Assembly: GCA_017502125.1 (NCBI GenBank)
Contig: JAFVVN010000040.1
Span: forward strand, 1-64,000
From: Bacteroidales bacterium
GTDB lineage: Bacteria; Bacteroidota; Bacteroidia; Bacteroidales; UBA932
Length of the DNA: 64,000 nucleotides
Direction: 5' to 3'
In this document: positions 1 to 64,000 of the stretch, piece after piece
How the letters are laid out: each line of letters opens with the position of its first letter
Position numbering within the stretch: position 1 is the first letter of the stretch
Notes under the pieces: model-generated
The model's input: the letters and a program-made list of their open reading frames with translations, nothing else
Told to the model about the DNA's origin: nothing
Database searches by the model: none
Program-made: the position numbers and the translations under genes

Positions 1-1383
1 AATCAGGTGCTCAGTACCATTCCGGGCAACAAATACGGCAAGATGCAGGGTACTTCTATGGCCTGTCCTCATGTCAGCGGACTTGCTGCCCTCGTGCTTG
101 CAAGATTCGGTGGTGAGGGATATACTCCTGCAGCGCTCCGCAAGCAGATAGAAGAAAATGTGACAGATATATCCTCGTTCAATGTGGGATATAATCTGGG
201 TAAAGGACTTGTGAATGCCTATAAGGCCCTTGGAGCCTCTGGGGGAAAGGCACCGGATGTTCCCTCTGGACTTACTGTGTCCACACAATCTAATAACATA
301 AGTTTCTCTGTCAAGATACCTAAGGACTCTGATGACGGTGTTCCAAGCTCCATATATATCTACTACTCGACCTCAGATTTCACTTCCGTCAAAAACAAGT
401 CGTTCGGAATGTTCTATGTCGAGGACAGAAAGGTAGGAGATGTGCTGTCCGGAACCATCAGCGGTGTGGACTTCGAGACAGAATATCATATTGCTGCGGT
501 TGCAGGTGACCTTGCAGGAAACAAGTCGGCCCTTTCGACCAAGGTCGTCGCTGTGACCGGCCCTAATTCTGCACCTGTTCTTGAGACGGAATCTGCGCTT
601 GACGTCAAGATCAAGCCTCATGAGAAGGTTTCGGCTGACTTTGATATCATAGAACCTGACGGACACTTCTATCTTATTGATCTTGAGCCCGGTTCGGAGG
701 CTGCAATGCTGGATACCCTGGTGCGCGAAAGCCCTAAGATCCGCCTTACTCCTTCATTGGTTACAACCGGCAAGTATTCTGCCACCCTCACCGTGACCGA
801 TATCTATGGCATGGCCACTGTCCAGACCTATAAATATGAAGTACTTCCTAATACCAAACCTGTGATCATCAAACCTTTCGAGGATATGATCTTCAACTCG
901 AAAGCTGCTGAGGTCCAGGAACTTCAGACTCTGGATTACTTCATGGATGAAGATGGAGAAGAACTTTCCTACAGTTTCGAATTCAGTCATCCGGAGATAG
1001 CGAATGCTACATATTCCGGAGGTAAGATCCAGATCACGTCCATGAACTACGGCGTATCTGAGATCAAGGTTACCGGGACCGATGTGAGGGGAGAGTCTGT
1101 TTCCCAGTCCCTGAGGGTGCTTGTCAGAAGCGATTCCAAGGCGCTCAGCCTTTATCCTAATCCTGTTCAGGACAAGATGAATATACGCGTCGGAAAGGAT
1201 GCTGCTGAACTCTCTCTGAAGATGATATCTGCATTGGGCTCTGTAGCCTATAAGGGCGATTATCAGAATGTGTCACCTTTCGATGTGGTCACTGTCGATC
1301 TTTCCGGTCTGACTGCCGGCAGTTATACTGCAGTCGTCGTGATTGATGGTGTAGAGTATAAACAGCAGGTTGTAAAGTTGTGA
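1..1383 (+). CDS. Subtilisin-like (S8) serine protease, C-terminal part, type IX secretion substrate
   Basis: The gene enters from the left edge of the window; the frame is open from base 1, so the true start is outside. The first 60 residues carry the S8 active-site serine motif GTSMACPHVSG, followed by a helix typical of subtilases. Next come a fibronectin III-like segment and cadherin/Ig-like stretches. The last 80 residues begin with SLYPNPVQDKMNI and end in VVVIDGVEYKQQVVKL, which matches the Por secretion-system C-terminal sorting domain, so the protein is expected to be exported by the type IX system and then anchored or released at the surface. The Asp and His of the catalytic triad would lie upstream and cannot be checked. 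The stop overlaps no gene; the next start is 2 bases on, so the two genes are probably co-transcribed. Confidence 0.9.
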   Translation, partial: NQVLSTIPGNKYGKMQGTSMACPHVSGLAALVLARFGGEGYTPAALRKQIEENVTDISSFNVGYNLGKGLVNAYKALGASGGKAPDVPSGLTVSTQSNNISFSVKIPKDSDDGVPSSIYIYYSTSDFTSVKNKSFGMFYVEDRKVGDVLSGTISGVDFETEYHIAAVAGDLAGNKSALSTKVVAVTGPNSAPVLETESALDVKIKPHEKVSADFDIIEPDGHFYLIDLEPGSEAAMLDTLVRESPKIRLTPSLVTTGKYSATLTVTDIYGMATVQTYKYEVLPNTKPVIIKPFEDMIFNSKAAEVQELQTLDYFMDEDGEELSYSFEFSHPEIANATYSGGKIQITSMNYGVSEIKVTGTDVRGESVSQSLRVLVRSDSKALSLYPNPVQDKMNIRVGKDAAELSLKMISALGSVAYKGDYQNVSPFDVVTVDLSGLTAGSYTAVVVIDGVEYKQQVVKL

Positions 1384-1385
1384 TT

Positions 1386-2309
1386 ATGAAAATTATACGT
1401 AGATATATCGTGGCTGTGGCAACTGTCCTGTCTTCTGCGATAGGCTTCATGGCAGGTGCCCAGACCTTGCCGTCTCTGACACTTCAGCAGGATCCTTCCG
1501 TTCTCTCCATGGGAATGGCAGGAGTCTCCTCAGATGCAGGGGCATATGCCATTCAGAATAATGTGGCTGCTATTTCCATGGCAGATAAGACTATGGATGT
1601 GCAGGTGGGCCTTGGCCTGTGGCAGCCGTCTTATGCAGATCTGATGACTATAGGAGTCGGCGGAATATACCGACTTGGAAAATTGGGCTTCGGCCTGGAC
1701 TTCAAGATGCTCAAGATGCCTGCGTATGGCAGCGTGTCTGGAAATGGCTCCGACATCAGGGACAGTGAATTCTCTCCTCGCGAAATGGGCATTGCTGCCG
1801 GTTTTTCATATGCTATAATCGACTGCCTTTCTGCCGGGGTGACGCTCAGGTATGCGGATTCCAGACTTGCTGAGGAAGCATCAGCAGCCGTGTTCGGGGC
1901 TGATATCGCAGTTTATTTCGAGAAGAACGGAATAAGTGCCGGTCTTTCGTTGAATAATTTAGGAACAAAGGTCAAGTATGCAGAGACATCATACTCCCAG
2001 CCAATGATGTTGAAGGTAGGAGCCGGATATGATCTGAAGTTGGGATCTTCCGCATTGGACTTCGATGCTGAAGCTGATGTCCTCTTTGCCGGGGGAGTGA
2101 TGGCGGGAGCCGGATGTGAATATTCGTTCAAGGACATGGTCTTTGCAAGGGCTGGATACCATTTCGGCAGTTCTGCGAATGCGGTTCCATCCTATGCCTC
2201 AGCCGGTCTTGGTCTCAAGTTCTTCGGTGCACAACTGAATTTTGCCTATCTCTTCGGGTCGGATGTGCTGTCGAACTCGATGTGCATATCCCTGGGATAC
2301 ACTTTCTAA
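1386..2309 (+). CDS. PorV/PorQ-like outer membrane beta-barrel protein
   Basis: A 307-residue protein with a signal peptide (MKIIRRYIVAVATVLSSAIG, cut near GAQ). A GTG codon lies 6 bases upstream in frame, but the ATG at 1386 directly starts a good signal peptide and is preferred. The mature part has alternating hydrophobic strands rich in Gly and Ala and ends in an aromatic residue (SLGYTF), as outer membrane barrels do. The opening (QDPSVLSMGMAGVSSDAGAYAIQNN, residues about 34-58) resembles the N-terminus of PorV/PorQ family proteins, which shuttle or anchor type IX substrates. Its place 2 bases after a gene for a type IX substrate supports a role in secretion or attachment of that protease. 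Which of PorV or PorQ it resembles more cannot be decided by eye. Confidence 0.7.
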   Translation: MKIIRRYIVAVATVLSSAIGFMAGAQTLPSLTLQQDPSVLSMGMAGVSSDAGAYAIQNNVAAISMADKTMDVQVGLGLWQPSYADLMTIGVGGIYRLGKLGFGLDFKMLKMPAYGSVSGNGSDIRDSEFSPREMGIAAGFSYAIIDCLSAGVTLRYADSRLAEEASAAVFGADIAVYFEKNGISAGLSLNNLGTKVKYAETSYSQPMMLKVGAGYDLKLGSSALDFDAEADVLFAGGVMAGAGCEYSFKDMVFARAGYHFGSSANAVPSYASAGLGLKFFGAQLNFAYLFGSDVLSNSMCISLGYTF

Positions 2310-2340
2310 GCACCTTCTGGTTATTTACATAAATATTGAA

Positions 2341-2374
2341 GAGAGGCCGGCCCCTGTGAAGGATCCGACCTCTC
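2341..2374. terminator. Putative terminator hairpin between convergent genes
   Basis: An inverted repeat GAGAGGCCGG / CCGACCTCTC (one G-T pair) with a 14-base loop lies between the barrel gene and the convergent phosphohexomutase gene. There is no strong T tract, so efficiency is uncertain. Confidence 0.5.
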
Positions 2375-2400
2375 AAATTTATATTCTCTGTGTCAGCAGA

Positions 2401-3750
2401 TTATGCGAACCGGCCGACTATTTCACGAACTTTTGCAACCTTTTCGTCCAGGAGTTCCTTGGAAGTTGCCTCACATAGGAAACGGAGATATGGCTCCGTG
2501 TTCGATGGACGGATGTTGAACCACCAGTCCGGGAATTCGACACGATAACCGTCAAAATCCATATAGGCTGTTGCCTTTTCCTGGCTCATGAAATAGTCCC
2601 TCACTGCATCCATAGCCTCTTTCTTGGCCTCGATGCGGAAGTTGATCTCTCCTGAGTTCTGATATTTTTCGATGCGGGCGATGAGCTGGCTTAGCGATAT
2701 TCCCTGAGCTTTCATCTTGGCAACTACATTCAGGATGAGGATGGCTGCGAGCAGACCGCTGTCCGAATAGAAGAAATCGCGGAAATAGTAGTGACCGGCA
2801 AGCTCTCCTCCGAACACTCCGTCCAGCTCACGAAGTTTAAGTGCAGCATAGGCACGTCCCACTCTCCATGTGTTCATCACTCCGCCCATAGGAGCCAGAT
2901 ATTCTCCCACAGCCTTGGAACTGCGGATGTCCTGATGGACATATCCCTTTTCTCCTCTTTCCTCAAGGAAATAGTGTCCGAGAACCGCAATCATGAGGTC
3001 CGGCGATATGAAACGGCTGTTTTCGTCCACGAACATCACACGGTCTGCGTCTCCGTCGAAGATGACACCGATGTCTGCCTTGGTTTCTGCAACAAGTTTC
3101 TTGAGGTCTGCCACATTTTCCTGCACAAGCGGGTTAGGCTCATGATTAGGGAAGCGGCCGTCCATATCCTTATATATATATGCCGGCTGATTTCCGAAGA
3201 TCTCGTCCACGAAGAGCGAGGCCATTCCGTTGGACACGTCCATGGCAATCTTCAGGTCTGACCAGTCTCCCTTGTATTTGAGAAGGAATGCAAGATAGTC
3301 TGCATGTATGTCCGGCATCGGGTGTACCTCTCCTTTCACTTCTGCCGGGGTGCATGGCCTGCCTTCCTCGATCCAGTCGCGGATCTGGCCCAGACCGGTG
3401 TCAAGTCCCACAGGAAGTGCGTTCTCACGCGAAACCTTCATGCCGTTGTACTCGGCAGGATTGTGTGAGGCCGTAATCTGGACGGAAGCCTTGAAACCAT
3501 AGTTGGCAGTGCCGAAATATACCATTGGAGTCGTGCAGAGTCCTGCGTCATAGACATCAGCCCCTGCATCCGTGATTCCCTTGATAAGATATTCATGAAT
3601 CTCGTCAGATGAGACTCTGGCGTCCCTGCCCACAAGGACCTTGTCAGCAGAAAGTAGTTCAGGAAGGAAGTAGCCCACCTTGTAGGCTGTCTCCCTGTTG
3701 AAATCCACGTTGTAGATTCCTCTGATGTCGTATGCGTGAAATGCTCCCAT
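2401..3750 (-). CDS. manB: Phosphomannomutase/phosphoglucomutase
   Basis: A 449-residue alpha-D-phosphohexomutase that interconverts hexose 6-phosphate and 1-phosphate for sugar nucleotide synthesis. The phosphoserine loop TASHNP is at residues 93-98, the metal-binding loop DGDADR at 232-237, a sugar-binding GGELAGH near 310, and the phosphate-binding RPSNTEP near the C-terminus, so all four expected domains are present and the length is normal. The start overlaps the def stop by one base (TAATG), indicating translational coupling in a ruvX-def-manB operon. The substrate (mannose, glucose or both) cannot be read from the sequence. Confidence 0.93.
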   Translation of the reverse strand: MGAFHAYDIRGIYNVDFNRETAYKVGYFLPELLSADKVLVGRDARVSSDEIHEYLIKGITDAGADVYDAGLCTTPMVYFGTANYGFKASVQITASHNPAEYNGMKVSRENALPVGLDTGLGQIRDWIEEGRPCTPAEVKGEVHPMPDIHADYLAFLLKYKGDWSDLKIAMDVSNGMASLFVDEIFGNQPAYIYKDMDGRFPNHEPNPLVQENVADLKKLVAETKADIGVIFDGDADRVMFVDENSRFISPDLMIAVLGHYFLEERGEKGYVHQDIRSSKAVGEYLAPMGGVMNTWRVGRAYAALKLRELDGVFGGELAGHYYFRDFFYSDSGLLAAILILNVVAKMKAQGISLSQLIARIEKYQNSGEINFRIEAKKEAMDAVRDYFMSQEKATAYMDFDGYRVEFPDWWFNIRPSNTEPYLRFLCEATSKELLDEKVAKVREIVGRFA

Positions 3751-4301
3751 TATCGTTTCGATTTATATCGTGTCTGCACCGAACCTTTGGAGATGGCCTG
3801 CAGTTTGCGGGCGATCATCTTGCGGCGTATCGGCGAAACATTGTCTACAAAAAGGTTGCCTTCAAGATGAGAAAGTTCGTGCTGAACCATCCTGCACCCG
3901 AACCTGTCGAACTCCTCGACCACCTTCTCGAAATTCTCATTGTAGTATTCCACCTTGATTCTGGACGGGCGACGCACCTCGGCATACACTCCAGGTACGC
4001 TCAGGCAGCCCTCCGAGTATTCGCAGGTGTCTTCGCTTTCTTCCAGGATGACAGGGTTGATCATGACGCGGAAGAAATCATGCAGATAGTCGTATGTGTC
4101 GGACAGATCCCTGCCGTCAACTATTACGATACGCTTGTTCACTCCCACCTGAGGAGCTGCAAGTCCGCATCCGTCCGCCACCTTGAGGGTCTCCTTCATG
4201 TCTTCCAGAAGTCTGGTTATTCCCTCCTTGTCATTAAGGTCCGCATCCACGTTCTCGCGGCGCAGGACCTCGGATCCGTATAAATAAATCGGTAGTATCA
4301 T
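3750..4301 (-). CDS. def: Peptide deformylase
   Basis: A 183-residue metalloenzyme that removes the formyl group from the N-terminal methionine of new proteins. The three family motifs are present: GCGLAAPQ (residues 44-51), EGCLS (97-101, with the metal-ligand Cys 99) and HELSH (141-145, the HEXXH metal site). The third motif reads HELSHLEG rather than the common HEIDHLDG, a change outside the catalytic residues. It lies 28 bases downstream of ruvX and is coupled to manB by a one-base overlap. Confidence 0.96.
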   Translation of the reverse strand: MILPIYLYGSEVLRRENVDADLNDKEGITRLLEDMKETLKVADGCGLAAPQVGVNKRIVIVDGRDLSDTYDYLHDFFRVMINPVILEESEDTCEYSEGCLSVPGVYAEVRRPSRIKVEYYNENFEKVVEEFDRFGCRMVQHELSHLEGNLFVDNVSPIRRKMIARKLQAISKGSVQTRYKSKR

Positions 4302-4329
4302 ATGTATGTCCTTACTCTGAATGTTATCT

Positions 4330-4740
4330 TTATCTTCTGTCCAGAAAAGTCTGGAGGATGATGGCTGCGCTTATCTTGTCTACGGATTCCTTCTTCATCC
4401 TGTCCTGCTTCTTCATCCCTCCGTCGATCATCGCACGATGCGCCAGCACTGAGGTGAACCTCTCGTCCTCCAAGGTCACAGGGATGTCCGGAAAGGCCTT
4501 TGCAAGCTGTTTCAGGAACACATCCACGTCCTTTGCCGCCTCCGATGGACGCCCGTCAGTGTTGATGGGATAGCCCACCACAAAGCGCACCACCTTCTCA
4601 TTTTCAGCGTATTTTTTGAGATATTCTATTATCTTTGCAGAATGTATCGTATCCAGTGCGGATGCAAAGATTCCGAGCGGATCGCTCACTGCGACACCCA
4701 CGCGTTTTCTGCCGTAATCTATGCCAATTATTCTGTCCAT
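4330..4740 (-). CDS. ruvX: RuvX/YqgF family pre-16S rRNA nuclease
   Basis: A 136-residue RNase H-fold protein of the YqgF/RuvX family, which takes part in maturation of the 16S rRNA 5' end and was earlier proposed to be a Holliday junction resolvase. The N-terminal GIDYGRKRVGVAVSD carries the first acidic residue; VVGYPINTDGRPSE and LEDERFTSVLAHR carry the remaining conserved segments. It is the first gene of a ruvX-def-manB operon. A promoter directly upstream leaves only 7 bases between its -7 box and the ATG. Confidence 0.93.
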   Translation of the reverse strand: MDRIIGIDYGRKRVGVAVSDPLGIFASALDTIHSAKIIEYLKKYAENEKVVRFVVGYPINTDGRPSEAAKDVDVFLKQLAKAFPDIPVTLEDERFTSVLAHRAMIDGGMKKQDRMKKESVDKISAAIILQTFLDRR

Positions 4741-4747
4741 AAGGATA

Positions 4748-4778
4748 CAAAGTTACTAGTTTTTTATGGCACAACAAA
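4748..4778 (-). promoter_or_regulatory. Bacteroidota-type promoter of ruvX-def-manB
   Basis: On the minus strand, TTTG (bases 4778-4775) is followed after 19 bases by TAACTTTG (4755-4748), the -33/-7 arrangement of the Bacteroidota primary sigma factor. The ATG of ruvX comes 7 bases after the -7 box, so the transcript would have almost no leader. The -33 part lies inside the first codons of the divergent M23 gene. Confidence 0.7.
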
Positions 4779-5617
4779 ACAAAGAGAAGAAAACCAGAAA
4801 TTTCCGACTCACCCTGGTTGACGATAAGACCCATAAGCATTTGTGGACTGCCCATTTCACAAGGGTCAGCCTGATCGTTTTTGTGATAAGCGTACTGGTG
4901 ATGCTGAGTGCGGCTGTGTATTGCGTCATAGCCTACACTCCTGTGCGGACCTTCATCCCTGGATATCCCGATGCACATTCAAAGAGAGCTGCAATCCAGA
5001 ATGCCATCCGCATCGATTCGCTGGAGAATGTGATCTACAGGTGGGAACTCTATTCCGAGAATCTCAGAAGGGTGGTGGATGGAGAGGAGCCTCTGAAGAT
5101 CGACAGTCTCATAAACGCCGTCCAGACTGCCAGAGCCGATGCACCGGATGCTGCGGAGCTGCTCAGAAAGGATTCACTTCTGAGAGAAAATGTGAAGGAG
5201 GAAGAGGAGTTCGGAATTTCTGCCAGGGGAAAGAGGGACCTGCCTATCGAAGGTCTGCATTTCTTCACCCCGCTTAAGGGTGTCGTGTCGCAAGGCTATG
5301 ATGCCAACATACATCCTTATATAGACATAACGGCCCCGGAGGGCTCTGTGGTCAAGGCCGTGATGGATGGAACCGTGATATTCTCCGGATGGAGCGAGGA
5401 TGCAGGGAATACTATCCAGATTCAGCATGAGAGCGATATCGTGTCGATATACAAGCATAATGAGAAACTTCTCAAGAAGGTGGGGGACAAGGTCACGGCC
5501 GGCTCTCCTATAGCTCTTGTGGGGAATACCGGAACCCAGACGACAGGCACCCACCTGCATTTCGAGCTCTGGCATAAGGGCGAGACAGTGGATCCTACAT
5601 TGTATATCAAATTCTAA
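4766..5617 (+). CDS. M23 (LytM-type) metallopeptidase, membrane anchored
   Basis: A 283-residue protein with a basic cytoplasmic N-terminus, one membrane segment (about residues 33-57) and a periplasmic C-terminal LytM domain. The zinc site is intact: HPYID gives His183 and Asp187, and HLH gives His263 and His265; IYKHNEKLL supplies the further conserved histidine. Such enzymes cut peptidoglycan cross-links or act as regulators of cell-wall growth and division. It is divergent from ruvX with 25 bases between the starts and is followed after 8 bases by dxr, so it likely heads the M23-dxr-rseP-DUF4837 cluster. Confidence 0.88.
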   Translation: MAQQNKEKKTRNFRLTLVDDKTHKHLWTAHFTRVSLIVFVISVLVMLSAAVYCVIAYTPVRTFIPGYPDAHSKRAAIQNAIRIDSLENVIYRWELYSENLRRVVDGEEPLKIDSLINAVQTARADAPDAAELLRKDSLLRENVKEEEEFGISARGKRDLPIEGLHFFTPLKGVVSQGYDANIHPYIDITAPEGSVVKAVMDGTVIFSGWSEDAGNTIQIQHESDIVSIYKHNEKLLKKVGDKVTAGSPIALVGNTGTQTTGTHLHFELWHKGETVDPTLYIKF

Positions 5618-5625
5618 AGGTCCAT

Positions 5626-6810
5626 ATGGAAAAGAGAAGAATAGCCATTCTGGGATCGACCGGATCCATCGGACGTCAGGCTCTGGATGTGATAAGTCAG
5701 CATCGTGACCTATTCGAGGTGGAGCTCCTCACAGCAAAGAACAGTTCCGACCTTCTGATCAGTCAGGCCATCGAGTTTGACGCCAATTCAGTCGTGATCT
5801 GCAACGAAGATAAATACAAGGAGGTGTCAGATGCCCTCCAGCCTCATTATATCAAGGTCTTTGCCGGCATGCAGTCTGTCTGTGACCTTGTGGCCGGTGA
5901 CAATATCGATATTGTCCTCACCTCCATGGTGGGATTCAGTGGCCTGTCGTCGACTGTGGCTGCCGTGAAGGCAGGAAAGACCATCGCTCTTGCAAACAAG
6001 GAGACCCTTGTGGCTGCCGGTGCCATAGTCATGGAACTTGCTGCCAGACACGGTGCCAGAATACTTCCGGTGGATTCGGAGCATTCTGCGATATTCCAGT
6101 GTCTTATGGGCTCTGCCGGAGCTGATATTGAAAAGATACATCTCACTGCATCCGGAGGTCCGTTCCGCACATGGAGCAGGGAGGATATAGCCAAGGCCAC
6201 GAGAGCCCAGGCCCTCAATCATCCAAACTGGAGCATGGGAAGCAAGATCACCATAGATTCGGCCACCATGATGAACAAGGGACTGGAGATAATCGAGGCG
6301 CGCTGGCTGTTCGGAACTCCGGGAGAAAAGATCCAGGTGGTGATTCATCCGGAATCCATAATTCATTCCATGGTGGAATATGCTGACGGCTCTGTGATAG
6401 CCCAGATGGGGCATCCTGACATGAGGGAAGCCATCCAGTTCGCATTCAGCTTTCCTCAGAGGCTGCCTCTGGATAACAGGAAACTGAACTTTGCCGAATT
6501 GGGCAGCATGTCGTTCTTTGCGCCTGACCAGGAGAGGTTTCCGGCTCTGAAACTGGCATATGAGGCTCTGGCAAAAGGGGGAAACATGGCCTGTATCATG
6601 AACGCGGCCAATGAGGAGGCGGTAGCTGCTTTCCTGCAGGAACGCATAGGATTCTATGATATCACCGATGTAGTCCAGGACTGCATGGCTGGTGCGGATT
6701 TTGCAGCATCGCCCGATCTTGATGCCATTTTCCGGACTAACGAGGATACCCTCGTCATGGCGGCGGAGAAGATAGCCCGTCTGTCCGGAAGAAAATCATT
6801 TCAACAGTAA
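5626..6810 (+). CDS. dxr: 1-deoxy-D-xylulose 5-phosphate reductoisomerase
   Basis: A 394-residue enzyme that converts DXP to 2-C-methyl-D-erythritol 4-phosphate, using NADPH, in the methylerythritol phosphate route to isoprenoids. The NADPH site GSTGSIG is at residues 10-16. LANKETLVAAG, PVDSEHSAIFQCL, ASGGPFR and the substrate/metal segment HPNWSMGSKITIDSA are all present and the length is normal. A purine-rich AAAGG lies upstream of the ATG. rseP starts 4 bases after the stop, an arrangement also common in other bacteria where both genes are neighbours. Confidence 0.97.
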   Translation: MEKRRIAILGSTGSIGRQALDVISQHRDLFEVELLTAKNSSDLLISQAIEFDANSVVICNEDKYKEVSDALQPHYIKVFAGMQSVCDLVAGDNIDIVLTSMVGFSGLSSTVAAVKAGKTIALANKETLVAAGAIVMELAARHGARILPVDSEHSAIFQCLMGSAGADIEKIHLTASGGPFRTWSREDIAKATRAQALNHPNWSMGSKITIDSATMMNKGLEIIEARWLFGTPGEKIQVVIHPESIIHSMVEYADGSVIAQMGHPDMREAIQFAFSFPQRLPLDNRKLNFAELGSMSFFAPDQERFPALKLAYEALAKGGNMACIMNAANEEAVAAFLQERIGFYDITDVVQDCMAGADFAASPDLDAIFRTNEDTLVMAAEKIARLSGRKSFQQ

Positions 6811-6813
6811 TAG

Positions 6814-8151
6814 ATGATAGCACTTATAAAGACACTTCAGGTCATTCTTGCGCTGGCCATACTGATTCTGGTGCACGAATTCGGCCATTTCATATTTGCC
6901 AAGCTTTTCCACATCAGGGTGGACAAGTTCTTTCTCTTCTTCGACGTGGGAGGGACGAAGCTTCTCAGTACCAAGACAGGATGGTTTGCGAGGCTTTTCC
7001 CGAAGGGGGCTGAATGGGAGACCGAATACGGCATCGGCTGGCTGCCTCTCGGAGGATATTGCAAGATAGCAGGAATGATCGACGAGTCCATGGACACCGG
7101 ACATCTTAAGACTGAACCTCAGCCATGGGAGTTCCGGACCAAGCCGGCCTGGCAGAGGCTTCTGGTCATGGCCGGTGGGGTGCTCTTCAACTTCATCTTT
7201 GCAGTCATCATGTACTCTACCATTCTCGGAATATGGGGTGAGGCATATATCAAGAATGAAGGTAACAGCATATATGTCAATGAGCTGGCATATGAAATGG
7301 GTTTCAGGAACGGCGACCGTATCCTGGCTTTTGACGATTTCATCCCTGAGGACTTCGGTATGCTTCAGGCCGATCTTGTGAGACAGGAAACCCGCAAGGC
7401 CACTGTGCTCCGTGGTGGGGACACTCTGAACATATACATAGACCACAGCATGATAGGTGATGTGCTTCAAAGCCCGGGAATGTTCGCTTTGGCTCACCCT
7501 TTCATAGTGTCCAAGATGGATGATGAATCTCCGAACGCCGGTCTTGACATTCAGGCAGGTGACAGGATCATCGCCATTGACAGCACCGGTATCGACTTTG
7601 TCCAGGATGCATGGAAGATTCTCGGAGACCATCGCGGGATGACTGTGACCGTGGACATTCTCCGTCAGGCAGATACACTTCAGAAGGATATGCAGGTGGA
7701 CACCGCAGGAAGGCTTGGAATTTATCTTCAGGCTCCCGAGGTCCAGTCAAGAAAATATACGGTGGCACAGGCGATACCGGCCGGTTTTGACAAGACCATC
7801 TCCACCGTGGGCGGCTATCTGAAGGACCTTAAGCTGGTCTTCACTCCAAGTACCGAGGCCTATAAGTCTGTGGGCAGCTTCATCGCGATAGGACAGATAT
7901 TCCCGTCTGCCTGGGATTGGTACAGTTTCCTCAGCATCGTCGCCCTTCTGTCCATAATGTTGGCCGTGATGAACCTTCTGCCGATCCCCGCCCTTGATGG
8001 CGGTCACATAGTCTTCACCATCTATGAGATGGTCACAGGACGCAAGCCTGGCGACAGATTCCTGATGGTGACTCAGATGATAGGAATGATCCTGATTCTG
8101 GCGCTGATGTTCCTCGCTTTCGGCAATGACATAACAAGACTTTTAAGATAA
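6814..8151 (+). CDS. rseP: RseP-type site-2 intramembrane metalloprotease
   Basis: A 445-residue M50 protease of the inner membrane. The zinc motif HEFGH is at residues 21-25 in the first membrane helix, the second metal motif NLLPIPALDGGH is near the C-terminus, and PDZ-like segments lie between (for example GDRIIAIDSTGIDFVQDAW). In other bacteria RseP cuts anti-sigma factors and clears signal-peptide remnants. The gene starts 4 bases after dxr and runs into DUF4837 after 14 bases. No anti-sigma gene is adjacent, so its regulatory substrate here is unknown. Confidence 0.94.
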   Translation: MIALIKTLQVILALAILILVHEFGHFIFAKLFHIRVDKFFLFFDVGGTKLLSTKTGWFARLFPKGAEWETEYGIGWLPLGGYCKIAGMIDESMDTGHLKTEPQPWEFRTKPAWQRLLVMAGGVLFNFIFAVIMYSTILGIWGEAYIKNEGNSIYVNELAYEMGFRNGDRILAFDDFIPEDFGMLQADLVRQETRKATVLRGGDTLNIYIDHSMIGDVLQSPGMFALAHPFIVSKMDDESPNAGLDIQAGDRIIAIDSTGIDFVQDAWKILGDHRGMTVTVDILRQADTLQKDMQVDTAGRLGIYLQAPEVQSRKYTVAQAIPAGFDKTISTVGGYLKDLKLVFTPSTEAYKSVGSFIAIGQIFPSAWDWYSFLSIVALLSIMLAVMNLLPIPALDGGHIVFTIYEMVTGRKPGDRFLMVTQMIGMILILALMFLAFGNDITRLLR

Positions 8152-8165
8152 ACAAACATCTCCAT

Positions 8166-9188
8166 ATGAAACGCATCCTTACATACTTTGCAGTGGCTGT
8201 AGCAGCCCTCATGAGCATTGCCTGCAATGAGCAGACCAAGAAGAAGGTTCTCCTTCCCAACATCAGCGGAAAGGCCGGTGAAGTCATTGTTGTAATCGGA
8301 AAGACCGACTGGGAAGGTATCGTGGGTACCACCTTGCGTGACACACTCGCATGCGACTGCCCTTATCTTCCTCAGCGTGAACCGCTCTATACCCTCGTCG
8401 ATGTGGCTCCTGCCGGATTCACCAATATGTTCCAGATACATAGGAATATCATAGTGGTCAACATCAGCAATGCAGTCACGGAGCCGGGTGTCGTTTTCAA
8501 GAAGGATCAGTGGGCTGCCCCTCAGTGCGTGATCTATGTGAATGCCATCAATGCGGACTCGGCAGCGCAGCTCATCAAGGATTTCAGCGCAAAGATAAAG
8601 ACCACCCTCGAGCAGGCTGAGAGAGACCGCGTCATCGCGAATGCTACGAGATATGAGGAGCTCAATCTCCGACCAGTGGTCACCAAGGTTTTGGGAGGTG
8701 CGCCTCGCTTCCCATCCGGGTATCAGCTCAAGAAGAAGACCGGCGATTTCCTGTGGGTTACCTATGACACTCAGTTCACCATGCAGGGAGTGCTCATGTT
8801 CAAGTATCCCGTTGTGGAGGGTGAGGATATGATGAATCTGGACAACATCATCGACAACACCAACAGGATGCTGAAGGAGAACGTCCCTGGCATGTTCGAG
8901 AATACATATATGACCATAACTGATTTTGCACGTCCGTCCATCGAGTACATCCGCTATAAAGGTCGTGACTTTGCTCAGCTGAGAGGATTCTGGGAAGTGC
9001 ATAACGATTATATGGGAGGTCCTTTCATCTCACATGTATTCTATAGCCCGGATGGAAAGGAAATGATTGTGCTTCAGGGATTTGTATATGCTCCTAAATA
9101 TGACAAGAGACATTATCTCAGACAGGTGGAGTCGATACTTTACTCTTTCCAGTGGGATGAGCCTGAGGAGAAATCAAAGGAGAACTGA
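8166..9188 (+). CDS. DUF4837 family lipoprotein
   Basis: A 340-residue lipoprotein: MKRILTYFAVAVAALMSIAC ends in the lipobox with Cys20. After it comes a segment (SGKAGEVIVVIGKTDWEG) characteristic of DUF4837, a Bacteroidota family without known function. The protein is rich in charged and aromatic residues and has no further membrane segment, so it should sit in the periplasm or outer membrane. It is the last gene of the M23-dxr-rseP cluster, which hints at envelope maintenance but nothing firmer. Confidence 0.8.
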   Translation: MKRILTYFAVAVAALMSIACNEQTKKKVLLPNISGKAGEVIVVIGKTDWEGIVGTTLRDTLACDCPYLPQREPLYTLVDVAPAGFTNMFQIHRNIIVVNISNAVTEPGVVFKKDQWAAPQCVIYVNAINADSAAQLIKDFSAKIKTTLEQAERDRVIANATRYEELNLRPVVTKVLGGAPRFPSGYQLKKKTGDFLWVTYDTQFTMQGVLMFKYPVVEGEDMMNLDNIIDNTNRMLKENVPGMFENTYMTITDFARPSIEYIRYKGRDFAQLRGFWEVHNDYMGGPFISHVFYSPDGKEMIVLQGFVYAPKYDKRHYLRQVESILYSFQWDEPEEKSKEN

Positions 9189-9206
9189 TAAAAAGATTCA
9201 AAATAT

Positions 9207-9237
9207 TTTGTCAGTTTAAAAAGATTTCTTACCTTTG
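9207..9237 (+). promoter_or_regulatory. Promoter of tRNA-Glu and rpsT
   Basis: TTTG (9207-9210), 19 bases, then TACCTTTG (9230-9237): an exact match to the Bacteroidota -33/-7 consensus. It lies 29 bases before the tRNA 5' end. Confidence 0.88.
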
Positions 9238-9266
9238 CACTCCCATTTGTGAAAAGTGGCAAGTTT

Positions 9267-9338
9267 GGTCGGTTCGTCTATCGGTTAGGACTCAAGATTT
9301 TCATTCTTGCAAGAGGGGTTCGATTCCCCTACCGACTA
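9267..9338 (+). tRNA. tRNA-Glu (anticodon TTC)
   Basis: A 72-base cloverleaf. The acceptor stem GGTCGGT pairs with ACCGACT, the anticodon stem CAAGA/TCTTG encloses the loop TTTTCAT with anticodon TTC at 9300-9302, and the T arm is GAGGGGTTCGATTCCCCT. The 3' CCA is not encoded. It is followed after 25 bases by rpsT under the same promoter. Confidence 0.96.
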
Positions 9339-9363
9339 CGAAAAAATATAAAAAATAAGAACA

Positions 9364-9618
9364 ATGGCAAACCACGCTTCAGCAGACAAGCGCTATCGCC
9401 AGAGCGAGAGGCGCAGATTGCATAATAAGTATTATGCAAAGACTACAAGAAACGCAATTCGTGCGATTCGTAACACAAACGACAAGGCAGCAGCCGAGGC
9501 AAACGCACCTAAGGTGTACGCTATGATCGACAAGCTCGCTAAGATCGGTGTTATCCACAAGAACAAGGCTGCAAACCTCAAGAGCGGTATCGCAGTTTAC
9601 ATCAACAAGCTTTCATAA
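9364..9618 (+). CDS. rpsT: 30S ribosomal protein S20
   Basis: An 84-residue, strongly basic helical protein. The start [18 protein letters not shown] and the segment [17 protein letters not shown]-like C-terminus match ribosomal protein S20, which binds 16S rRNA early in 30S assembly. The codon use is of the highly expressed type. It sits behind tRNA-Glu and ends before a strong terminator. Confidence 0.97.
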
Positions 9619-9654
9619 AGAAAGATTCCTTTTAAAAGGTTTTCTTATAGCTAT

Positions 9655-9685
9655 AAAACGGCAGTCCGATCGGGCTGCCGTTTTT
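9655..9685. terminator. Rho-independent terminator after rpsT
   Basis: AAAACGGCAGTCC / GGGCTGCCGTTTTT: a GC-rich hairpin with a GATC loop, an A run before and a T run after. It can serve rpsT on the plus strand and the efflux operon on the minus strand. Confidence 0.9.
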
Positions 9686-9724
9686 GTGTCATGTCCACTC
9701 TGATCCTGAGGAGATCCCTGAATC

Positions 9725-11077
9725 TTATAGGTCGTATCCACCGCCGAGGGCGTAGTAGAGGTTGATTACTCCGCGGATTTCATCGAGACGGTCAGTGGTT
9801 TCGCTCAGTTCGGCCTGGAGAAGGTTCTTCTGTGCAGTGAGCACCTCAAGGTAGTTGGTATTGCCGTGCTTCATGAGGAGCTGGGTATTCCACACCGCAG
9901 CCTGAAGAGTGAGAATCTGTTTCTTGTCTATCTCCACCCTTCTTCGTGCTGTCTGCCACATGTTGAGGGCGTTGTTCACTTCCACACCCGCATCGAGCAG
10001 GCATTGGCGGAAAAGGTAGGCAGCCTGTTCATACTGGGCCTGGGCTGTCTTCATGCGTGCTTTGTTGGCTCCGCGTCCGAATACAGGCTGGACGAGGGAG
10101 GCTATGAGGTTGGATATCAGGCTTCCTGGGTCCAGAACTATGTTTCCGTTACCTGTGGTCCATCCGATTGCGCCGCTGAGCGACAGGGATGGGTAGAAGG
10201 CAGCTCTTGCGATATTCCTGGAGTAGTGGCATTGTGCGAGGGTCAGCTCTGCCTGGCGTACATCAGGACGTCTGCTCAGAAGTTCTGCAGGAACCCCGGC
10301 CGACAGCTCGGTAGGGAGGACCTGTTCGGCAAGCGTGGTTCTGTATATAGGCATAGGAACCACTCCGATGAGGGAGCAGAAGGAATTCTCCATTTCGTAT
10401 ATCTTTCTCTCAAGAGTCATCACATCCGCTTCCACGCTGAGCCGGTTGGCTTTGGCCTGAAGAACTGCAGCTTCGTTTGTCTTGCCGGCTCTCTTGAGGG
10501 CATCCAGAGTGCGGATGTTCTCTTCCCATGTGTCTAATGTGCGTCGGCTTATTGCAAGCTGTTCGTCAAGCCCGAGAAGTGTGTAGTAGCTTTCAGCGAT
10601 AGTGGCCACCAGTCTTGTTTGGACAGCATGTTCATATGCCTTGCTTTGCTCTACCGCTGCCTGTGCCCTGCGCTTGGAATTACGCAGCGAACCGAAGATG
10701 TCAGTTTCCCAGCTTGCTCCCACCGACGCGGAGAATGAACCGGGAAGTCCGCCCTGCATGTTGAAGTTTCCTCCGGGAAACAGGGCCCATCGTGCGGCAA
10801 GCAGGGAGGCCTCGGCCTCCTGAACCTTCAGGCGGGCTACCCCTATGTCTGTGTTATATTGCAGTCCTGTGGCTATCCATTCTTTGAGCAGAGAGTCGGT
10901 GAAGAACTTGTCCCATGAGACTGAAGCCGTGGATATCGAGTCGGGCAGGACCTCCATTCTGCGGTAGAGACTGTCTACGAAAGGAAGTTCCTGTCTGTCG
11001 TACTGCTTGTAGAAGCTGCATCCCGTGATGGACAGGACTGTGAGGACTGTTATGATTATCTTATATATATGTCTCAT
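9725..11077 (-). CDS. RND efflux outer membrane lipoprotein (OprM/NodT/TolC type)
   Basis: A 450-residue outer membrane channel component. The signal peptide ends in the lipobox SITGC (Cys20). Two repeated coiled-coil/strand halves follow, with family segments such as LLSRRPDVRQAE and ARAAFYPSLSLSGAIGW. In the assembled pump it forms the exit duct for substrates taken up by the inner membrane transporter. Its ATG overlaps the stop of the transporter gene by 4 bases (ATGA), confirming the start and translational coupling. Confidence 0.95.
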   Translation of the reverse strand: MRHIYKIIITVLTVLSITGCSFYKQYDRQELPFVDSLYRRMEVLPDSISTASVSWDKFFTDSLLKEWIATGLQYNTDIGVARLKVQEAEASLLAARWALFPGGNFNMQGGLPGSFSASVGASWETDIFGSLRNSKRRAQAAVEQSKAYEHAVQTRLVATIAESYYTLLGLDEQLAISRRTLDTWEENIRTLDALKRAGKTNEAAVLQAKANRLSVEADVMTLERKIYEMENSFCSLIGVVPMPIYRTTLAEQVLPTELSAGVPAELLSRRPDVRQAELTLAQCHYSRNIARAAFYPSLSLSGAIGWTTGNGNIVLDPGSLISNLIASLVQPVFGRGANKARMKTAQAQYEQAAYLFRQCLLDAGVEVNNALNMWQTARRRVEIDKKQILTLQAAVWNTQLLMKHGNTNYLEVLTAQKNLLQAELSETTDRLDEIRGVINLYYALGGGYDL

Positions 11078-14000
11078 ATTCTATCTCGTTTTGGCATTAC
11101 CTTTTCTTCGATATACTGGAATACGATGAAGAGAACCGGTACGATTACTATCAATGCGAGGGTTCCCACAAGCATTCCTCCCACGGTACCCACTCCTATC
11201 GAGATGTTACCGTTTGCTCCCACTCCCGAAGCGAACATGAGCGGAAGCATACCGAAGATCATTGTGAGTGAGGTCATGAGTATCGGGCGCAGACGCACCT
11301 TGGCAGCAGACATCGCTGCCATCGTGATTGACATGCCCTCAGCGCGTTTCTGCGATGCGTATTCTGTCAGAAGGATGGCGGTCTTGGCAAGCAGACCGAT
11401 GAGCATGAGCAGACCGATCTGGAGATATATGTTGTTCTCAAGCCCGAACCATCTTGCGAAGAGGAAGCTGCCTGCGAGGCCGAAAGGAACGGAGAGGATG
11501 ATCACTATAGGAATGAATATGCTCTCATACAACGCACAGAGAATCAGGAAGATGAATATGACGCATATGGCGAATATGACCGCCACCGAGTTTCCTGAAT
11601 CGGCTTCCTCTCGTGACATTCCTCCGAACTCATATCCATATCCGGAAGGGAGCACCTCGGAAGCCACTTCGCGTACAGCCTTGATGGCCTGGCCGGAACT
11701 GTAGCCTTCCGCAGCCTGTCCGTTGACAGATATTGCCGTGAAGAGGTTGAAACGCGATATCGACTGCGGACCATATATCCTTGTCAGTCTGAGATACTGG
11801 TTGATCGGGGACATCTCCCCGCTTGAGGTGCGTACGAACATGTTCTGGAGCGACTCTGTGTCAAGTCTGAACTCCGGTGCAGCCTGGTACATGACGCGAT
11901 AAAGCTTCGAGAACCTGTTCATGTTAGATGCGTAGCTTCCTCCCACATAGCCGGACAGCACGCTGAGTACGTCACCGGGAGAGGTGCCGTTTCTCTTGCA
12001 CTGGGCGGCATCCACCTCCACGAGGTACATAGGGAACTTGGAGTCAAACGAGGTCTTTGCACGTGATATCTCCGGACGCTTGTTGAGCTCGGCTATGAAG
12101 TTCTTTGATATCTTCTCAAGATCTTCCAGTTTTCCGCCCTTCTGGTCCTGCACATAGACTTCGAATCCGCTGCTGGCTCCATATCCCGGAATCATGCCTC
12201 GGGTGTAGACCATGATGTCTGCAGAGGTGATGTCTGCCGTCCTGCGGTATATCTCTTCGATGACTGCATCGATGTGGTCATTCTTTCCGGTACGCTCCTC
12301 CCAGTCGCGGAGACGGATCATGAAGTTACCTGTGGACGATCCCTGACCGAACATCATTCCGTATCCTGTTGTCCTGGAATAGGTCTCGATCTGCGGGATG
12401 TCGCTGATCCTGCGGTCTATTTCAGCCATTACCTTTTCAGTCTCGGCAATATTGGTTCCCGGAGGAGTCCTCACGTCCATGTTGATGGAACCCATGTCTT
12501 CCTTCGGAACAAGACCGGTCTTTGTGGTGTTCATCATATATGCCAGACCTCCGCATGCTACAATCAGGAGTATGACTGTCAGCCACTTGCGCTTGAACAT
12601 GAAGAGGACTATATGCTTGTATTTATCCACTATCCTTCCGAATCCTGCATCGAAGGCCTTATGGAAACGGCTGGAGAAGCTGGCCTTTTCACCTGGTCTG
12701 ACCTCATCGTGAGGGGTCATTATGAGGGCGCACAGTGCAGGGGAGAGGGTCAGGGAGTTGAGCAGGGATATACCCACCGCAACAGCCATTGTCAGACCGA
12801 ACTGGGTGTAGAACGTACCTGTGGTACCTCCCATGAAGCTCACGGGGATGAATACGGCCATGAATACGAATGTGGTGGCCAGAAGGGCTGTGGATATGCC
12901 TCCCATTGCGTCCACTGTCGCCTTGTATGGAGATTTGTATCCTTCGTCGAATTTCGCCTGCACAGCCTCCACCACCACGATGGAGTCATCCACCACGGTT
13001 CCGATCACCAGCACGAGTGCAAAGAGGGTGATCATGTTCAGGCTGAACCCGGCCACGAACAGGAAGGCGAATGTTCCCACGAGGGACACGATGATGGATA
13101 TGGTCGGGATGATTGTCGAGCGGAGGCTCTGAAGGAAGACGAACACCACGAGCACCACAAGGATGATAGCTTCAAAAAGGGTCTTGATGACGTTTCTGAT
13201 GGATGCGTCGAGGAAGTCCTTCGTGCTCATCATGTCTGTGATTTCCAGACCTTTGGGGAGCTCTGCGCGTATCTTCTCTATTTCCTTGTCTACGTTCTTG
13301 ATGATTTCGTTTGCATTCGATCCGGAGGTCTGGGAGATGCTCATCAGAGTGCCTGGATGGCCGTTCACCAGACCGACATAGTCATAGGTCCTTTCTCCGA
13401 GCTCTATGGTGGCCACATCCTTGAGCCTGAGCACTGTACCGTTACTCTCCGCCCTTATGACCATGTTCTCGTAGTCGATTACGTCCTCGTATCTTCCCCT
13501 GTATTTGAGCACATATCTGAAGGTATTCTCGGACTCGGCTCCCAGAGTACCTGTCGGGGCTTCAAGGTTCTGCTCGGCAAGCACTGCGGATATGTCGGAA
13601 GGCATGAGGCCATATTTGGCCATCTTTCCAGGATCCAGCCAGATACGGAGCGAGTAGTCGCCGCCACGGACATCCACCTCGCCGACTCCGGCAATTCGTG
13701 AAAGCCTTGGTTCGATGTTGATCTTCAGGTAGTTGATGATGAATTTCCTGTCGAACGAGTTGTCCGGACTGTATACTGCGATGGCCTTGATCCTGCTGGT
13801 CTGCCTCTTTCTGACGGTCACGCCGCTCTTGGTCACCTCTGCAGGAAGGAGGCTCTGCGCCGATGCGATCCTGTTCTGGACATTCACCATGGCCATGTCA
13901 CCGTCAGTTCCCTGACGGAAATATATCTGTATGCTTGCAGAACCGTTGTTTGTGGCCGACGACACCATATACATCATGTCCTCCACTCCGTTTATGGCCT

Positions 14001-14202
14001 CCTCCAGCGGTACGAGCACGCTCTTCTGCACAGTCTCTGCGTTTGCTCCCGCATAGCTTGCTGAAACGCTCACTGTCGGAGGTGCGATCTCCGGGAACTG
14101 CTCCACCGGAAGCTGGATGAGTCCGATAAGACCCACCAGCAGGATCATCACTGAGATGACTCCCGAGAATATCGGGCGGTCAATGAAAGTCTTTACATTC
14201 AT
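11074..14202 (-). CDS. RND multidrug efflux transporter, HAE-1 (AcrB/MexB) family
   Basis: A 1042-residue inner membrane proton antiporter, full length for the HAE-1 family. The N-terminus NVKTFIDRPIFSGVISVMI begins the first membrane helix; two periplasmic halves lie between helices 1-2 and 7-8. The proton relay aspartates are seen in GTVVDDSIVVVEAV. The C-terminal helices include VIFAICVIFIFLILCALYES. It is the middle gene of an adaptor-transporter-channel operon, overlapping the adaptor by one base and the channel by four. The substrate range is not readable from the sequence. Confidence 0.96.
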   Translation of the reverse strand: MNVKTFIDRPIFSGVISVMILLVGLIGLIQLPVEQFPEIAPPTVSVSASYAGANAETVQKSVLVPLEEAINGVEDMMYMVSSATNNGSASIQIYFRQGTDGDMAMVNVQNRIASAQSLLPAEVTKSGVTVRKRQTSRIKAIAVYSPDNSFDRKFIINYLKINIEPRLSRIAGVGEVDVRGGDYSLRIWLDPGKMAKYGLMPSDISAVLAEQNLEAPTGTLGAESENTFRYVLKYRGRYEDVIDYENMVIRAESNGTVLRLKDVATIELGERTYDYVGLVNGHPGTLMSISQTSGSNANEIIKNVDKEIEKIRAELPKGLEITDMMSTKDFLDASIRNVIKTLFEAIILVVLVVFVFLQSLRSTIIPTISIIVSLVGTFAFLFVAGFSLNMITLFALVLVIGTVVDDSIVVVEAVQAKFDEGYKSPYKATVDAMGGISTALLATTFVFMAVFIPVSFMGGTTGTFYTQFGLTMAVAVGISLLNSLTLSPALCALIMTPHDEVRPGEKASFSSRFHKAFDAGFGRIVDKYKHIVLFMFKRKWLTVILLIVACGGLAYMMNTTKTGLVPKEDMGSINMDVRTPPGTNIAETEKVMAEIDRRISDIPQIETYSRTTGYGMMFGQGSSTGNFMIRLRDWEERTGKNDHIDAVIEEIYRRTADITSADIMVYTRGMIPGYGASSGFEVYVQDQKGGKLEDLEKISKNFIAELNKRPEISRAKTSFDSKFPMYLVEVDAAQCKRNGTSPGDVLSVLSGYVGGSYASNMNRFSKLYRVMYQAAPEFRLDTESLQNMFVRTSSGEMSPINQYLRLTRIYGPQSISRFNLFTAISVNGQAAEGYSSGQAIKAVREVASEVLPSGYGYEFGGMSREEADSGNSVAVIFAICVIFIFLILCALYESIFIPIVIILSVPFGLAGSFLFARWFGLENNIYLQIGLLMLIGLLAKTAILLTEYASQKRAEGMSITMAAMSAAKVRLRPILMTSLTMIFGMLPLMFASGVGANGNISIGVGTVGGMLVGTLALIVIVPVLFIVFQYIEEKVMPKRDRI

Positions 14203-15347
14203 TACTGTATGCCCTCCACTGTATTCAATGTGTCGGTCTCTGCAGGCTTGCTCTTGATTTCAGTGCCTTCCTTGATCAGTCCGGCTCCCTCGGCAACTAT
14301 GATCTCTCCCACCTGGAGACCTCCGGTGACGATATATTCCTTTCCGTTGTTCTGCGGAGCCACCGTGATCTCTGTGGCAGAAGCCTTGCCGTCGATGACG
14401 CGGTATACGAAGATTCGGTCCTGAAGCTCATATGTGGCAGCCTGAGGGATCACAATGCAGTCCTTGAGCTCGGACGGGATGATGATGGTGCCGCTTCCTC
14501 CGTTGCGGAGAAGGTGGTTGCGGTTGTTGAATACTGCCCTGAGACTCACAGCTCCTGTATTCTCGCTGATTGTTCCCGATATGGCATTGATCTTTCCCTT
14601 ATGTTCATAGACCTGGCCGTTGCTCATCACAAGCTCCACCTCAGGCATCTGCTTTATGGCATCCTTGAGTGAACCGTACTGCTGCACCATGTCGAGCATC
14701 TGGTTTTCCGCCATGGAGAAATATGCATAGACGCGGCTGTCGTCGGAAACCGTCACGAGCGGCTGGGAGATGTTGCTTCCCACTAAGGCTCCGACGCGGT
14801 ATGGAATCATACTTGCCACACCGTTTACCGGTGAACGTACCTCTGTGTACGAAAGGTTGTTGCTTGCATTGACCTCTTCGGCCTTGCAGAGGGCCAGCCT
14901 TGCCTCGGCATCGATGAGGGCGTTCTGTGCGGTCATGAGGTCGAACTCAGAAACTACATCCTGTTCGAACAGGTCCTGGTTGCTTTCATATATGAGCTTT
15001 GCTGTGGACAGAGATGCCTCTGCACTCTTTACATTTGCCACAGCGATTTCATATGCGGCCTTGTATGGGGTCTGGTCGATGATGAACAGCACCTGACCCT
15101 TCCTGACGCTTTCGCCTTCCTCGATGAGGATGTCTGTGATCATTCCGCTGACCTGAGGACGGATTTCCACGGTCTGCACTCCGCTGATGGCTGCAGAGTA
15201 TCCTGTGGTGAGGGTCCTGTCGCTTTTCGTGATTTCCAGTGTCTGATACAAGGTGTCTGACTTGGGAGCCGTGCCTGTGGTTCCCTGTCTGCAGGCTGCA
15301 AGAATAAGCCCGCCAAGCATGAGGATTGCAATTCGAGTCTTTCTCAT
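14202..15347 (-). CDS. RND efflux periplasmic adaptor lipoprotein (AcrA/MexA family)
   Basis: A 381-residue membrane fusion protein that links the inner membrane transporter to the outer membrane channel. The N-terminus MRKTRIAILMLGGLILAAC gives a lipobox at Cys19. It has a biotinyl-lipoyl-like segment (VSGMITDILIEEGESVRKGQ), a helical hairpin (residues about 100-165), then beta-barrel and membrane-proximal domains. It is the first gene of the operon. No TetR or other local repressor gene is adjacent, so control is not obvious. Confidence 0.94.
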   Translation of the reverse strand: MRKTRIAILMLGGLILAACRQGTTGTAPKSDTLYQTLEITKSDRTLTTGYSAAISGVQTVEIRPQVSGMITDILIEEGESVRKGQVLFIIDQTPYKAAYEIAVANVKSAEASLSTAKLIYESNQDLFEQDVVSEFDLMTAQNALIDAEARLALCKAEEVNASNNLSYTEVRSPVNGVASMIPYRVGALVGSNISQPLVTVSDDSRVYAYFSMAENQMLDMVQQYGSLKDAIKQMPEVELVMSNGQVYEHKGKINAISGTISENTGAVSLRAVFNNRNHLLRNGGSGTIIIPSELKDCIVIPQAATYELQDRIFVYRVIDGKASATEITVAPQNNGKEYIVTGGLQVGEIIVAEGAGLIKEGTEIKSKPAETDTLNTVEGIQ

Positions 15348-15392
15348 TCAGGTAAAATTTGTGCTGTGTTCGTATAAAATCATTATATCTTG

Positions 15393-15441
15393 CAAAGTTA
15401 CTTCAATTGCACATTTTTTGAAAAAAAATATCTTATTTTTG
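15393..15441. promoter_or_regulatory. Divergent promoter region of the efflux operon and rnr
   Basis: On the minus strand TAACTTTG (15400-15393) is a plausible -7 box for the efflux operon, 45 bases before its ATG. On the plus strand TATTTTTG (15434-15441) is a plausible -7 box for rnr. Neither has a clear TTTG at 19 bases, so both are tentative. The region is AT-rich. Confidence 0.45.
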
Positions 15442-15494
15442 TATGGCTAAAAACCGTTTCCAGTCAGTTGTGGAATCGGGTAAACTGAATATCT

Positions 15495-17903
15495 ATGTCA
15501 AGAAGGAAAAATTCACACGGCAGGAGTCGTGGTAAGGGAAGAGGACAGAAGAAAGTCTTCCCGCAGGTGACTGGAAAAGTCCAGATGACCCGGGAAGGTT
15601 TTGCATTCATAATAGTGGAAGGAGATGAGGATGATGTGTTTGTCAAGGCATCCAAGACAAGGGGAGCCCTGAACGGGGACCTTGTGAGGGTGGCGGTGAC
15701 TCGTGAGAAGACTGAAAGGCAGCGTCGTGAAGGTGAGGTGGTGGAGATCGTCGAGCGTTCTCCAAGACCGTTCATAGGCATTCTTCATGTGGTGGGAAAT
15801 CAGGCGTGGGTGCTTATGCAGAGCCGTTTCATGCCATATGACATATCCATTCCGTTCACTCTCAGCGATGAGAAAAGATACCGCCGTCACAATGTAAGGG
15901 GTGCCTCCAATGCGGAGCCAAAGGATGAGACAGGATATCTGAAGCCTATTTCCGAGGATGTCTATGCCATACATAAAGTGTTCGAACTCTCTGAAGATGG
16001 CCGTCAGGAACTTCGTGCCCGTTCAGGAATGAAGGTGGCGGCTGTAGTGGACGGCTGGGACAGGCATGAGGCCACCCCTCATGGTCATATTGTGGATGTG
16101 CTTGGCGAGCCGGGCGAAAATGACACCGAGATGCATGCCATTCTCGCGGAGTTTGCCCTGCCATACCGCTTTGAGGCCGAGGTTGCGAATGCGGCAGACC
16201 ATATTCCGGAGCAGATTACGGAAGAGGACCTTGCAGGACGTCGCGACTTCAGGGATGTCCTCACGTTTACAATAGACCCTGCGGATGCAAAGGACTTTGA
16301 CGATGCACTTTCGTTCCGCAGACTTGAGAACGGAAATTACGAGGTGGGAGTCCATATCGCGGATGTGACCCATTATGTGCGTCCCGGATCGGTTGTGGAT
16401 GAAGAGGCACGCAGTCGCGGAACATCGGTATATCTGGTGGACAGGACAGTGCCTATGCTTCCGGAGAAGCTTTCCAACAAGTTGTGCTCACTTCGCCCGA
16501 ACGAGGAGAAACTCACATTCTCGGCAGTGTTTGAAATGACTCCTCTGGGGCGTGTCGCAGGCCAGTGGTTCGGTAGGACTGTCATCAATTCCGACTACAG
16601 ATTTGACTATGACGGGGCTCAGGCTGTGATTGAAGCAGGTGCCGGAGTATCTCACGAAGGTGTTCCTGATGAGGTGACTGAGGCTGTCCTCGTGCTTCAC
16701 GGTCTGGCTTCAAGGCTGAAGAAGAAGAGGTTTGCCGCCGGAGCCATCAGTTTTGAGAGACCTGAGATGAAGGTGGTGGTAGATGAAAAGGGAAGACCTG
16801 TGGATGTCTATCAGAAGGTGTCCAAGGAGGCCAACTGGCTGATAGAGGAGTTCATGCTTCTGGCAAACAGGAGCGTGGCCGAGTTTGTGGCTACCGGATG
16901 CAGAGGAATCGGAAATGAGTCTTCCAAGGGACGCAGACCTGCAAAGACCTTTGTCTATCGTGTGCATGACGAGCCTAATCAGGAGAAGGTGGACAACCTG
17001 AGGAACTTCATAGGAAACTTCGGATATAAGATGGGACCTACGGGCACCGGAAAGGAGATATCCAGGGAACTGAACAGTCTGTTCGCCGCTGCCAAGGATA
17101 CTCCGGAATACAACGCTATCGAACTTCTGTCGCTCAGGACCATGGCCAAGGCGCGTTACGATACGGAAAACCTCGGTCATTACGGCCTGGCCTTCAGATA
17201 TTACACCCATTTCACCTCGCCGATCAGGCGTTATCCCGATATGCTGGTCCACAGACTTCTTGCCTCATACCTGGAAGGTGGGGAATCGGCGCGGAAGGAT
17301 ACTTATGACAAGCTCTGCAAATATGCGTCGGAGCGTGAAGTCGTGGCTGCCGAGGCTGAACGCGCAAGCATAAAGTATAAGCTTGTGGAGTTCATGCAGG
17401 ATAAGGTGGGCTATGTCTTCGGAGGAAATGTCTCCGGACTTACCGAATGGGGAATGTATGTTGAGGTGGAACCTACCAAGATCGAGGGAATGGTTCCCCT
17501 GAGGGATATAAAGAGTGATTTCTTCGAGTTTGATGCCGACCATTACAGACTTGTCGGACGTCGTTCCGGCGTGGTATATAATCTCGGAGATCCTGTCAGA
17601 ATCAGGGTGAAGAAGACCAATCTTGAGCAGAAACTTCTTGATTATGAGCTCATTGAGTCTGGCCTTGAGGAGAGGGTCTATGACAGGATAGAATATGAAA
17701 GCGGCCGTGGTACCTCGTTCATCAAGGGAGAGGACGGATCATTCGACAATGTTACAGTCGGCATAAACAAGGCTGCCCGTAAGGAAAAGGTACGCAAGGC
17801 CATCCAGGAGTCCAAGCGCAAGGCCAGGAAGACTTCTGCGAAGAAGGACAGGAATAAGGCAGACTCCAGACCGTCGAGGAAGAACGGTAAAAAGGCGGAC
17901 TGA
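15495..17903 (+). CDS. rnr: Ribonuclease R
   Basis: An 802-residue 3'-5' exoribonuclease that degrades structured RNA. The order is a basic N-terminal tail (MSRRKNSHGRSRGKGRGQKK), cold-shock-like RNA-binding domains, the RNB catalytic domain with TIDPADAKDFDDALS holding the metal-binding aspartates, FTSPIRRYPDMLVHR, an S1 domain (about residues 630-720) and a very basic lysine-rich tail. The ATG at 15495 is the only start in this frame because a TGA lies three codons upstream. A different 30-codon reading frame starts at 15443 and overlaps it, which I do not regard as a gene. Confidence 0.95.
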   Translation: MSRRKNSHGRSRGKGRGQKKVFPQVTGKVQMTREGFAFIIVEGDEDDVFVKASKTRGALNGDLVRVAVTREKTERQRREGEVVEIVERSPRPFIGILHVVGNQAWVLMQSRFMPYDISIPFTLSDEKRYRRHNVRGASNAEPKDETGYLKPISEDVYAIHKVFELSEDGRQELRARSGMKVAAVVDGWDRHEATPHGHIVDVLGEPGENDTEMHAILAEFALPYRFEAEVANAADHIPEQITEEDLAGRRDFRDVLTFTIDPADAKDFDDALSFRRLENGNYEVGVHIADVTHYVRPGSVVDEEARSRGTSVYLVDRTVPMLPEKLSNKLCSLRPNEEKLTFSAVFEMTPLGRVAGQWFGRTVINSDYRFDYDGAQAVIEAGAGVSHEGVPDEVTEAVLVLHGLASRLKKKRFAAGAISFERPEMKVVVDEKGRPVDVYQKVSKEANWLIEEFMLLANRSVAEFVATGCRGIGNESSKGRRPAKTFVYRVHDEPNQEKVDNLRNFIGNFGYKMGPTGTGKEISRELNSLFAAAKDTPEYNAIELLSLRTMAKARYDTENLGHYGLAFRYYTHFTSPIRRYPDMLVHRLLASYLEGGESARKDTYDKLCKYASEREVVAAEAERASIKYKLVEFMQDKVGYVFGGNVSGLTEWGMYVEVEPTKIEGMVPLRDIKSDFFEFDADHYRLVGRRSGVVYNLGDPVRIRVKKTNLEQKLLDYELIESGLEERVYDRIEYESGRGTSFIKGEDGSFDNVTVGINKAARKEKVRKAIQESKRKARKTSAKKDRNKADSRPSRKNGKKAD

Positions 17904-17938
17904 TGGCCGTAAGATGTTAACAACTAAACTGATATATA

Positions 17939-20200
17939 ATGGCACTATTGGACAACAACAAAGGTTATAAGTGGAATTTCGAGAATATCGGAGGAACCAC
18001 TCGTGTGAAGATCACCACCGGAGAAGACCTCATGCATCTTGCGGAACTCGATCCGAAGATGTGGACAGTTCTTTCCTGCCCGCTCAAGGGACTTGAGATC
18101 GATGAGAAGAGTCTTTCTTTTATGGACTGTGACGGTGACGGCAAGCTAAGGGTCAATGATGTGATATGCACATCTAAGTGGGTGACAGGAGCGTTGAAGG
18201 ATGCTGACCTTCTTCTTGAGGGAAAGGATTCAATCGACATTGAGAACATCAACAGGGAGGATGCCTGCGGTTCGAAGCTTTATGCTGCTGCAAAGCAGGT
18301 CCTCATGAACCTCGGCAAGGAAGGGACTGTGATATCCCTGACTGACATCGCTGACAGTTCAGCCATCTTTGCAAAGACCCGCTTCAATGGCGACGGAGTC
18401 ATTATTGAAGCTTCGGCCGAGGGAGCTGAAGATAAGGCTGCCATAGCTGCGGCTGTGGCCGTTACCGGCGGAACTCTCGACAGAAGCGGTGTTCAGGGCG
18501 TGACGGCTGCTCAGGTCGAGGAGTTCTATAAGGCTCTTGCAGATTATGCTGCGTGGAAGGAAGCTGAGGTGGAAGCTCCATACGGTGATCAGACAGACAA
18601 GGCTATAGAACTGTATAATGCCCTGGATGCCAAGGTGAAGGATTTCTTTGTCCGTTCAAGACTTGCTGCATTCTCTCCGGACAGCACATCATCACTCGAT
18701 GTCCAGACAGCTCAGATTCAGGCAATAAGTGCTGAGAATCTGACCGGCAAGACAGCCGACATCGCTGCATATCCGATAGCCAGGGTTGATGGAAAGGACA
18801 GGATAGATCTTTCGGCTCCAGTGAATCCTGCATGGGCTGCTCAGTTCGAAGCTCTTCGCAAGATAGCTGTGGATCCTGAGGCTGAAGTCCTTACGGAGGA
18901 CGATTGGAATGCCATAGGTGCAAGGTTTGCAGCATATTCAGCATGGAAGTCCGCAAAGGCAGGAGCCGGCGTGGAGGCTTTGGGACTGGACGCGGTGAAG
19001 AATTTCATCGCACAGGACAGAAAGGCAGCCATCCTCGATCTTGTGGCTCAGGATGCCGCCCTTTCGGAGGAGGCAGCCAATATAGCCATGGTGGACAAGT
19101 TCCTCCATGTATTCCGCGACTTCTATCGTCTTGTCAGAAACTTCGTGACCTTCCATGATTTCTATGACAAGAAGAAGGAGACCCTCGCTATCTTCCAGTC
19201 CGGAGTGCTGATGATCGATCAGAGAGCCTGCCGTTTCTGTATGAATGTGGCAGACATGGCAAAACACAATTCAATGGCTGCTTCCAGCGGGATGTATCTC
19301 GTATATTGCGACTGTACCACGAAGACAGTTGCAGGCAAGATCCAGATTGTGGCAGCCGTGACTGTGGGCGAGGTGGGTGACCTCATGGTCGGTAAGAATG
19401 CCATCTACTATGACAACAAGGGTCTTGAGTGGGATGCGGTCATCACCAAGATAGTGGACAACCCTATAAGCATTGCCCAGGCTTTCTGGTCACCTTACCG
19501 CAGGATGGCCACTGCTGTGGAGAATCTCATCAGCAAGAATGCAGCCGACAAGGATGCAAAGATCATGAAGGAGGCGACAACCAAGATAAATGCCGCTCCG
19601 TCATCCATTCCGTCAGGTGGTACAGCTTTGTCTCCTGAAACCGACAAGAAGATGGGTGAGGCATTTGATATAGGTAAGTTTGCCGGAATCTTTGCTGCCT
19701 TGGGTATGGCTGTCGGCATGATCGGTTCGGCTCTGGTAAGTCTCGCAAAGGGAATCGTCGCTCTCAAATGGTGGCAGGTGATCATGGCTTTCGTTGGAGT
19801 CATGCTCGTCATCTCAGGCCCTGCGATGGTCATGGCATGGCTCAAGCTTCGTCGCCGTAATATCGCTCCGCTTCTGAATGCTAATGGCTGGGCCATCAAC
19901 GTTTCATCAAAGATAAGCATCCTCTTCGGCGAGACTCTTACAGACATAGCGAAATATCCAAAGCTTAAGCTTAAGGATCCATATGCACGCAAGGGCCTGG
20001 CCCCATGGAAGAAATGGGTGATCTCCCTCTCAGCCGTTGTGGTGGTAGCTGCCGGTCTGTGGCTTGGCAATCTCCTCTCCTGGGCTGGTCTCCCATCTCC
20101 TCTCCCTTGGTTCAATAAGACTGAAGTTGTTGTGGATGAGGTAGTTGTTGAGGAAGTTGCTGTGACAGACAGCACAGTTGTGACAGAACAGGCACTTTAA
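17939..20200 (+). CDS. Large membrane-anchored protein of unknown function with an EF-hand-like loop
   Basis: A 753-residue protein that I do not recognise. No signal peptide is visible. Residues 63-74 (DCDGDGKLRVND) form a good EF-hand-type calcium loop. A long mostly helical region follows, then a cysteine-bearing segment near residue 425-455 (RACRFCMNVADMAKHN and YCDCTTK). The C-terminal third has hydrophobic stretches at about 580-645 (two or three membrane segments) and 692-715, with a basic stretch KLRRRN between, and ends in an acidic Val/Glu-rich tail. The bulk of the protein would then be cytoplasmic. It follows rnr after 35 bases and ends before a strong terminator. Confidence 0.75.
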   Translation: MALLDNNKGYKWNFENIGGTTRVKITTGEDLMHLAELDPKMWTVLSCPLKGLEIDEKSLSFMDCDGDGKLRVNDVICTSKWVTGALKDADLLLEGKDSIDIENINREDACGSKLYAAAKQVLMNLGKEGTVISLTDIADSSAIFAKTRFNGDGVIIEASAEGAEDKAAIAAAVAVTGGTLDRSGVQGVTAAQVEEFYKALADYAAWKEAEVEAPYGDQTDKAIELYNALDAKVKDFFVRSRLAAFSPDSTSSLDVQTAQIQAISAENLTGKTADIAAYPIARVDGKDRIDLSAPVNPAWAAQFEALRKIAVDPEAEVLTEDDWNAIGARFAAYSAWKSAKAGAGVEALGLDAVKNFIAQDRKAAILDLVAQDAALSEEAANIAMVDKFLHVFRDFYRLVRNFVTFHDFYDKKKETLAIFQSGVLMIDQRACRFCMNVADMAKHNSMAASSGMYLVYCDCTTKTVAGKIQIVAAVTVGEVGDLMVGKNAIYYDNKGLEWDAVITKIVDNPISIAQAFWSPYRRMATAVENLISKNAADKDAKIMKEATTKINAAPSSIPSGGTALSPETDKKMGEAFDIGKFAGIFAALGMAVGMIGSALVSLAKGIVALKWWQVIMAFVGVMLVISGPAMVMAWLKLRRRNIAPLLNANGWAINVSSKISILFGETLTDIAKYPKLKLKDPYARKGLAPWKKWVISLSAVVVVAAGLWLGNLLSWAGLPSPLPWFNKTEVVVDEVVVEEVAVTDSTVVTEQAL

Positions 20201-20217
20201 GCAGTCCTTCATACTTT

Positions 20218-20258
20218 TACCGTCCCTACATGAAAGCTGATTTCTTGTAGGGACGGTA
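20218..20258. terminator. Bidirectional terminator hairpin
   Basis: A perfect 13-base inverted repeat, TACCGTCCCTACA / TGTAGGGACGGTA, with a 15-base loop, between two convergent genes. Confidence 0.82.
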
Positions 20259-20261
20259 TCC

Positions 20262-21131
20262 TTATTTCAGATATGTGCTGAAGAAGTTCCAGATTTCCTC
20301 GCAGGTATCCATGTCCTTGTGTGCCCAGGAATGCTTTCCTCCGACGATTTCATAAAGGCGGACTTCTATGTCCGGACCTCCTTCCCATGCCGGCGTTCCT
20401 CCGAGGTGACGGTGAAGGAGCACCTTGTTGTTCTTTAACGGGAGTTCTGTCGTCTCTGTATGAGTGCACTTCGCTTCTGCTGCCCATACACCGACTGCGA
20501 GAGGAACCGATATATATTCTCCCCAGCCTCCCTTATTGTCCGGGTCACCTTCCCAGTGGGAGGTCTTGTCTGCGGTTCCATGAATCTCCATCAGAGGGAC
20601 AGCCATCTTAGGACTCATGCTTCTGTGGACCCATTCCATTGTCAGTCCGGCGACTGAAGCATATGCCGAGAATGCCTTAGGGCGCTGAAGAGCCATCATA
20701 TAGCATAGCTCGCCTCCGTTGGACATACCGCTGAAGAAGGTGTTCTTCTTGCTGAGCTTGAACTTTTTCTGTACATGTGCTGCAAGATCGCATATGAAAT
20801 CTATGTCGTCTGTCTTCATGCCCTCCTGCTTCGGATAGCCGACGTTCCATCCTGTCTTTCCCTTAGGTGCCTTTTCCCCCTGAGGGTAGCACACTGCAAA
20901 TCCGTGTTTTCTGGCAGTTTCCACCATCTGAGGACAATAGCCTTCCGCATTGCCTCCGTATCCGTGCAGGACGAATACAAGGGGAGCCTGTTCGGGAAGA
21001 TTCTCCGGAATATACATCCAGTATGTACGTTCCATTCCCTGATGTCTGAAACTATGCTTTTCCTGCGAGCTGGCAGAAAAATGGACTGCCAGAATGAGGC
21101 ATATTGATGCCAGAAACTTTATTGCTTTCAT
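20262..21131 (-). CDS. Secreted esterase of the PHB-depolymerase/feruloyl esterase (LpqC) type
   Basis: A 289-residue alpha/beta hydrolase with a signal peptide (MKAIKFLASICLILAVHFSA). The oxyanion region is LVFVLHGYGGNAEG, the nucleophile elbow GMSNGG gives Ser137, the acid is probably in IHGTADKTSHW and the base in GGKHSWAH. It belongs to the CE1-like esterases acting on acyl esters of plant or polyester material; the actual substrate is unknown. The frame is open for 54 more codons upstream, but the ATG at 21131 overlaps the hutI stop as ATGA and begins a signal peptide, so this start is preferred. Confidence 0.83.
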   Translation of the reverse strand: MKAIKFLASICLILAVHFSASSQEKHSFRHQGMERTYWMYIPENLPEQAPLVFVLHGYGGNAEGYCPQMVETARKHGFAVCYPQGEKAPKGKTGWNVGYPKQEGMKTDDIDFICDLAAHVQKKFKLSKKNTFFSGMSNGGELCYMMALQRPKAFSAYASVAGLTMEWVHRSMSPKMAVPLMEIHGTADKTSHWEGDPDNKGGWGEYISVPLAVGVWAAEAKCTHTETTELPLKNNKVLLHRHLGGTPAWEGGPDIEVRLYEIVGGKHSWAHKDMDTCEEIWNFFSTYLK

Positions 21132-22483
21132 TTTGATATGATTACTTTTTCTATTATAGGGGTCTGGTGACTGTATGATATGAAGGCGAGCGACGGAATC
21201 GGTCTGGTGATGATGAGATTGGCCTTCTTTCCGACCGTGATGGAACCGAGCTTGTCGCTGACACCCATTGCATATGCTGTGTTTATCGTACATGCATTGA
21301 ATGACTGTTCAGGAGTAAGACGCATGCGTATGCATCCCAGAGCCATCACGAAACGCATGTTGCCGCTTGGACTTGAACCTGGATTATAGTCGGATGCAAG
21401 AGCCACAGGAAGTCCAGCTTCAATATACCCCTTGGCGTTTCCATATGGTATTCCGAGGAAGAAAGAACATCCGGGAAGCATTGTAGGCATTGTCCTGCTG
21501 CCTCTCAAGGCTTCTATCTCTGCATCTGTCGTCTTTTCCAGATGGTCCACTGAAAGTGCATTGTGCTTGACTCCGACCTGCACGCCTCCAGAAACTTCCA
21601 GTTCGTTTGCGTGAATCTTCGGAGTGATTCCATATTCTGCAGCCTTGCTCAATATCCTGTCAGTTTCCTCCACTGTGAAGAATCCGGCATCACAGAATAC
21701 ATCCACAAAGTCGGCAAGTCCCTCCTGGGCGACCCGTGGCAGCATCTCGTTGCAGACCAGATCCACATATTCGCTCTGACGACCTTTGTATGCCCGTCCC
21801 ACAGCGTGCGCTCCAAGGAAGTTGGCCCGTACGGTGATAGGAGCTGTCTCCTTGATGCGTCGGATCACTCTGAGCATCTTGAGTTCATCCTCCACGGTCA
21901 GGCCATATCCGCTCTTTATCTCCACAGCTCCCGTGCCCATTGCCATGATTTCCCTGACGCGCTCCATGGACTGTTCATACAGCTCATCCTCAGATGTCTC
22001 ATGAAGAAGATCCGCTGAATTGAGGATTCCGCCGCCTCGTGCGGCAATCTCCTCATATGACAGTCCGGCGATCTTGTCCCTGAACTCTCCGTCACGGCAT
22101 CCGGCATACACGATATGTGTGTGGCTGTCGCAGAATGCCGGCATCACCACTCCTCCTTTGGCATCGATATATTCAGTCTCAGAATGTGCGGAGAAGTTGC
22201 CGGATTCGGGAGATGTTTCCGGTGCAGCGGATTCAGAAACCATGGCCGCCCGTGGCCTTGTGAACGGGAGGGGCCCACGAAGTGGGAGGGATTCAGTCTC
22301 TGAATCTGGAGCACCGGAAACATCGGTGCCACCTGATCCGAAACCAACAATAACCCCATCCTCGATGACCAGATAAGCATCATGCAGACACTCCACATGC
22401 CCCATCTGCTCACCTTCCAGTTTCCTCACATCAGCCGGCAGAATCCCCGCCAACGTACCTATATTATATATAATGGATTTCAT
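21128..22483 (-). CDS. hutI: Imidazolonepropionase with an in-frame repeat insertion
   Basis: A 451-residue amidohydrolase that opens imidazolone-5-propionate to N-formimino-L-glutamate, the third step of histidine breakdown. FCDSHTHIVYAG carries the HxH metal site, and HANELEVSGG and SVDHLEKTTD carry further ligands. The ATG at 22483 (MKSIIYNIG) is preferred to the start 8 codons upstream. Between GVIVGFG and YIDAKGGVVMP, where related enzymes have only a short loop, residues about 54-91 are encoded by a palindromic repeat; its two arms yield similar peptides (DVSGAPDSE and SESAAPETS). The reading frame is kept, so the enzyme may still work. The esterase gene is coupled downstream by ATGA. 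Confidence 0.92.
   Translation of the reverse strand: MKSIIYNIGTLAGILPADVRKLEGEQMGHVECLHDAYLVIEDGVIVGFGSGGTDVSGAPDSETESLPLRGPLPFTRPRAAMVSESAAPETSPESGNFSAHSETEYIDAKGGVVMPAFCDSHTHIVYAGCRDGEFRDKIAGLSYEEIAARGGGILNSADLLHETSEDELYEQSMERVREIMAMGTGAVEIKSGYGLTVEDELKMLRVIRRIKETAPITVRANFLGAHAVGRAYKGRQSEYVDLVCNEMLPRVAQEGLADFVDVFCDAGFFTVEETDRILSKAAEYGITPKIHANELEVSGGVQVGVKHNALSVDHLEKTTDAEIEALRGSRTMPTMLPGCSFFLGIPYGNAKGYIEAGLPVALASDYNPGSSPSGNMRFVMALGCIRMRLTPEQSFNACTINTAYAMGVSDKLGSITVGKKANLIITRPIPSLAFISYSHQTPIIEKVIISK
22212..22324. repeat. Palindromic repeat, copy A, inside hutI
   Basis: Arms of 26 bases (22212-22237 and 22299-22324) are complementary at 23 positions. They enclose a 57-base core (22240-22296) that recurs in copy B with one difference. 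The core contains two small hairpins, CCCGT/ACGGG and CCCAC-GAA-GTGGG, and two GGGAGGG runs. It lies within the coding sequence of hutI without breaking the frame. Confidence 0.88.
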
Positions 22484-22518
22484 AACTATTGCGTTAACAC
22501 CAGACAAAAGTATGATTT

Positions 22519-22625
22519 ATTTGGATACCGGTGTTTTTCAAAACCATGGCCGCCCGTGGCCTTGTGAACGGGAGGGACCCACGAAGTGGGAGGGATTCAG
22601 TTTTGAAAAATATCGGTATTCAAAT
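22519..22625. repeat. Palindromic repeat, copy B, between hutH and hutI
   Basis: The same 57-base core (22544-22600) in the same orientation as copy A, but flanked by different 25-base arms (22519-22543 and 22601-22625) that are complementary to each other at 22 positions. It starts 5 bases after the hutH stop and could act on the shared hutH-hutI transcript as a processing or termination structure. Confidence 0.88.
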
Positions 22626-22629
22626 GGAA

Positions 22630-24102
22630 TTACCTGATGAACTCCACAGACTTCTCGATTAGAGGATGCATGTAGGTGTCGTCCTGGATGAATGGCACCA
22701 CCTTGCGGTATCTGGCAAGCATCTTCTCGATTTCCCATGAAGACTTGAGCGGGCGGCGGAATTCGAAGGCCTGGGCTGCATTGAAGAGCTCGATGGCAAG
22801 TACGCGTTCCGTATTCTCCACCACTCGTACCAGCTTTGTAGCTGCATTCGCTCCCATGCTCACATGATCTTCCTGACCCTGTGATGACGGGATGGAGTCG
22901 GCAGACGCAGGCATGCACAGACCCTTGCTCTGGCTCACGATGGAAGCCGCCGTATATTGCGGAATCATGAATCCGCTGTTAAGACCAGGCTTGGCTACAA
23001 GGAAATTCGGAAGGCCGCGCTGGCCGGAGATGAGTTTGTATATACGGCGCTCCGATATGTTTGAAAGCTCGGAAAGCGCGATGGTCAGCATGTCCATCGG
23101 GATGGCTATAGGCTGGCCGTGGAAGTTTCCTGCAGATATGATGAGGTCCTCGTCAGGGAAGACGGTAGGGTTGTCCGTAGCACTGTTGATTTCCGTCTCT
23201 ATCACGCCCTTGACATATCTTATCGTGTCCTTGGATGCTCCATGAACCTGAGGTATGCATCTGAATGAATATGGGTCCTGAACATGAGCCTTTGGCCTTT
23301 TGATAAGTTCGCTGCCCTGCAGGAGCTCTCTGAAACGCGCTGCTGTGTCGATCTGTCCCTTGTGCGGGCGGACTTCATGAACCTGAGGGTAGAACGGCTC
23401 TATGCGTCCGTCGAATGCTTCCAGAGAGAGGGCTCCGATCCTGTCTGCCCAGTCGGAAAGTCTCTCGGCCTGAATAAGCGACCACACGGCGTGGGCACTC
23501 ATGAACTGGGTTCCGTTCAGAAGAGCAAGTCCCTCCTTGGACTGCAGCCTGATGGCTTCCCAGCCTAATTCCTTCCAGAGATCTGCTGCCTGGCGCACTT
23601 CTCCTTTATAATAAACTTCTCCGAGACCGATCAGCGGCAGACACATGTGGGCAAGGGGAGCAAGGTCTCCTGAAGCGCCCAGCGAGCCCTGCTGATATAC
23701 GACCGGCAGGATGTCGTTGTTGAACATGTCGATCAGGCGCTGAACTGTGATCAGCTGCACTCCGGAATATCCGTACGAAAGTGACTGGACCTTCAGGAGG
23801 AGCATGAGCCTCACGATTTCAGGACGCACCTTCTCGCCTGTTCCGCACGCATGTGACATCACGAGGTTATGCTGGAGCTGCGACAGGTCCTCTGCGGGGA
23901 TGGTGATGTTGCAGAGAGAACCGAAGCCGGTGGTCACGCCATATACCGGTCTTCCGATGTCTTCCATCTTGGTGTCCAGGAATTTGCGGCACTTGACGAT
24001 CGCAGTTTCTGCCTCTTTTCCGAGTTCCAGTTTTGCTCCGGAAGCGATTATGTCCTTTACCTTGTCGATTGACAGTCTCTTGTGAGAAATTATATGGTTC
24101 AT
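22630..24102 (-). CDS. hutH: Histidine ammonia-lyase
   Basis: A 490-residue enzyme that removes ammonia from L-histidine to give urocanate, the first step of the pathway. The ASGD motif at residues 143-146 (GSLGASGDLAPLAHM) forms the MIO cofactor autocatalytically. YGVTTGFGSL near residue 54 and FHGQPIAIPMDML and SSQGQEDHVSMG further on are conserved active-site segments. The length is slightly below the usual 500-510. It lies upstream of hutI on the same strand with copy B of the palindromic repeat between them. Confidence 0.97.
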   Translation of the reverse strand: MNHIISHKRLSIDKVKDIIASGAKLELGKEAETAIVKCRKFLDTKMEDIGRPVYGVTTGFGSLCNITIPAEDLSQLQHNLVMSHACGTGEKVRPEIVRLMLLLKVQSLSYGYSGVQLITVQRLIDMFNNDILPVVYQQGSLGASGDLAPLAHMCLPLIGLGEVYYKGEVRQAADLWKELGWEAIRLQSKEGLALLNGTQFMSAHAVWSLIQAERLSDWADRIGALSLEAFDGRIEPFYPQVHEVRPHKGQIDTAARFRELLQGSELIKRPKAHVQDPYSFRCIPQVHGASKDTIRYVKGVIETEINSATDNPTVFPDEDLIISAGNFHGQPIAIPMDMLTIALSELSNISERRIYKLISGQRGLPNFLVAKPGLNSGFMIPQYTAASIVSQSKGLCMPASADSIPSSQGQEDHVSMGANAATKLVRVVENTERVLAIELFNAAQAFEFRRPLKSSWEIEKMLARYRKVVPFIQDDTYMHPLIEKSVEFIR

Positions 24103-24125
24103 AAGAATGAATTTAGTAAATCATA

Positions 24126-24146
24126 CAAATATAATAATTATCTTTG
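24126..24146. promoter_or_regulatory. Divergent -7 boxes of hutH and the Wzi-like gene
   Basis: On the minus strand TATATTTG (24133-24126) lies 23 bases before the hutH ATG. On the plus strand TATCTTTG (24139-24146) lies 6 bases before the ATG at 24153. Neither has a good -33 box. No HutC-type operator could be recognised. Confidence 0.5.
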
Positions 24147-24152
24147 TCCGCT

Positions 24153-25661
24153 ATGAAATTGAAGATATATATTTTGAATATAATCCTCTTCCTTTCATCC
24201 TTTGGAACTGCAGCTCAGGAGTGGAGTGTGAACTGGAATGCAGAGACTGACTTTCTTGGTGGAACCGGCGAATATCTCCCTTTCTGGTCCAGGACCGGCA
24301 GGGAGGGTATAGTCCCATATTCATCTTCCGCTCTTGTTATCGGAGGTGCCGATGTAGGGTATAAGGCAGAAAATGGACTCTATTTCGAGGCGGGTACCAA
24401 CCTTGTGGGAAGTCTTGTGTCGAGGAATCCTCTCCAGGATACTCATGTGACGGGAATTGTGGACAGGCTGTATGTAAGCGGAGGGTGGAGAATGCTTCAT
24501 CTGGATGTGGGTCTGAAGCCTCGCATCAAGGAACTTGGCAATCTCTCCATCACCGGCGGCAGCATCGTGCATACAGGCAATGCACGGAATCTTCCCGGAA
24601 TAAACGCGTGGTCTGACTGGATCTATTTCGAGAAGGGACATTGGGTGGGGATCAAAGGTAATTTCGCTCATTATCAGATGTTTGATAATAGATATGTCTC
24701 CAATGCATGGATCCACAACAAGTCGCTTGCAGTGAAGATTGCCCTTGGCAGAAAGGTGGATTTCGAGGCCTGTCTGGACCATTGGGCCCAGTGGGGAGGA
24801 GAATCTCCGACCCTTGGCGCGCGCCCGGTGTCATGGAAGGATTATTATCGTATAATATTCGGAAAGGGCGGCGGAGAAGATGCCACGATTTCCGATCAGA
24901 AGAATGCCCTTGGAAACCATCTTGGACGTGAATATGTGAGATTGAACTGGCGTCATTCCGCATTTACCGCCACATTGCAGTACGATATGCCGTTTGAGGA
25001 TGGTGCCCGTATAATCAAGTGGGAACCGATGCCGGATGGAGTCTACACTCTGAAGTTCGCCTTCAATGACAGGGAAGCATTCGTGACTGATGTGGTATAC
25101 GAGTTCATATCCACGACATGGCAGTCCGGACCGATCCACGACCGCCCTGCGACAGAAGAAGAGATGACCAAGGACTATGGCAAATATGTATACTGGCAGG
25201 ATCCTGAACATTTCTATTATGGACGCATATGTGAGGGTGGCCGTGACGGTTATTTCGGCCATAGCGAATATAGGTCAGGATGGACATATCATGGAAGGAC
25301 CATAGGACTCCCGCTGCTTCTGCCTTCGGCTCCGAATGCGGAAGGAATGACGATGGGAATGGCCTGCAGCCGTGTCAGGGCACATCATCTGGGGCTTGCG
25401 GGTAATATGACGGAGGACCTGCCATATGTATTCAAGGCCACCTACAGTTCCAACTGGGGCACCTACAGCACTTCTGAAGGCTCTTTCTTTGCCGGCAGAC
25501 CATGGCAGCTCTCCCTTGCTCTGGAACTGGAATTCGGCAGGGCAATAACAAATTTACCGATGACTCTCGCTGTCGGTGCATACGGAGACATCGGTAAACT
25601 ATATCAGAACAGTTTTGGTCTGACTCTCAGGATCCGATACGACGATTCGCGTCGTTTCTGA
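24153..25661 (+). CDS. Wzi-like capsule assembly outer membrane protein
   Basis: A 502-residue outer membrane barrel with a signal peptide (MKLKIYILNIILFLSSFGTA). Strand-like alternation runs through the whole chain and the last strand is LTLRIRYDDSRRF. The opening (WNAETDFLGGTGEYLPFWS) and segments such as LGREYVRLNWR and RAHHLGLAGNM fit the Wzi family of Bacteroidota, which in E. coli binds capsule polysaccharide at the surface. No capsule genes are adjacent. The gene sits between hutH and hutU on the opposite strand. An in-frame TTG three codons upstream is not needed as start. Confidence 0.72.
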   Translation: MKLKIYILNIILFLSSFGTAAQEWSVNWNAETDFLGGTGEYLPFWSRTGREGIVPYSSSALVIGGADVGYKAENGLYFEAGTNLVGSLVSRNPLQDTHVTGIVDRLYVSGGWRMLHLDVGLKPRIKELGNLSITGGSIVHTGNARNLPGINAWSDWIYFEKGHWVGIKGNFAHYQMFDNRYVSNAWIHNKSLAVKIALGRKVDFEACLDHWAQWGGESPTLGARPVSWKDYYRIIFGKGGGEDATISDQKNALGNHLGREYVRLNWRHSAFTATLQYDMPFEDGARIIKWEPMPDGVYTLKFAFNDREAFVTDVVYEFISTTWQSGPIHDRPATEEEMTKDYGKYVYWQDPEHFYYGRICEGGRDGYFGHSEYRSGWTYHGRTIGLPLLLPSAPNAEGMTMGMACSRVRAHHLGLAGNMTEDLPYVFKATYSSNWGTYSTSEGSFFAGRPWQLSLALELEFGRAITNLPMTLAVGAYGDIGKLYQNSFGLTLRIRYDDSRRF

Positions 25662-25673
25662 GAACTGGCTTTA

Positions 25674-25695
25674 ATCCCCGGCGCATGCCGGGGAT
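25674..25695. terminator. Bidirectional terminator hairpin
   Basis: ATCCCCGGC-GCAT-GCCGGGGAT, a perfect 9-base stem with a tetraloop and T-rich flanks on both sides, between the convergent Wzi-like gene and hutU. Confidence 0.85.
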
Positions 25696-25697
25696 AT

Positions 25698-27725
25698 TTA
25701 TTTCAGCATATTTCTGATCATATCTTCATCTGCGATATTCGGAAGAGTTACCTTCAGACCAGGTGTACGCTCCATCTCGCGCTGGATTGCATGCATTGCT
25801 CCCTCGTTACGGGCCCAGCTGCGTCGTGCGATTCCGTTGTTCACGTCCCACAGGAGCATCTCGCTGATGTGTCTGTCGGAGTCTTCGCTTCCGTCGATGA
25901 CCATTCCGAATCCTCCATTCATCACCTCGCCCCAGCCTACGCCGCCGCCGTTGTGGATGGATACCCATGTCGCTCCACGGAATCCGTCTCCTATCACGTT
26001 GTGAACGGCCATGTCTGCACAGAACTGCGATCCGTCATATATGTTTGAGGTCTCGCGGAACGGGGAGTCTGTACCGGATACATCGTGGTGGTCACGGCCG
26101 AGGACTATAGGTGCAGTGATCTCACCCTTGCGGATGGCCTCGTTGAATGCGAGGGCTATCTTTGTGCGGCCTTCGCAGTCGGCATAGAGGATACGTGCCT
26201 GCGAACCCACCACAAGGTTGTTTCTGCCAGCCTCTTCGATCCAGCGTATATTGTCCATCATCTGTCCCTGAATCTCTTCCGGTGCCTCGGCCATGATTTC
26301 GCGGAGCACTCGGGCTGCGATTGCGTCGGACTTGGCAAGGTCTTCCGGATTTTCCGACATGCAGACCCATCTGAACGGTCCGAAACCGTAGTCGAAGAAG
26401 AGTGGTCCCATGATGTCCTGCACGTACGATGGATAGCGGAACCTGCCGTCTTCCTTCAGTACGTCAGCACCAGCGCGAGATGCTTCGAGAAGGAAGGCAT
26501 TGCCATAGTCAAAGAAGTACATTCCCTTGTCAGCCAGACGGTTCACTGCAGCTGCGTGTCTGCGGAGAGACTCCTGCACGCATTCCTTGAACCTTTCCGG
26601 TTCCTCTGCCATCATGCGGTTGGACTCTTCATAGCTGTATCCCACCGGATAATATCCTCCAGCCCAAGGGTTGTGAAGCGAAGTCTGGTCCGAACCGAGG
26701 TCCACGCGTATATCCTCGTCAGCAAGCCTTTCCCACAGATCCACGACGTTGCCCTGATATGCGATTGACACCACTTCCTTGTCTTTTATAGCCTTGCGGA
26801 TGCGCGGGATGAGCTCGTCAAGGTCAGTGTGAATCTCGTCCACCCATCCCTGGCTGTGTCTCTTGTGTGCCGCATGAGGATTCACCTCGGCGCAGACGCT
26901 CACCACTCCGGAAATCACTCCGGCCTTAGGCTGGGCACCTGACATTCCTCCCAGACCTGCCGTCACGAAGAGCATACCCTTCATGTTCTCTTCAGTTCCG
27001 GCCAGTCCGCGTGCCTTGAGCTGCTTGCGGGCTGCGTTCATCACCGTGATGGTGGTTCCGTGCACGATCCCCTGAGGACCGATGTACATATATGAACCTG
27101 CTGTCATCTGACCGTACTGCGACACTCCCAGGGCGTTGAACTTCTCCCAATGGTCAGGCTTCGAATAGTTCGGAATCACCATTCCGTTGGTCACGATCAC
27201 TCGCGGAGCATCCTTATGGCTCGGAAAAAGACCGAGAGGGTGGCCTGAGTACATGACCAGGGTCTGCTCGTCTGTCATTGTGGCAAGATACTGCATCACC
27301 AGGCGGTACTGGGCCCAGTTCTGGAACACAGCTCCGTTTCCTCCGTATGTGATGAGTTCATGAGGGTGCTGTGCCACGCGATAGTCCAGATTGTTCTGGA
27401 TCATGGCCATGATTGCGGCAGCCTGCCTTGACTTCGCCGGGTACTCGTCTATCGGACGCGCATACATCTGATAGTCAGGACGGAAACGGTACATATATAT
27501 GCGTCCGTACTCCTTGAGTTCCTGAGCAAACTCTGCTGCGAGTTCCGCATGATGCTCCTGCGGGAAGTACCTGAGGGCATTCTTTATCGCCAGCACCTTC
27601 TCCTCGGCGCTGAGGATTTCCTTGCGCTTTGGCGCATGGCTTACAGTCGTGTCATATGGCTTCGGCTCCGGAAGAACAGCCGGAATGCCTGCCAATATAT
27701 CTTCGTGGAATTTATTCTGTATCAT
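25698..27725 (-). CDS. hutU: Urocanate hydratase
   Basis: A 675-residue NAD-dependent enzyme that hydrates urocanate to imidazolonepropionate, the second step of histidine breakdown. The length is that of the longer urocanase form. Recognisable segments are ELITYGGNGAVFQNWAQY, MYSGHPLGLFPSH, GGLGGMSGAQPKA (NAD site) and the C-terminal GGGVGWGEVMNGGFGMVIDG. It follows ftcD after a 104-base gap that holds a weak inverted repeat (AAATCGC / GCGATTT, 27756-27787) and no other feature I can support. Confidence 0.97.
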   Translation of the reverse strand: MIQNKFHEDILAGIPAVLPEPKPYDTTVSHAPKRKEILSAEEKVLAIKNALRYFPQEHHAELAAEFAQELKEYGRIYMYRFRPDYQMYARPIDEYPAKSRQAAAIMAMIQNNLDYRVAQHPHELITYGGNGAVFQNWAQYRLVMQYLATMTDEQTLVMYSGHPLGLFPSHKDAPRVIVTNGMVIPNYSKPDHWEKFNALGVSQYGQMTAGSYMYIGPQGIVHGTTITVMNAARKQLKARGLAGTEENMKGMLFVTAGLGGMSGAQPKAGVISGVVSVCAEVNPHAAHKRHSQGWVDEIHTDLDELIPRIRKAIKDKEVVSIAYQGNVVDLWERLADEDIRVDLGSDQTSLHNPWAGGYYPVGYSYEESNRMMAEEPERFKECVQESLRRHAAAVNRLADKGMYFFDYGNAFLLEASRAGADVLKEDGRFRYPSYVQDIMGPLFFDYGFGPFRWVCMSENPEDLAKSDAIAARVLREIMAEAPEEIQGQMMDNIRWIEEAGRNNLVVGSQARILYADCEGRTKIALAFNEAIRKGEITAPIVLGRDHHDVSGTDSPFRETSNIYDGSQFCADMAVHNVIGDGFRGATWVSIHNGGGVGWGEVMNGGFGMVIDGSEDSDRHISEMLLWDVNNGIARRSWARNEGAMHAIQREMERTPGLKVTLPNIADEDMIRNMLK

Positions 27726-27829
27726 CTAAATACTTTATTATCAGTGCTTTAACCCAAATCGCCTGCGCCATTTGCCTCATGCGATTTAGCGTAAGTTGTT
27801 GAGAGTCAATGCGATGGTTGAACTGCTTG

Positions 27830-29533
27830 TCAGATCTTACCGTTTACTGTCTCCAGAATTTCGGCCTCTTCAGCGATGGCCTGAGCTGCGATTTCAGCGG
27901 CCTCAGCGCAGAGACGGTCTGCGGCAGCACGGTCAGCGAGTCCGGCAGCGTTGATGCGGACATTCAGCTGCGCTCCGAGAACTGCCGAGCGTGCTGCAAG
28001 CGCACCCACTCCGGCATCAGACACAGATGCAGGATTGCCCTCCGCAGCCATGGCCTTCACGATAGGGAAGACCTCGAGTGCTGTCTTCATGGTCTTCAAC
28101 GGCACCTCTGTCGCATATAAGGTTGCTGCCTCAAGTGCCGCAGCACGTGCAGCCTTCTCTTCATCCGAGCCTTTAGGCATTCCGATGGCGGCCATGATCC
28201 TGTCGAATGCCGCTGTGTCCTCGTCAACCAGTGCAAGGAGTCTGTGCATCACCTCCTGACCCTTGTCAGCCCAGTCTGAGAATTCCTTCCAGCGTGCATC
28301 CCATCCTGCCTTGTGGGATGAAAGGTTTGCCACCATGGTGCCAAGTGCAGCTCCGAGAGCTCCCATATATGCAGAAATCGATCCGCCACCTGGTGCAGGT
28401 GACTCTGATGCTGTCTCATATGCAAAGCCCTTGCATGTCATACGCACAAGCCTTTCGCGGGCTGCTGTCTCTGCTGGGTCCTCGATAAGGAACTCCACCA
28501 CTTTTTCGCGTGGATTGAACGGCTTGAGGTCGTCCAGTCCCATGGACTTCACTGCAATCTTCATGATCTCCTCTTCAGAGATACCTGTAGAACGCTGCTG
28601 CTTCTCAAGGAAATAGCGGCCGGCTTCGATCAGTGTGCGCTTAGGGACAAGTCCCACGATTTCTGTTCCGGTCACACGGAGTCCACGCGCTGCAGCTGCC
28701 CTGCATACTTCGTCAAATGCCACGTGAAGTGGGGTGGTGTTGATATCGGTTATGTTCATCGACACCTGAGCTATGCCGTATTCGTCTATGAACCAGCCGA
28801 TTGCCTTGCATCCTTTGAGAGTGCCCGGAATCATCACGGTCTTGCCGTCGGAGTCCTTGACTATCTTTCCGGTGATAGGGTTGCCCTCTCTCTTGGGACG
28901 TCCCTTCTCACGAACGTCGAAGGCGATGGCATTGGCGCGGCGTGTCGATGTCGTATTCAGATTATAATTGACTGCAATAAGAAAATCGCGTGCTCCCACA
29001 TTGGTGGCTCCGGCCTGTGCTGCACGTTCTGTGTAGTGGCCCGGACCGAAATCAGGCTGACGCTCAGGGTCAGTCATCTTCTCGGGAAGCGCCTCGTACT
29101 CTCCGGCACGGCATACGGCCAGGTTCTTGCGCTCCGGCTTCTGTGCGGCTGCCTCGTAGCAGTAGCATGGGATCTCAAGCTCGTCATATATCCTTTCTGC
29201 AAGCGAGCGAGCCATATCGGCGCACTCCTGAAGTGTCACTCCGGATATAGGAATGAGCGGAAGCACGTCTGTGGCTCCGGAACGTGGGTGAGCACCATGA
29301 TGCTGACGCATGTCTATAAGCTCTCCAGCCTTCTTCACTCCCTGGAACGCAGCCTCCACCACAGCCTCAGGACTTCCGACGAAAGTCACTACAGTGCGGT
29401 TTGTCGCTTCTCCCGGATCTACGTCAAGCACTTTCACTCCACCGGATTTTTCTATGGATGCCACGATTGCATCGATGATTTCCCTGTTGCGGCCCTCACT
29501 GAAATTAGGCACGCACTCGATGATTCTTTCCAT
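27830..29533 (-). CDS. ftcD: Bifunctional glutamate formimidoyltransferase / formimidoyl-THF cyclodeaminase
   Basis: A 567-residue fusion protein. The N-terminal part (about 1-330, starting MERIIECVPNFSEGRN) transfers the formimino group from formiminoglutamate to tetrahydrofolate and releases glutamate; RQHHGAHPRSGATDV holds the active-site histidine region. The C-terminal part (about 350-567, with PAPGGGSISAYMGALGAALG) deaminates the product to methenyl-THF. The fused form is typical of Bacteroidota and animals. It starts 21 bases after the upstream metallophosphatase gene and precedes hutU, so histidine catabolism here is partly linked to that operon. Confidence 0.96.
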   Translation of the reverse strand: MERIIECVPNFSEGRNREIIDAIVASIEKSGGVKVLDVDPGEATNRTVVTFVGSPEAVVEAAFQGVKKAGELIDMRQHHGAHPRSGATDVLPLIPISGVTLQECADMARSLAERIYDELEIPCYCYEAAAQKPERKNLAVCRAGEYEALPEKMTDPERQPDFGPGHYTERAAQAGATNVGARDFLIAVNYNLNTTSTRRANAIAFDVREKGRPKREGNPITGKIVKDSDGKTVMIPGTLKGCKAIGWFIDEYGIAQVSMNITDINTTPLHVAFDEVCRAAAARGLRVTGTEIVGLVPKRTLIEAGRYFLEKQQRSTGISEEEIMKIAVKSMGLDDLKPFNPREKVVEFLIEDPAETAARERLVRMTCKGFAYETASESPAPGGGSISAYMGALGAALGTMVANLSSHKAGWDARWKEFSDWADKGQEVMHRLLALVDEDTAAFDRIMAAIGMPKGSDEEKAARAAALEAATLYATEVPLKTMKTALEVFPIVKAMAAEGNPASVSDAGVGALAARSAVLGAQLNVRINAAGLADRAAADRLCAEAAEIAAQAIAEEAEILETVNGKI

Positions 29534-29554
29534 ATAGGTTATATGTTTTTATGA

Positions 29555-31237
29555 TTATTCCACAATGATTCTGTCGTCCAGAGGACCGTCGATATATCCA
29601 TCGTTCCGGGATGCTATGTACTTGTAGTACTCTCCGAACAGGTCTCTGACAAACTCCGGACAGTCCCTTCTGCTTATCGGATTTCCTAAACCATATCTTC
29701 CAAGATTTGCGAGATAGTCGATTGTTACGATTGTATACGTCTGATTGTCATTGATCTGCTTTCCGTTAATGGTTACAGATATAATGCTGTCGTCACGGAT
29801 TACCATCTTTATATCTCCTCCGACAGGCAGGCTGCCGCCTGCCACGGAACCGAATAACTCATACAGGTCACTTCCCTTGACTTCAAGTATGGACACGACA
29901 TTGTCAAACGGATAGACTGCATATACATCTCCCAAGGTGACATCTCCCTTATCTATGTTTGCCCTGATTCCTCCGGAATTATAGATACTGATGTCTGCGT
30001 CTACATCATAAAATTCCTTGGCTATCCATATGAGCCCGTCTGCCGTGAGATTGCCCAGACGGCTCTGTCGGTTTTTGTTTGTATTGCGGACGATATCGTA
30101 TTTACTATATCCTAATTTGACATTTGTCTTTGCCTTCACCTCAGCAGCATATGCGTCGATAATGTCTGAAAATGCGGGATCCACTCTGTCGTCAAGACGT
30201 GAATCCACCGGGATGAGTCTGTATTCAAAGGCCGGTTTCCCGTTGTCATCCAGCTTGATTCTGCAATACCCAAGGTTCAGGCCTCTGCTTCCGGTCTGGA
30301 CAACGGGAACGAGGTCTCCGTCTGCACTGCTGATGTAGTCTGCCTGTCGGAGAACAGTGTGGGAATGGCCTCCGATAATCATGTCTATATGTTTGGTATT
30401 CATTGCAATACCTCTGTCATAGTAATATGCGTCGCTGCCGGCTCCATAGCCAAGATGTGAAATCGCTATGACCATATCTGCACCCTGATCACGCAGCTGT
30501 TCTGCATAGGTGTCAGCGACATTGACGGCATCCTGCCATATGACTCCTTCGCATGCCTTCGGGTCCACAAGGTTCAGAAGACGGACGTTCAGACCTATGA
30601 AGCCGATCTTCAGTGCTCCGGCATCAAGAATCTTCGAAGGGACAACGTAGCTGGCCAGGTCTGTGTCGCTGAAATCATAATTTGATGCCACAACCGGCAC
30701 TTTGCTCATGGCAAACATTTCTCCCAGTCCGGTCATCTTCTTGTCGAACTCGTGGTTTCCGATGGTACGAATGTCGTAGCCCAGCACATCCAGCATCTGC
30801 ATCTCGACCACTCCGTTCAGGAGACTGAAATAGTCCGATCCCTGAACGAGGTCTCCCGCATCGGCAAGCAGGACAACAGGTTCAGCAGTCCTTACGCTGT
30901 CAATAAGTGCCTCCAGTCTCAGGACTCCTCCCAGGTCATCAGCGGTGGGCTCGATCTGGCTATGGAAGTCATTTGTGAAGAGCATCACGAACTCGGTGTT
31001 CTGTGGCCCAGGCTTCTCATCCTCCACCTTGTCCTCTTCCTTGTCTTCCTCCTCCGGTTTCTCGTCTTTGTTATCGTCTTTGTTCCCGTCATTTAATCCT
31101 GGCAGGAGTTCTTCCATAAACTGTGTCAGGTCACACGATGAAAGCGCAACTCCGGCGCATGCAAGCATGACGGCGAGGCATATGTGTCTAAGTGTCTTCA
31201 TAAACTCCAAAGTTATATAAATTTTGTTCAATTTCAT
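29555..31237 (-). CDS. 5'-nucleotidase/UshA-type metallophosphatase lipoprotein
   Basis: A 560-residue exported hydrolase. Motifs of the calcineurin-like domain are FTNDFHSQIEPT, GNHEFDKK and GGHSHTVLR; the C-terminal nucleotide-binding domain has SIYNSGGIRANIDKGDV. The lipobox is LSSC. After it a linker of mainly Asp, Glu and Lys (about residues 50-76) spaces the enzyme from the membrane. The ATG at 31237 overlaps the stop of the radical SAM gene (ATGA); a second ATG 12 codons on (31201) gives a shorter signal peptide and is preceded by TAACTTTG, so an internal promoter and start are possible. The substrate could be nucleotides or other phosphate esters. Confidence 0.88.
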   Translation of the reverse strand: MKLNKIYITLEFMKTLRHICLAVMLACAGVALSSCDLTQFMEELLPGLNDGNKDDNKDEKPEEEDKEEDKVEDEKPGPQNTEFVMLFTNDFHSQIEPTADDLGGVLRLEALIDSVRTAEPVVLLADAGDLVQGSDYFSLLNGVVEMQMLDVLGYDIRTIGNHEFDKKMTGLGEMFAMSKVPVVASNYDFSDTDLASYVVPSKILDAGALKIGFIGLNVRLLNLVDPKACEGVIWQDAVNVADTYAEQLRDQGADMVIAISHLGYGAGSDAYYYDRGIAMNTKHIDMIIGGHSHTVLRQADYISSADGDLVPVVQTGSRGLNLGYCRIKLDDNGKPAFEYRLIPVDSRLDDRVDPAFSDIIDAYAAEVKAKTNVKLGYSKYDIVRNTNKNRQSRLGNLTADGLIWIAKEFYDVDADISIYNSGGIRANIDKGDVTLGDVYAVYPFDNVVSILEVKGSDLYELFGSVAGGSLPVGGDIKMVIRDDSIISVTINGKQINDNQTYTIVTIDYLANLGRYGLGNPISRRDCPEFVRDLFGEYYKYIASRNDGYIDGPLDDRIIVE

Positions 31238-32469
31238 AGACCTTCACTCATAATCAGGTATGGAGGTTTCTGTTGCAGAATGAGCTCCCTCATCTTTTTC
31301 ATATAAGGAGCAGAATGGGCATGGAACATTTCATAGCCGCGGCACAGGGCGTTGAGCCCTTCCTGTCCGTCGTCTGTGACGGAAAATCTGTGCTTGGGGC
31401 ACTCTCCGTTGCACAGACGCACCCATTGGCAGCTGAGGCATTTCACCGGAAGGGAGTTCCTCTTTGAGATGCCGAAACGGATCATCTCTGCGGAGGTGAG
31501 CATCTCCTTCAGGGACTTTTCCCGGATGTTTCCCAGCTTGAACTCCGGATATACGAAATGGTCGCACATATAGACATCTCCGTTATGCTCGATGACTGCA
31601 TTCCCTCCGCAGGTTTCGGCATATGCACACGTTCCCGGCTGCACTCCGCACCACCCGGCCAGAGCTGCATCGAAGTGACCGACGAAATACTTTCCTACGT
31701 CATGCCGGATCCACTGGTCGAACATGTCGCACATGAACTGTCCGAAGCCGATGGCCGAGACAGACCACGGTGCTGTTTCCGAACCAGGCGTTCCTGGAGG
31801 GACTATCCTGCCGTCCTTGACATGTTCAAGCACAGGCATGAACTGCATGTAACGGCTTCCGATGGACTTGAGGAACTCATACACCAGGGCCCCTTTCCCT
31901 TCGGAGGCCTTGTTTATGGTGGTCATGGTGTTGAATTCGGCTCCGGCCTCCTGCAAGACGGCTATTCCGCGAAGAACCTTATCCAGTGTGGGGCCACCGC
32001 GTCTGTCCCTTCTGAATCTGTCATGGATTTCTGCCGGACCGTCGACAGATATGCCGGTGAGGAAATTTCCATCCCTCAAGATGGCCGCCCACTCACTGTC
32101 CAGAAGGATTCCGTTGGTCTGCATGGTGTTGTGGATGATCTTGCCGTCAGCATATCTGCGTTCGAATTCCAACACCTTCCTGAAGAAGTCCTTGCCGAGC
32201 ACGAGCGGTTCCCCTCCGTGCCAGTTGAAGGTGACTTCGGGAGTCTCGCAGGTCTCAATATATTTCCGGATGACCGTCTCAAGCATATCGATGCTCATGA
32301 CAGGCTCCCTGCCGGAATATATTTCAGCCTTGTCGAGATAATAGCAGTAGCTGCAGCCGAGATTGCAAAGCGAACCGGCCGGCTTTATCATCAGATTGAA
32401 GGACAGGGGCCCTGCCAGCCGCTCGGCGTCTGACAGAGTCAGAGTGTCTTTGTGATCTCTCAGGGACAT
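31234..32469 (-). CDS. Anaerobic sulfatase-maturating enzyme (radical SAM/SPASM)
   Basis: A 411-residue cytoplasmic enzyme that oxidises the active-site Cys or Ser of sulfatases to formylglycine. The radical SAM cluster motif CNLGCSYC has Cys35, Cys39 and Cys42, and the SPASM region near the C-terminus has cysteines in GTCAYAETCGGN, YMCDHF and KCLSCQWVRLCNGECPKH. This fits the anSME family in length and motif order. It is divergent from the PL21 lyase gene and close to two serine-type sulfatase genes, which would need it for activity before export. Confidence 0.92.
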   Translation of the reverse strand: MSLRDHKDTLTLSDAERLAGPLSFNLMIKPAGSLCNLGCSYCYYLDKAEIYSGREPVMSIDMLETVIRKYIETCETPEVTFNWHGGEPLVLGKDFFRKVLEFERRYADGKIIHNTMQTNGILLDSEWAAILRDGNFLTGISVDGPAEIHDRFRRDRRGGPTLDKVLRGIAVLQEAGAEFNTMTTINKASEGKGALVYEFLKSIGSRYMQFMPVLEHVKDGRIVPPGTPGSETAPWSVSAIGFGQFMCDMFDQWIRHDVGKYFVGHFDAALAGWCGVQPGTCAYAETCGGNAVIEHNGDVYMCDHFVYPEFKLGNIREKSLKEMLTSAEMIRFGISKRNSLPVKCLSCQWVRLCNGECPKHRFSVTDDGQEGLNALCRGYEMFHAHSAPYMKKMRELILQQKPPYLIMSEGL

Positions 32470-32535
32470 GGGTTGATGTTGTCAAAAACAGAATAAAGGT
32501 AGTGTTTTTATGGTTAACGACAAAATCAAAATGTA

Positions 32536-32600
32536 TGGACAAATTTGATATAATTTGAAACAAGATGTGCGGGAACGGCTGAGGTTTATATCTATCTTCG
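32536..32600 (+). promoter_or_regulatory. Control region of the PL21 lyase gene with a TGGACAAA site
   Basis: TGGACAAA at 32536-32543 matches sites before the other heparin-locus genes. A degenerate -7 box, TATCTTCG (32593-32600), lies 19 bases before the ATG. The intergenic region is shared with the divergent anSME gene, for which no clear promoter was found. Confidence 0.45.
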
Positions 32601-32619
32601 TGCATTATATATTACGGAT

Positions 32620-34971
32620 ATGAAAAGATTTATATTGCTTGCAGCGGCTGTCCTTATTTCGGCAGTCACATCAGCACAGGAAAGAAAACAGGACCAGGTG
32701 GTGTGGAAGGAAATGAACGGAGTCACTGTTCCGCTTCCTCCGACCGAGCATCCGAGGTTGTTTGTCCGCTCCTGGGAGATACCTGCCCTTAAGGAGAAAA
32801 TGGAGCATGCGGAAGGAAAGAAGATATTGAAGAAGCTCCGCAAAGCCTCAGTGCCGAGAACTGCTGAGGAGGAAGCTGAGGAAAAGGACCGCGGTTTCAG
32901 ATATTATGCAAAAATGCGTGGAGTGACCTCTCAGGTTCAATTGCAGGCGTTGGAGTATCTGGTCAATGGAGACGAGTCTCAGGCACGTGCGGCCATCACC
33001 TCCATGCTGGACACGCTCAAGAAGACGAATTTCGGAACAAAGAATGACCTTTCCCGTGCGAGTGGAACGATGATGATGATAGGTGGAATGGTATATGACT
33101 GGTGCTATGACAAGATGACCGCTCAGGAGCGTGAGGAATATGTGAAGGAGTTCGTGCGTATTGCGGAAACAATGGAATGCCATTACCCTCCGAAAAGGAC
33201 GGAACCGATCGCCGGACATTCATCGGAATGGATGATTCTCAGGGATATGCTTTCTTGCGGCATTGCCATATACGACGAATATCCGGACATGTACAACCAT
33301 GTCATCCAGATGCTTTATGAAGACTATATCCCTGTCAGGAATTATACTTATAAAGGCATGAATTATCATCAGGGCAGCGGATATATAACGGTAAGATTTA
33401 CCAATGACCTCAACTCCCTGTGGATACTGGACAAGATGGGTGCAGGTGCCATATATGACCCGTCGCAGCAGTATGTCATGTATGATCTGATCTATCGCAG
33501 GCGTCCGGACGGACAGATGATGCCGGCAGGTGATGTCAATCCTGCCCGCAGGGACAAGCCTCAGAACTATTCGATGCCGGCCATGCTTGCAGCCAGCTAT
33601 TATGACGATCCTTATCTGGCCTATGAGTATGACAGAAAGCCGAATGTGGAGACACATATGCTCATGCTGGAGCTGTTGTGGAGAGATTTTGACCTCAAGG
33701 GCAAGGCTCCGGACGATCTTCCGCTTACACGCTACAGCGGCACTCCGTTCGGATGGATGATAGCCAGGACAGGCTGGGGAGCTAACAGCGTCGTTGCGGA
33801 GATGAAGGTGAACGAGCAGTTCTACGGCAACCATCAGCATATGGACGGAGGAGCCTTCCAGATATATTACAGAGGACCTCTTGCCATTGATTCCGGTTCG
33901 TATCAGGGCTCTGCAGGAGGCTATAACAGCCCTCATAACAAGAACTATTTCAAGAGGACCATTGCACATAACTCCCTTCTCATATATGATCCGTCCGAAA
34001 AATTCGCATGCTGGAACTATGGAGGTGGAGACAAGACGGAGTTTGCTGCCAACGACGGCGGACAGAGGATGCCGGGGGACAGATGGGACACATGCCGCAG
34101 CTTCAAGGACCTTCTGAGTGAGAGTTATACGGTAGGCAGGACGCTGGCTCACGAATATGGTCCGGATCAGCACACTCCGGAATATTCATATCTGAAAGGT
34201 GACATCACGAAGGCATACACCGGAAAGGTGGATGACGTACGTCGTTCGTTTGTGTTCCTTAATCTTGAACCGGAGGGGAATGCGGACAGGAATCCGGAAG
34301 GTACGGTGACAGATGTGCCGGCTGTGCTTATGGTGTATGACCATGTGGTGTCTGCCGATCCTTCATTCAGGAAATACTGGCTTCTGCACAGCATAGAGGA
34401 GCCTCAGACCGGAAAGGACGGGTTTACGGTGTCGAGGACAAAGGACGGTGACAGCGGAAAGCTTCATTGCAGCGTTCTGCTGCCGGAATCTGCCGGTATA
34501 GACAAGGTGGGAGGCCCCGGCAAGGAGTTTTGGGTGTTCGGAAATAACTATCCGAATGCAGCTACCACCAGACCTGATCCATGCAATGAAAGGGGAGCGT
34601 GGAGAGTCGAGGTGACTCCGGGAAAGGAATCGAAGGAGGATTGTTTCTTCAATGTGATCCAGGTCGCAGACAATTCCGTGGGGAAGATGTTGCCTGTAAG
34701 GAGAATAGATGCAGACAAGGTCGTAGGCGCAGCCGTCTCCGACAGAGTGGTCATGTTCAGCCGTGACAGCCGTCAGCTTTCCGATTCCTTCTCTTTCGAG
34801 ATTCCGAAGGCGGCCGGCAAGCAGGTGAAGATTCTTTTGACAGACCTTGCAGAGGGCTCATGGAATATCATCAAGGATGGAAAGGCTTTCAAACGTAATG
34901 TTACGGTAAATCCTGATACCGGCACAATTTATTTTACCGGTTCTCCTGGAAGATATACTGTTGAGAGATAA
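32620..34971 (+). CDS. Heparinase II-like lyase (PL21 family)
   Basis: A 783-residue exported lyase with a signal peptide (MKRFILLAAAVLISAVTSA). It has the helical toroid N-terminal half and the beta-sandwich half of heparinase II, whose Pedobacter enzyme is about 770 residues. Likely catalytic residues are His200 (AGHSSEW), Tyr255 (GSGYITVR) and His405/His407 in FYGNHQHMDGGAFQIYYRG, the strongest family signature. Heparinase II cuts both heparin and heparan sulfate by beta-elimination. It is transcribed away from anSME and toward the end of the large heparin operon, from which a perfect terminator separates it. Confidence 0.9.
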   Translation: MKRFILLAAAVLISAVTSAQERKQDQVVWKEMNGVTVPLPPTEHPRLFVRSWEIPALKEKMEHAEGKKILKKLRKASVPRTAEEEAEEKDRGFRYYAKMRGVTSQVQLQALEYLVNGDESQARAAITSMLDTLKKTNFGTKNDLSRASGTMMMIGGMVYDWCYDKMTAQEREEYVKEFVRIAETMECHYPPKRTEPIAGHSSEWMILRDMLSCGIAIYDEYPDMYNHVIQMLYEDYIPVRNYTYKGMNYHQGSGYITVRFTNDLNSLWILDKMGAGAIYDPSQQYVMYDLIYRRRPDGQMMPAGDVNPARRDKPQNYSMPAMLAASYYDDPYLAYEYDRKPNVETHMLMLELLWRDFDLKGKAPDDLPLTRYSGTPFGWMIARTGWGANSVVAEMKVNEQFYGNHQHMDGGAFQIYYRGPLAIDSGSYQGSAGGYNSPHNKNYFKRTIAHNSLLIYDPSEKFACWNYGGGDKTEFAANDGGQRMPGDRWDTCRSFKDLLSESYTVGRTLAHEYGPDQHTPEYSYLKGDITKAYTGKVDDVRRSFVFLNLEPEGNADRNPEGTVTDVPAVLMVYDHVVSADPSFRKYWLLHSIEEPQTGKDGFTVSRTKDGDSGKLHCSVLLPESAGIDKVGGPGKEFWVFGNNYPNAATTRPDPCNERGAWRVEVTPGKESKEDCFFNVIQVADNSVGKMLPVRRIDADKVVGAAVSDRVVMFSRDSRQLSDSFSFEIPKAAGKQVKILLTDLAEGSWNIIKDGKAFKRNVTVNPDTGTIYFTGSPGRYTVER

Positions 34972-34972
34972 C

Positions 34973-35009
34973 GAAATACCGTTCCGGCAGAATGCGGGAA
35001 CGGTATTTC
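34973..35009. terminator. Bidirectional terminator hairpin
   Basis: GAAATACCGTTCC / GGAACGGTATTTC, a perfect 13-base stem with an 11-base loop, between the convergent PL21 and sulfatase genes. The A-rich and T-rich ends suit both directions. Confidence 0.9.
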
Positions 35010-35010
35010 A

Positions 35011-36360
35011 TTATTCAGGAATGAATCTCAGATGTCTCTGGCGGTCAGGCCCCGGAGTGCTCTTGAGCCAGTTCTCCAGGATGGCACGATGTCTGAGCAC
35101 TTCCTCCTGATACTTTGACTCGACTGCGAGGTTTCTCATCTCGCCCCTGTCTGTCTCCATGTCGAAGAGCTGCTCACGGTATTGTCCTCTGTCATACAGT
35201 ACATATTTGTAACGTGAAGTCCTCACCATCCATCCCAGCGTTCCGGCTGTCTGGTTGAAGTTGGTTTCAGTCACAATGTAATCCTGTCCCCGGGATCCTT
35301 CCTCTGCCACAGCCTTGTAACTTTCTCCAGGACGTCCGTGGGGAACTTCTGCGCCTGTCCACTCGCATATGCTTGGAAGCAGGTCTATGCCATTGTTGAT
35401 GAGGGCTTCGGACACGGTTCCCGCATTCCTGCCGCCCGGCAGGCATACTATCATCGGGACTCCTGCCACTTCTTCATACAGTGCGGTCTTCTGGTTCCAC
35501 TGATGGGCACCGTTGCCGTCTCCGTGATCGGATGTGAAGATGATGACAGTGTTCTTCCATAATCCTTGCCTTTCCACCTCCGCCAGAATCTTTCCTATTT
35601 CAGCGTCCACCGCCTCTGTCAGTCTGTAGTAGGCATTGCGATACTGTCTCCAGTCGTCAGGGTTGTATGTCGTGGTAGGGTAGAGGCGGTAGTTCTGCTG
35701 TTGCTCGAACCTCAGGACAGATGCGTCATAAGGAGAGACTGCAAAGTTTTCCGGGAGGTTAGGACAGTCCTCAAGGGCGGTCTTCAGAACCTTCGCATGA
35801 GGTGTCTTCTGCCCTCGTGCGTATTCGCAGATATTGTGAGGATTGATGAACGAAGCGACGAGGAAGAACGGCTGCTTTCTGTTGCGGTTCTTAAGATATT
35901 CCACACATGATTCTGCGAGTCCTATATCGCCGTTGTCCTTAATGTTGTCGAATCCGAATTCGTCTTCCGGAATGCTGAGCGTGTTCACATGCCATTTCCC
36001 GGCATATGCACAATCATATCCTGCATCCCTGACCAATGTCCCGAGCGTGTTGTTCCTGAGCGAATCAACAAGAGGCATCTCGTTCTCAATCATTCCGCTC
36101 TGGCTCGGCATATATCCTGTGAACATAGCAGCTCTTGAAGGTCCGCTCAGAGGGAAAGCGCAGTAGGCATTAGTGAAGCGCACACCCTTTGAGGCGAGCA
36201 TATCCATATTTGGAGTATGCAGATCTGGATTCCCCGCACAACTCATCACCTGCGGTCCCTGCTGGTCCGTCATGATATACAATATGTTTGGTCTCTCTTG
36301 CGCCTGTGCGCCCAAAGTCGGAAGCAGTGCTGCGCCTAAAAGCAGTCTGGTATTCTTCAT
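35011..36360 (-). CDS. Serine-type sulfatase (family S1)
   Basis: A 449-residue exported sulfatase with a signal peptide ending at GAQAQ. The signature PLSGPSRAAMFTG places the formylglycine precursor at Ser72 (SxPSR form rather than CxPSR). Metal ligands are in LYIMTDQQGPQ and IIFTSDHGDGNG, and substrate-side residues in AGKWHVNT. Clustering with heparin lyases suggests a heparan sulfate sulfatase; the position attacked (2-O, 6-O or N) is not decided. It lies 122 bases after the MORN/TonB-C gene with its own likely promoter, so it may be controlled apart from the main operon. Confidence 0.9.
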   Translation of the reverse strand: MKNTRLLLGAALLPTLGAQAQERPNILYIMTDQQGPQVMSCAGNPDLHTPNMDMLASKGVRFTNAYCAFPLSGPSRAAMFTGYMPSQSGMIENEMPLVDSLRNNTLGTLVRDAGYDCAYAGKWHVNTLSIPEDEFGFDNIKDNGDIGLAESCVEYLKNRNRKQPFFLVASFINPHNICEYARGQKTPHAKVLKTALEDCPNLPENFAVSPYDASVLRFEQQQNYRLYPTTTYNPDDWRQYRNAYYRLTEAVDAEIGKILAEVERQGLWKNTVIIFTSDHGDGNGAHQWNQKTALYEEVAGVPMIVCLPGGRNAGTVSEALINNGIDLLPSICEWTGAEVPHGRPGESYKAVAEEGSRGQDYIVTETNFNQTAGTLGWMVRTSRYKYVLYDRGQYREQLFDMETDRGEMRNLAVESKYQEEVLRHRAILENWLKSTPGPDRQRHLRFIPE

Positions 36361-36408
36361 AATAACTTCTCTGTGTCCTGTATGTTATTGACAGTCAATC
36401 TGTAAGCT

Positions 36409-36416
36409 CAAATGTA
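36409..36416 (-). promoter_or_regulatory. Possible -7 box of the sulfatase gene
   Basis: TACATTTG on the minus strand, 48 bases before the ATG. No good -33 box is visible, so this is tentative. Confidence 0.4.
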
Positions 36417-36482
36417 TGCCTTCCTTGTCATGCAGGCATTTCGCGTAACATGTTGTGGCTCAGTGTTTTGCTGGGCACGGTG

Positions 36483-37391
36483 TCAGTTCAACTTGAATAT
36501 GACAGGAAATGTAACGCTCATTTCCTTCGGAACACCGTTCTGAGTGCCCGGATTCCATTCAGGGGACATACGGACCACGCGCAGTGCTTCGTTGTCAAGG
36601 GCATAGTGTCCTGATGATTTCAATACTCTGACATCCTTTACTTCGCCATTGACCGTCACTTCGAACTGCAGGACGGTGCAACCTTCGGCCTTAACCTTCT
36701 TTGCCTCGCGTGGATATTTCAACTGTCCGTTCACCCAGGTCGAGAAGTATCTGGCTTCCATCCCCATGAATCTAGGCTTCACTTCGCCAGGATTTCCAGC
36801 CTTTTCACTTCTCTTCTTCTCCCTCATCTCCTTGTAATGCGAGCGGACGGCTGCATATGCATCCTTCTGCTCCTGAGTGAGCCGGATGTCAGGAAATATC
36901 GGCTTTACCTTGCGGAGTTCTGCAGGTGTTCCGTCATATTCGGCCACGGTTTCATGAAGTTTTCCGTTTTCGTACATACCAATAAGTACAGAGCCGTCCT
37001 TACGATAGACAGTGTCGCATCCGTGCTCTTTGCCGTTCTTCATATCTCCTGTCACGACAATGTCTTCTCCACGGAATATAGTACCATGACCATTACGCCT
37101 TCCATTGTGGAAATCACCCCAATAGCGCTCTCCGTTGGGTCTCCAATTGATACATCTGCCCTCCGGTACACTATTTTTGAAGGTGCCTATTATAAGTCCG
37201 GAGTTGTTGGAGCACCACACACCTTCTCCTTCAGGCCACTGACCTTCGTATCTGTATCCGTCACCGATGATGACGGTATCGATGATGACGGTATCGATCT
37301 TTGATGGGTTGGTAACCTCCAACGTAAAGACATTGCCGCAGCCACACAATATGAACTGAATGGACAGAACAATATAAATAATGTGTTTCAT
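36483..37391 (-). CDS. MORN-repeat lipoprotein with a TonB C-terminal domain
   Basis: A 302-residue protein. The N-terminus MKHIIYIVLSIQFILCGC looks like a lipoprotein signal (Cys16 or Cys18). Residues about 45-150 hold four or five MORN-type repeats (YRYEGQWPEGEGVWCSNN, ERYWGDFHNGRRNGHGTIFR and similar). After a charged linker, residues about 210-302 form a TonB C-terminal domain (LKYPREAKKVKAEGCTVLQF, then VVRMSPEWNPGTQNG). The usual TonB inner membrane helix and proline-rich spacer are absent, so it may not transmit energy in the classical way. It is near the end of the heparin operon, 24 bases after the DUF3604 gene. Confidence 0.82.
   Translation of the reverse strand: MKHIIYIVLSIQFILCGCGNVFTLEVTNPSKIDTVIIDTVIIGDGYRYEGQWPEGEGVWCSNNSGLIIGTFKNSVPEGRCINWRPNGERYWGDFHNGRRNGHGTIFRGEDIVVTGDMKNGKEHGCDTVYRKDGSVLIGMYENGKLHETVAEYDGTPAELRKVKPIFPDIRLTQEQKDAYAAVRSHYKEMREKKRSEKAGNPGEVKPRFMGMEARYFSTWVNGQLKYPREAKKVKAEGCTVLQFEVTVNGEVKDVRVLKSSGHYALDNEALRVVRMSPEWNPGTQNGVPKEMSVTFPVIFKLN
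37266..37295. repeat. Perfect 15-base tandem repeat in the MORN/TonB-C gene
   Basis: GATGATGACGGTATC occurs twice in direct succession and encodes DTVII twice just after the lipobox region. Gain or loss of a unit would keep the frame. Confidence 0.9.
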
Positions 37392-37415
37392 ATGCAGATT
37401 ATTAATATTCGATTC

Positions 37416-39041
37416 CTATCTTTCCACCCAGATAGGGGAGCTCCAAGCCCACTGCTGGTCCTTCTGGCGGACGCGGATATAGTAGAAGTCCGTGTCGTTT
37501 TCCGGTTCGCAGTCTTCCATGTAATGCTCGATCTGCCAGCAGCTTTCAGGCATAGCTCTGTTGAACAGTACCGCCTCGCTGAGCCAGCCGCGCATGAAGT
37601 GCGAGCGAGAGCCCTCAAGAAGTTCGGCCAGAGTGTGGCTGAATGCCTGTCCGTTGAAATCTGATGTGATGACTCCGTCAAGCGGCATCTCGACATCAAG
37701 TATTACGGCCTGGGTTGCAGGAGTCACTGTGTTAGGGTTCTTTGTGGTATGCAGAGCCAGTTCTGCGGCGGTTTCGCTGACACTGACAATCCTGTTGATG
37801 TGGGTGTGGAATTCCGTCTCACCCTCCTGAGGGGATGTGAAGGCAGCCCCGCGGAAGCAAGGAGTCACGCTCAGGATCCTTCCCTTGTCGATGGAGATCT
37901 TTCCGTTCCATGAAACATACTTCTCTTCCCTGTTCCAGCCGTATTCCATCTTGATCTTGCAACGGACCGTGTCTCCTGCCGGCATCTGAGGAATCAGAGG
38001 ACCGTTCAGACGGGCTATAAGCCTGTTGTTCTTGACGATGTCCACATAGTCGATGCAGCTTTCTCCGGTTACATTCAGATATATGCGCCTTCTGTCACCC
38101 TTGGTCACGTCACCCATGAACGCATCGTTGAGACGGAAGTCTATGTTTATCTTGTCTCCGGTTGCACAGCAGGTGTGGCGGGTACGCAGACCCTCCCAGA
38201 TGTTGTCGCGTGTGAGGCTTTCTGCAAGCACACCCACTCGTCCGTCACCATAGCTTCCGGGATATCCTGAATGCTGGTCTGTCGAGCCCATGATTCCGAA
38301 TTTGTGACCCTGGCTAAGACCGTACTGGATCGTTCCTTCCCACTGACGAGGTCCCATGTCATGGAGATAGTTGATGTCTCCCATGTCTCCCTCTGCGAGT
38401 CCGTGGCGTGAAAGCATCTCCACGAACGGAGTCTGGTCGCCTTCGCTGAAGAAATCCCAGTTATATCCGCGGTATCCTGTCTGATATCCCATGTGGTGAG
38501 GGGTCACGAACACTTTCTGTCCCTTGAACTTCTCCTTCCAGTCCTCGATTGAGCTGCAGCCGGTCAGAGGTGCGTCCAGATCATGGTGGAGAGCCACGTG
38601 GTCTCCATGCTTCATGCTGTGTGCCTCATAACCGATGAATGTCAGGAATTCACCTTCCTTGTTATATTCCTTGGTCATTGCCTGATACTTTTCGTATCCT
38701 CCCTTGCGGAGTCTTCTGAAAGCATCGGTGTGATAGTCTATCACCCAGCTCAGACGAGGGTCGTTCTTTCCCGGAATGTCCGGCCACATGGCATGTGGTG
38801 TGACGCTGACAAAGTCCAGCTGTCCTTTTGCCGCTTCAAATGCATCCCTCATGTCTCCATGTCCATAGGTGAGGTTGCAGTGATTATGGAGGTCTCCCCA
38901 GAACATCTTCATTCCGGAAGGAGTCGGCATTATCTTTCTTGCCTCCTTGCTGCCAGGTGTACACGAGCCCAGAAGGCTGCCTGATGCAGCCAGACCAAGC
39001 ATTGACCATCCTGTGGTCTTTATGAAATCTCTTCTATCCAT
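37416..39041 (-). CDS. DUF3604 (PHP-like) protein with a Tat signal
   Basis: A 541-residue protein. MDRRDFIKTTGWSMLGLAAS is a Tat-type signal with a lipobox-like GSC after it, so the protein folds before export, as expected if it binds metals in the cytoplasm. FWGDLHNHCNLTYGHG near residue 50 and later His/Asp-rich segments (SVTPHAMWPD, HHMGYQTG, GSTDQHSGYPG) resemble the metal site of PHP-superfamily hydrolases, as in DUF3604. The start at 39041 is 7 bases after the sulfatase stop and begins the signal; an in-frame TTG 13 codons upstream is rejected. The function is unknown; its place in the heparin operon suggests a hydrolase acting on glycan or its substituents. Confidence 0.82.
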   Translation of the reverse strand: MDRRDFIKTTGWSMLGLAASGSLLGSCTPGSKEARKIMPTPSGMKMFWGDLHNHCNLTYGHGDMRDAFEAAKGQLDFVSVTPHAMWPDIPGKNDPRLSWVIDYHTDAFRRLRKGGYEKYQAMTKEYNKEGEFLTFIGYEAHSMKHGDHVALHHDLDAPLTGCSSIEDWKEKFKGQKVFVTPHHMGYQTGYRGYNWDFFSEGDQTPFVEMLSRHGLAEGDMGDINYLHDMGPRQWEGTIQYGLSQGHKFGIMGSTDQHSGYPGSYGDGRVGVLAESLTRDNIWEGLRTRHTCCATGDKINIDFRLNDAFMGDVTKGDRRRIYLNVTGESCIDYVDIVKNNRLIARLNGPLIPQMPAGDTVRCKIKMEYGWNREEKYVSWNGKISIDKGRILSVTPCFRGAAFTSPQEGETEFHTHINRIVSVSETAAELALHTTKNPNTVTPATQAVILDVEMPLDGVITSDFNGQAFSHTLAELLEGSRSHFMRGWLSEAVLFNRAMPESCWQIEHYMEDCEPENDTDFYYIRVRQKDQQWAWSSPIWVER

Positions 39042-39048
39042 AGTCTTG

Positions 39049-40668
39049 TCATTTTGTGGTTGAAGACTCACCTCTGTCAAACAGTCTTCTGTCTCCTTTA
39101 AATAAAATCAGTTCCTTTTCGCACGGATCTGTGTCCTCGTATTCCTGCTGCACCTGTTCAAGGATCCTGTGCATCTGAGCCCTCTTGCCGGCATAGGCAG
39201 GGTCATCATAGACGTTTCGCATCTCCTGAGGGTCAGCCGTCATGTCGTACATCTCCCACTGGTCGATGTCGTTGTAGAAATGAATCAGCTTGCAGTCGGA
39301 GGTGCGGATTCCGTAGTGGCGTTTGACGGAGTGTTCGGCAGGATATTCATAGTAGTGGTAATATGCTGCTTCACGCCATCCTGCAGGGATCCTGCCTTTT
39401 TTCTCCAGAACCTTCCTGAACGACCGTCCCTGCATCTCGGAAGGGACTTCGATTCCTGCCAGATCCAGAAAAGTCGGCCCGAAATCCACATTCATGCAGA
39501 TCGCCTTGGATGTGCTTCCTGCCTTTATCATTTTCGGATATCTGATGACAAACGGCATCCTCAGGCACTCCTCATACATGAATCTCTTGTCGAACCAGCC
39601 GTGCTCTCCGAGGAAGAATCCCTGGTCGGAAGTATAGACGATTACGGTGTTGTCAAGCTCACCGATTTCCTCAAGGTATTCCATCACCCTTCCGATGCTC
39701 TCGTCCACGCTCATTGCAGTGGCAAGATAATCCCGCATATACTGCTGGTATTTCCATCTTACCAGCTCATCTCCCTGAAGCTTTCCGCTGCGGTACTCTG
39801 CGATGCGTGGGGCATAGACGCTGTCCCACTTGTGCTGAACCTCCTCCGGCATCCTTATATATACGTCATGCAGCCTGTTGTTTCCGGCGAGTATTTCCTC
39901 GCGGGTGAGCAGCTTGAGGTCCCATTCGTCCTCCAGTGTATTCTCAATGTTCATGTCCTGGCTTCGTGCAGCTTCCCCGCGACCTTCATAATCGTCAAAC
40001 AGGGTCTCCGGCTCAGGAAACACGGTATCGTTGAATATGCCGAGGTGGCGTGGAGCCGGCATCCAGTTACGATGAGGAGCCTTATGATGGAGCATGAGCA
40101 TGAACGGTTTCTCATCGTGGACATCGTCGATGAACTCAATGGCCTTGTCGGTTATAACATCCGTCACATAACCGTCTTCCTTTACGACTGTACCGTTTTC
40201 ATAGAATACAGGCTTGAAGTAGTTTCCCTGTTCGTTCTGTCCGAGCAGGATGCTCCAGTGGTCGAATCCCTGAGGCTTGCTTATCAGATGCCATTTGCCC
40301 ACAACTCCCGTTGCATAGCCGTTTTCCCTCATCACCTTCGGGAATGTCAGCTGTGAGCCGTCGAACGTGCTCGCATTGTCGGTGAATCCGTTCTTGTGAC
40401 TGAACTTGCCGGTGAGAATGCAGGCACGTGAAGGACCTGACAGGGCATTGGTGGCGTAGCAGTTGTCGAACCTCATGCCTTCGTCCGCTATCCTGTCCAT
40501 GTTCGGGGTCTCGATCAGATTCCCACCATAACAGGACATGGCCTGCGTGGTGTGGTCATCCGTCATGATGAAAATAATGTTCGGTCGCTCCTGCTCCACG
40601 GCTTCACTGCAGGCCGAAAGACCTGCAGCTGCCAGTGGGAGTGCATATGCTGCCTTTATTCTGCTCAT
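39049..40668 (-). CDS. Serine-type sulfatase lipoprotein (family S1), possible glucosamine 6-O-sulfatase
   Basis: A 539-residue sulfatase with a lipobox (AAAGLSAC, Cys20). NALSGPSRACILTG puts the formylglycine precursor at Ser77 in the SxPSR form. Metal ligands are in IIFIMTDDHTTQ and VIVYTSDQGFFLGEHG; VVGKWHL and LMLHHKAPHRNW complete the active site. Overall it resembles the N-acetylglucosamine 6-O-sulfatase type found in Bacteroides heparin loci, but that specificity is an inference. The frame is open 33 codons further upstream; the ATG at 40668, 4 bases after the PL12 stop, is preferred because it starts the lipoprotein signal. Confidence 0.9.
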   Translation of the reverse strand: MSRIKAAYALPLAAAGLSACSEAVEQERPNIIFIMTDDHTTQAMSCYGGNLIETPNMDRIADEGMRFDNCYATNALSGPSRACILTGKFSHKNGFTDNASTFDGSQLTFPKVMRENGYATGVVGKWHLISKPQGFDHWSILLGQNEQGNYFKPVFYENGTVVKEDGYVTDVITDKAIEFIDDVHDEKPFMLMLHHKAPHRNWMPAPRHLGIFNDTVFPEPETLFDDYEGRGEAARSQDMNIENTLEDEWDLKLLTREEILAGNNRLHDVYIRMPEEVQHKWDSVYAPRIAEYRSGKLQGDELVRWKYQQYMRDYLATAMSVDESIGRVMEYLEEIGELDNTVIVYTSDQGFFLGEHGWFDKRFMYEECLRMPFVIRYPKMIKAGSTSKAICMNVDFGPTFLDLAGIEVPSEMQGRSFRKVLEKKGRIPAGWREAAYYHYYEYPAEHSVKRHYGIRTSDCKLIHFYNDIDQWEMYDMTADPQEMRNVYDDPAYAGKRAQMHRILEQVQQEYEDTDPCEKELILFKGDRRLFDRGESSTTK

Positions 40669-40672
40669 ATGA

Positions 40673-42685
40673 TTATAGGTTATATTCAAGTGTCCTCTTG
40701 TCCTTGCCGCATTTGACCTGCAGCTTGAGCCTGCTCTCTTCAAATGTCTTATTAAGGAATTTGGCACTGAGCTTCGGGTTATTGCCTCCGTCCTCCTTCA
40801 GCGCTATGACCGTTATGTAGCGGACAGGTTCTCCGGCCTCTTTCCTGACGTTGTAGCTGACATTCATTCTCTTGTACTTCTTCTTGTAGGCAGGGGACTG
40901 CCAGCCTTCTTCCTTCTTTTTGGTCATGCCCTCCGGACCGAAACATTCGAGTTTGAAGTTGCTGCCTTCCTTGAATGTGGTCGCAAAGTACATTTCTTCT
41001 GCAGTGTTCTCGATAGGGGTCTTTCCGCTTCTCGGCATCTGATAGTGGAGATTCACAGAGCCTTTGGCATCGCCGACAGCCTCATCGACGATGACGAAGT
41101 AGCTTCCGTCCACGAAGAATATGCTCCTGCGGTGCTTGAGGTTCTTGTAACTCTGGTTTTCTGTGACGAGAATCTGAACTTCGCCCTCAGGCTGCCACAG
41201 AAGTGTCTTTGAATCGGTCGTCTCGAAATTCTTGTTTCCGAGAGTAAGGGTGTTGTGGACAGATGAACGGCGGAACCAGTTCCTTTCCTCCATTACCTCA
41301 CCCTTTCCAGCATAGACATATGAGCCTGAGTCCTGGAACAGATTCTTGCCATTGTACCAGAGTTCAAAGGTTCCGTTGTCCGGCTGGTTGTGCCAGAATG
41401 CCGGAGGACCGGCCTTCACGATCATCTGGATGGCATCAGAGTCCCATGAATTTCTGAACACGAAGAATCCAGATGTGAGATATCCCTTTGAAAGATACTC
41501 AGGGAGAGCACCTTCAGCTCCTTCTGTAGCCATGTGTCTTATGAGACCGTTGTCAGGGAAGAGCTTGCTCCAGTCCTTGTAGTTGTTGAGCATCTCCTTT
41601 TTTGTGACAAGTTTTGCGTCACTGAAGCAAGGGTTGGTGTAGTCAGGGAAGCTGATGTTCGTGTAGAACTCTATCATCTTCTCGATGGTATCTATATAGC
41701 TCTGAGGGAAAGCATTCCTGAAGCCGTTCACATCAGCGACTTCAAGAGCCTTGATGAAGATGTTGATGGCTGCGAGGTGATAATGCGGGCATAGCTCATA
41801 CTGTCCTCCGTCATCATACACCTGGACATTGATCTCCCTGTTCAGTACCTCCACTCCGCTCTGGCGCCAGGTCTCGGCCTTCTTGAACTCAGGGAAGAAT
41901 GTTCCTGCATAGAGCATGCGCTGAGCTTCGAACAGAAGGTGGTTTCCCTGCTTCGAATAATTGCTGATGATGTGCTCTGCATGTCTGTGATAGTTCACAA
42001 GAAATTCGGTGAGGAACTCGGCTGTGAAGGCAGGGGAGTCGATGAACAACTGGAACTGGACAGGCTGGTCCTGCAGACGGTGGCTCACCTCAAGAGGTCG
42101 CCATGCAAAACGGCTGTTTTCAGCATCATCCTTGAGCTGGCTGTCGTTTGTTATCTCGTATTCGGCCTTGCTGATCTTCACATAAGGATTCTTTCTGATC
42201 CAGTCTATGTACTGCTTGGTCCACTCTATGGCATATTTCTCGTCTCCGCTCACGCGGTAAGCCCTTCCCATCGGGGCAAACCACTTGTGACGGTGAAGCT
42301 GCCAGCGGAGCTCGTTGTCCTCCACAGGCCAGTAGCGCCAGTTGATGTCTTCTCCATAGTTATATGACGGCTGGTAGCCCTTGTGGGCGAAGAATGTGTG
42401 GTTCAATGCGTCGTCAGCCCACTGCTGCTGCTCCTTGTTGATCTTCACCTTCTTCACGTCACGGATCTCAGGGGTGCGGATTCCCTTGCGGTTCTTGTAA
42501 TAGTCCAGAAGGGCGGCTGCAGCTTCTGCGTCCTTTCCTTCAGAACGCAGGGCCTTCACCTGTTCCAGTCCGGGACGGTCAAGGTCAAGAAGATCGAACA
42601 CTTCCGGCTTGAGCTCAGGAACTTGAGCCGCTGCGGCTGAACCTGCAAGTATTGCCACTATCAGTATATATATTCTTTTCATCAT
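40673..42685 (-). CDS. hepC: Heparan sulfate lyase, heparinase III-like (PL12 family)
   Basis: A 670-residue exported lyase with a signal peptide ending AAAAQ. The helical N-terminal half and beta-sandwich C-terminal half are typical of PL12; characterised heparinase III is about 660 residues. The expected catalytic residues are present: Asn248 (KQGNHLLFEAQ), Tyr302 (CPHYHLAAI) and His432 (FWHNQPDNGTFELW). The enzyme should cut low-sulfated heparan sulfate by beta-elimination. It lies 1 base after the GH88 gene and 4 bases before a sulfatase, so the set works on the same chain. Two adjacent ATGs allow a start 3 bases later. Confidence 0.95.
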   Translation of the reverse strand: MMKRIYILIVAILAGSAAAAQVPELKPEVFDLLDLDRPGLEQVKALRSEGKDAEAAAALLDYYKNRKGIRTPEIRDVKKVKINKEQQQWADDALNHTFFAHKGYQPSYNYGEDINWRYWPVEDNELRWQLHRHKWFAPMGRAYRVSGDEKYAIEWTKQYIDWIRKNPYVKISKAEYEITNDSQLKDDAENSRFAWRPLEVSHRLQDQPVQFQLFIDSPAFTAEFLTEFLVNYHRHAEHIISNYSKQGNHLLFEAQRMLYAGTFFPEFKKAETWRQSGVEVLNREINVQVYDDGGQYELCPHYHLAAINIFIKALEVADVNGFRNAFPQSYIDTIEKMIEFYTNISFPDYTNPCFSDAKLVTKKEMLNNYKDWSKLFPDNGLIRHMATEGAEGALPEYLSKGYLTSGFFVFRNSWDSDAIQMIVKAGPPAFWHNQPDNGTFELWYNGKNLFQDSGSYVYAGKGEVMEERNWFRRSSVHNTLTLGNKNFETTDSKTLLWQPEGEVQILVTENQSYKNLKHRRSIFFVDGSYFVIVDEAVGDAKGSVNLHYQMPRSGKTPIENTAEEMYFATTFKEGSNFKLECFGPEGMTKKKEEGWQSPAYKKKYKRMNVSYNVRKEAGEPVRYITVIALKEDGGNNPKLSAKFLNKTFEESRLKLQVKCGKDKRTLEYNL

Positions 42686-42686
42686 A

Positions 42687-43955
42687 TTAAAGTTCGTTAT
42701 ATTTCAATCCCCTAAGATACATATATTTCTGCAGTCCTTCAAGGTAATAGTAGTCTGCGTAGCTGAGAGGCACATCGATTTCAGAGCCGTGAGCAAGCGA
42801 ACCTGTGGAGTGCATGAGCACAAATCCCTCGTTCTGGCCTTCCTGAGCAAGATATGCATCGCTGGAAAGACTCTTGAGAATCTTCTCAGCATAGTCGAAA
42901 TACTTCTGTCCGTCCTCGACCATGGTGCTCAGTTCAAGGAGTCCGCATGCGGTCACTGCTGCTGCGGAAGCGTCGCGTGGGGTGTCTGGACCTGCAGGAG
43001 CGTCATAGTCCCAATAAGGGATAGCGTCTTCAGTCTGAACTCTCGACATTATCATGTCAGCGATGGCTACGGCAAAGTCAAGATATGTCTTATCTCCGGT
43101 TTCACGATAGGTGGATGTATATCCGTATACGCCCCATGCCTGGCCGCGTGCCCATGCTGAGTCGTCGTTCTTGCCCTGGAATGTCTGCTTCTTCTCGACG
43201 GTTCCGTCGGAATTGTAACTTACCACGTGCCAGCTTGTGTGGTCAGGACGGAAATGATTAGGCATGGTGGTGTTGGCATGCTTGATGGCCACTTCCTTGT
43301 AATATGGATTGCCGCTGAGTCTGGTCGCATTGAACAGAAGGTCCAGATTCATCATGTTGTCGATGATTACCGGGAAGTTCCAGTGGCCGAAATCCCATGA
43401 TCGGATACATCCTATCCTTTCATCGAAACGGGAACACAGATTGTCGGCGGTCTGGATCAGAACAGCAGGAATTGTGTCGCTCGGAGACAGCCTGAGAGCG
43501 TTTCCGTAGCTGCAGTTCATCATGAATCCAAGGTCGTGGGTACCTTTGTACTCGCGTATAGGATTGAGCTTGTTGGTATATCGGATTGCAGCATCCTTGA
43601 GTGCCTCATCACCTTTCAGCTCGTATGCGTACCAGAGTGAACCAGGAAAGAATCCGCTGGTCCAGTCGTATATTCCGCAAAGGCGCAGCTTACCGAGTTT
43701 GTCAGCGCTTGGATGTGCCCTGAGAGAGTCCTTGAATTCTTCCTTGCTCTTGCCAAGCTGGTGACTAAGCATGTCGAGGTCATATCCTACCCATATGGAA
43801 CGTGGCATCTGTCCTGTATCGTCAATTCTTTCTGCGGTAAGGAGCAGCTGGCTGCATGCGCGGTCAATTCCGGTCTTTACCCATCCGTATTCATCCTTCT
43901 GGCATCCTGCCAGTGCTAAAATGGCTATTGCCATTGCAATAAGTGTCTGTTTCAT
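42687..43955 (-). CDS. Unsaturated glucuronyl hydrolase lipoprotein (GH88)
   Basis: A 422-residue enzyme that removes the 4,5-unsaturated uronic acid left at the end of lyase products. The lipobox is ALAGC (Cys18). The (alpha/alpha)6 barrel shows the likely catalytic aspartates Asp141 (GTHDLGFMM) and Asp198 (PVIIDNMMNLD), and the conserved segment NDDSAWARGQAWGVYG. It follows susD after 18 bases in the heparin operon and would act on disaccharides produced by the PL12 and PL21 lyases. Confidence 0.94.
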   Translation of the reverse strand: MKQTLIAMAIAILALAGCQKDEYGWVKTGIDRACSQLLLTAERIDDTGQMPRSIWVGYDLDMLSHQLGKSKEEFKDSLRAHPSADKLGKLRLCGIYDWTSGFFPGSLWYAYELKGDEALKDAAIRYTNKLNPIREYKGTHDLGFMMNCSYGNALRLSPSDTIPAVLIQTADNLCSRFDERIGCIRSWDFGHWNFPVIIDNMMNLDLLFNATRLSGNPYYKEVAIKHANTTMPNHFRPDHTSWHVVSYNSDGTVEKKQTFQGKNDDSAWARGQAWGVYGYTSTYRETGDKTYLDFAVAIADMIMSRVQTEDAIPYWDYDAPAGPDTPRDASAAAVTACGLLELSTMVEDGQKYFDYAEKILKSLSSDAYLAQEGQNEGFVLMHSTGSLAHGSEIDVPLSYADYYYLEGLQKYMYLRGLKYNEL

Positions 43956-43973
43956 TGTATATAGTCTGATTTG

Positions 43974-45644
43974 TTACCAATTAGGGTTCTGGGTAAATTC
44001 TCTGCACAGGTCAAGTTCTCTTTGTGGAATAGGAAGAAGTTCGTGTTTTCCCTTTACGGTATGCTTGGCCACGACATAATTATAAACGCCGTCGCTTTCC
44101 CACCACGAGTTGAGTCTGGCATCAGTTTCCTGTATTGTTTCATAATATATTCCCCAGCGTACGAGGTCAAGCCTTCTGTGACCCTCAAATGCAAGCTCGA
44201 AGGCTCTTTCCTGTCTGACGGCTTCTCTGAATCCTTCCTGGTCGAGTCCGGAAAGCTCATAACCTCCGTTGCCGGCATATCCTCTCGCGCGTACCTTGTT
44301 GATTGCTGCATAGGCATCGGCGGTAGGACCTCCTTTCCACTCGTTCAGTGCTTCTGCATACAGGAGCAGAACATCGGAGTATCTTAGGATGTACCAGTTC
44401 ACATTGGACTTGTCATCATTGATCAGGTTATTGCCTTCATTGACATATTTGACTATATCCCACTTGGCGGGAGTATAGTTCTGCTTCTCCTTCTGCCTCT
44501 TGCTCTGATCTTCATCGTTTGCCTTGGCAGAGGCATCTGTGTCGCTTGAACCCCTTGCGAGGAGTATATAGTCGTCCTTGTATTGATAGTTTGCCACAGA
44601 CAGGTCGCGTCTTCCGTCTTCCGGATACTGTCTCCAGTCGATTACAAATGAGTGTACAACCTTCATATTTGCTGCACAGCGACCCCTGACTCCGGCTACT
44701 GATGTGGTCTTGACACCGTTCCATTTGCCTATTCGTCCGCATGGGTCGGCATTTCCGCCTCCGGTGGTCGGGCTGTAGAATGAGACCTCTATAAGACTTT
44801 CTGTAGGATCCCATATTCCGTTGCATGTGTTCTTCCACAGTGTCTGATAATCAGGGAGAAGATCATGTTTGCCTGAATATATGAGCTTCTGGGCCATCTT
44901 GGCGGCAGCTTCCCATTTACTGTGGTCCTGAACAGGATATCCTGCCCAAGTCGCGTAGACCTTGGTCAGAAGTCCCATTGCGGCACCTTTGGAGATTCTG
45001 TAGCTGTTATCCTTTCTATAGGTGTCATCCTTGGCAAAGGGCAGAGTCTCGACTGCATACAGGAGGTCCTCTTCAATGAAGGCATATACTTCTTCCGGAG
45101 CAGCCTGTACATATGTGCTCGGATGCATTTCAGACTGGGATGTTGCAGTCATCAGAGGGATTCTGCCCCAGCGTCTCACAAGTTCGAAATAGAACAGAGC
45201 CCTTAGAGCACGTGCTTCAGCTATGTATATCACGCCCTTGTTTCTGTCCTCCACAGACCAGGAGTCGATTCTGGCTGCACATCTTTCTATGAAGTCATTT
45301 GTCCTGTAGACTCCTTCATACAGTGCCTGCCAGCTTTCCTGGATTTCTGACTGAGTGGCAGGAAATGCATTTGTCGGCGTTATTCGCCAGTTTTCGGTGG
45401 TGCTTCCCTCCACCTGGGATATGTCTGTGCCCATAGAGAACATTATGGAAAGGTTCAAGGCGTAAGTTCCCTCCTCTATGAGACTTCTGTATGCGCCCAA
45501 GAGCACGGTCTCTGCTTCCGATGCATCCTGAAGGAAGGTGCTCTTTTCAATTTCCGTGCGGCTTTCTTCCTTGAGAAATCCGGTGCAGGAAGCGGCAAGT
45601 ATGCTGCAGAGTGCGAGATAAATATATATTCTTTTCATTGTCAT
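43974..45644 (-). CDS. SusD/RagB-family glycan-binding lipoprotein
   Basis: A 556-residue outer membrane lipoprotein (lipobox LAASC, Cys20) that covers the SusC channel and binds glycan. The TPR-like N-terminal half and the C-terminal RagB segment (RQERAFELAFEGHRRLDLVRW, residues about 470-490, typical of SusD) are clear. It starts 5 bases after the susC stop. Two ATGs (MTM) permit a start at 45644 or 45638. It pairs with a frameshifted susC, which puts its function in doubt if the shift is real. Confidence 0.95.
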   Translation of the reverse strand: MTMKRIYIYLALCSILAASCTGFLKEESRTEIEKSTFLQDASEAETVLLGAYRSLIEEGTYALNLSIMFSMGTDISQVEGSTTENWRITPTNAFPATQSEIQESWQALYEGVYRTNDFIERCAARIDSWSVEDRNKGVIYIAEARALRALFYFELVRRWGRIPLMTATSQSEMHPSTYVQAAPEEVYAFIEEDLLYAVETLPFAKDDTYRKDNSYRISKGAAMGLLTKVYATWAGYPVQDHSKWEAAAKMAQKLIYSGKHDLLPDYQTLWKNTCNGIWDPTESLIEVSFYSPTTGGGNADPCGRIGKWNGVKTTSVAGVRGRCAANMKVVHSFVIDWRQYPEDGRRDLSVANYQYKDDYILLARGSSDTDASAKANDEDQSKRQKEKQNYTPAKWDIVKYVNEGNNLINDDKSNVNWYILRYSDVLLLYAEALNEWKGGPTADAYAAINKVRARGYAGNGGYELSGLDQEGFREAVRQERAFELAFEGHRRLDLVRWGIYYETIQETDARLNSWWESDGVYNYVVAKHTVKGKHELLPIPQRELDLCREFTQNPNW

Positions 45645-45649
45645 CTCTT

Positions 45650-48600
45650 TTAGAATTGGATATCAAGTCCTACTGTGAATATGCGGCTCTTAGGGTATGC
45701 TCCCCAGTCGAGTCCCGGAGTCATCGGATTGTTTCCGGCTGTGCTGACTTCAGGGTCGAATCCGCTGTAGTTGCTGAAACAGAACAGGTTCTGTCCGCTC
45801 GCATACACTCTGATCTTGGATATTTTTGCCTTCTTTGTCAGTTTGGAAGGAAGTGTATATCCAAGAGTGGCATTCTTCAGGCGGAGGAAGGAACCGTCCT
45901 CGACAAAGCGGGAATAGATATCGTTGGTGACATAGCCGTCATGAACAGGCACGGTGTTGTTGGCATTGGTAGGAGTCCATCTGTCTGCTACTTCCGCCAG
46001 CATGTTCACGCGTCCTCTCCTTGATTGGGTGGCAAATACACGTGTCGCGTTGTAGATATCGTTGCCGTAGTTGAACTGGAACATGAAACTGAGGTCCACT
46101 CCATAGAAGAAAGAAGCACGAAAAGGTGATACCTCCGTACCATTTAGGGAGGGCGTTTCCGATCACGGTCCTGTCGTCTGTCGTGATTTTATTGTTTCCG
46201 TCCTGATCCACATACTTTACATATCCAGGCTTTATCCCCGTGGTGTAGCCCGGGTTGTCGACAACGCCTTCCTTCAGGATGTAATCCCCGTCAGGAGTCA
46301 CGATGAAGTCGTCTGCCTGATAGAGCCCGTCCCATTCATAACCGTAGATGAGTCCTAATGATTGTCCTACTATGGCGATATAGTCATTTGCCGTGAAGTT
46401 GGAGTCAAAGCCTGAACGTGCCTGGACATAGTCGGTCCCGTCGGCCAGTGATTCAAGCTTGTTCTCTATGAAAGATATGTTGAAGTTGGTCTGCCACAGG
46501 AAGTTCTTTTTGTCTATGTTCGTGCTGTTGAAGGTGATTTCGAGACCTCTGTTGCGTATCTTGCCGATATTCTGCATCTGAGTGGAGAATCCTGTCGCAT
46601 GGGCAAGCTGCTGGGCAAGGAGAAGGTCCTTGGTGCTCTTGTCGAAAAGATCCACCGAGAAGGATATCCTGTCTTTAAGGAAACCGAAGTCGAGTCCGAG
46701 ATTGAATGTGGATGAGCCTTCCCATTTCAGATTGGAATTTTTCAGCTGCTTAGGTGTCAGCACCGAAACGGTGTTTGTTCCGATTCCATATTTTTCTGGG
46801 GTATAGAGATCCAGCGACAGATAGTTGGCAATGCGGTCATTACCGACTGTTCCCCATCCTGCACGGAGTTTCAGGTTAGATATCCAGCGGACATTTTTCA
46901 TGAAGTTCTCCTTGTCTATTCGCCATGCCGCCGAGAATGACGGGAAGTATCCCCATTTGTTCTTTGCCGAGAATACGGTGGAACCGTCCGCACGCATTGT
47001 GGCTGTGAAAAGGTAGCGGTTGGCATAATTGTAGTTTGCCCTCGCAAAGAACGAAAGGAGGGAGTTGCCGGCATAGTATGAAGCAACCTTGCTCGGTGTG
47101 GCACCCAATCCGAGATTGTCTGTCTCCAGATTGTCAAAAGGGAAGTCCATCGCCTGTCCGAGAAGATACTCTGTGGTCTTGGATGAGACCTCGTGTCCGA
47201 TCATGACATCGTAGCTGTGCTTCTTGATCTTCTGCCTCCATGTCAGGTGGTTGAAGTTCACCCAGCGGACATCACGGTTGAACTGAGACTGACCGTAAGG
47301 ACTCTTGCCGTTGCGGTGAGCCTCCTTGGAGCCGTTCTGGTAAAATACATTCGTACGCGTCACGGTATTGTTGTATGTGGCTGCAGTCCTGAAGGTGAGT
47401 CCCTTGATTATCTCCCACGAGAGAGAGACATTGCCTGACCACATCTCACCCCTTTTCGTATTGGTCACGGACTGTGTCTGTTTCACAGGGTTCACCTGAG
47501 CGAGTGATTCGCCCTCCTCTTCCATTTCAGGGTCTATCGCCAGCTCAAGCAGTTCGGCATCTGATACTTTCAGACCACCGGTAGGTCTGGCGCTCAGAAT
47601 CTGGGCCAGCATGTTGAAGCGGCCGTTGTCTGCTGTCGTACCTGCACCTCTTCTGTTTGTCTGTGCATAATTGACTGTTGCTTCCATGGTCACATTCTTC
47701 CACAACTTCTGCTTGAAACGAAGCTTTGCCGTCGTCTTGTTGAAACCGCTGTTCTTGAAGATTCCCTCCTCGTCATAATGCGAGAAAAGTGCGCTGTACT
47801 GGGAGTCGGACGAACCGCCGGCTATGGATACGCTGTGATCCTGCGACCAGGTCGGATTGAAGGTCTCGTCCTGCCATACCACACCTTTCAGACCTGCATA
47901 GTCTTCCAGGCTCTGGTACTTGTATGGAACTCCATTCTCGTCATTTCCTTCCTTGAAATATGTCTTTGCGTAGTCAGGATTAACTTCGGTCTGCAGTTTG
48001 ACGAACTCATACGGAGACAGCACTTCAAGCCTTTTGGAAAGCTTGCGATATGAAGCGGAACCATTATACGATATCGTAGGTTTGCTGTCCCGCCCTGACT
48101 TGGTAGTCACCATGAGCACACCGTTGGCAGCTCTCGAACCGTAGATGGCGGCAGAAGATGCATCCTTGAGAACCTCGATGGATTCAATATCGGCGTTTGA
48201 GAGCCAGTCGATGTTGTCCACCTGGAAACCGTCTACGATGAAAAGCGGTGAGGAGTCTCCGTTAAGCGTTCCGACACCGCGGATGTTTATATTTATGCTG
48301 GCTCCCGGAGTTCCGTCAGTCTGGGTTATCTGCACACCGGCGATCTGGCCGCCGAGCGCCCCTGCCACTGAACTTGCCTTATAACCCTCGATGGATTCAG
48401 ATGATACGGATGCGACCGATCCGGTCAGGTCACTCTTCTTCATTGTGCCGTATCCCACCACTACGATCTCCTCAAGAAGTTCTGTGTCAGGTTCAAGTCT
48501 GATGATTATGTTGTCCTGTCCGGCATAGTGAAATTCATAGGTCTTGTATCCTATGTAGGACACAGTGATGTCGACGCCTTTTTTGGAAAGCCATATGGTG

Positions 48601-48791
48601 AACTTTCCGTCAAGGTCGGTCACTTCGCCGTTTGAAGTACCCTTGACCATCACTCCTGCTCCGGTCAGAGGCTGGTTGTTCTCATCCAGGACAGTACCGT
48701 TGAGGGTAAGGTCCTGAGCGAGAGCGCTTATGGCAAGGCACATGGTGATGAGCACCATGGCTCCCTTCTTCCATATATTTATATTGTTCAT
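45650..48791 (-). pseudogene. SusC/RagA TonB-dependent outer membrane transporter, frameshifted near the C-terminus
   Basis: A SusC transporter of about 1046 residues if intact: signal peptide, carboxypeptidase-like domain (LNGTVLDENNQPLTGAGVMV), TonB box-like stretch (EEIVVVGYGT), plug (ASSVAGALGGQIAGVQI) and 22-strand barrel. After KWYGGIT the frame changes: the reading frame from the start leads into 60 unrelated residues and a stop at 45939, while the true barrel end (VDLSFMFQFNYGND to VGLDIQF) continues in the next frame to 45650. Removing one T from the TTTT run (AAAA at 46121-46124 on the plus strand) restores a single frame. Without it the last strands, needed for membrane insertion, are lost. 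Sequencing error is possible. Confidence 0.9.
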
Positions 48792-48805
48792 AGCTGTTCT
48801 GTCAT

Positions 48806-51040
48806 TTATTCTTCAAAGTCCTTGTCGAGCCAGATGGTGATAGGGGCTCTCTTTCCTCCATTGTTCACGCTTCCGATTGCTCCGTCAGTAGCAAAGGTCA
48901 TCTGTGCTGTGAATACTCCGTCTGCCCATCCGTCAGTGTACCACACTCCAGGATTCACGACAACAGTGTGCTGGTTGGTTCCTGCTGTGTTGTCTACATA
49001 GATACCTGTGGCAGAGAGAATCTCGCCGCTCTTGACAATCGAACCGTTGTAATATGAGACAGGAAGTTTCGCTCCGTAGTTTCCTTTGTTCAGTCCGGTG
49101 TCTTCTGTGAACTTGTCCCAGATGTTCTTCAGGAATGATCCTCCTTCCTTGTTTGGAGCTCCGTTTACAAAGGCATTTCCTTCGGAATCAGTTCCATGGA
49201 TGTTGTAATAGTTGAATGAGCGTCTGAAATCAATGAGGAACTTGTCATCGGCGACTCCCTCATGCATGGCTGATGAAGATCTGCCTCCGGTCTTTGGATT
49301 AGCTCTGAGAACGAACGGGTCAAAGGTGACTGTGACTCCGTTCACCTTTCCTGCGAAGTCCACGCAGAACGGCACGGTGACACTGAAGGTGTTCTCAGGA
49401 TCCTCCGGGTCTGTCACTGATGCTGTTATGAGGGCAATTCCCATGGCTTCAGCAGAGAATGAACCACCTTTCTCATCCGGTAATGAAATGGCTCCGGTCT
49501 GCTGGTCAACTTTCATATTGTTCAGCTTGTTGCAGTTCTTCATAGACCATTTTGCCACTGCTTTGGCCTCTTCAGTCATGTCGGTGAACTTGATCTCGGC
49601 TGTAAGAGCCTTGAGCTCGTCCCCTGAAAATGTCCTGAACTGGCTCACCCCTTTGGTCTGTTCCTCCGAAAGACCAAGATTGTTTCCATAGCTGAAATGT
49701 GTGAAATAGTATGGATTGTCCTTGATTTCGAGTGTCAGTACAGCCGTGACCTCTCCGCCTGTCTTTCCATTGGCGGCAGTAACAGACACCTCATGGATGC
49801 CGACGGCCAGACCATTGCCCTTCACGGCAGAAATCTCTCCCGTTGCAGGGTCAAGTGTCAGATGATCGGTGTAGTCGGCTTCAGCATCTGTCCATTCATA
49901 ATGTCTGATATGTTCTGTATCGGTCTCGGCATCAGGAGCGACTGTCCAGCCTGTTCCCTGCTTCTTGTCTGTCCCGTCATAGCCGAAATGCCCGATAGGA
50001 GCTATATATCCCACGACTTCAATGCTGTATGCTTCCTTTATGGTGAGGCCTCCGTCAGTCGAGTATCTGTTCCTGACATTGACATCGATTACGTATGTCA
50101 CTCCCTTCTTAAGTCCATGACCTTCATTTATGCTCAGGACTCCGGTTTCCGGGTTGATGACAATCTTGTCGTTTTCAGGAGTGCAGCCGGCTATGCTCCA
50201 CACCACATCTTCCTGGGAACCGGTCATTACAGGGGTGGCACTTGCAAACGAGGTCTGGACCTCTGTATCTTCTTCAAGCAGTCCGGAATCAGGGCTGTAT
50301 GAAAGGCCGACAGGTACGGATACCACCTTGACTGTCAATGCGTCGGTGAACAATCCCACCTCACTGTCACTTCCGAATGAAGAAGTGCTGAGCTTGAGAT
50401 CCACCGAATATGTGCCTATTTTGAAATTGTCATTCTTCATCACGGTGATTACACCCCGCTCAGAAACCTTGAAATGCGGATCTGCGACATTGTCGATGAC
50501 CTGGTCGCCGAATCTTACATTCGCTATCCTGTAGCCGGTGACCGCGATATGGTCTCCGGTCGTCGTCACCGTTGCAGTCGTGTCCTTTGCCTGTGAATCC
50601 TTTCGAAGGGAGGAAAGGTCGAGCTGGAGAAAATCGGGTTCTACCTTGATTTCGTCCGGAACTCCCTTGAAGAAGGTTACGGATATTATGTCCGGATAGC
50701 TGAAGACTGTTCCCGAAACCTTGCAGCTGACTGATACAAGATAATCACCGGCTTCGGTTTCCGGTACTCCGGCTACGGTGACGGTACCTGTTTCAGAATC
50801 AATCGTGAACTCAGGTCCTTCGTATGCATTTCCACCGAATCTGACTCCGGTGATGCTGAATTCTTTAGGCTCACCTCCAAAATAGTGAGCGGTAAGATTG
50901 ACGGTCAGATTAGGACCGATGTCGGTAACCCCCGAATAATAGAGCTGGAAGCCCTCTTTTTCCAAGGATTCCTGCCTGCATCCGGAAAGAGTCATTGCCA
51001 GTCCGATCAGGCAGAGAATGAATGATAGTCTGTGTTTCAT
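48806..51040 (-). CDS. Surface glycan-binding lipoprotein with Ig-like repeats
   Basis: A 744-residue lipoprotein (MTLSGC, Cys21). Four or more Ig/cadherin-like repeats follow, each with a strand pair of the type IDSETGTVTV, INPETGVLSI or LDPATGEISAV. The C-terminal 200 residues (from about NGVTVTFDPFVLRANPKTGG) form a separate domain rich in aromatic residues and resembling the glycan-binding end of surface lipoproteins in heparin loci. The position between a PL12 gene and susC is that of a SusE/F-like binding protein. No enzymatic motif was found. Confidence 0.78.
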   Translation of the reverse strand: MKHRLSFILCLIGLAMTLSGCRQESLEKEGFQLYYSGVTDIGPNLTVNLTAHYFGGEPKEFSITGVRFGGNAYEGPEFTIDSETGTVTVAGVPETEAGDYLVSVSCKVSGTVFSYPDIISVTFFKGVPDEIKVEPDFLQLDLSSLRKDSQAKDTTATVTTTGDHIAVTGYRIANVRFGDQVIDNVADPHFKVSERGVITVMKNDNFKIGTYSVDLKLSTSSFGSDSEVGLFTDALTVKVVSVPVGLSYSPDSGLLEEDTEVQTSFASATPVMTGSQEDVVWSIAGCTPENDKIVINPETGVLSINEGHGLKKGVTYVIDVNVRNRYSTDGGLTIKEAYSIEVVGYIAPIGHFGYDGTDKKQGTGWTVAPDAETDTEHIRHYEWTDAEADYTDHLTLDPATGEISAVKGNGLAVGIHEVSVTAANGKTGGEVTAVLTLEIKDNPYYFTHFSYGNNLGLSEEQTKGVSQFRTFSGDELKALTAEIKFTDMTEEAKAVAKWSMKNCNKLNNMKVDQQTGAISLPDEKGGSFSAEAMGIALITASVTDPEDPENTFSVTVPFCVDFAGKVNGVTVTFDPFVLRANPKTGGRSSSAMHEGVADDKFLIDFRRSFNYYNIHGTDSEGNAFVNGAPNKEGGSFLKNIWDKFTEDTGLNKGNYGAKLPVSYYNGSIVKSGEILSATGIYVDNTAGTNQHTVVVNPGVWYTDGWADGVFTAQMTFATDGAIGSVNNGGKRAPITIWLDKDFEE

Positions 51041-51052
51041 ATGGTGTAGTTG

Positions 51053-53212
51053 TTATTTCAGAGTGTATGAAAGTCCGTATTCCTTGCCGTTGATGGTGAC
51101 TTTGACGGCTGCTCCTTCTTCGTGGAATGTTCCCGGAGCATCGCCGTCTGCATTGTCGGTGAACATTGCTTCCACCGTATTGTCCGCGAAGGCATTGCTG
51201 AACGGATAGATGACAGTTATGAATCTGGCTGCCCCGTCGGCAGGTTCCCTTATGGTGTGCTGCAGTCCCATGCGTGTTCCGCTTTTCACCCCGATGTTGT
51301 TCGAATAGTCGATCGTATTCTTGGTGTCTGTCGCGAAATCCTGAGTGGTTTCAGTGAATATGCGAAGCAGTATATTGTTGCCGTCCGGATGTTCGGTGTG
51401 CATTCCGGACTGGTTGAGTGCGGAATAATCGTCCATGACGGCATTGTTTCCAAGCATGTGGTAGTTCAGATTGACTTTTTTCTTGCTCTGCACGCCACCG
51501 TCATAGAGTTCGTCCACGATTACAAAGAACGATTTCTCGACAAAGAAGACTGCTCTGCGGTGTATATAGCTGATGTCTTCGGAACCGGAATATACCGGGG
51601 TGTTACGGGTGACAAGCGTGATTGTCCCGTCCTCACCTTCTTCCATCATCTGAAATTCTCCCTTGCGATATCCGGAGAGTATGTCCTTGCTCTGGATGGT
51701 TACGGTGTTGTGGTACCTTGTCGATGCGTAAGTGGTCCTGTCGCTTCCGCTGTAGGCATAACATCCTGCATCCGGAAAGAAGTTGCGTCCTTTGATCCAT
51801 AGGCCGAATGTTCCGTTGTCGCTCTGGTTATGCCACAATCCCTGCGGGTCATTACAGTTCTTGAGGACCATCATCATTGAGTCGGACTCCCAGCCGTTTC
51901 TCATCATATAGTATCCTGCCTTGCTGTAGGCTTTTGCGTGGTAGACAGGTCTGGTTCCATTTGCACCCTCTGTCGCCATCCAGAGTAGCTCCCCGTCTTC
52001 TGGGAACATCTCGGAGTATGCTTTGAAGTTCCTTTTCAGGACACTTTTTGTATATGATGCCGAACGTGTGTCGTTCCAGTTGTCTATGCTGTAGTCAGGA
52101 TATACGATGTCCATCACGAAATGGGTCGCATTCTGAAGTTTCGACGTAAAGTCGGAAGGCAGAAGTTCCGTGCGGCCGTTGACGGCAAGAAGTTCGTTCG
52201 CTTCCATGAAGTCCGCTATTGCAGCTATATGATAGCTCGGGTCAAGCTCATAATGGACTCCGTCTTCAAGGAACTGGCTTGAAGCGTTGTCTGCAAGTTT
52301 GTCGAATCCCTCTTCTGCCCATTCACCGGCTTTGATGAACTCCGGCATCATGACACCTGCGAATCCGACAGCCTGAGCCTGGGTTATCAGGATATTGGAA
52401 TCGGCGTAATAGTTGAGTCTCATCAGTTCCACGGCCTTTGCGAACTCGCTGAGCACGGTGCATAGCCACTGCGGAGTGAAATTCTCTGAATAAAGGAAAT
52501 ATGGAATGATGCTCATCTGGCTCAACACTCTCTCAGCCACCTGAAGCCCTTTCCATTCGAATTCGATGTCGTTTTCAGCGCCTCCTGCCGGTGGATATAC
52601 CTTTCCTGTCGGGCATGGGAAGGTCTGCAGCCAGTCGCTGTACACTTCTATCCATGATTTTATATATTTCTCATCTCCGGTTACGCGGTAAGCCTTTGCC
52701 TGAGGCTCCATCCATTGATGGCGGTGGCGCTGATAACGGAACTCCTGGTCTGTCACCTTGTCAGTGGTGAAATTCCAGTCAATATTCTTGTTCTTGTCTT
52801 CAAACAGATAGTATGTGTCCACACCGTCTTCTGTCTTTTCTGCGAATCCTTTGACATAGAACCGGTGCTCGCATGCCTGGTCGGCAATGCGCCTGTCCGC
52901 TTCGGATATTGACGGATTGATGAGGTCGACGTATGGATTGACAGCCGTCCTTCCGTATCGCCAGTACTCAAGCAGCGCCTTGGCTGCCTGCAATGTGTCG
53001 CCTTCCTCGATTGCGGACTTCACCTCTTCCAGCCCGGGATACGAGAGATTGATTACCTCAAATATGCCGGAAGTGTCTCGGAATGAAACAGTGTCCCTTT
53101 GGTTGATGCTCGGGCTTTGGTCTGCGTCAGGGACCAGAGCGTCATCCTCATAAATGCATGATGAGAATGAAAAGATTGTGAAAAATGTGGTTAAAACAAA
53201 AAGCTTTTTCAT
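51053..53212 (-). CDS. Heparinase II/III-family lyase lipoprotein (PL12-like)
   Basis: A 719-residue lipoprotein (FSFSSC, Cys19) and the first gene of the main heparin operon. It has the same fold signs as the HepIII-like enzyme downstream: RHRHQWMEPQAKAYRVTGDE, Asn273 (DSNILITQAQ), Tyr327 (DPSYHIAAI) and His461 (LWHNQSDNGTFGLW). The residue after the catalytic Asn is Ile instead of His, so specificity may differ. Being lipidated, it is probably a surface enzyme making the first cuts in heparan sulfate, ahead of SusCD uptake. Confidence 0.88.
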   Translation of the reverse strand: MKKLFVLTTFFTIFSFSSCIYEDDALVPDADQSPSINQRDTVSFRDTSGIFEVINLSYPGLEEVKSAIEEGDTLQAAKALLEYWRYGRTAVNPYVDLINPSISEADRRIADQACEHRFYVKGFAEKTEDGVDTYYLFEDKNKNIDWNFTTDKVTDQEFRYQRHRHQWMEPQAKAYRVTGDEKYIKSWIEVYSDWLQTFPCPTGKVYPPAGGAENDIEFEWKGLQVAERVLSQMSIIPYFLYSENFTPQWLCTVLSEFAKAVELMRLNYYADSNILITQAQAVGFAGVMMPEFIKAGEWAEEGFDKLADNASSQFLEDGVHYELDPSYHIAAIADFMEANELLAVNGRTELLPSDFTSKLQNATHFVMDIVYPDYSIDNWNDTRSASYTKSVLKRNFKAYSEMFPEDGELLWMATEGANGTRPVYHAKAYSKAGYYMMRNGWESDSMMMVLKNCNDPQGLWHNQSDNGTFGLWIKGRNFFPDAGCYAYSGSDRTTYASTRYHNTVTIQSKDILSGYRKGEFQMMEEGEDGTITLVTRNTPVYSGSEDISYIHRRAVFFVEKSFFVIVDELYDGGVQSKKKVNLNYHMLGNNAVMDDYSALNQSGMHTEHPDGNNILLRIFTETTQDFATDTKNTIDYSNNIGVKSGTRMGLQHTIREPADGAARFITVIYPFSNAFADNTVEAMFTDNADGDAPGTFHEEGAAVKVTINGKEYGLSYTLK

Positions 53213-53477
53213 GTCGGTCTAACGAAAAAATGTATATCGCAAATTTACGCCCTATCATTCTGTATGTCTTTTTGTTCTGTGCCTATCTACCTTAAAACTG
53301 TTTCGCGTATTTTAAATTTGTTTCAAGTGATGCGAGAAATGTCCAGCATTTTCGTGTATTGGACAAACTTCGCAGATTTCTTCAAAAGTGTAAAAGTTTG
53401 GAACAAATCGCGTTAGGGCTCGTGTCTAAAGCCGATAAATTTGCCAAAATGAAAATTAACACTTAAAACTGTACAAT
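53213..53477. promoter_or_regulatory. Divergent control region of the heparin locus
   Basis: Both directions have the same -7 box TAAATTTG: minus strand at 53247-53240 (28 bases before the PL12 ATG) and plus strand at 53436-53443 (35 bases before the small gene). Both lack a -33 TTTG, as expected for activator-dependent promoters. Between them lies an inverted repeat TGTCCA (53340-53345) and TGGACA (53360-53365), the latter part of TGGACAAA (53360-53367), which is the likely operator. Confidence 0.6.
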
Positions 53478-53621
53478 ATGAAATTTGAAATCACCCATGG
53501 GCTGAAAGAATATGAGACGCCCGTTGCTGTGGAGATGGAAATATTCTCACATGGCCCTCTCTGCACGAGCTCGTTGACAGAATTGGAAAATTATGATGTT
53601 CTGGATGAATTGGATTGGTAA
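53478..53621 (+). CDS. Small 47-residue protein upstream of the fimbrillin-like genes
   Basis: An open frame from ATG 53478 to TAA 53621 encodes an acidic 47-residue peptide with the segment YETPVAVEMEIFSHGPLCTS and a C-terminal DVLDELDW. Small proteins of this look (a hydrophobic-acidic Val/Glu stretch, then Cys-containing, Ser-rich end) recur in Bacteroidales upstream of lipoprotein genes and are usually hypothetical. It has no signal peptide. Its stop abuts the AGGAGG ribosome site of the next gene, and it follows the TAAATTTG box with a leader of about 30 bases, so it is placed as the first gene of the plus-strand operon. Confidence 0.62.
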   Translation: MKFEITHGLKEYETPVAVEMEIFSHGPLCTSSLTELENYDVLDELDW

Positions 53622-53627
53622 AGGAGG
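53622..53627 (+). promoter_or_regulatory. Ribosome binding site AGGAGG fixing the start at 53635
   Basis: A full AGGAGG, rare in this window, lies 7 bases before ATG 53635 and directly after the stop of the small gene. It favours 53635 over an in-frame start 42 bases upstream. Confidence 0.85.
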
Positions 53628-53634
53628 AATAGTT

Positions 53635-55524
53635 ATGAAGACAAGATCATTTTTTATGCTTTCGCTTGCCGTAATGGCAATGTCATGTGCTAAGGAAGTT
53701 CTTCCTGAGAACAATCCTGAGGAGAACGTAGAACTGAAGCTCGTTCCTATGGAGTTTACTACTGCTTTAGAGACCAAGGCAGGTATCGTTGATGGAGAAG
53801 GCACCGTGGAGTGGGCTGCAAACGATCAGATTACCGTTTTTGATAATCTCGGTGGAAAGAATACATTTACTACCGCTGTAGGCGGTGCTACATCTGTCTT
53901 TACAGGTGAAGTTACAGAGGGTGCGACAGCTTTCTATGCTCTTTATCCTCAGAGGACATCGACTGCCAGTGTACTTCTTGATCCTGAGAATGAGGTCATC
54001 AATTCAAAGCTGTTCCCTAACCAGACAGCTGTTCGCGGATCCTATGCGAAGGGTAACGGTGGTGCTGTGATGGTGGCAAAGGCAGATGCTGAGAACCGCC
54101 TTTATTTCAAGAACATGACCTCACACATCCGTTTCACTCTTGCAGAAGATATGACAGATGTCAAGTCTATTACTCTCATGGGTAACAACTATGAGATCCT
54201 TGCAGGTACATATAAGGTAGATTTCAGCGGTGCGGAACCTGTGCTGACAGTAGATAAACCTGAAACATATGTCACTTTAAGCAACGGAGACGGCCCTCTT
54301 GCCCCTGGAGACTATTTCTTTACGATTCTACCTGTCGAATTCGAGGCCGGCTTTACTGTTATCCTTTCAAAGACCGACGGAACCCAGGTTGCCAAGAAGA
54401 CCACAAAGGAGATAACTTCTCTTGGCACCAGAAATAAGGTTCTTCCTATGGCAGCCCTTCCAAGTTCTGAGTACAAGAGCCATATGAACTACTTCGTGAA
54501 GTATAATGACGGTTTCGACATCACTTTCGGAGGTTATACTTTCAATAACAAGACCCAAACCGGTGCGGTTAGGTTGACCCCAACCTCAAAATCAATTACC
54601 AAGGATGGTTTTTATTTCGTGCCAAGTTCTGTTGCGGCTACTATTGATTATAATTCATTGGCTTCATTGATTGTTATCGGAGAAGATGCTGAAAAGCCAA
54701 AGGTCACTCAGACAAAAAGTCCTCAGCCTAAAGATAAGGCCGATGGTGTTCTGATATTTGCGAACCTTGACTATGCGACTGATAAAAGGATTGAGCCGAA
54801 AGGAGCATTCAGTAAGATAATATTTGACGGATGTAATGTTTCGCATAATAATGGCTTCTTCATGAATATGAATGGCATTGCAGCCAAGCTGGTAGATTTT
54901 GTGATAAAGGATTGTGATGTTCAACTTGGGACAGCGTCAACTAATTTTGTCACAGGAAACACAGCAAATACGCAGATTGATAATGTGACATTTGATAATA
55001 ATGTCTTCTATGTGAAGGAAGGTGTCACGATGACAGGATTCCGCCTCCTTAATGATGGAAGTTCAATGGCAAATACTGTCAAATATAAGAATGTGACCAT
55101 GTCGTATAATACCTTTGATAAGACGGAGATTAACGGTCAGATGATTGTAACTGCAATTGCCAGCGAAAATGTAAACGTGAATTTCAATGTATTTCTTGAG
55201 AATAATACTTCTAACGGACTTAAGTATATACTGAAAACAGTGCCGACAAATCTTTCAGTGAAGAATAACTTCTTTTATAAAGGAACAGGTACAAAAGGTG
55301 TACAGATGTATAGTGGCAATGATAATTCACTTTTTCCGAAAGAGAGTGCTAAGGATCCGAGACCGGATAACTGGGATCCAGCTGCAGGAATATGCTATCT
55401 TAACAGCATTACTTATGGTGAATACACTTATTCTGCCGGTGCTCAGCGTGAGGTCGTTGCTTCACCTGAAACAGCCAACTACGCTGCAGCCAACTATGTC
55501 TCTGTAGACTACGGTACTCTTTAA
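53635..55524 (+). CDS. Lipoprotein with fimbrillin-like N-terminus and beta-helix-like C-terminus
   Basis: A 629-residue lipoprotein (MAMSCAKE, Cys18). Residues about 35-290 resemble fimbrillin-family domains of Bacteroidales: PMEFTTALETKAG near the start, then WAANDQITVFDNLGG and AFYALYPQRT, and a closing LPMAALP. Residues about 330-600 contain repeated short strands with stacked Asn and Val (IIFDGCNVSHNNGFFMN, FVIKDCDVQLGTA, NVTFDNNVFYV), which suggest a right-handed beta-helix such as polysaccharide lyase families use. No catalytic site can be pointed out. It may be a surface binding protein or an unassigned lyase. It is followed after 9 bases by the PL12 fusion gene. Its GC content looks lower than its neighbours in the second half. 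Confidence 0.72.
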   Translation: MKTRSFFMLSLAVMAMSCAKEVLPENNPEENVELKLVPMEFTTALETKAGIVDGEGTVEWAANDQITVFDNLGGKNTFTTAVGGATSVFTGEVTEGATAFYALYPQRTSTASVLLDPENEVINSKLFPNQTAVRGSYAKGNGGAVMVAKADAENRLYFKNMTSHIRFTLAEDMTDVKSITLMGNNYEILAGTYKVDFSGAEPVLTVDKPETYVTLSNGDGPLAPGDYFFTILPVEFEAGFTVILSKTDGTQVAKKTTKEITSLGTRNKVLPMAALPSSEYKSHMNYFVKYNDGFDITFGGYTFNNKTQTGAVRLTPTSKSITKDGFYFVPSSVAATIDYNSLASLIVIGEDAEKPKVTQTKSPQPKDKADGVLIFANLDYATDKRIEPKGAFSKIIFDGCNVSHNNGFFMNMNGIAAKLVDFVIKDCDVQLGTASTNFVTGNTANTQIDNVTFDNNVFYVKEGVTMTGFRLLNDGSSMANTVKYKNVTMSYNTFDKTEINGQMIVTAIASENVNVNFNVFLENNTSNGLKYILKTVPTNLSVKNNFFYKGTGTKGVQMYSGNDNSLFPKESAKDPRPDNWDPAAGICYLNSITYGEYTYSAGAQREVVASPETANYAAANYVSVDYGTL

Positions 55525-55533
55525 TATATCTGA

Positions 55534-58479
55534 ATGAAACCTACTTTTCATATTAAGGCGATAGCTGCGTTTGCGGCTGTCGCCTTGTTTTCCTGCCAGA
55601 GCCCGGAGGAACTGCTTGTTCCGGATTCCGGCAGGACAGTGAGACTCGCTCTGTCTTCCGAAATGCCGTCGTGGGATGAAGGTCCTGCACCGGAATCCAG
55701 GACATATTGGACAGGAGAAACCATTTTCTGGTCCGGTGGAGACATGATGGCCTTGTGCCTTACCGAAGACGGAACCTGGCATGACGCGATGTATGTCTCC
55801 GATGCCTTGCCCGAAGACGCAGCTCAGGCGGAGTTCTCTCTGGAACTTCCGGCTTCGCTCGAAGGAACTCTGATGTTCCGCTCCATATATCCGTCATCTG
55901 CAGTCAGGAGCACTATGGAAGATGCCCCCGTCATGGTGGTGGAGATACCTTCTGAACAGACTCCTGCTGCCGGCTCCTTCGATCCGGCTGCGGATCTCAT
56001 GGTGGGTAAGACGATAGAATCCTATGATGGAGTACCCGAAGAAGCTGTTCTTCTCTACTGGACCCGTCTTGTGGCGCATGCGGACATCACCTTGAAGTCT
56101 CTTCCGATGGGGGAGGATGAGGTTGTGAAATCTGTTTCGATCAGGGCTGGAGAGGGGACTCCTCTTGCCGGAACTTTTACCTTGAATATCGACAGGCAGG
56201 CGATGGAACCTGTTGACAGTCAGACTTCTGCGGAGATCCTGCTCGGGGTGGATAATCTTTTGCCTGACTCGTCGGGCGACCTGCGTGTCTGGCTTTCTGT
56301 CTCTCCTTGCACCCTGACTTCCCTTAATGTGACCGTGACGACTGACAAGGCCACATATATGAGGGATATTGCTTCATGCTCGCTTGATCTGCGACGCAAT
56401 GCAAGGAACATATTTTCTGTGGATATGTCTGCTGCCACCGTCCAGCCGCATGAGGATGAGTATGAGAAGTTCAATTCTCTTGTCAATCCCCGGATATTCA
56501 CTCTTCTTGATCTTGGCCGTCAAGGACTTGAAACTGTCAAGGCAGAGTATGAGGCGGGAAGACTGTATAGGGCGGCAATGGCTCTGAAGGAGTACTGGAA
56601 GTCCTCCCGTGACATAGTCAACCCCAATGTCAATCTGAGCAGTACTTCATATTCGGCTGTCGAGAAGAACCGTGCCGACCAGGCCCTGAAGGAGAACGGC
56701 TATCGTTTTTATGTCAAGAACTATGCGGAAAAAGGCAGTGACACGGATGCAGATGCTCAGTATTATTCCTTCTCCGATGGTGCCGGTGGCATAAACTGGA
56801 CTTTCTCTCTTGCGAACGAGACTCAGTTCAATATTCAGAAACATCGTCATCAGTGGGTTCTGCCTCAGGCCAAGGTCTATTGGGGAACGAAAAGTGAGGT
56901 GTACCCGAGGTCATATGTCGAGGTGTATTCCTCATGGCTTGCAGCTCACCCTTGCCCGGGCGCACTTACGGGTGATTACAAGCTGTCCTCTTCCAATCCG
57001 GTATATGACATGTGGACTGACCTTCAGGCTTCAGCCCGTGTGATGGAGCAGATTGATGTTCTGGACTATTACATCGGTTCCGAGGGTTTTACCCCGGAGT
57101 TCCTGACGCATTTCCTTGCAGCTTATGCGGATGCAGTGGAGTGTATAAGGGCCAATCCTTATTCTGACCAGTTGAGCAACCATCGCCTGTATGAGATTCA
57201 GGCTGTCTTTACAGCTGCCGTCATGATGCCTGAGTTCAAGGCAGCTCAGGACTGGCTTGCCGAGGCATCGGCCGATGTCGCGTCTCAGGTCAAGGTGCAG
57301 TTCGCTGAGGACGGTGTGCTGGTCGAGATGGATCCGGGCTATCATATTCCGATGGTATCCATCTTCTATGATATGCACAAGGTCGCTTCTGCGAATGACA
57401 TGCTGGAAGTCTTCCCGTCGGATTACACCCTGTACCTGAAGAAGGCGGTGAAGTTTATCCGGGATCTTGCATATCCGGATTATTCCCTTGAGGATTTCAA
57501 CGATGTCCGTTCCTCAAGCTGGAACAGGTCGACCCTCACCAAGAACTTTGTCAAATATGCGGAGATGTTCCCTGATGATCCCACCCTGCAGTATTGGGCG
57601 AGCGGTTTCTCCGGTGGAACAGCCCCTGAGGAACTTCTTTCGGCATATACGACCACAGGATGGTATATGCTCCGCAACGGCTGGACTCAGAACTCCACGA
57701 TGCTTGTTCTGAAGAACAACTATAATGTGAAGACAGATGGGGGAACATGGTGGCATTGCCAGCCGGATAACGGTACGGTGTCGCTGTATCATAAGGGCCG
57801 TCATTTCCTTCCGGACGCAGGTGCCTATACATATACCAACGGTTCCGAGCGTGAGGCCTTCCGTGCTACCGCCATGCATAATACCCTTACCCGTCAGCTT
57901 GAGACTGTCGCAGACACCAGGATGAGAGGTGAATATGTGACTTCGAGTGAATCGGAAGACTGTCTGATGGTGCATGTCAGGAACCAGTCATATGGCAAGA
58001 CACGTCACGAGAGGGTGGTGTTCATGGTGGATGGAAAGTATTATGTGATTCTTGATTCTGCCTTGGGATCAGATGTGAACACATCCATAGAAGTCAGCTG
58101 GCATCTTTGTCCGGGTGAAATCACCTTTGATGCCTATGGTGCCAATGCTTATGGCTGTCATACGGATTTCACGGACGGCAACAATATGATGTTCAAGACA
58201 TTCTGCTTTGCGGGAGAGAAGGGGAGAGTGCCGGCAGAAGACTTCACGCCATCTACCGGTACTTCATATACGTCTTCGGAAATTAATATGAAGACCGAAA
58301 GGAAATACTACCGCACGGCTGTGGCTATAGGTGGCACGAACACTCCTGTACGTTTCATCACAGTGATATATCCGATTGAGGACTACTCATCAGCACCGGC
58401 TGTTTCCGCGGCCTTCGGAAGTTCTGCATCGGAAGTCGTTGTGACCATAGATGGAAAAAGCCGGACTTTGACCTATTAG
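55534..58479 (+). CDS. Fusion of a fimbrillin-like domain with a PL12 heparinase
   Basis: A 981-residue lipoprotein (ALFSC, Cys21). Residues about 30-300 resemble a fimbrillin-like adhesin domain (TYWTGETIFWSGGDMMALC, MFRSIYPSS, LLYWTRLVAHADITL). Residues about 310-981 form a complete PL12-type lyase with RHQWVLPQAKVYWG, Asn549 (LSNHRLYEIQ), Tyr603 (DPGYHIPMV) and His741 (WWHCQPDNGTVSLY). The first domain may attach or orient the lyase at the surface. No fusion point disruption is seen; the frame is continuous and the linker is short and charged. It ends in a terminator hairpin overlapping its stop codon. Confidence 0.86.
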   Translation: MKPTFHIKAIAAFAAVALFSCQSPEELLVPDSGRTVRLALSSEMPSWDEGPAPESRTYWTGETIFWSGGDMMALCLTEDGTWHDAMYVSDALPEDAAQAEFSLELPASLEGTLMFRSIYPSSAVRSTMEDAPVMVVEIPSEQTPAAGSFDPAADLMVGKTIESYDGVPEEAVLLYWTRLVAHADITLKSLPMGEDEVVKSVSIRAGEGTPLAGTFTLNIDRQAMEPVDSQTSAEILLGVDNLLPDSSGDLRVWLSVSPCTLTSLNVTVTTDKATYMRDIASCSLDLRRNARNIFSVDMSAATVQPHEDEYEKFNSLVNPRIFTLLDLGRQGLETVKAEYEAGRLYRAAMALKEYWKSSRDIVNPNVNLSSTSYSAVEKNRADQALKENGYRFYVKNYAEKGSDTDADAQYYSFSDGAGGINWTFSLANETQFNIQKHRHQWVLPQAKVYWGTKSEVYPRSYVEVYSSWLAAHPCPGALTGDYKLSSSNPVYDMWTDLQASARVMEQIDVLDYYIGSEGFTPEFLTHFLAAYADAVECIRANPYSDQLSNHRLYEIQAVFTAAVMMPEFKAAQDWLAEASADVASQVKVQFAEDGVLVEMDPGYHIPMVSIFYDMHKVASANDMLEVFPSDYTLYLKKAVKFIRDLAYPDYSLEDFNDVRSSSWNRSTLTKNFVKYAEMFPDDPTLQYWASGFSGGTAPEELLSAYTTTGWYMLRNGWTQNSTMLVLKNNYNVKTDGGTWWHCQPDNGTVSLYHKGRHFLPDAGAYTYTNGSEREAFRATAMHNTLTRQLETVADTRMRGEYVTSSESEDCLMVHVRNQSYGKTRHERVVFMVDGKYYVILDSALGSDVNTSIEVSWHLCPGEITFDAYGANAYGCHTDFTDGNNMMFKTFCFAGEKGRVPAEDFTPSTGTSYTSSEINMKTERKYYRTAVAIGGTNTPVRFITVIYPIEDYSSAPAVSAAFGSSASEVVVTIDGKSRTLTY

Positions 58480-58487
58480 TCCGGCTT
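58459..58487. terminator. Bidirectional terminator overlapping the stop of the fusion gene
   Basis: AAGCCGGACT / AGTCCGGCTT, a perfect 10-base stem whose loop contains the end of the coding sequence and whose right arm includes the TAG stop. It also ends 6 bases before the stop codon of the convergent regulator. Confidence 0.85.
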
Positions 58488-58492
58488 CACTC

Positions 58493-61400
58493 CTAATTGT
58501 TCTTTCTGATATATTCCGTAGGGAGACATCCCATATATTTCTTGAAACATGTGGCGAAATATGAAGGGGTATTGAAACCTACCATGTCACTGATTTCGGA
58601 GACACTGTATCGTCCGTCCTTGAGCAGTCTGCAGGCTTCCTTGAAGCGTATTTTGCGGATGAAATCAAGGGCGGATTCTCCTGTCAGGGCCTTCAGTTTG
58701 AGATGCAGGTTAGACCGGCTCATGTTCATTGCTCTGGCAAACTCCTCCGTGGAAAATTCCGCGTTGTCAATGTTCTGCTCGACTATATGTATCGCCTTGT
58801 TGAGAATCTGTTCATCCATTGCATTGAAACTGATCTTCTCAGGTGATATCTCCATGGATTTGGTCACTTTGTCCTGAAGACGGTATTGGGTTCTGAGCAT
58901 ATTCTGCATCTTCGCGATGAGCACGGCCATCGAGAACGGTTTCACCATGAAGTCATCGGCTCCTGTCTTGAATGCTTCAAGTTCATCCTTGCTGTCCGTC
59001 TTGGCGGAAAGCATGATGACCGGTATATGGCTTGTGCTTATGTTCTGCTTTATATGCGAGCAAAGCTTGATACCGTCCATCACCGGCATCATCATGTCAG
59101 TAATCACGATGTCGGGTTCATTTTCCTTTATCATCTGCAGTGCTTCTTCCCCGTTTCCGGCAAGCCTGATATCGAACATCTTGGAAAGTTCCTCATTCAT
59201 ATATGCACGGATCTCCTCGTTGTCTTCAGCAATCAGCAGACTGCCGCGCTTATTGTTCCCGGAGCTTATGAATTCCGTAATTTCACGTTCGGTGTCCAGC
59301 ATATACATTTCCTGAGTGTTGGTCGTGTGGGCTTCCTGTGCCTCCTTTCCTTCTCTTTCCTGAATTGTGTATGCCGATTCTGTGGATGGCAGAGAAACAA
59401 TGAATGTACTGCCCTTGTTCACCTCGCTCCTGAGTTCTATCTGTCCGTGGTGCAGCTCCACTAATCTCTGGATCAGAGAAAGTCCGATTCCGCTTCCGAT
59501 GTGTTCGCTGTCCACCTGATAGAATCTCTCGAATATCCTGTCCTGCTGGCCTGCAGGGATTCCGGTCCCGGTGTCGCTGACTTCCAGCATAAGATTTCCC
59601 GCTCTTTCATATACCCTCACTGTGATGCTTCCGGCATCTGTGTACTTGAAGGCATTGGAGAGGAGGTTATTGAGAATCAGTTCAAGATACTGACCGTCAA
59701 TGAATGCAGTCTTACCCTCCATTTCGGATATGAGGTTGTAGCGTAGCTTCTTGTTTTGAGCCAGCTTCTCGTAGAAGGACCAGTTCTCCCTTACTATCTT
59801 ATGGACGTTTTCCTCCTGTATCCTCAGCTTGAACACTCCCAGCTCCGCCCTTCTGTAGTCCATCAGCTGATTCACAAGATGCAGAAGTCTCTTTGCATTC
59901 CTTTCCACATACCTAAGCTGTTTTCTCATCCATGTGTCCGTGCTTTTGCCTATCATCTCGGACAAAGGATTGATTATCAGTGTCAGAGGTGTACGCATCT
60001 CGTGCGAAATATTGATGAAGAAACGCATCTTCATCTGATGGATGTTTTCTTGATGGATCTTTTCCTGCTTTTCGAGCTCAAGCCTGTTTTCTCTCTCCTT
60101 GCGCTCTACAATGAAGATATACAGTCCCCAGAGAAGGATGAGAGACAATATTACGAACACTGCAATTGCAGTATTTGTCCTGTACCATATAGGTTCTATC
60201 TTTATTTCCAGACATGTCGGCGTTTCGTTCCATCTGCCGTCGTTATTCGCTGCCTTCACCTTGAAGGTATATGTCCCGTGAGGAAGATTGGAGTATGACA
60301 CGCTCCTCTTCTCCATGACTTCATACCACTCCTTGTCATAACCTTCAAGCTTGTATGCGAATGTGTTGTGCTGCCCGGCCAGGTAATTCGGGACACAGAA
60401 TTCGAGTGTGAAGGAGTTCTGATGATGTCGCAGGACCATCCTTTCCGATTCCATGATGCTGTTAGAGATGATCCCGCTTCCGTCTCCCGGCCTTATCTGT
60501 CTGTTGAAGACTTCCAGCTTGCTTATTATAGGTCGAGGGGTATAAGGATTGTCTTCTATTTTAGACGGGTCAAATGAACTTATGCCATATATTCCTCCGA
60601 ACATCAGTTCACCGTTCGCCTTTCTGCAATGAGAGCCGGGATTGAACTGGTTGCTCTGCAGGCCATCCGAAATTGCGAAGTTCCTGAATATGCCGGTGAA
60701 AGGATTGAAACAGCTCAGCCCCTTGTCCGTGCTGATCCACAGCCTTCCGAACGTGTCTTCCTCGATACCATGGATGATGTCGCTCGGAAGTCCGTCCTGG
60801 CTGGTATATTTTGTAAGGCAGTTCTCCTTGTAGTCGTAGCACCATAGACCGGTTCTTGTCGCAATCCAGATGAGCTTGGTACTGCTTTCGTAGAATCCTT
60901 GCACGAACACTGATGATAGGGGATAGTCCGGTGTGAGCAGGTCATATTTCTTCAGCTGGCCATCTGCCATGCGGCATGTTGACAATCCGTCTTCGCCTCC
61001 GATCCAGAATGTGCCGTGCGAGTCGTTAAGGAGTGCTCTGATCTTGATTCTTCTGATGGGATATCCGTTGCAGTCTTCATTCACATCACTGATCTTCCCG
61101 CTTGCCCTGTCATATTGTTTCAAACCGTCCAGCGTACCAAGGAACAGGGTGGATCTTCCTCCTTTGACGATGGCATATACGTTGAGCTCCCTCCTGTCTT
61201 TCGATGAATACTGGCAATGGCGTATCCTGCCGCTGCCTTTATCAATTATGTTGAGACCTCCGGCATGAGCGCCGAAAAACACTTCGCCGTGGTCGTTGTC
61301 GATGTATATGGCCTTGATGTCATTGGATTCCAGATTGTCGGCCTCCTGTGCCGACTTGAGCCTGTAGTGGGTGAAGCGGTCCGTATGTGGATTATAGTGA

Positions 61401-62521
61401 TTGACACCTCCGCTGTTTGTCCCGATCCAGATGGAGCCGTCAGAATCCTCTTTAAGACAGTTGACCACATTGTCGTTCAGTGAATTCTCCCGATTTTTCA
61501 TCTGAATGTGATTGAAGCGGTTTCTGGCCGGATGCCAGTAGTTTATTCCACCGAACCATGTTCCCAACCACATACCTCCCTGGGTGTCCCGGCAGATGCT
61601 TCTCACAGAACTTTGGGAGAGGCTTCCATATGTGAGAGGGTCGCTTTTTATGTTTGTGAACCCGGTGCTGTCCATGATGCTCAGACCGTTGAAGGTGCCG
61701 ATCCACAGCCGTCCGTAGGTGTCCTCTGCCAGGGCTCTCACGAAATTGGAATTCAGGCTGCCGCCGTCTGAGGCGATGTGATGGTATGTGCTGACTTCAT
61801 CGTCGTTCATGTTTATGCAGTGCAGCCCGTCGCCTTCTGTACCGATCCACAAATATCCGTCGCGTTTGAGGATGGAGTTTATCGGTTTGTCGCTTTTGAA
61901 TGTGGATATGCGTTTTATGTCCTTGGAACCGATGGAATAGCAGAAAAGTCCCTCTGAGAAGGTTCCGATCCAGATGTTGTCCGATTCCCGGTAGAGAACC
62001 TGGGCTCCAAATGTCTCAGGCTGGCAGGGGGGGGCAGAAATATCCCACTTCCATGACTTCATGTTGAATATCTTTATGCTCCCGCCGACTACAACCAACA
62101 ATTTGTCACCGTCCGCCTCTGCGATTCCTGTAACCCCTTTTCCCCCTGTCCTGAAATTTCTGAATGAGTCACTGAAGCTGTCGTAGAAGGATAGCCCTTT
62201 GTCGGTGCCGATCCACAGCCGCCCCTTGCTGTCGATATGGACCTTCCTTATGATATTGTCCGCAATCGAGGTGCTGTCTTCAGCAGAGTTCCTGTATATG
62301 GTGAATTCATACCCGTCGTATCTGTTCAGACCGTCATGTGTGGCAAACCACATCAGCCCTTTGTCATCCTGACATGACGATAATATCGTACTTTGAGACA
62401 GTCCTTCCTTGATCGACAGGTTTGAGAATGTCATATCCATGTCAGGGGAGTTCCCTGCAGCGACTTTGATTAATGTTGAGAGGATTGCGACAAAAGTGCA
62501 GATTTGGTGCTTGAGTCTCAT
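58493..62521 (-). CDS. Hybrid two-component system regulator (HTCS)
   Basis: A 1342-residue protein joining sensor, kinase and transcription factor. Order: signal peptide (MRLKHQICTFVAILSTLIKV), about 14 propeller-type repeats of the form GLMWFATHDGLNRYD and GRLWIGTDKGLSFYD (30-690), a Y_Y_Y domain (710-777), one membrane helix (782-803), HisKA with the phospho-accepting His near 840 (FINISHEMRTPLTLI), ATPase domain (GTGIPAGQQDRIFERFYQ), receiver with Asp near 1139 (DIVITDMMMPVMDG) and an AraC-type HTH end. Such systems sense oligosaccharides in the periplasm and activate the adjacent locus. The ATG at 62521 starts the signal; the frame is open 21 codons further. An in-frame run of eight C lies in the propeller region (62027-62034). 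Confidence 0.95.
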   Translation of the reverse strand: MRLKHQICTFVAILSTLIKVAAGNSPDMDMTFSNLSIKEGLSQSTILSSCQDDKGLMWFATHDGLNRYDGYEFTIYRNSAEDSTSIADNIIRKVHIDSKGRLWIGTDKGLSFYDSFSDSFRNFRTGGKGVTGIAEADGDKLLVVVGGSIKIFNMKSWKWDISAPPCQPETFGAQVLYRESDNIWIGTFSEGLFCYSIGSKDIKRISTFKSDKPINSILKRDGYLWIGTEGDGLHCINMNDDEVSTYHHIASDGGSLNSNFVRALAEDTYGRLWIGTFNGLSIMDSTGFTNIKSDPLTYGSLSQSSVRSICRDTQGGMWLGTWFGGINYWHPARNRFNHIQMKNRENSLNDNVVNCLKEDSDGSIWIGTNSGGVNHYNPHTDRFTHYRLKSAQEADNLESNDIKAIYIDNDHGEVFFGAHAGGLNIIDKGSGRIRHCQYSSKDRRELNVYAIVKGGRSTLFLGTLDGLKQYDRASGKISDVNEDCNGYPIRRIKIRALLNDSHGTFWIGGEDGLSTCRMADGQLKKYDLLTPDYPLSSVFVQGFYESSTKLIWIATRTGLWCYDYKENCLTKYTSQDGLPSDIIHGIEEDTFGRLWISTDKGLSCFNPFTGIFRNFAISDGLQSNQFNPGSHCRKANGELMFGGIYGISSFDPSKIEDNPYTPRPIISKLEVFNRQIRPGDGSGIISNSIMESERMVLRHHQNSFTLEFCVPNYLAGQHNTFAYKLEGYDKEWYEVMEKRSVSYSNLPHGTYTFKVKAANNDGRWNETPTCLEIKIEPIWYRTNTAIAVFVILSLILLWGLYIFIVERKERENRLELEKQEKIHQENIHQMKMRFFINISHEMRTPLTLIINPLSEMIGKSTDTWMRKQLRYVERNAKRLLHLVNQLMDYRRAELGVFKLRIQEENVHKIVRENWSFYEKLAQNKKLRYNLISEMEGKTAFIDGQYLELILNNLLSNAFKYTDAGSITVRVYERAGNLMLEVSDTGTGIPAGQQDRIFERFYQVDSEHIGSGIGLSLIQRLVELHHGQIELRSEVNKGSTFIVSLPSTESAYTIQEREGKEAQEAHTTNTQEMYMLDTEREITEFISSGNNKRGSLLIAEDNEEIRAYMNEELSKMFDIRLAGNGEEALQMIKENEPDIVITDMMMPVMDGIKLCSHIKQNISTSHIPVIMLSAKTDSKDELEAFKTGADDFMVKPFSMAVLIAKMQNMLRTQYRLQDKVTKSMEISPEKISFNAMDEQILNKAIHIVEQNIDNAEFSTEEFARAMNMSRSNLHLKLKALTGESALDFIRKIRFKEACRLLKDGRYSVSEISDMVGFNTPSYFATCFKKYMGCLPTEYIRKNN

Positions 62522-62542
62522 GATTGTCCAGTCTATTTGCCA

Positions 62543-62583
62543 CGAATTTAATAATTTATTCGTAGAAATGTGATTTTTGTCCA
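62543..62583 (-). promoter_or_regulatory. Possible promoter and TGGACAAA site of the HTCS gene
   Basis: On the minus strand TGGACAAA (62583-62576) is followed after 25 bases by TAAATTCG (62550-62543), a degenerate -7 box 21 bases before the ATG. This suggests autoregulation through the same site as the target genes. Confidence 0.4.
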
Positions 62584-62677
62584 AAAAAGACGGCTCGGAA
62601 ATGAAAGCGATGTCTCCGTTGTTTCAATAATTGATATATAAGTCACAATATTCAATGATATATTCTTGTCCTCTTTT

Positions 62678-62699
62678 TATATTTGTAGGACTGGACAAA
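62678..62699 (+). promoter_or_regulatory. Possible promoter and TGGACAAA site before the TPR kinase gene
   Basis: TATATTTG (62678-62685) matches the -7 consensus and TGGACAAA lies at 62692-62699, 12 bases before the first ATG. The site lies downstream of this -7 box, where an activator would not normally bind. Confidence 0.4.
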
Positions 62700-62711
62700 A
62701 TACTTTGACTT

Positions 62712-62804
62712 ATGGACGGACTGTTATCGAGGATGACGGCCTCATGCATCATCCTTTTTACCTTCCTTTCGTGTACAGGTGGGGGGGAATGCAGATATGA
62801 CTGA
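62712..62804 (+). pseudogene. Detached lipoprotein signal of the TPR kinase (frameshift in a G7 tract)
   Basis: ATG 62712 opens a 30-residue frame, MDGLLSRMTASCIILFTFLS then a Cys lipobox, that ends at TGA 62804. It is a fitting signal for the kinase that follows in the next frame. The join lies in the seven G at 62781-62787: with six G the frame would run on as CTGGGNADMTDSE. It is therefore a frameshifted 5' end rather than a separate gene. Confidence 0.72.
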
Positions 62805-64000
62805 CAGTGAGATAGAAGTCTTGCGCGACTCTGTCTCTTACTATGGGGCTGAAGGCAAACGGCTTCGTAATTCTTCCCGCTACCATGATGCCATCCGGGT
62901 ACATACAAGGGGGCTGGAGCTTTCTGAAGAGTTGTGCGACACTCTTGAAATTGTCCGCTCCTTGAACAATATCGGTACTGTCTATCGCAGGATGGGACTT
63001 CTTGAAGATGCGGCTTCGTGGCATTATCAGGCCTTGACTCTATGTGACCGGTGGAGCGACAAGCAGAGCACTGATGCTGTCAAGAATCGTGTGATATCCC
63101 TTAACGGAATAGGTAATGTGCATCTTTCGATGGGTAATGACCTGGTCGCAATGGATTCTTTTCGTGAGGCTCTCAAAGGAGAAACGACCCTCGGAAGCGC
63201 AACCGGAATGGCAATAAACTATGCGAACATCGGTGCCCTGGTGGAGAAACGGGGTGACCTTGATTCTGCAAGGTGGTATTATGGCCAGTCGCTGCAGTGT
63301 AATGTTGAGTCGAATAATGTTCTCGGGATTGCCATATGTCATAACCACTTCGGCCGTCTCTTTGAGATGGAAGAAAAATATGATGAGGCAGGAAATGAGT
63401 ATCTTAAGGCCTATCAGATTCTGGAAGGAGGTAAGGATAAGTGGCATTGGCTCCAGGCATGTGTGGCGCTTTCCCGTGTGTCGGTAAGACGTGGACAGTA
63501 TTCTGTCGCAGAAAAATATCTGGATGAAGGTCTCAGGACTGCTGAAGATGCCGGATCTCTGGCTCATCTCGCTGACCTGAGGCATCTGAAATATGAACTG
63601 TGCAGGAAGACTGGAGATTTTGCCCGGGCGTTGTTGTGGCTTGAGGCATATGAGACTGTTTCCGACAGTCTGGCTGCGAAGCGGAATGAAGAGAAGATGT
63701 ATTCCATGATGGCCGGTTATGAACATGAGAAAAGCCGTAGCGAGATGGAGCATATGCGTCAGATGCACAGGCAGGAAAACCGCAGGCGTGACCTCATGCT
63801 TGGAACCGTGCTTGTCATCCTCGCCCTGTCTTCCTTGGGAATCGGAATACTCGTCTATGCCCTCAGGCTCCGTTCACGTAACCAGAAGATGCTGCAAGAG
63901 CTGAATCAGACCAGAAGCAATTATTTTACGAACATCGCTCATGAATTCAGGACCCCGTTGACGGTTATACTTTCTGCGGCGGGCAGTATCCATGAAAACA
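62797..64000 (+). CDS. TPR-containing sensor histidine kinase, incomplete at the window end
   Basis: The open frame from ATG 62797 (MTDSEIEVLRDSVSYYGAEG) runs off the window. TPR repeats fill about residues 10-290 (SLNNIGTVYRRMGLLEDAAS, AINYANIGALVEKRGDLDSA). A short coiled coil follows, then a membrane helix (LMLGTVLVILALSSLGIGIL, about 63799-63858) and the start of HisKA with the phospho-accepting His in YFTNIAHEFRTPLTVIL. A TPR domain before such a helix should be periplasmic, which requires the export signal now in another frame upstream. Whether a receiver and AraC domain follow, making it a second HTCS, cannot be seen. Confidence 0.86.
   Translation, partial: MTDSEIEVLRDSVSYYGAEGKRLRNSSRYHDAIRVHTRGLELSEELCDTLEIVRSLNNIGTVYRRMGLLEDAASWHYQALTLCDRWSDKQSTDAVKNRVISLNGIGNVHLSMGNDLVAMDSFREALKGETTLGSATGMAINYANIGALVEKRGDLDSARWYYGQSLQCNVESNNVLGIAICHNHFGRLFEMEEKYDEAGNEYLKAYQILEGGKDKWHWLQACVALSRVSVRRGQYSVAEKYLDEGLRTAEDAGSLAHLADLRHLKYELCRKTGDFARALLWLEAYETVSDSLAAKRNEEKMYSMMAGYEHEKSRSEMEHMRQMHRQENRRRDLMLGTVLVILALSSLGIGILVYALRLRSRNQKMLQELNQTRSNYFTNIAHEFRTPLTVILSAAGSIHEN

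Follow-up and report, generated by a model that had tools for sequence, protein, structure and literature searches.

Within a hut gene cluster of a Bacteroidales genome (assembly GCA_017502125.1), two short elements share a nearly identical core, flanked by arms that differ between the copies but are complementary within each. Either such a core enters palindromes that are already in place, or the stem is maintained as a stem, changing in sequence around a fixed loop. We asked which of these accounts for the arms, using the window (the whole stretch analyzed, the first 64,000 nucleotides of contig JAFVVN010000040.1) together with related copies collected from other genomes.

Geometry and predicted fold of the window copies

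The two copies have a 61-nt core in common, differing at a single position, and arms that are 86% complementary in copy 1 and 88% in copy 2 (Table 1). This confirms the claim of an earlier sequence-only reading that a common core is enclosed by arms matched within each copy. Its figures (a 57-base core; 23 of 26 and 22 of 25 complementary arm positions) are nearly the same as those recomputed here, and its spacing of 195 bases between the copies is corrected to 194. Both inner hairpins and both GGGAGGG runs that it described are present. When folded as RNA, the + strands of the two copies reach z-scores of -5.7 and -6.1, with none of 200 dinucleotide shuffles of each folding as well. On this strand, copy 2 is paired along its entire 26-position arm stem, the three non-Watson-Crick positions being G-U; the P2 hairpin of copy 1 is absent from the minimum-energy fold of that copy. 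Since the minus strands outperform their own shuffles as well (z -7.3 and -3.6), folding energy alone does not decide the strand.

Table 1. Features of the two element copies and the genes around them, in window coordinates
Feature	Position	Strand	Remark
hutI, imidazolonepropionase, TIGR01224	21128..22507	-	copy 1 lies in frame in the hutI variable linker
Direct repeat of 22291-22308 (16/18)	22171..22188	+	left end of the 120-nt in-frame difference from L077
Left arm, copy 1	22212..22240	+	29 nt; pairs with 22296-22324
Core, copy 1	22237..22297	+	61 nt; nearly invariant in the family
Hairpin P2, copy 1	22249..22268	+	CCCGT/ACGGG; one pair covaries in the family (G-C, A-U, G-U)
Hairpin P3, copy 1	22274..22286	+	CCCAC-GAA-GTGGG; stem sequence varies and covaries across copies
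Right arm, copy 1	22296..22324	+	29 nt; near-identical sequence present once in coreless relative L077
Left arm, copy 2	22519..22544	+	26 nt; pairs with 22600-22625
Core, copy 2	22541..22601	+	shared with copy 1
Hairpin P2, copy 2	22553..22572	+	
Hairpin P3, copy 2	22578..22590	+	
Right arm, copy 2	22600..22625	+	26 nt; pairs with 22519-22544
hutH, histidine ammonia-lyase, TIGR01225	22630..24102	-	copy 2 lies between hutH and hutI

Family size, distribution and genomic context

The window copies are members of a large family of small mobile palindromes in gut Bacteroidales, with a nearly fixed core and arms that are almost free but matched; no described family fitting the element was found in the literature searched. 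We collected 131 distinct copies, of which 109 reach an arm score of 12 or more and fall into 70 locus groups. The other 22, with weak or truncated arms, were left out of the arm counts, so that within-copy pairing is measured on arm-selected copies; the cross-copy, slid and shuffled controls do not hinge on this arm-based choice alone. The core was matched in 73 of the 101 genomes of the genus, with nine matches to copy 1 in the window's own genome. An exact 22-mer search of an 84,980-species collection recovered 36 DNA stretches, all titled Bacteroidales except one titled Bacteroidaceae. In an order-wide sample of 295 genomes, two matched the core pattern with at most one mismatch, namely the window's genome and G426, which belongs to another family.

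Among 68 copies that we placed, 39 lie between genes (three of them between divergent genes), 16 are contained in an ORF from mechanical calling and 13 sit at the edge of a locus; for many, a stop codon is no more than about 30 bases away. Two EamA-domain ORFs and one shikimate-kinase-domain ORF stay open through a copy, with no empty allele seen for them. A further core, family B (CCGTGCTACCCCTCTGGCCGCAGAGGGAGGGG, with the same GGGAGGG hairpin ending), occurs with its own matched arms at L131 (within 1490-1760) and, judged by eye from the protein, in frame in the HutI linkers of two other genomes (L079 and L088). About 3.8 kb beyond the window end lies a Y1 (RAYT-like) transposase gene (G000:C7:67784-68062; L187, L229), near which copies of a repeat like AAATCGCCTGCGCCAGCTGCCGCAGGCGATTT are found.

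Assembly may have shaped this collection. Among the matches listed, 13 of 150 start within 200 bases of a contig start, against about one expected if contigs average ~23 kb, as we estimate. Short-read assemblies probably break at copies with identical arms, which can thus stay hidden in such genomes, and the collected set would then favor differing arms; the arm contrast between the two window copies is probably in part such a survivor effect. Such a bias would not account for the two-sided changes found where two genomes share a site (see below).

Arms conserved as base pairs

Taking one copy per locus group (70 copies), within-copy arm pairing amounts to 86-100% at positions 1-21 and falls to background by about position 32, compared with 25-41% at positions 6-21 when arms from different copies are paired. 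Arm sequence itself is almost free past the innermost five positions: beyond position 5, the left arm holds at most 0.41 bits per position, with a weak preference for G. We found no terminal inverted repeats common to the copies, and shared right arms occur only in subfamilies, such as those of G234 and G426 (three copies each).

For covariation, we aligned 31 copies picked for clean geometry, comprising 29 of the 70 locus groups and the two window copies. Paired combinations fill 97.4% of the cells, and the covariation score of 0.621 (shuffle mean 0.137) was reached by none of 500 shuffles; it drops to 0.079-0.108 when the structure is slid along the alignment. Two-sided changes were observed at 17 of 19 arm pairs, three of eight pairs of the 3' hairpin and one of seven pairs of the 5' hairpin. 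Four of the five covariation measures lie above all 500 shuffles, and the remaining one, further pair types (66 versus 58.5), was reached by six of them. An unguided RNAalifold run gives nearly the same fold, with 33 pairs, 21 of which have two-sided changes. The three-way junction proposed by the sequence-only reading is therefore supported: the arms and the 3' hairpin covary, as does one pair of the 5' hairpin. So, strongly, is its suggestion that the stem co-varies around a fixed loop, which draws on the contrast of within-copy and cross-copy pairing, on the 31-copy alignment, and on matched changes at shared sites.

Mismatches in the stems are asymmetric between the strands. Read on the core strand, the 126 arm mismatches of the 109 copies include 56 of G-T or T-G type and 15 of A-C or C-A type (binomial p 1e-6); with one copy per locus group, the counts are 39 and 9. 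The inner hairpin, parsed in 49 of the 70 copies, has 30 mismatches of G-T type and four of A-C type. Among the 31 aligned copies, one pair of this hairpin occurs as GU in 19, as AU in 10 and as GC in one, and is unpaired in one. This excess of G-T over A-C points to the + strand as the molecule that would fold, more likely as RNA than as DNA. Strand-biased mutation tied to the orientation of the element could also have generated it.

Matched change at sites shared between genomes

We compared 19 sites common to two genomes, taking a single pair from each locus group; some pairs may represent independent insertions at one site. There, 297 arm positions are unchanged and 116 have changed on both sides and still pair; one-sided changes number 15 (six keep a G-U pair and nine break the pair), and three positions changed on both sides are unpaired. 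Core mismatches amount to 31 of 627 positions (4.9%), compared with a flank divergence of 14.9%.

Our preferred reading, to which we assign a probability of about 0.6, is a dispersed, non-coding mobile palindrome of MITE- or RPE-like kind, whose + strand folds as an RNA three-way junction and whose arms drift under a pairing constraint. The arms of the element, which is ~105-130 nt long, would form the closing stem around a 5' hairpin and a 3' hairpin, the latter variable, with nearly invariant joining segments in between. These arms would move with the element and then drift, constrained to pairing alone. Pairing would be retained because a mobility enzyme acting in trans, or else a host RNA process, recognizes the folded + strand RNA, and arm-to-arm copying at the palindrome probably helps to restore pairing.

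The same matched changes could arise with no selection on RNA if template switching during replication across the palindrome copies one arm onto the other, a process that may also act alongside the preferred reading. Exchange across the arms does happen, since in five of the 19 site pairs the core has the opposite orientation with respect to the flanking DNA; one of these five (L207/L029) rests on flanks only 72% alike. These inversions also count against the preferred reading, being odd for an RNA read from a neighbor's promoter. In 11 low-divergence pairs, out of 23 hand-picked ones, two-sided changes comprise 15 of transversion type and eight of transition type, next to seven one-sided changes. 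Passage through G-U intermediates does not predict such an excess of transversions, which speaks for some arm-to-arm copying, and outer arm blocks that differ almost as a whole (e.g. L110/L301) point the same way. Copying alone, however, is at odds with the G-T excess in the arms and the standing G-U pair of the inner hairpin, and likewise with a core that has diverged far less than its flanks. We therefore consider it doubtful as the sole source of the pairing, though the strongest of the alternatives.

Origin of the arms

Comparison with relatives showed whether arms and core come and go together. Four sites (L369, L360, L374 and L267) have neither core nor either arm, the outermost few bases aside, with the two flanks identical at 93/93%, 94/87%, 90/96% and 80/93%, respectively; each may represent the state before insertion or after loss. 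Arms and core are thus present or absent as a unit in the comparisons L169/L369, L205/L267, L013/L374 and L025/L360, with counter-examples at L077, L105 and L361. More distant relatives (L133, L150, L151 and L154) also have neither arm, and we did not count them as proof. At L270, an empty site, the left arm is perhaps alike, in purine-rich sequence. We dropped L123, initially a candidate empty site, because an element whose arms are similar occupies that site in L130 and L152. Also set aside as uninformative were L261, L262, L263, L264, L265, L268, L269 and L271 (rearranged, one-sided or at a contig end), L362 (unrelated DNA at the site), and L371, L372 and L378 (one flank only).

Arms also recur between loci. 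In G234, three contigs are identical for 86-91 bases starting at the core end, a stretch that includes the right arm, before running into unrelated DNA; three contigs of G426 show the same pattern over the same length, and in both sets contig ends truncate most of the left arms. Two contigs of G021 have both arms in common. That unrelated loci within a single genome have a right arm in common indicates that arms can travel with the element. Across the collection, 28 of 5828 pairs of non-orthologous arms are alike at 16 or more of 24 positions, as against none after shuffling; these 28 are not independent, several coming from one subfamily. According to the sequence-only reading, identical arms elsewhere, or sites lacking arms and core together, would make this an ordinary MITE or REP element. 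Both were for the most part observed, but "ordinary" goes too far, given arms that share almost no sequence in most of the copies collected.

Fold-back synthesis offers a different origin, in which each insertion copies the target flank in inverted form, so that the arms are target-derived from birth. Its main support is copy 1 itself, which looks as if one arm came from the target. In the hutI gene of coreless relative L077 (flanks 86-93% alike), the right-arm sequence is present once, in frame, without the left arm and core, leaving a 120-nt in-frame difference bounded in the window by the 16/18 direct repeat. This comparison counts against the preferred reading, although a deletion between the two direct repeats could instead have removed the left arm and core from L077. 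With the four empty sites holding no arm sequence beyond the outermost few bases, and one right arm occurring at unrelated loci, a target origin of the arms seems unlikely.

Insertion footprints are sparse. A 5-nt target duplication candidate is seen at L169/L369 as a single case, and among the 70 copies no target duplication of fixed length is consistent. Direct repeats of 6 nt lie near the arm ends in seven of the 70 copies (permuted mean 0.58), six of them being self-complementary hexamers, which paired arms yield by themselves. This absence of a consistent duplication, and of any mobility enzyme tied to the element, counts against the preferred reading, as do the well-folding minus strands and the one covariation measure reached by six shuffles.

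Other core families and candidate mobility systems

An inverted-repeat scan of the collected loci revealed other core families of the same build: C, D, X and a small one. Family X has a ~190-nt core inside matched arms of 28-30 nt (L266 316-544 and L207 331-549), and in L266 it occupies the stem site held in G130 (L212) by family A, the window-type core. Two families with conserved core and variable arms (CCACCCCCGGCTAGGGGG.. and CGTGTCCACCCCCGGACACGGG..) were observed at L161, L147, L090 and L304 and at L174, L168 and L038, along with a small palindrome whose 23-25 nt loop (TCCTGTTCGTAAGGGCCAGAGTC) is shared and whose arms measure ~20 nt (L028 1376-1444; L029 1603-1667). A ~70-nt module (GTCGTGAGTGCC..GCCCGCCGG) inside the core is present or absent at the same site in L405/L413 (G336:C4, C95) and in L112/L126; similar modules occur in family C, which suggests module exchange. 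A longer repeat ending in CAGAAGCTGACCTTTTGGGTCAGCCTCTT carries family A at L396-L398, L039, L066, L059 and L002, with the inverse sequence left of L002, and is perhaps a carrier MITE. At L129, L141, L144 and L145, other short palindromes ending in ..ATGACG stand at sites with family A in relatives; they appear to resemble the CGTC-tagged repeats of PMC3733652.

A more speculative possibility, which we hold to be quite improbable, is a self-propagating bacterial RNA. The three-way junction would be the active RNA, as a ribozyme or enzyme-bound, and would be copied back into DNA; the arms would be rewritten during or after each move, as only outer-stem pairing matters, and unrelated cores (families C, D and X) would use the same matched stem. 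Twelve loci with several core families returned no Rfam match at gathering score, and seven weak ones at E up to 5 (best MIR918, 38.9 of 268 bits); in the window itself, gathering-score matches were limited to one tRNA elsewhere.

Movement as a REP-type element, in single-stranded DNA form, by a Y1 (RAYT-like) transposase would fit the presence of Y1 proteins in 78 of the 101 genomes, and DNA, too, tolerates G-T better than A-C. Nevertheless, the 13-base core pattern (at most one mismatch) occurs in none of the 26 stretches around 24 different Y1 genes, two of these genes being covered by two stretches each. A shorter, 9-base piece of the core did match in 10 of the stretches when one mismatch was permitted, which we take as chance. 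No GTAG or CGTC tag was seen by eye at the hairpin foot, and no tetranucleotide is conserved along or beyond the arms at left-arm positions 6-40. Moreover, G013, a 96% complete genome with nine core matches, yields no Y1 match. Such a mode of movement is very unlikely.

Least probable of all, and rejected as a general rule, is the swapping of cores within palindromes already present or their entry into such palindromes, the latter raised by the sequence-only reading: coreless palindromes do stand at sites occupied in relatives (L105, L361), and L212 and L266 combine a homologous stem with unrelated cores, but both arms are missing from the four empty sites, which are fairly close, and L105 looks like a decayed element, its inner arm resembling those of other copies and its site lacking a palindrome in several other relatives and holding other elements in others.

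Comparison with known systems

Mobile palindromes are usually recognized by conserved ends, and arms conserved almost only as base pairs suggest recognition of a folded RNA instead. Through its many independent loci, the family provides a natural record of long-stem evolution, and it allows selection to be tested against arm-to-arm copying as the source of compensation. Among described elements, Rickettsia palindromic elements (RPE; PMC10969869) are likewise small palindromic repeats of several families that also insert into protein genes without disrupting the reading frame. The arms of the present family, which covary, have hardly any sequence in common, and the host is a Bacteroidales lineage; this distinction is drawn from published RPE descriptions. 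MITEs have ends that are common to copies and act with a transposase, whereas shared ends are the exception among the copies collected here, and no transposase was found in a search that covered proximity to Y1 genes. Bacterial MITEs such as QMITE2 and ERIC do resemble the element in being short and non-coding with inverted-repeat ends, and folded transcripts are described for MITEs (PMC10969869). REP sequences of the GTAG and CGTC families, associated with RAYT, are palindromes close to or inside ORFs, and CGTC repeats are also reported in Bacteroidetes (PMC3733652). The present element is longer, forms a predicted three-way junction, has no tag tetranucleotide that we could see, and shows no core beside the 24 Y1 genes. 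Riboswitches and small ribozymes are structured RNAs with a variable P1 stem. The element resembles them in its near-invariant junction and in a stem conserved as pairing only, but is scattered over many unrelated loci, in either orientation, with no Rfam match at gathering score. The mobile palindrome is thus known as a kind; what is new here is a stem conserved almost only as pairing and probably read as RNA.
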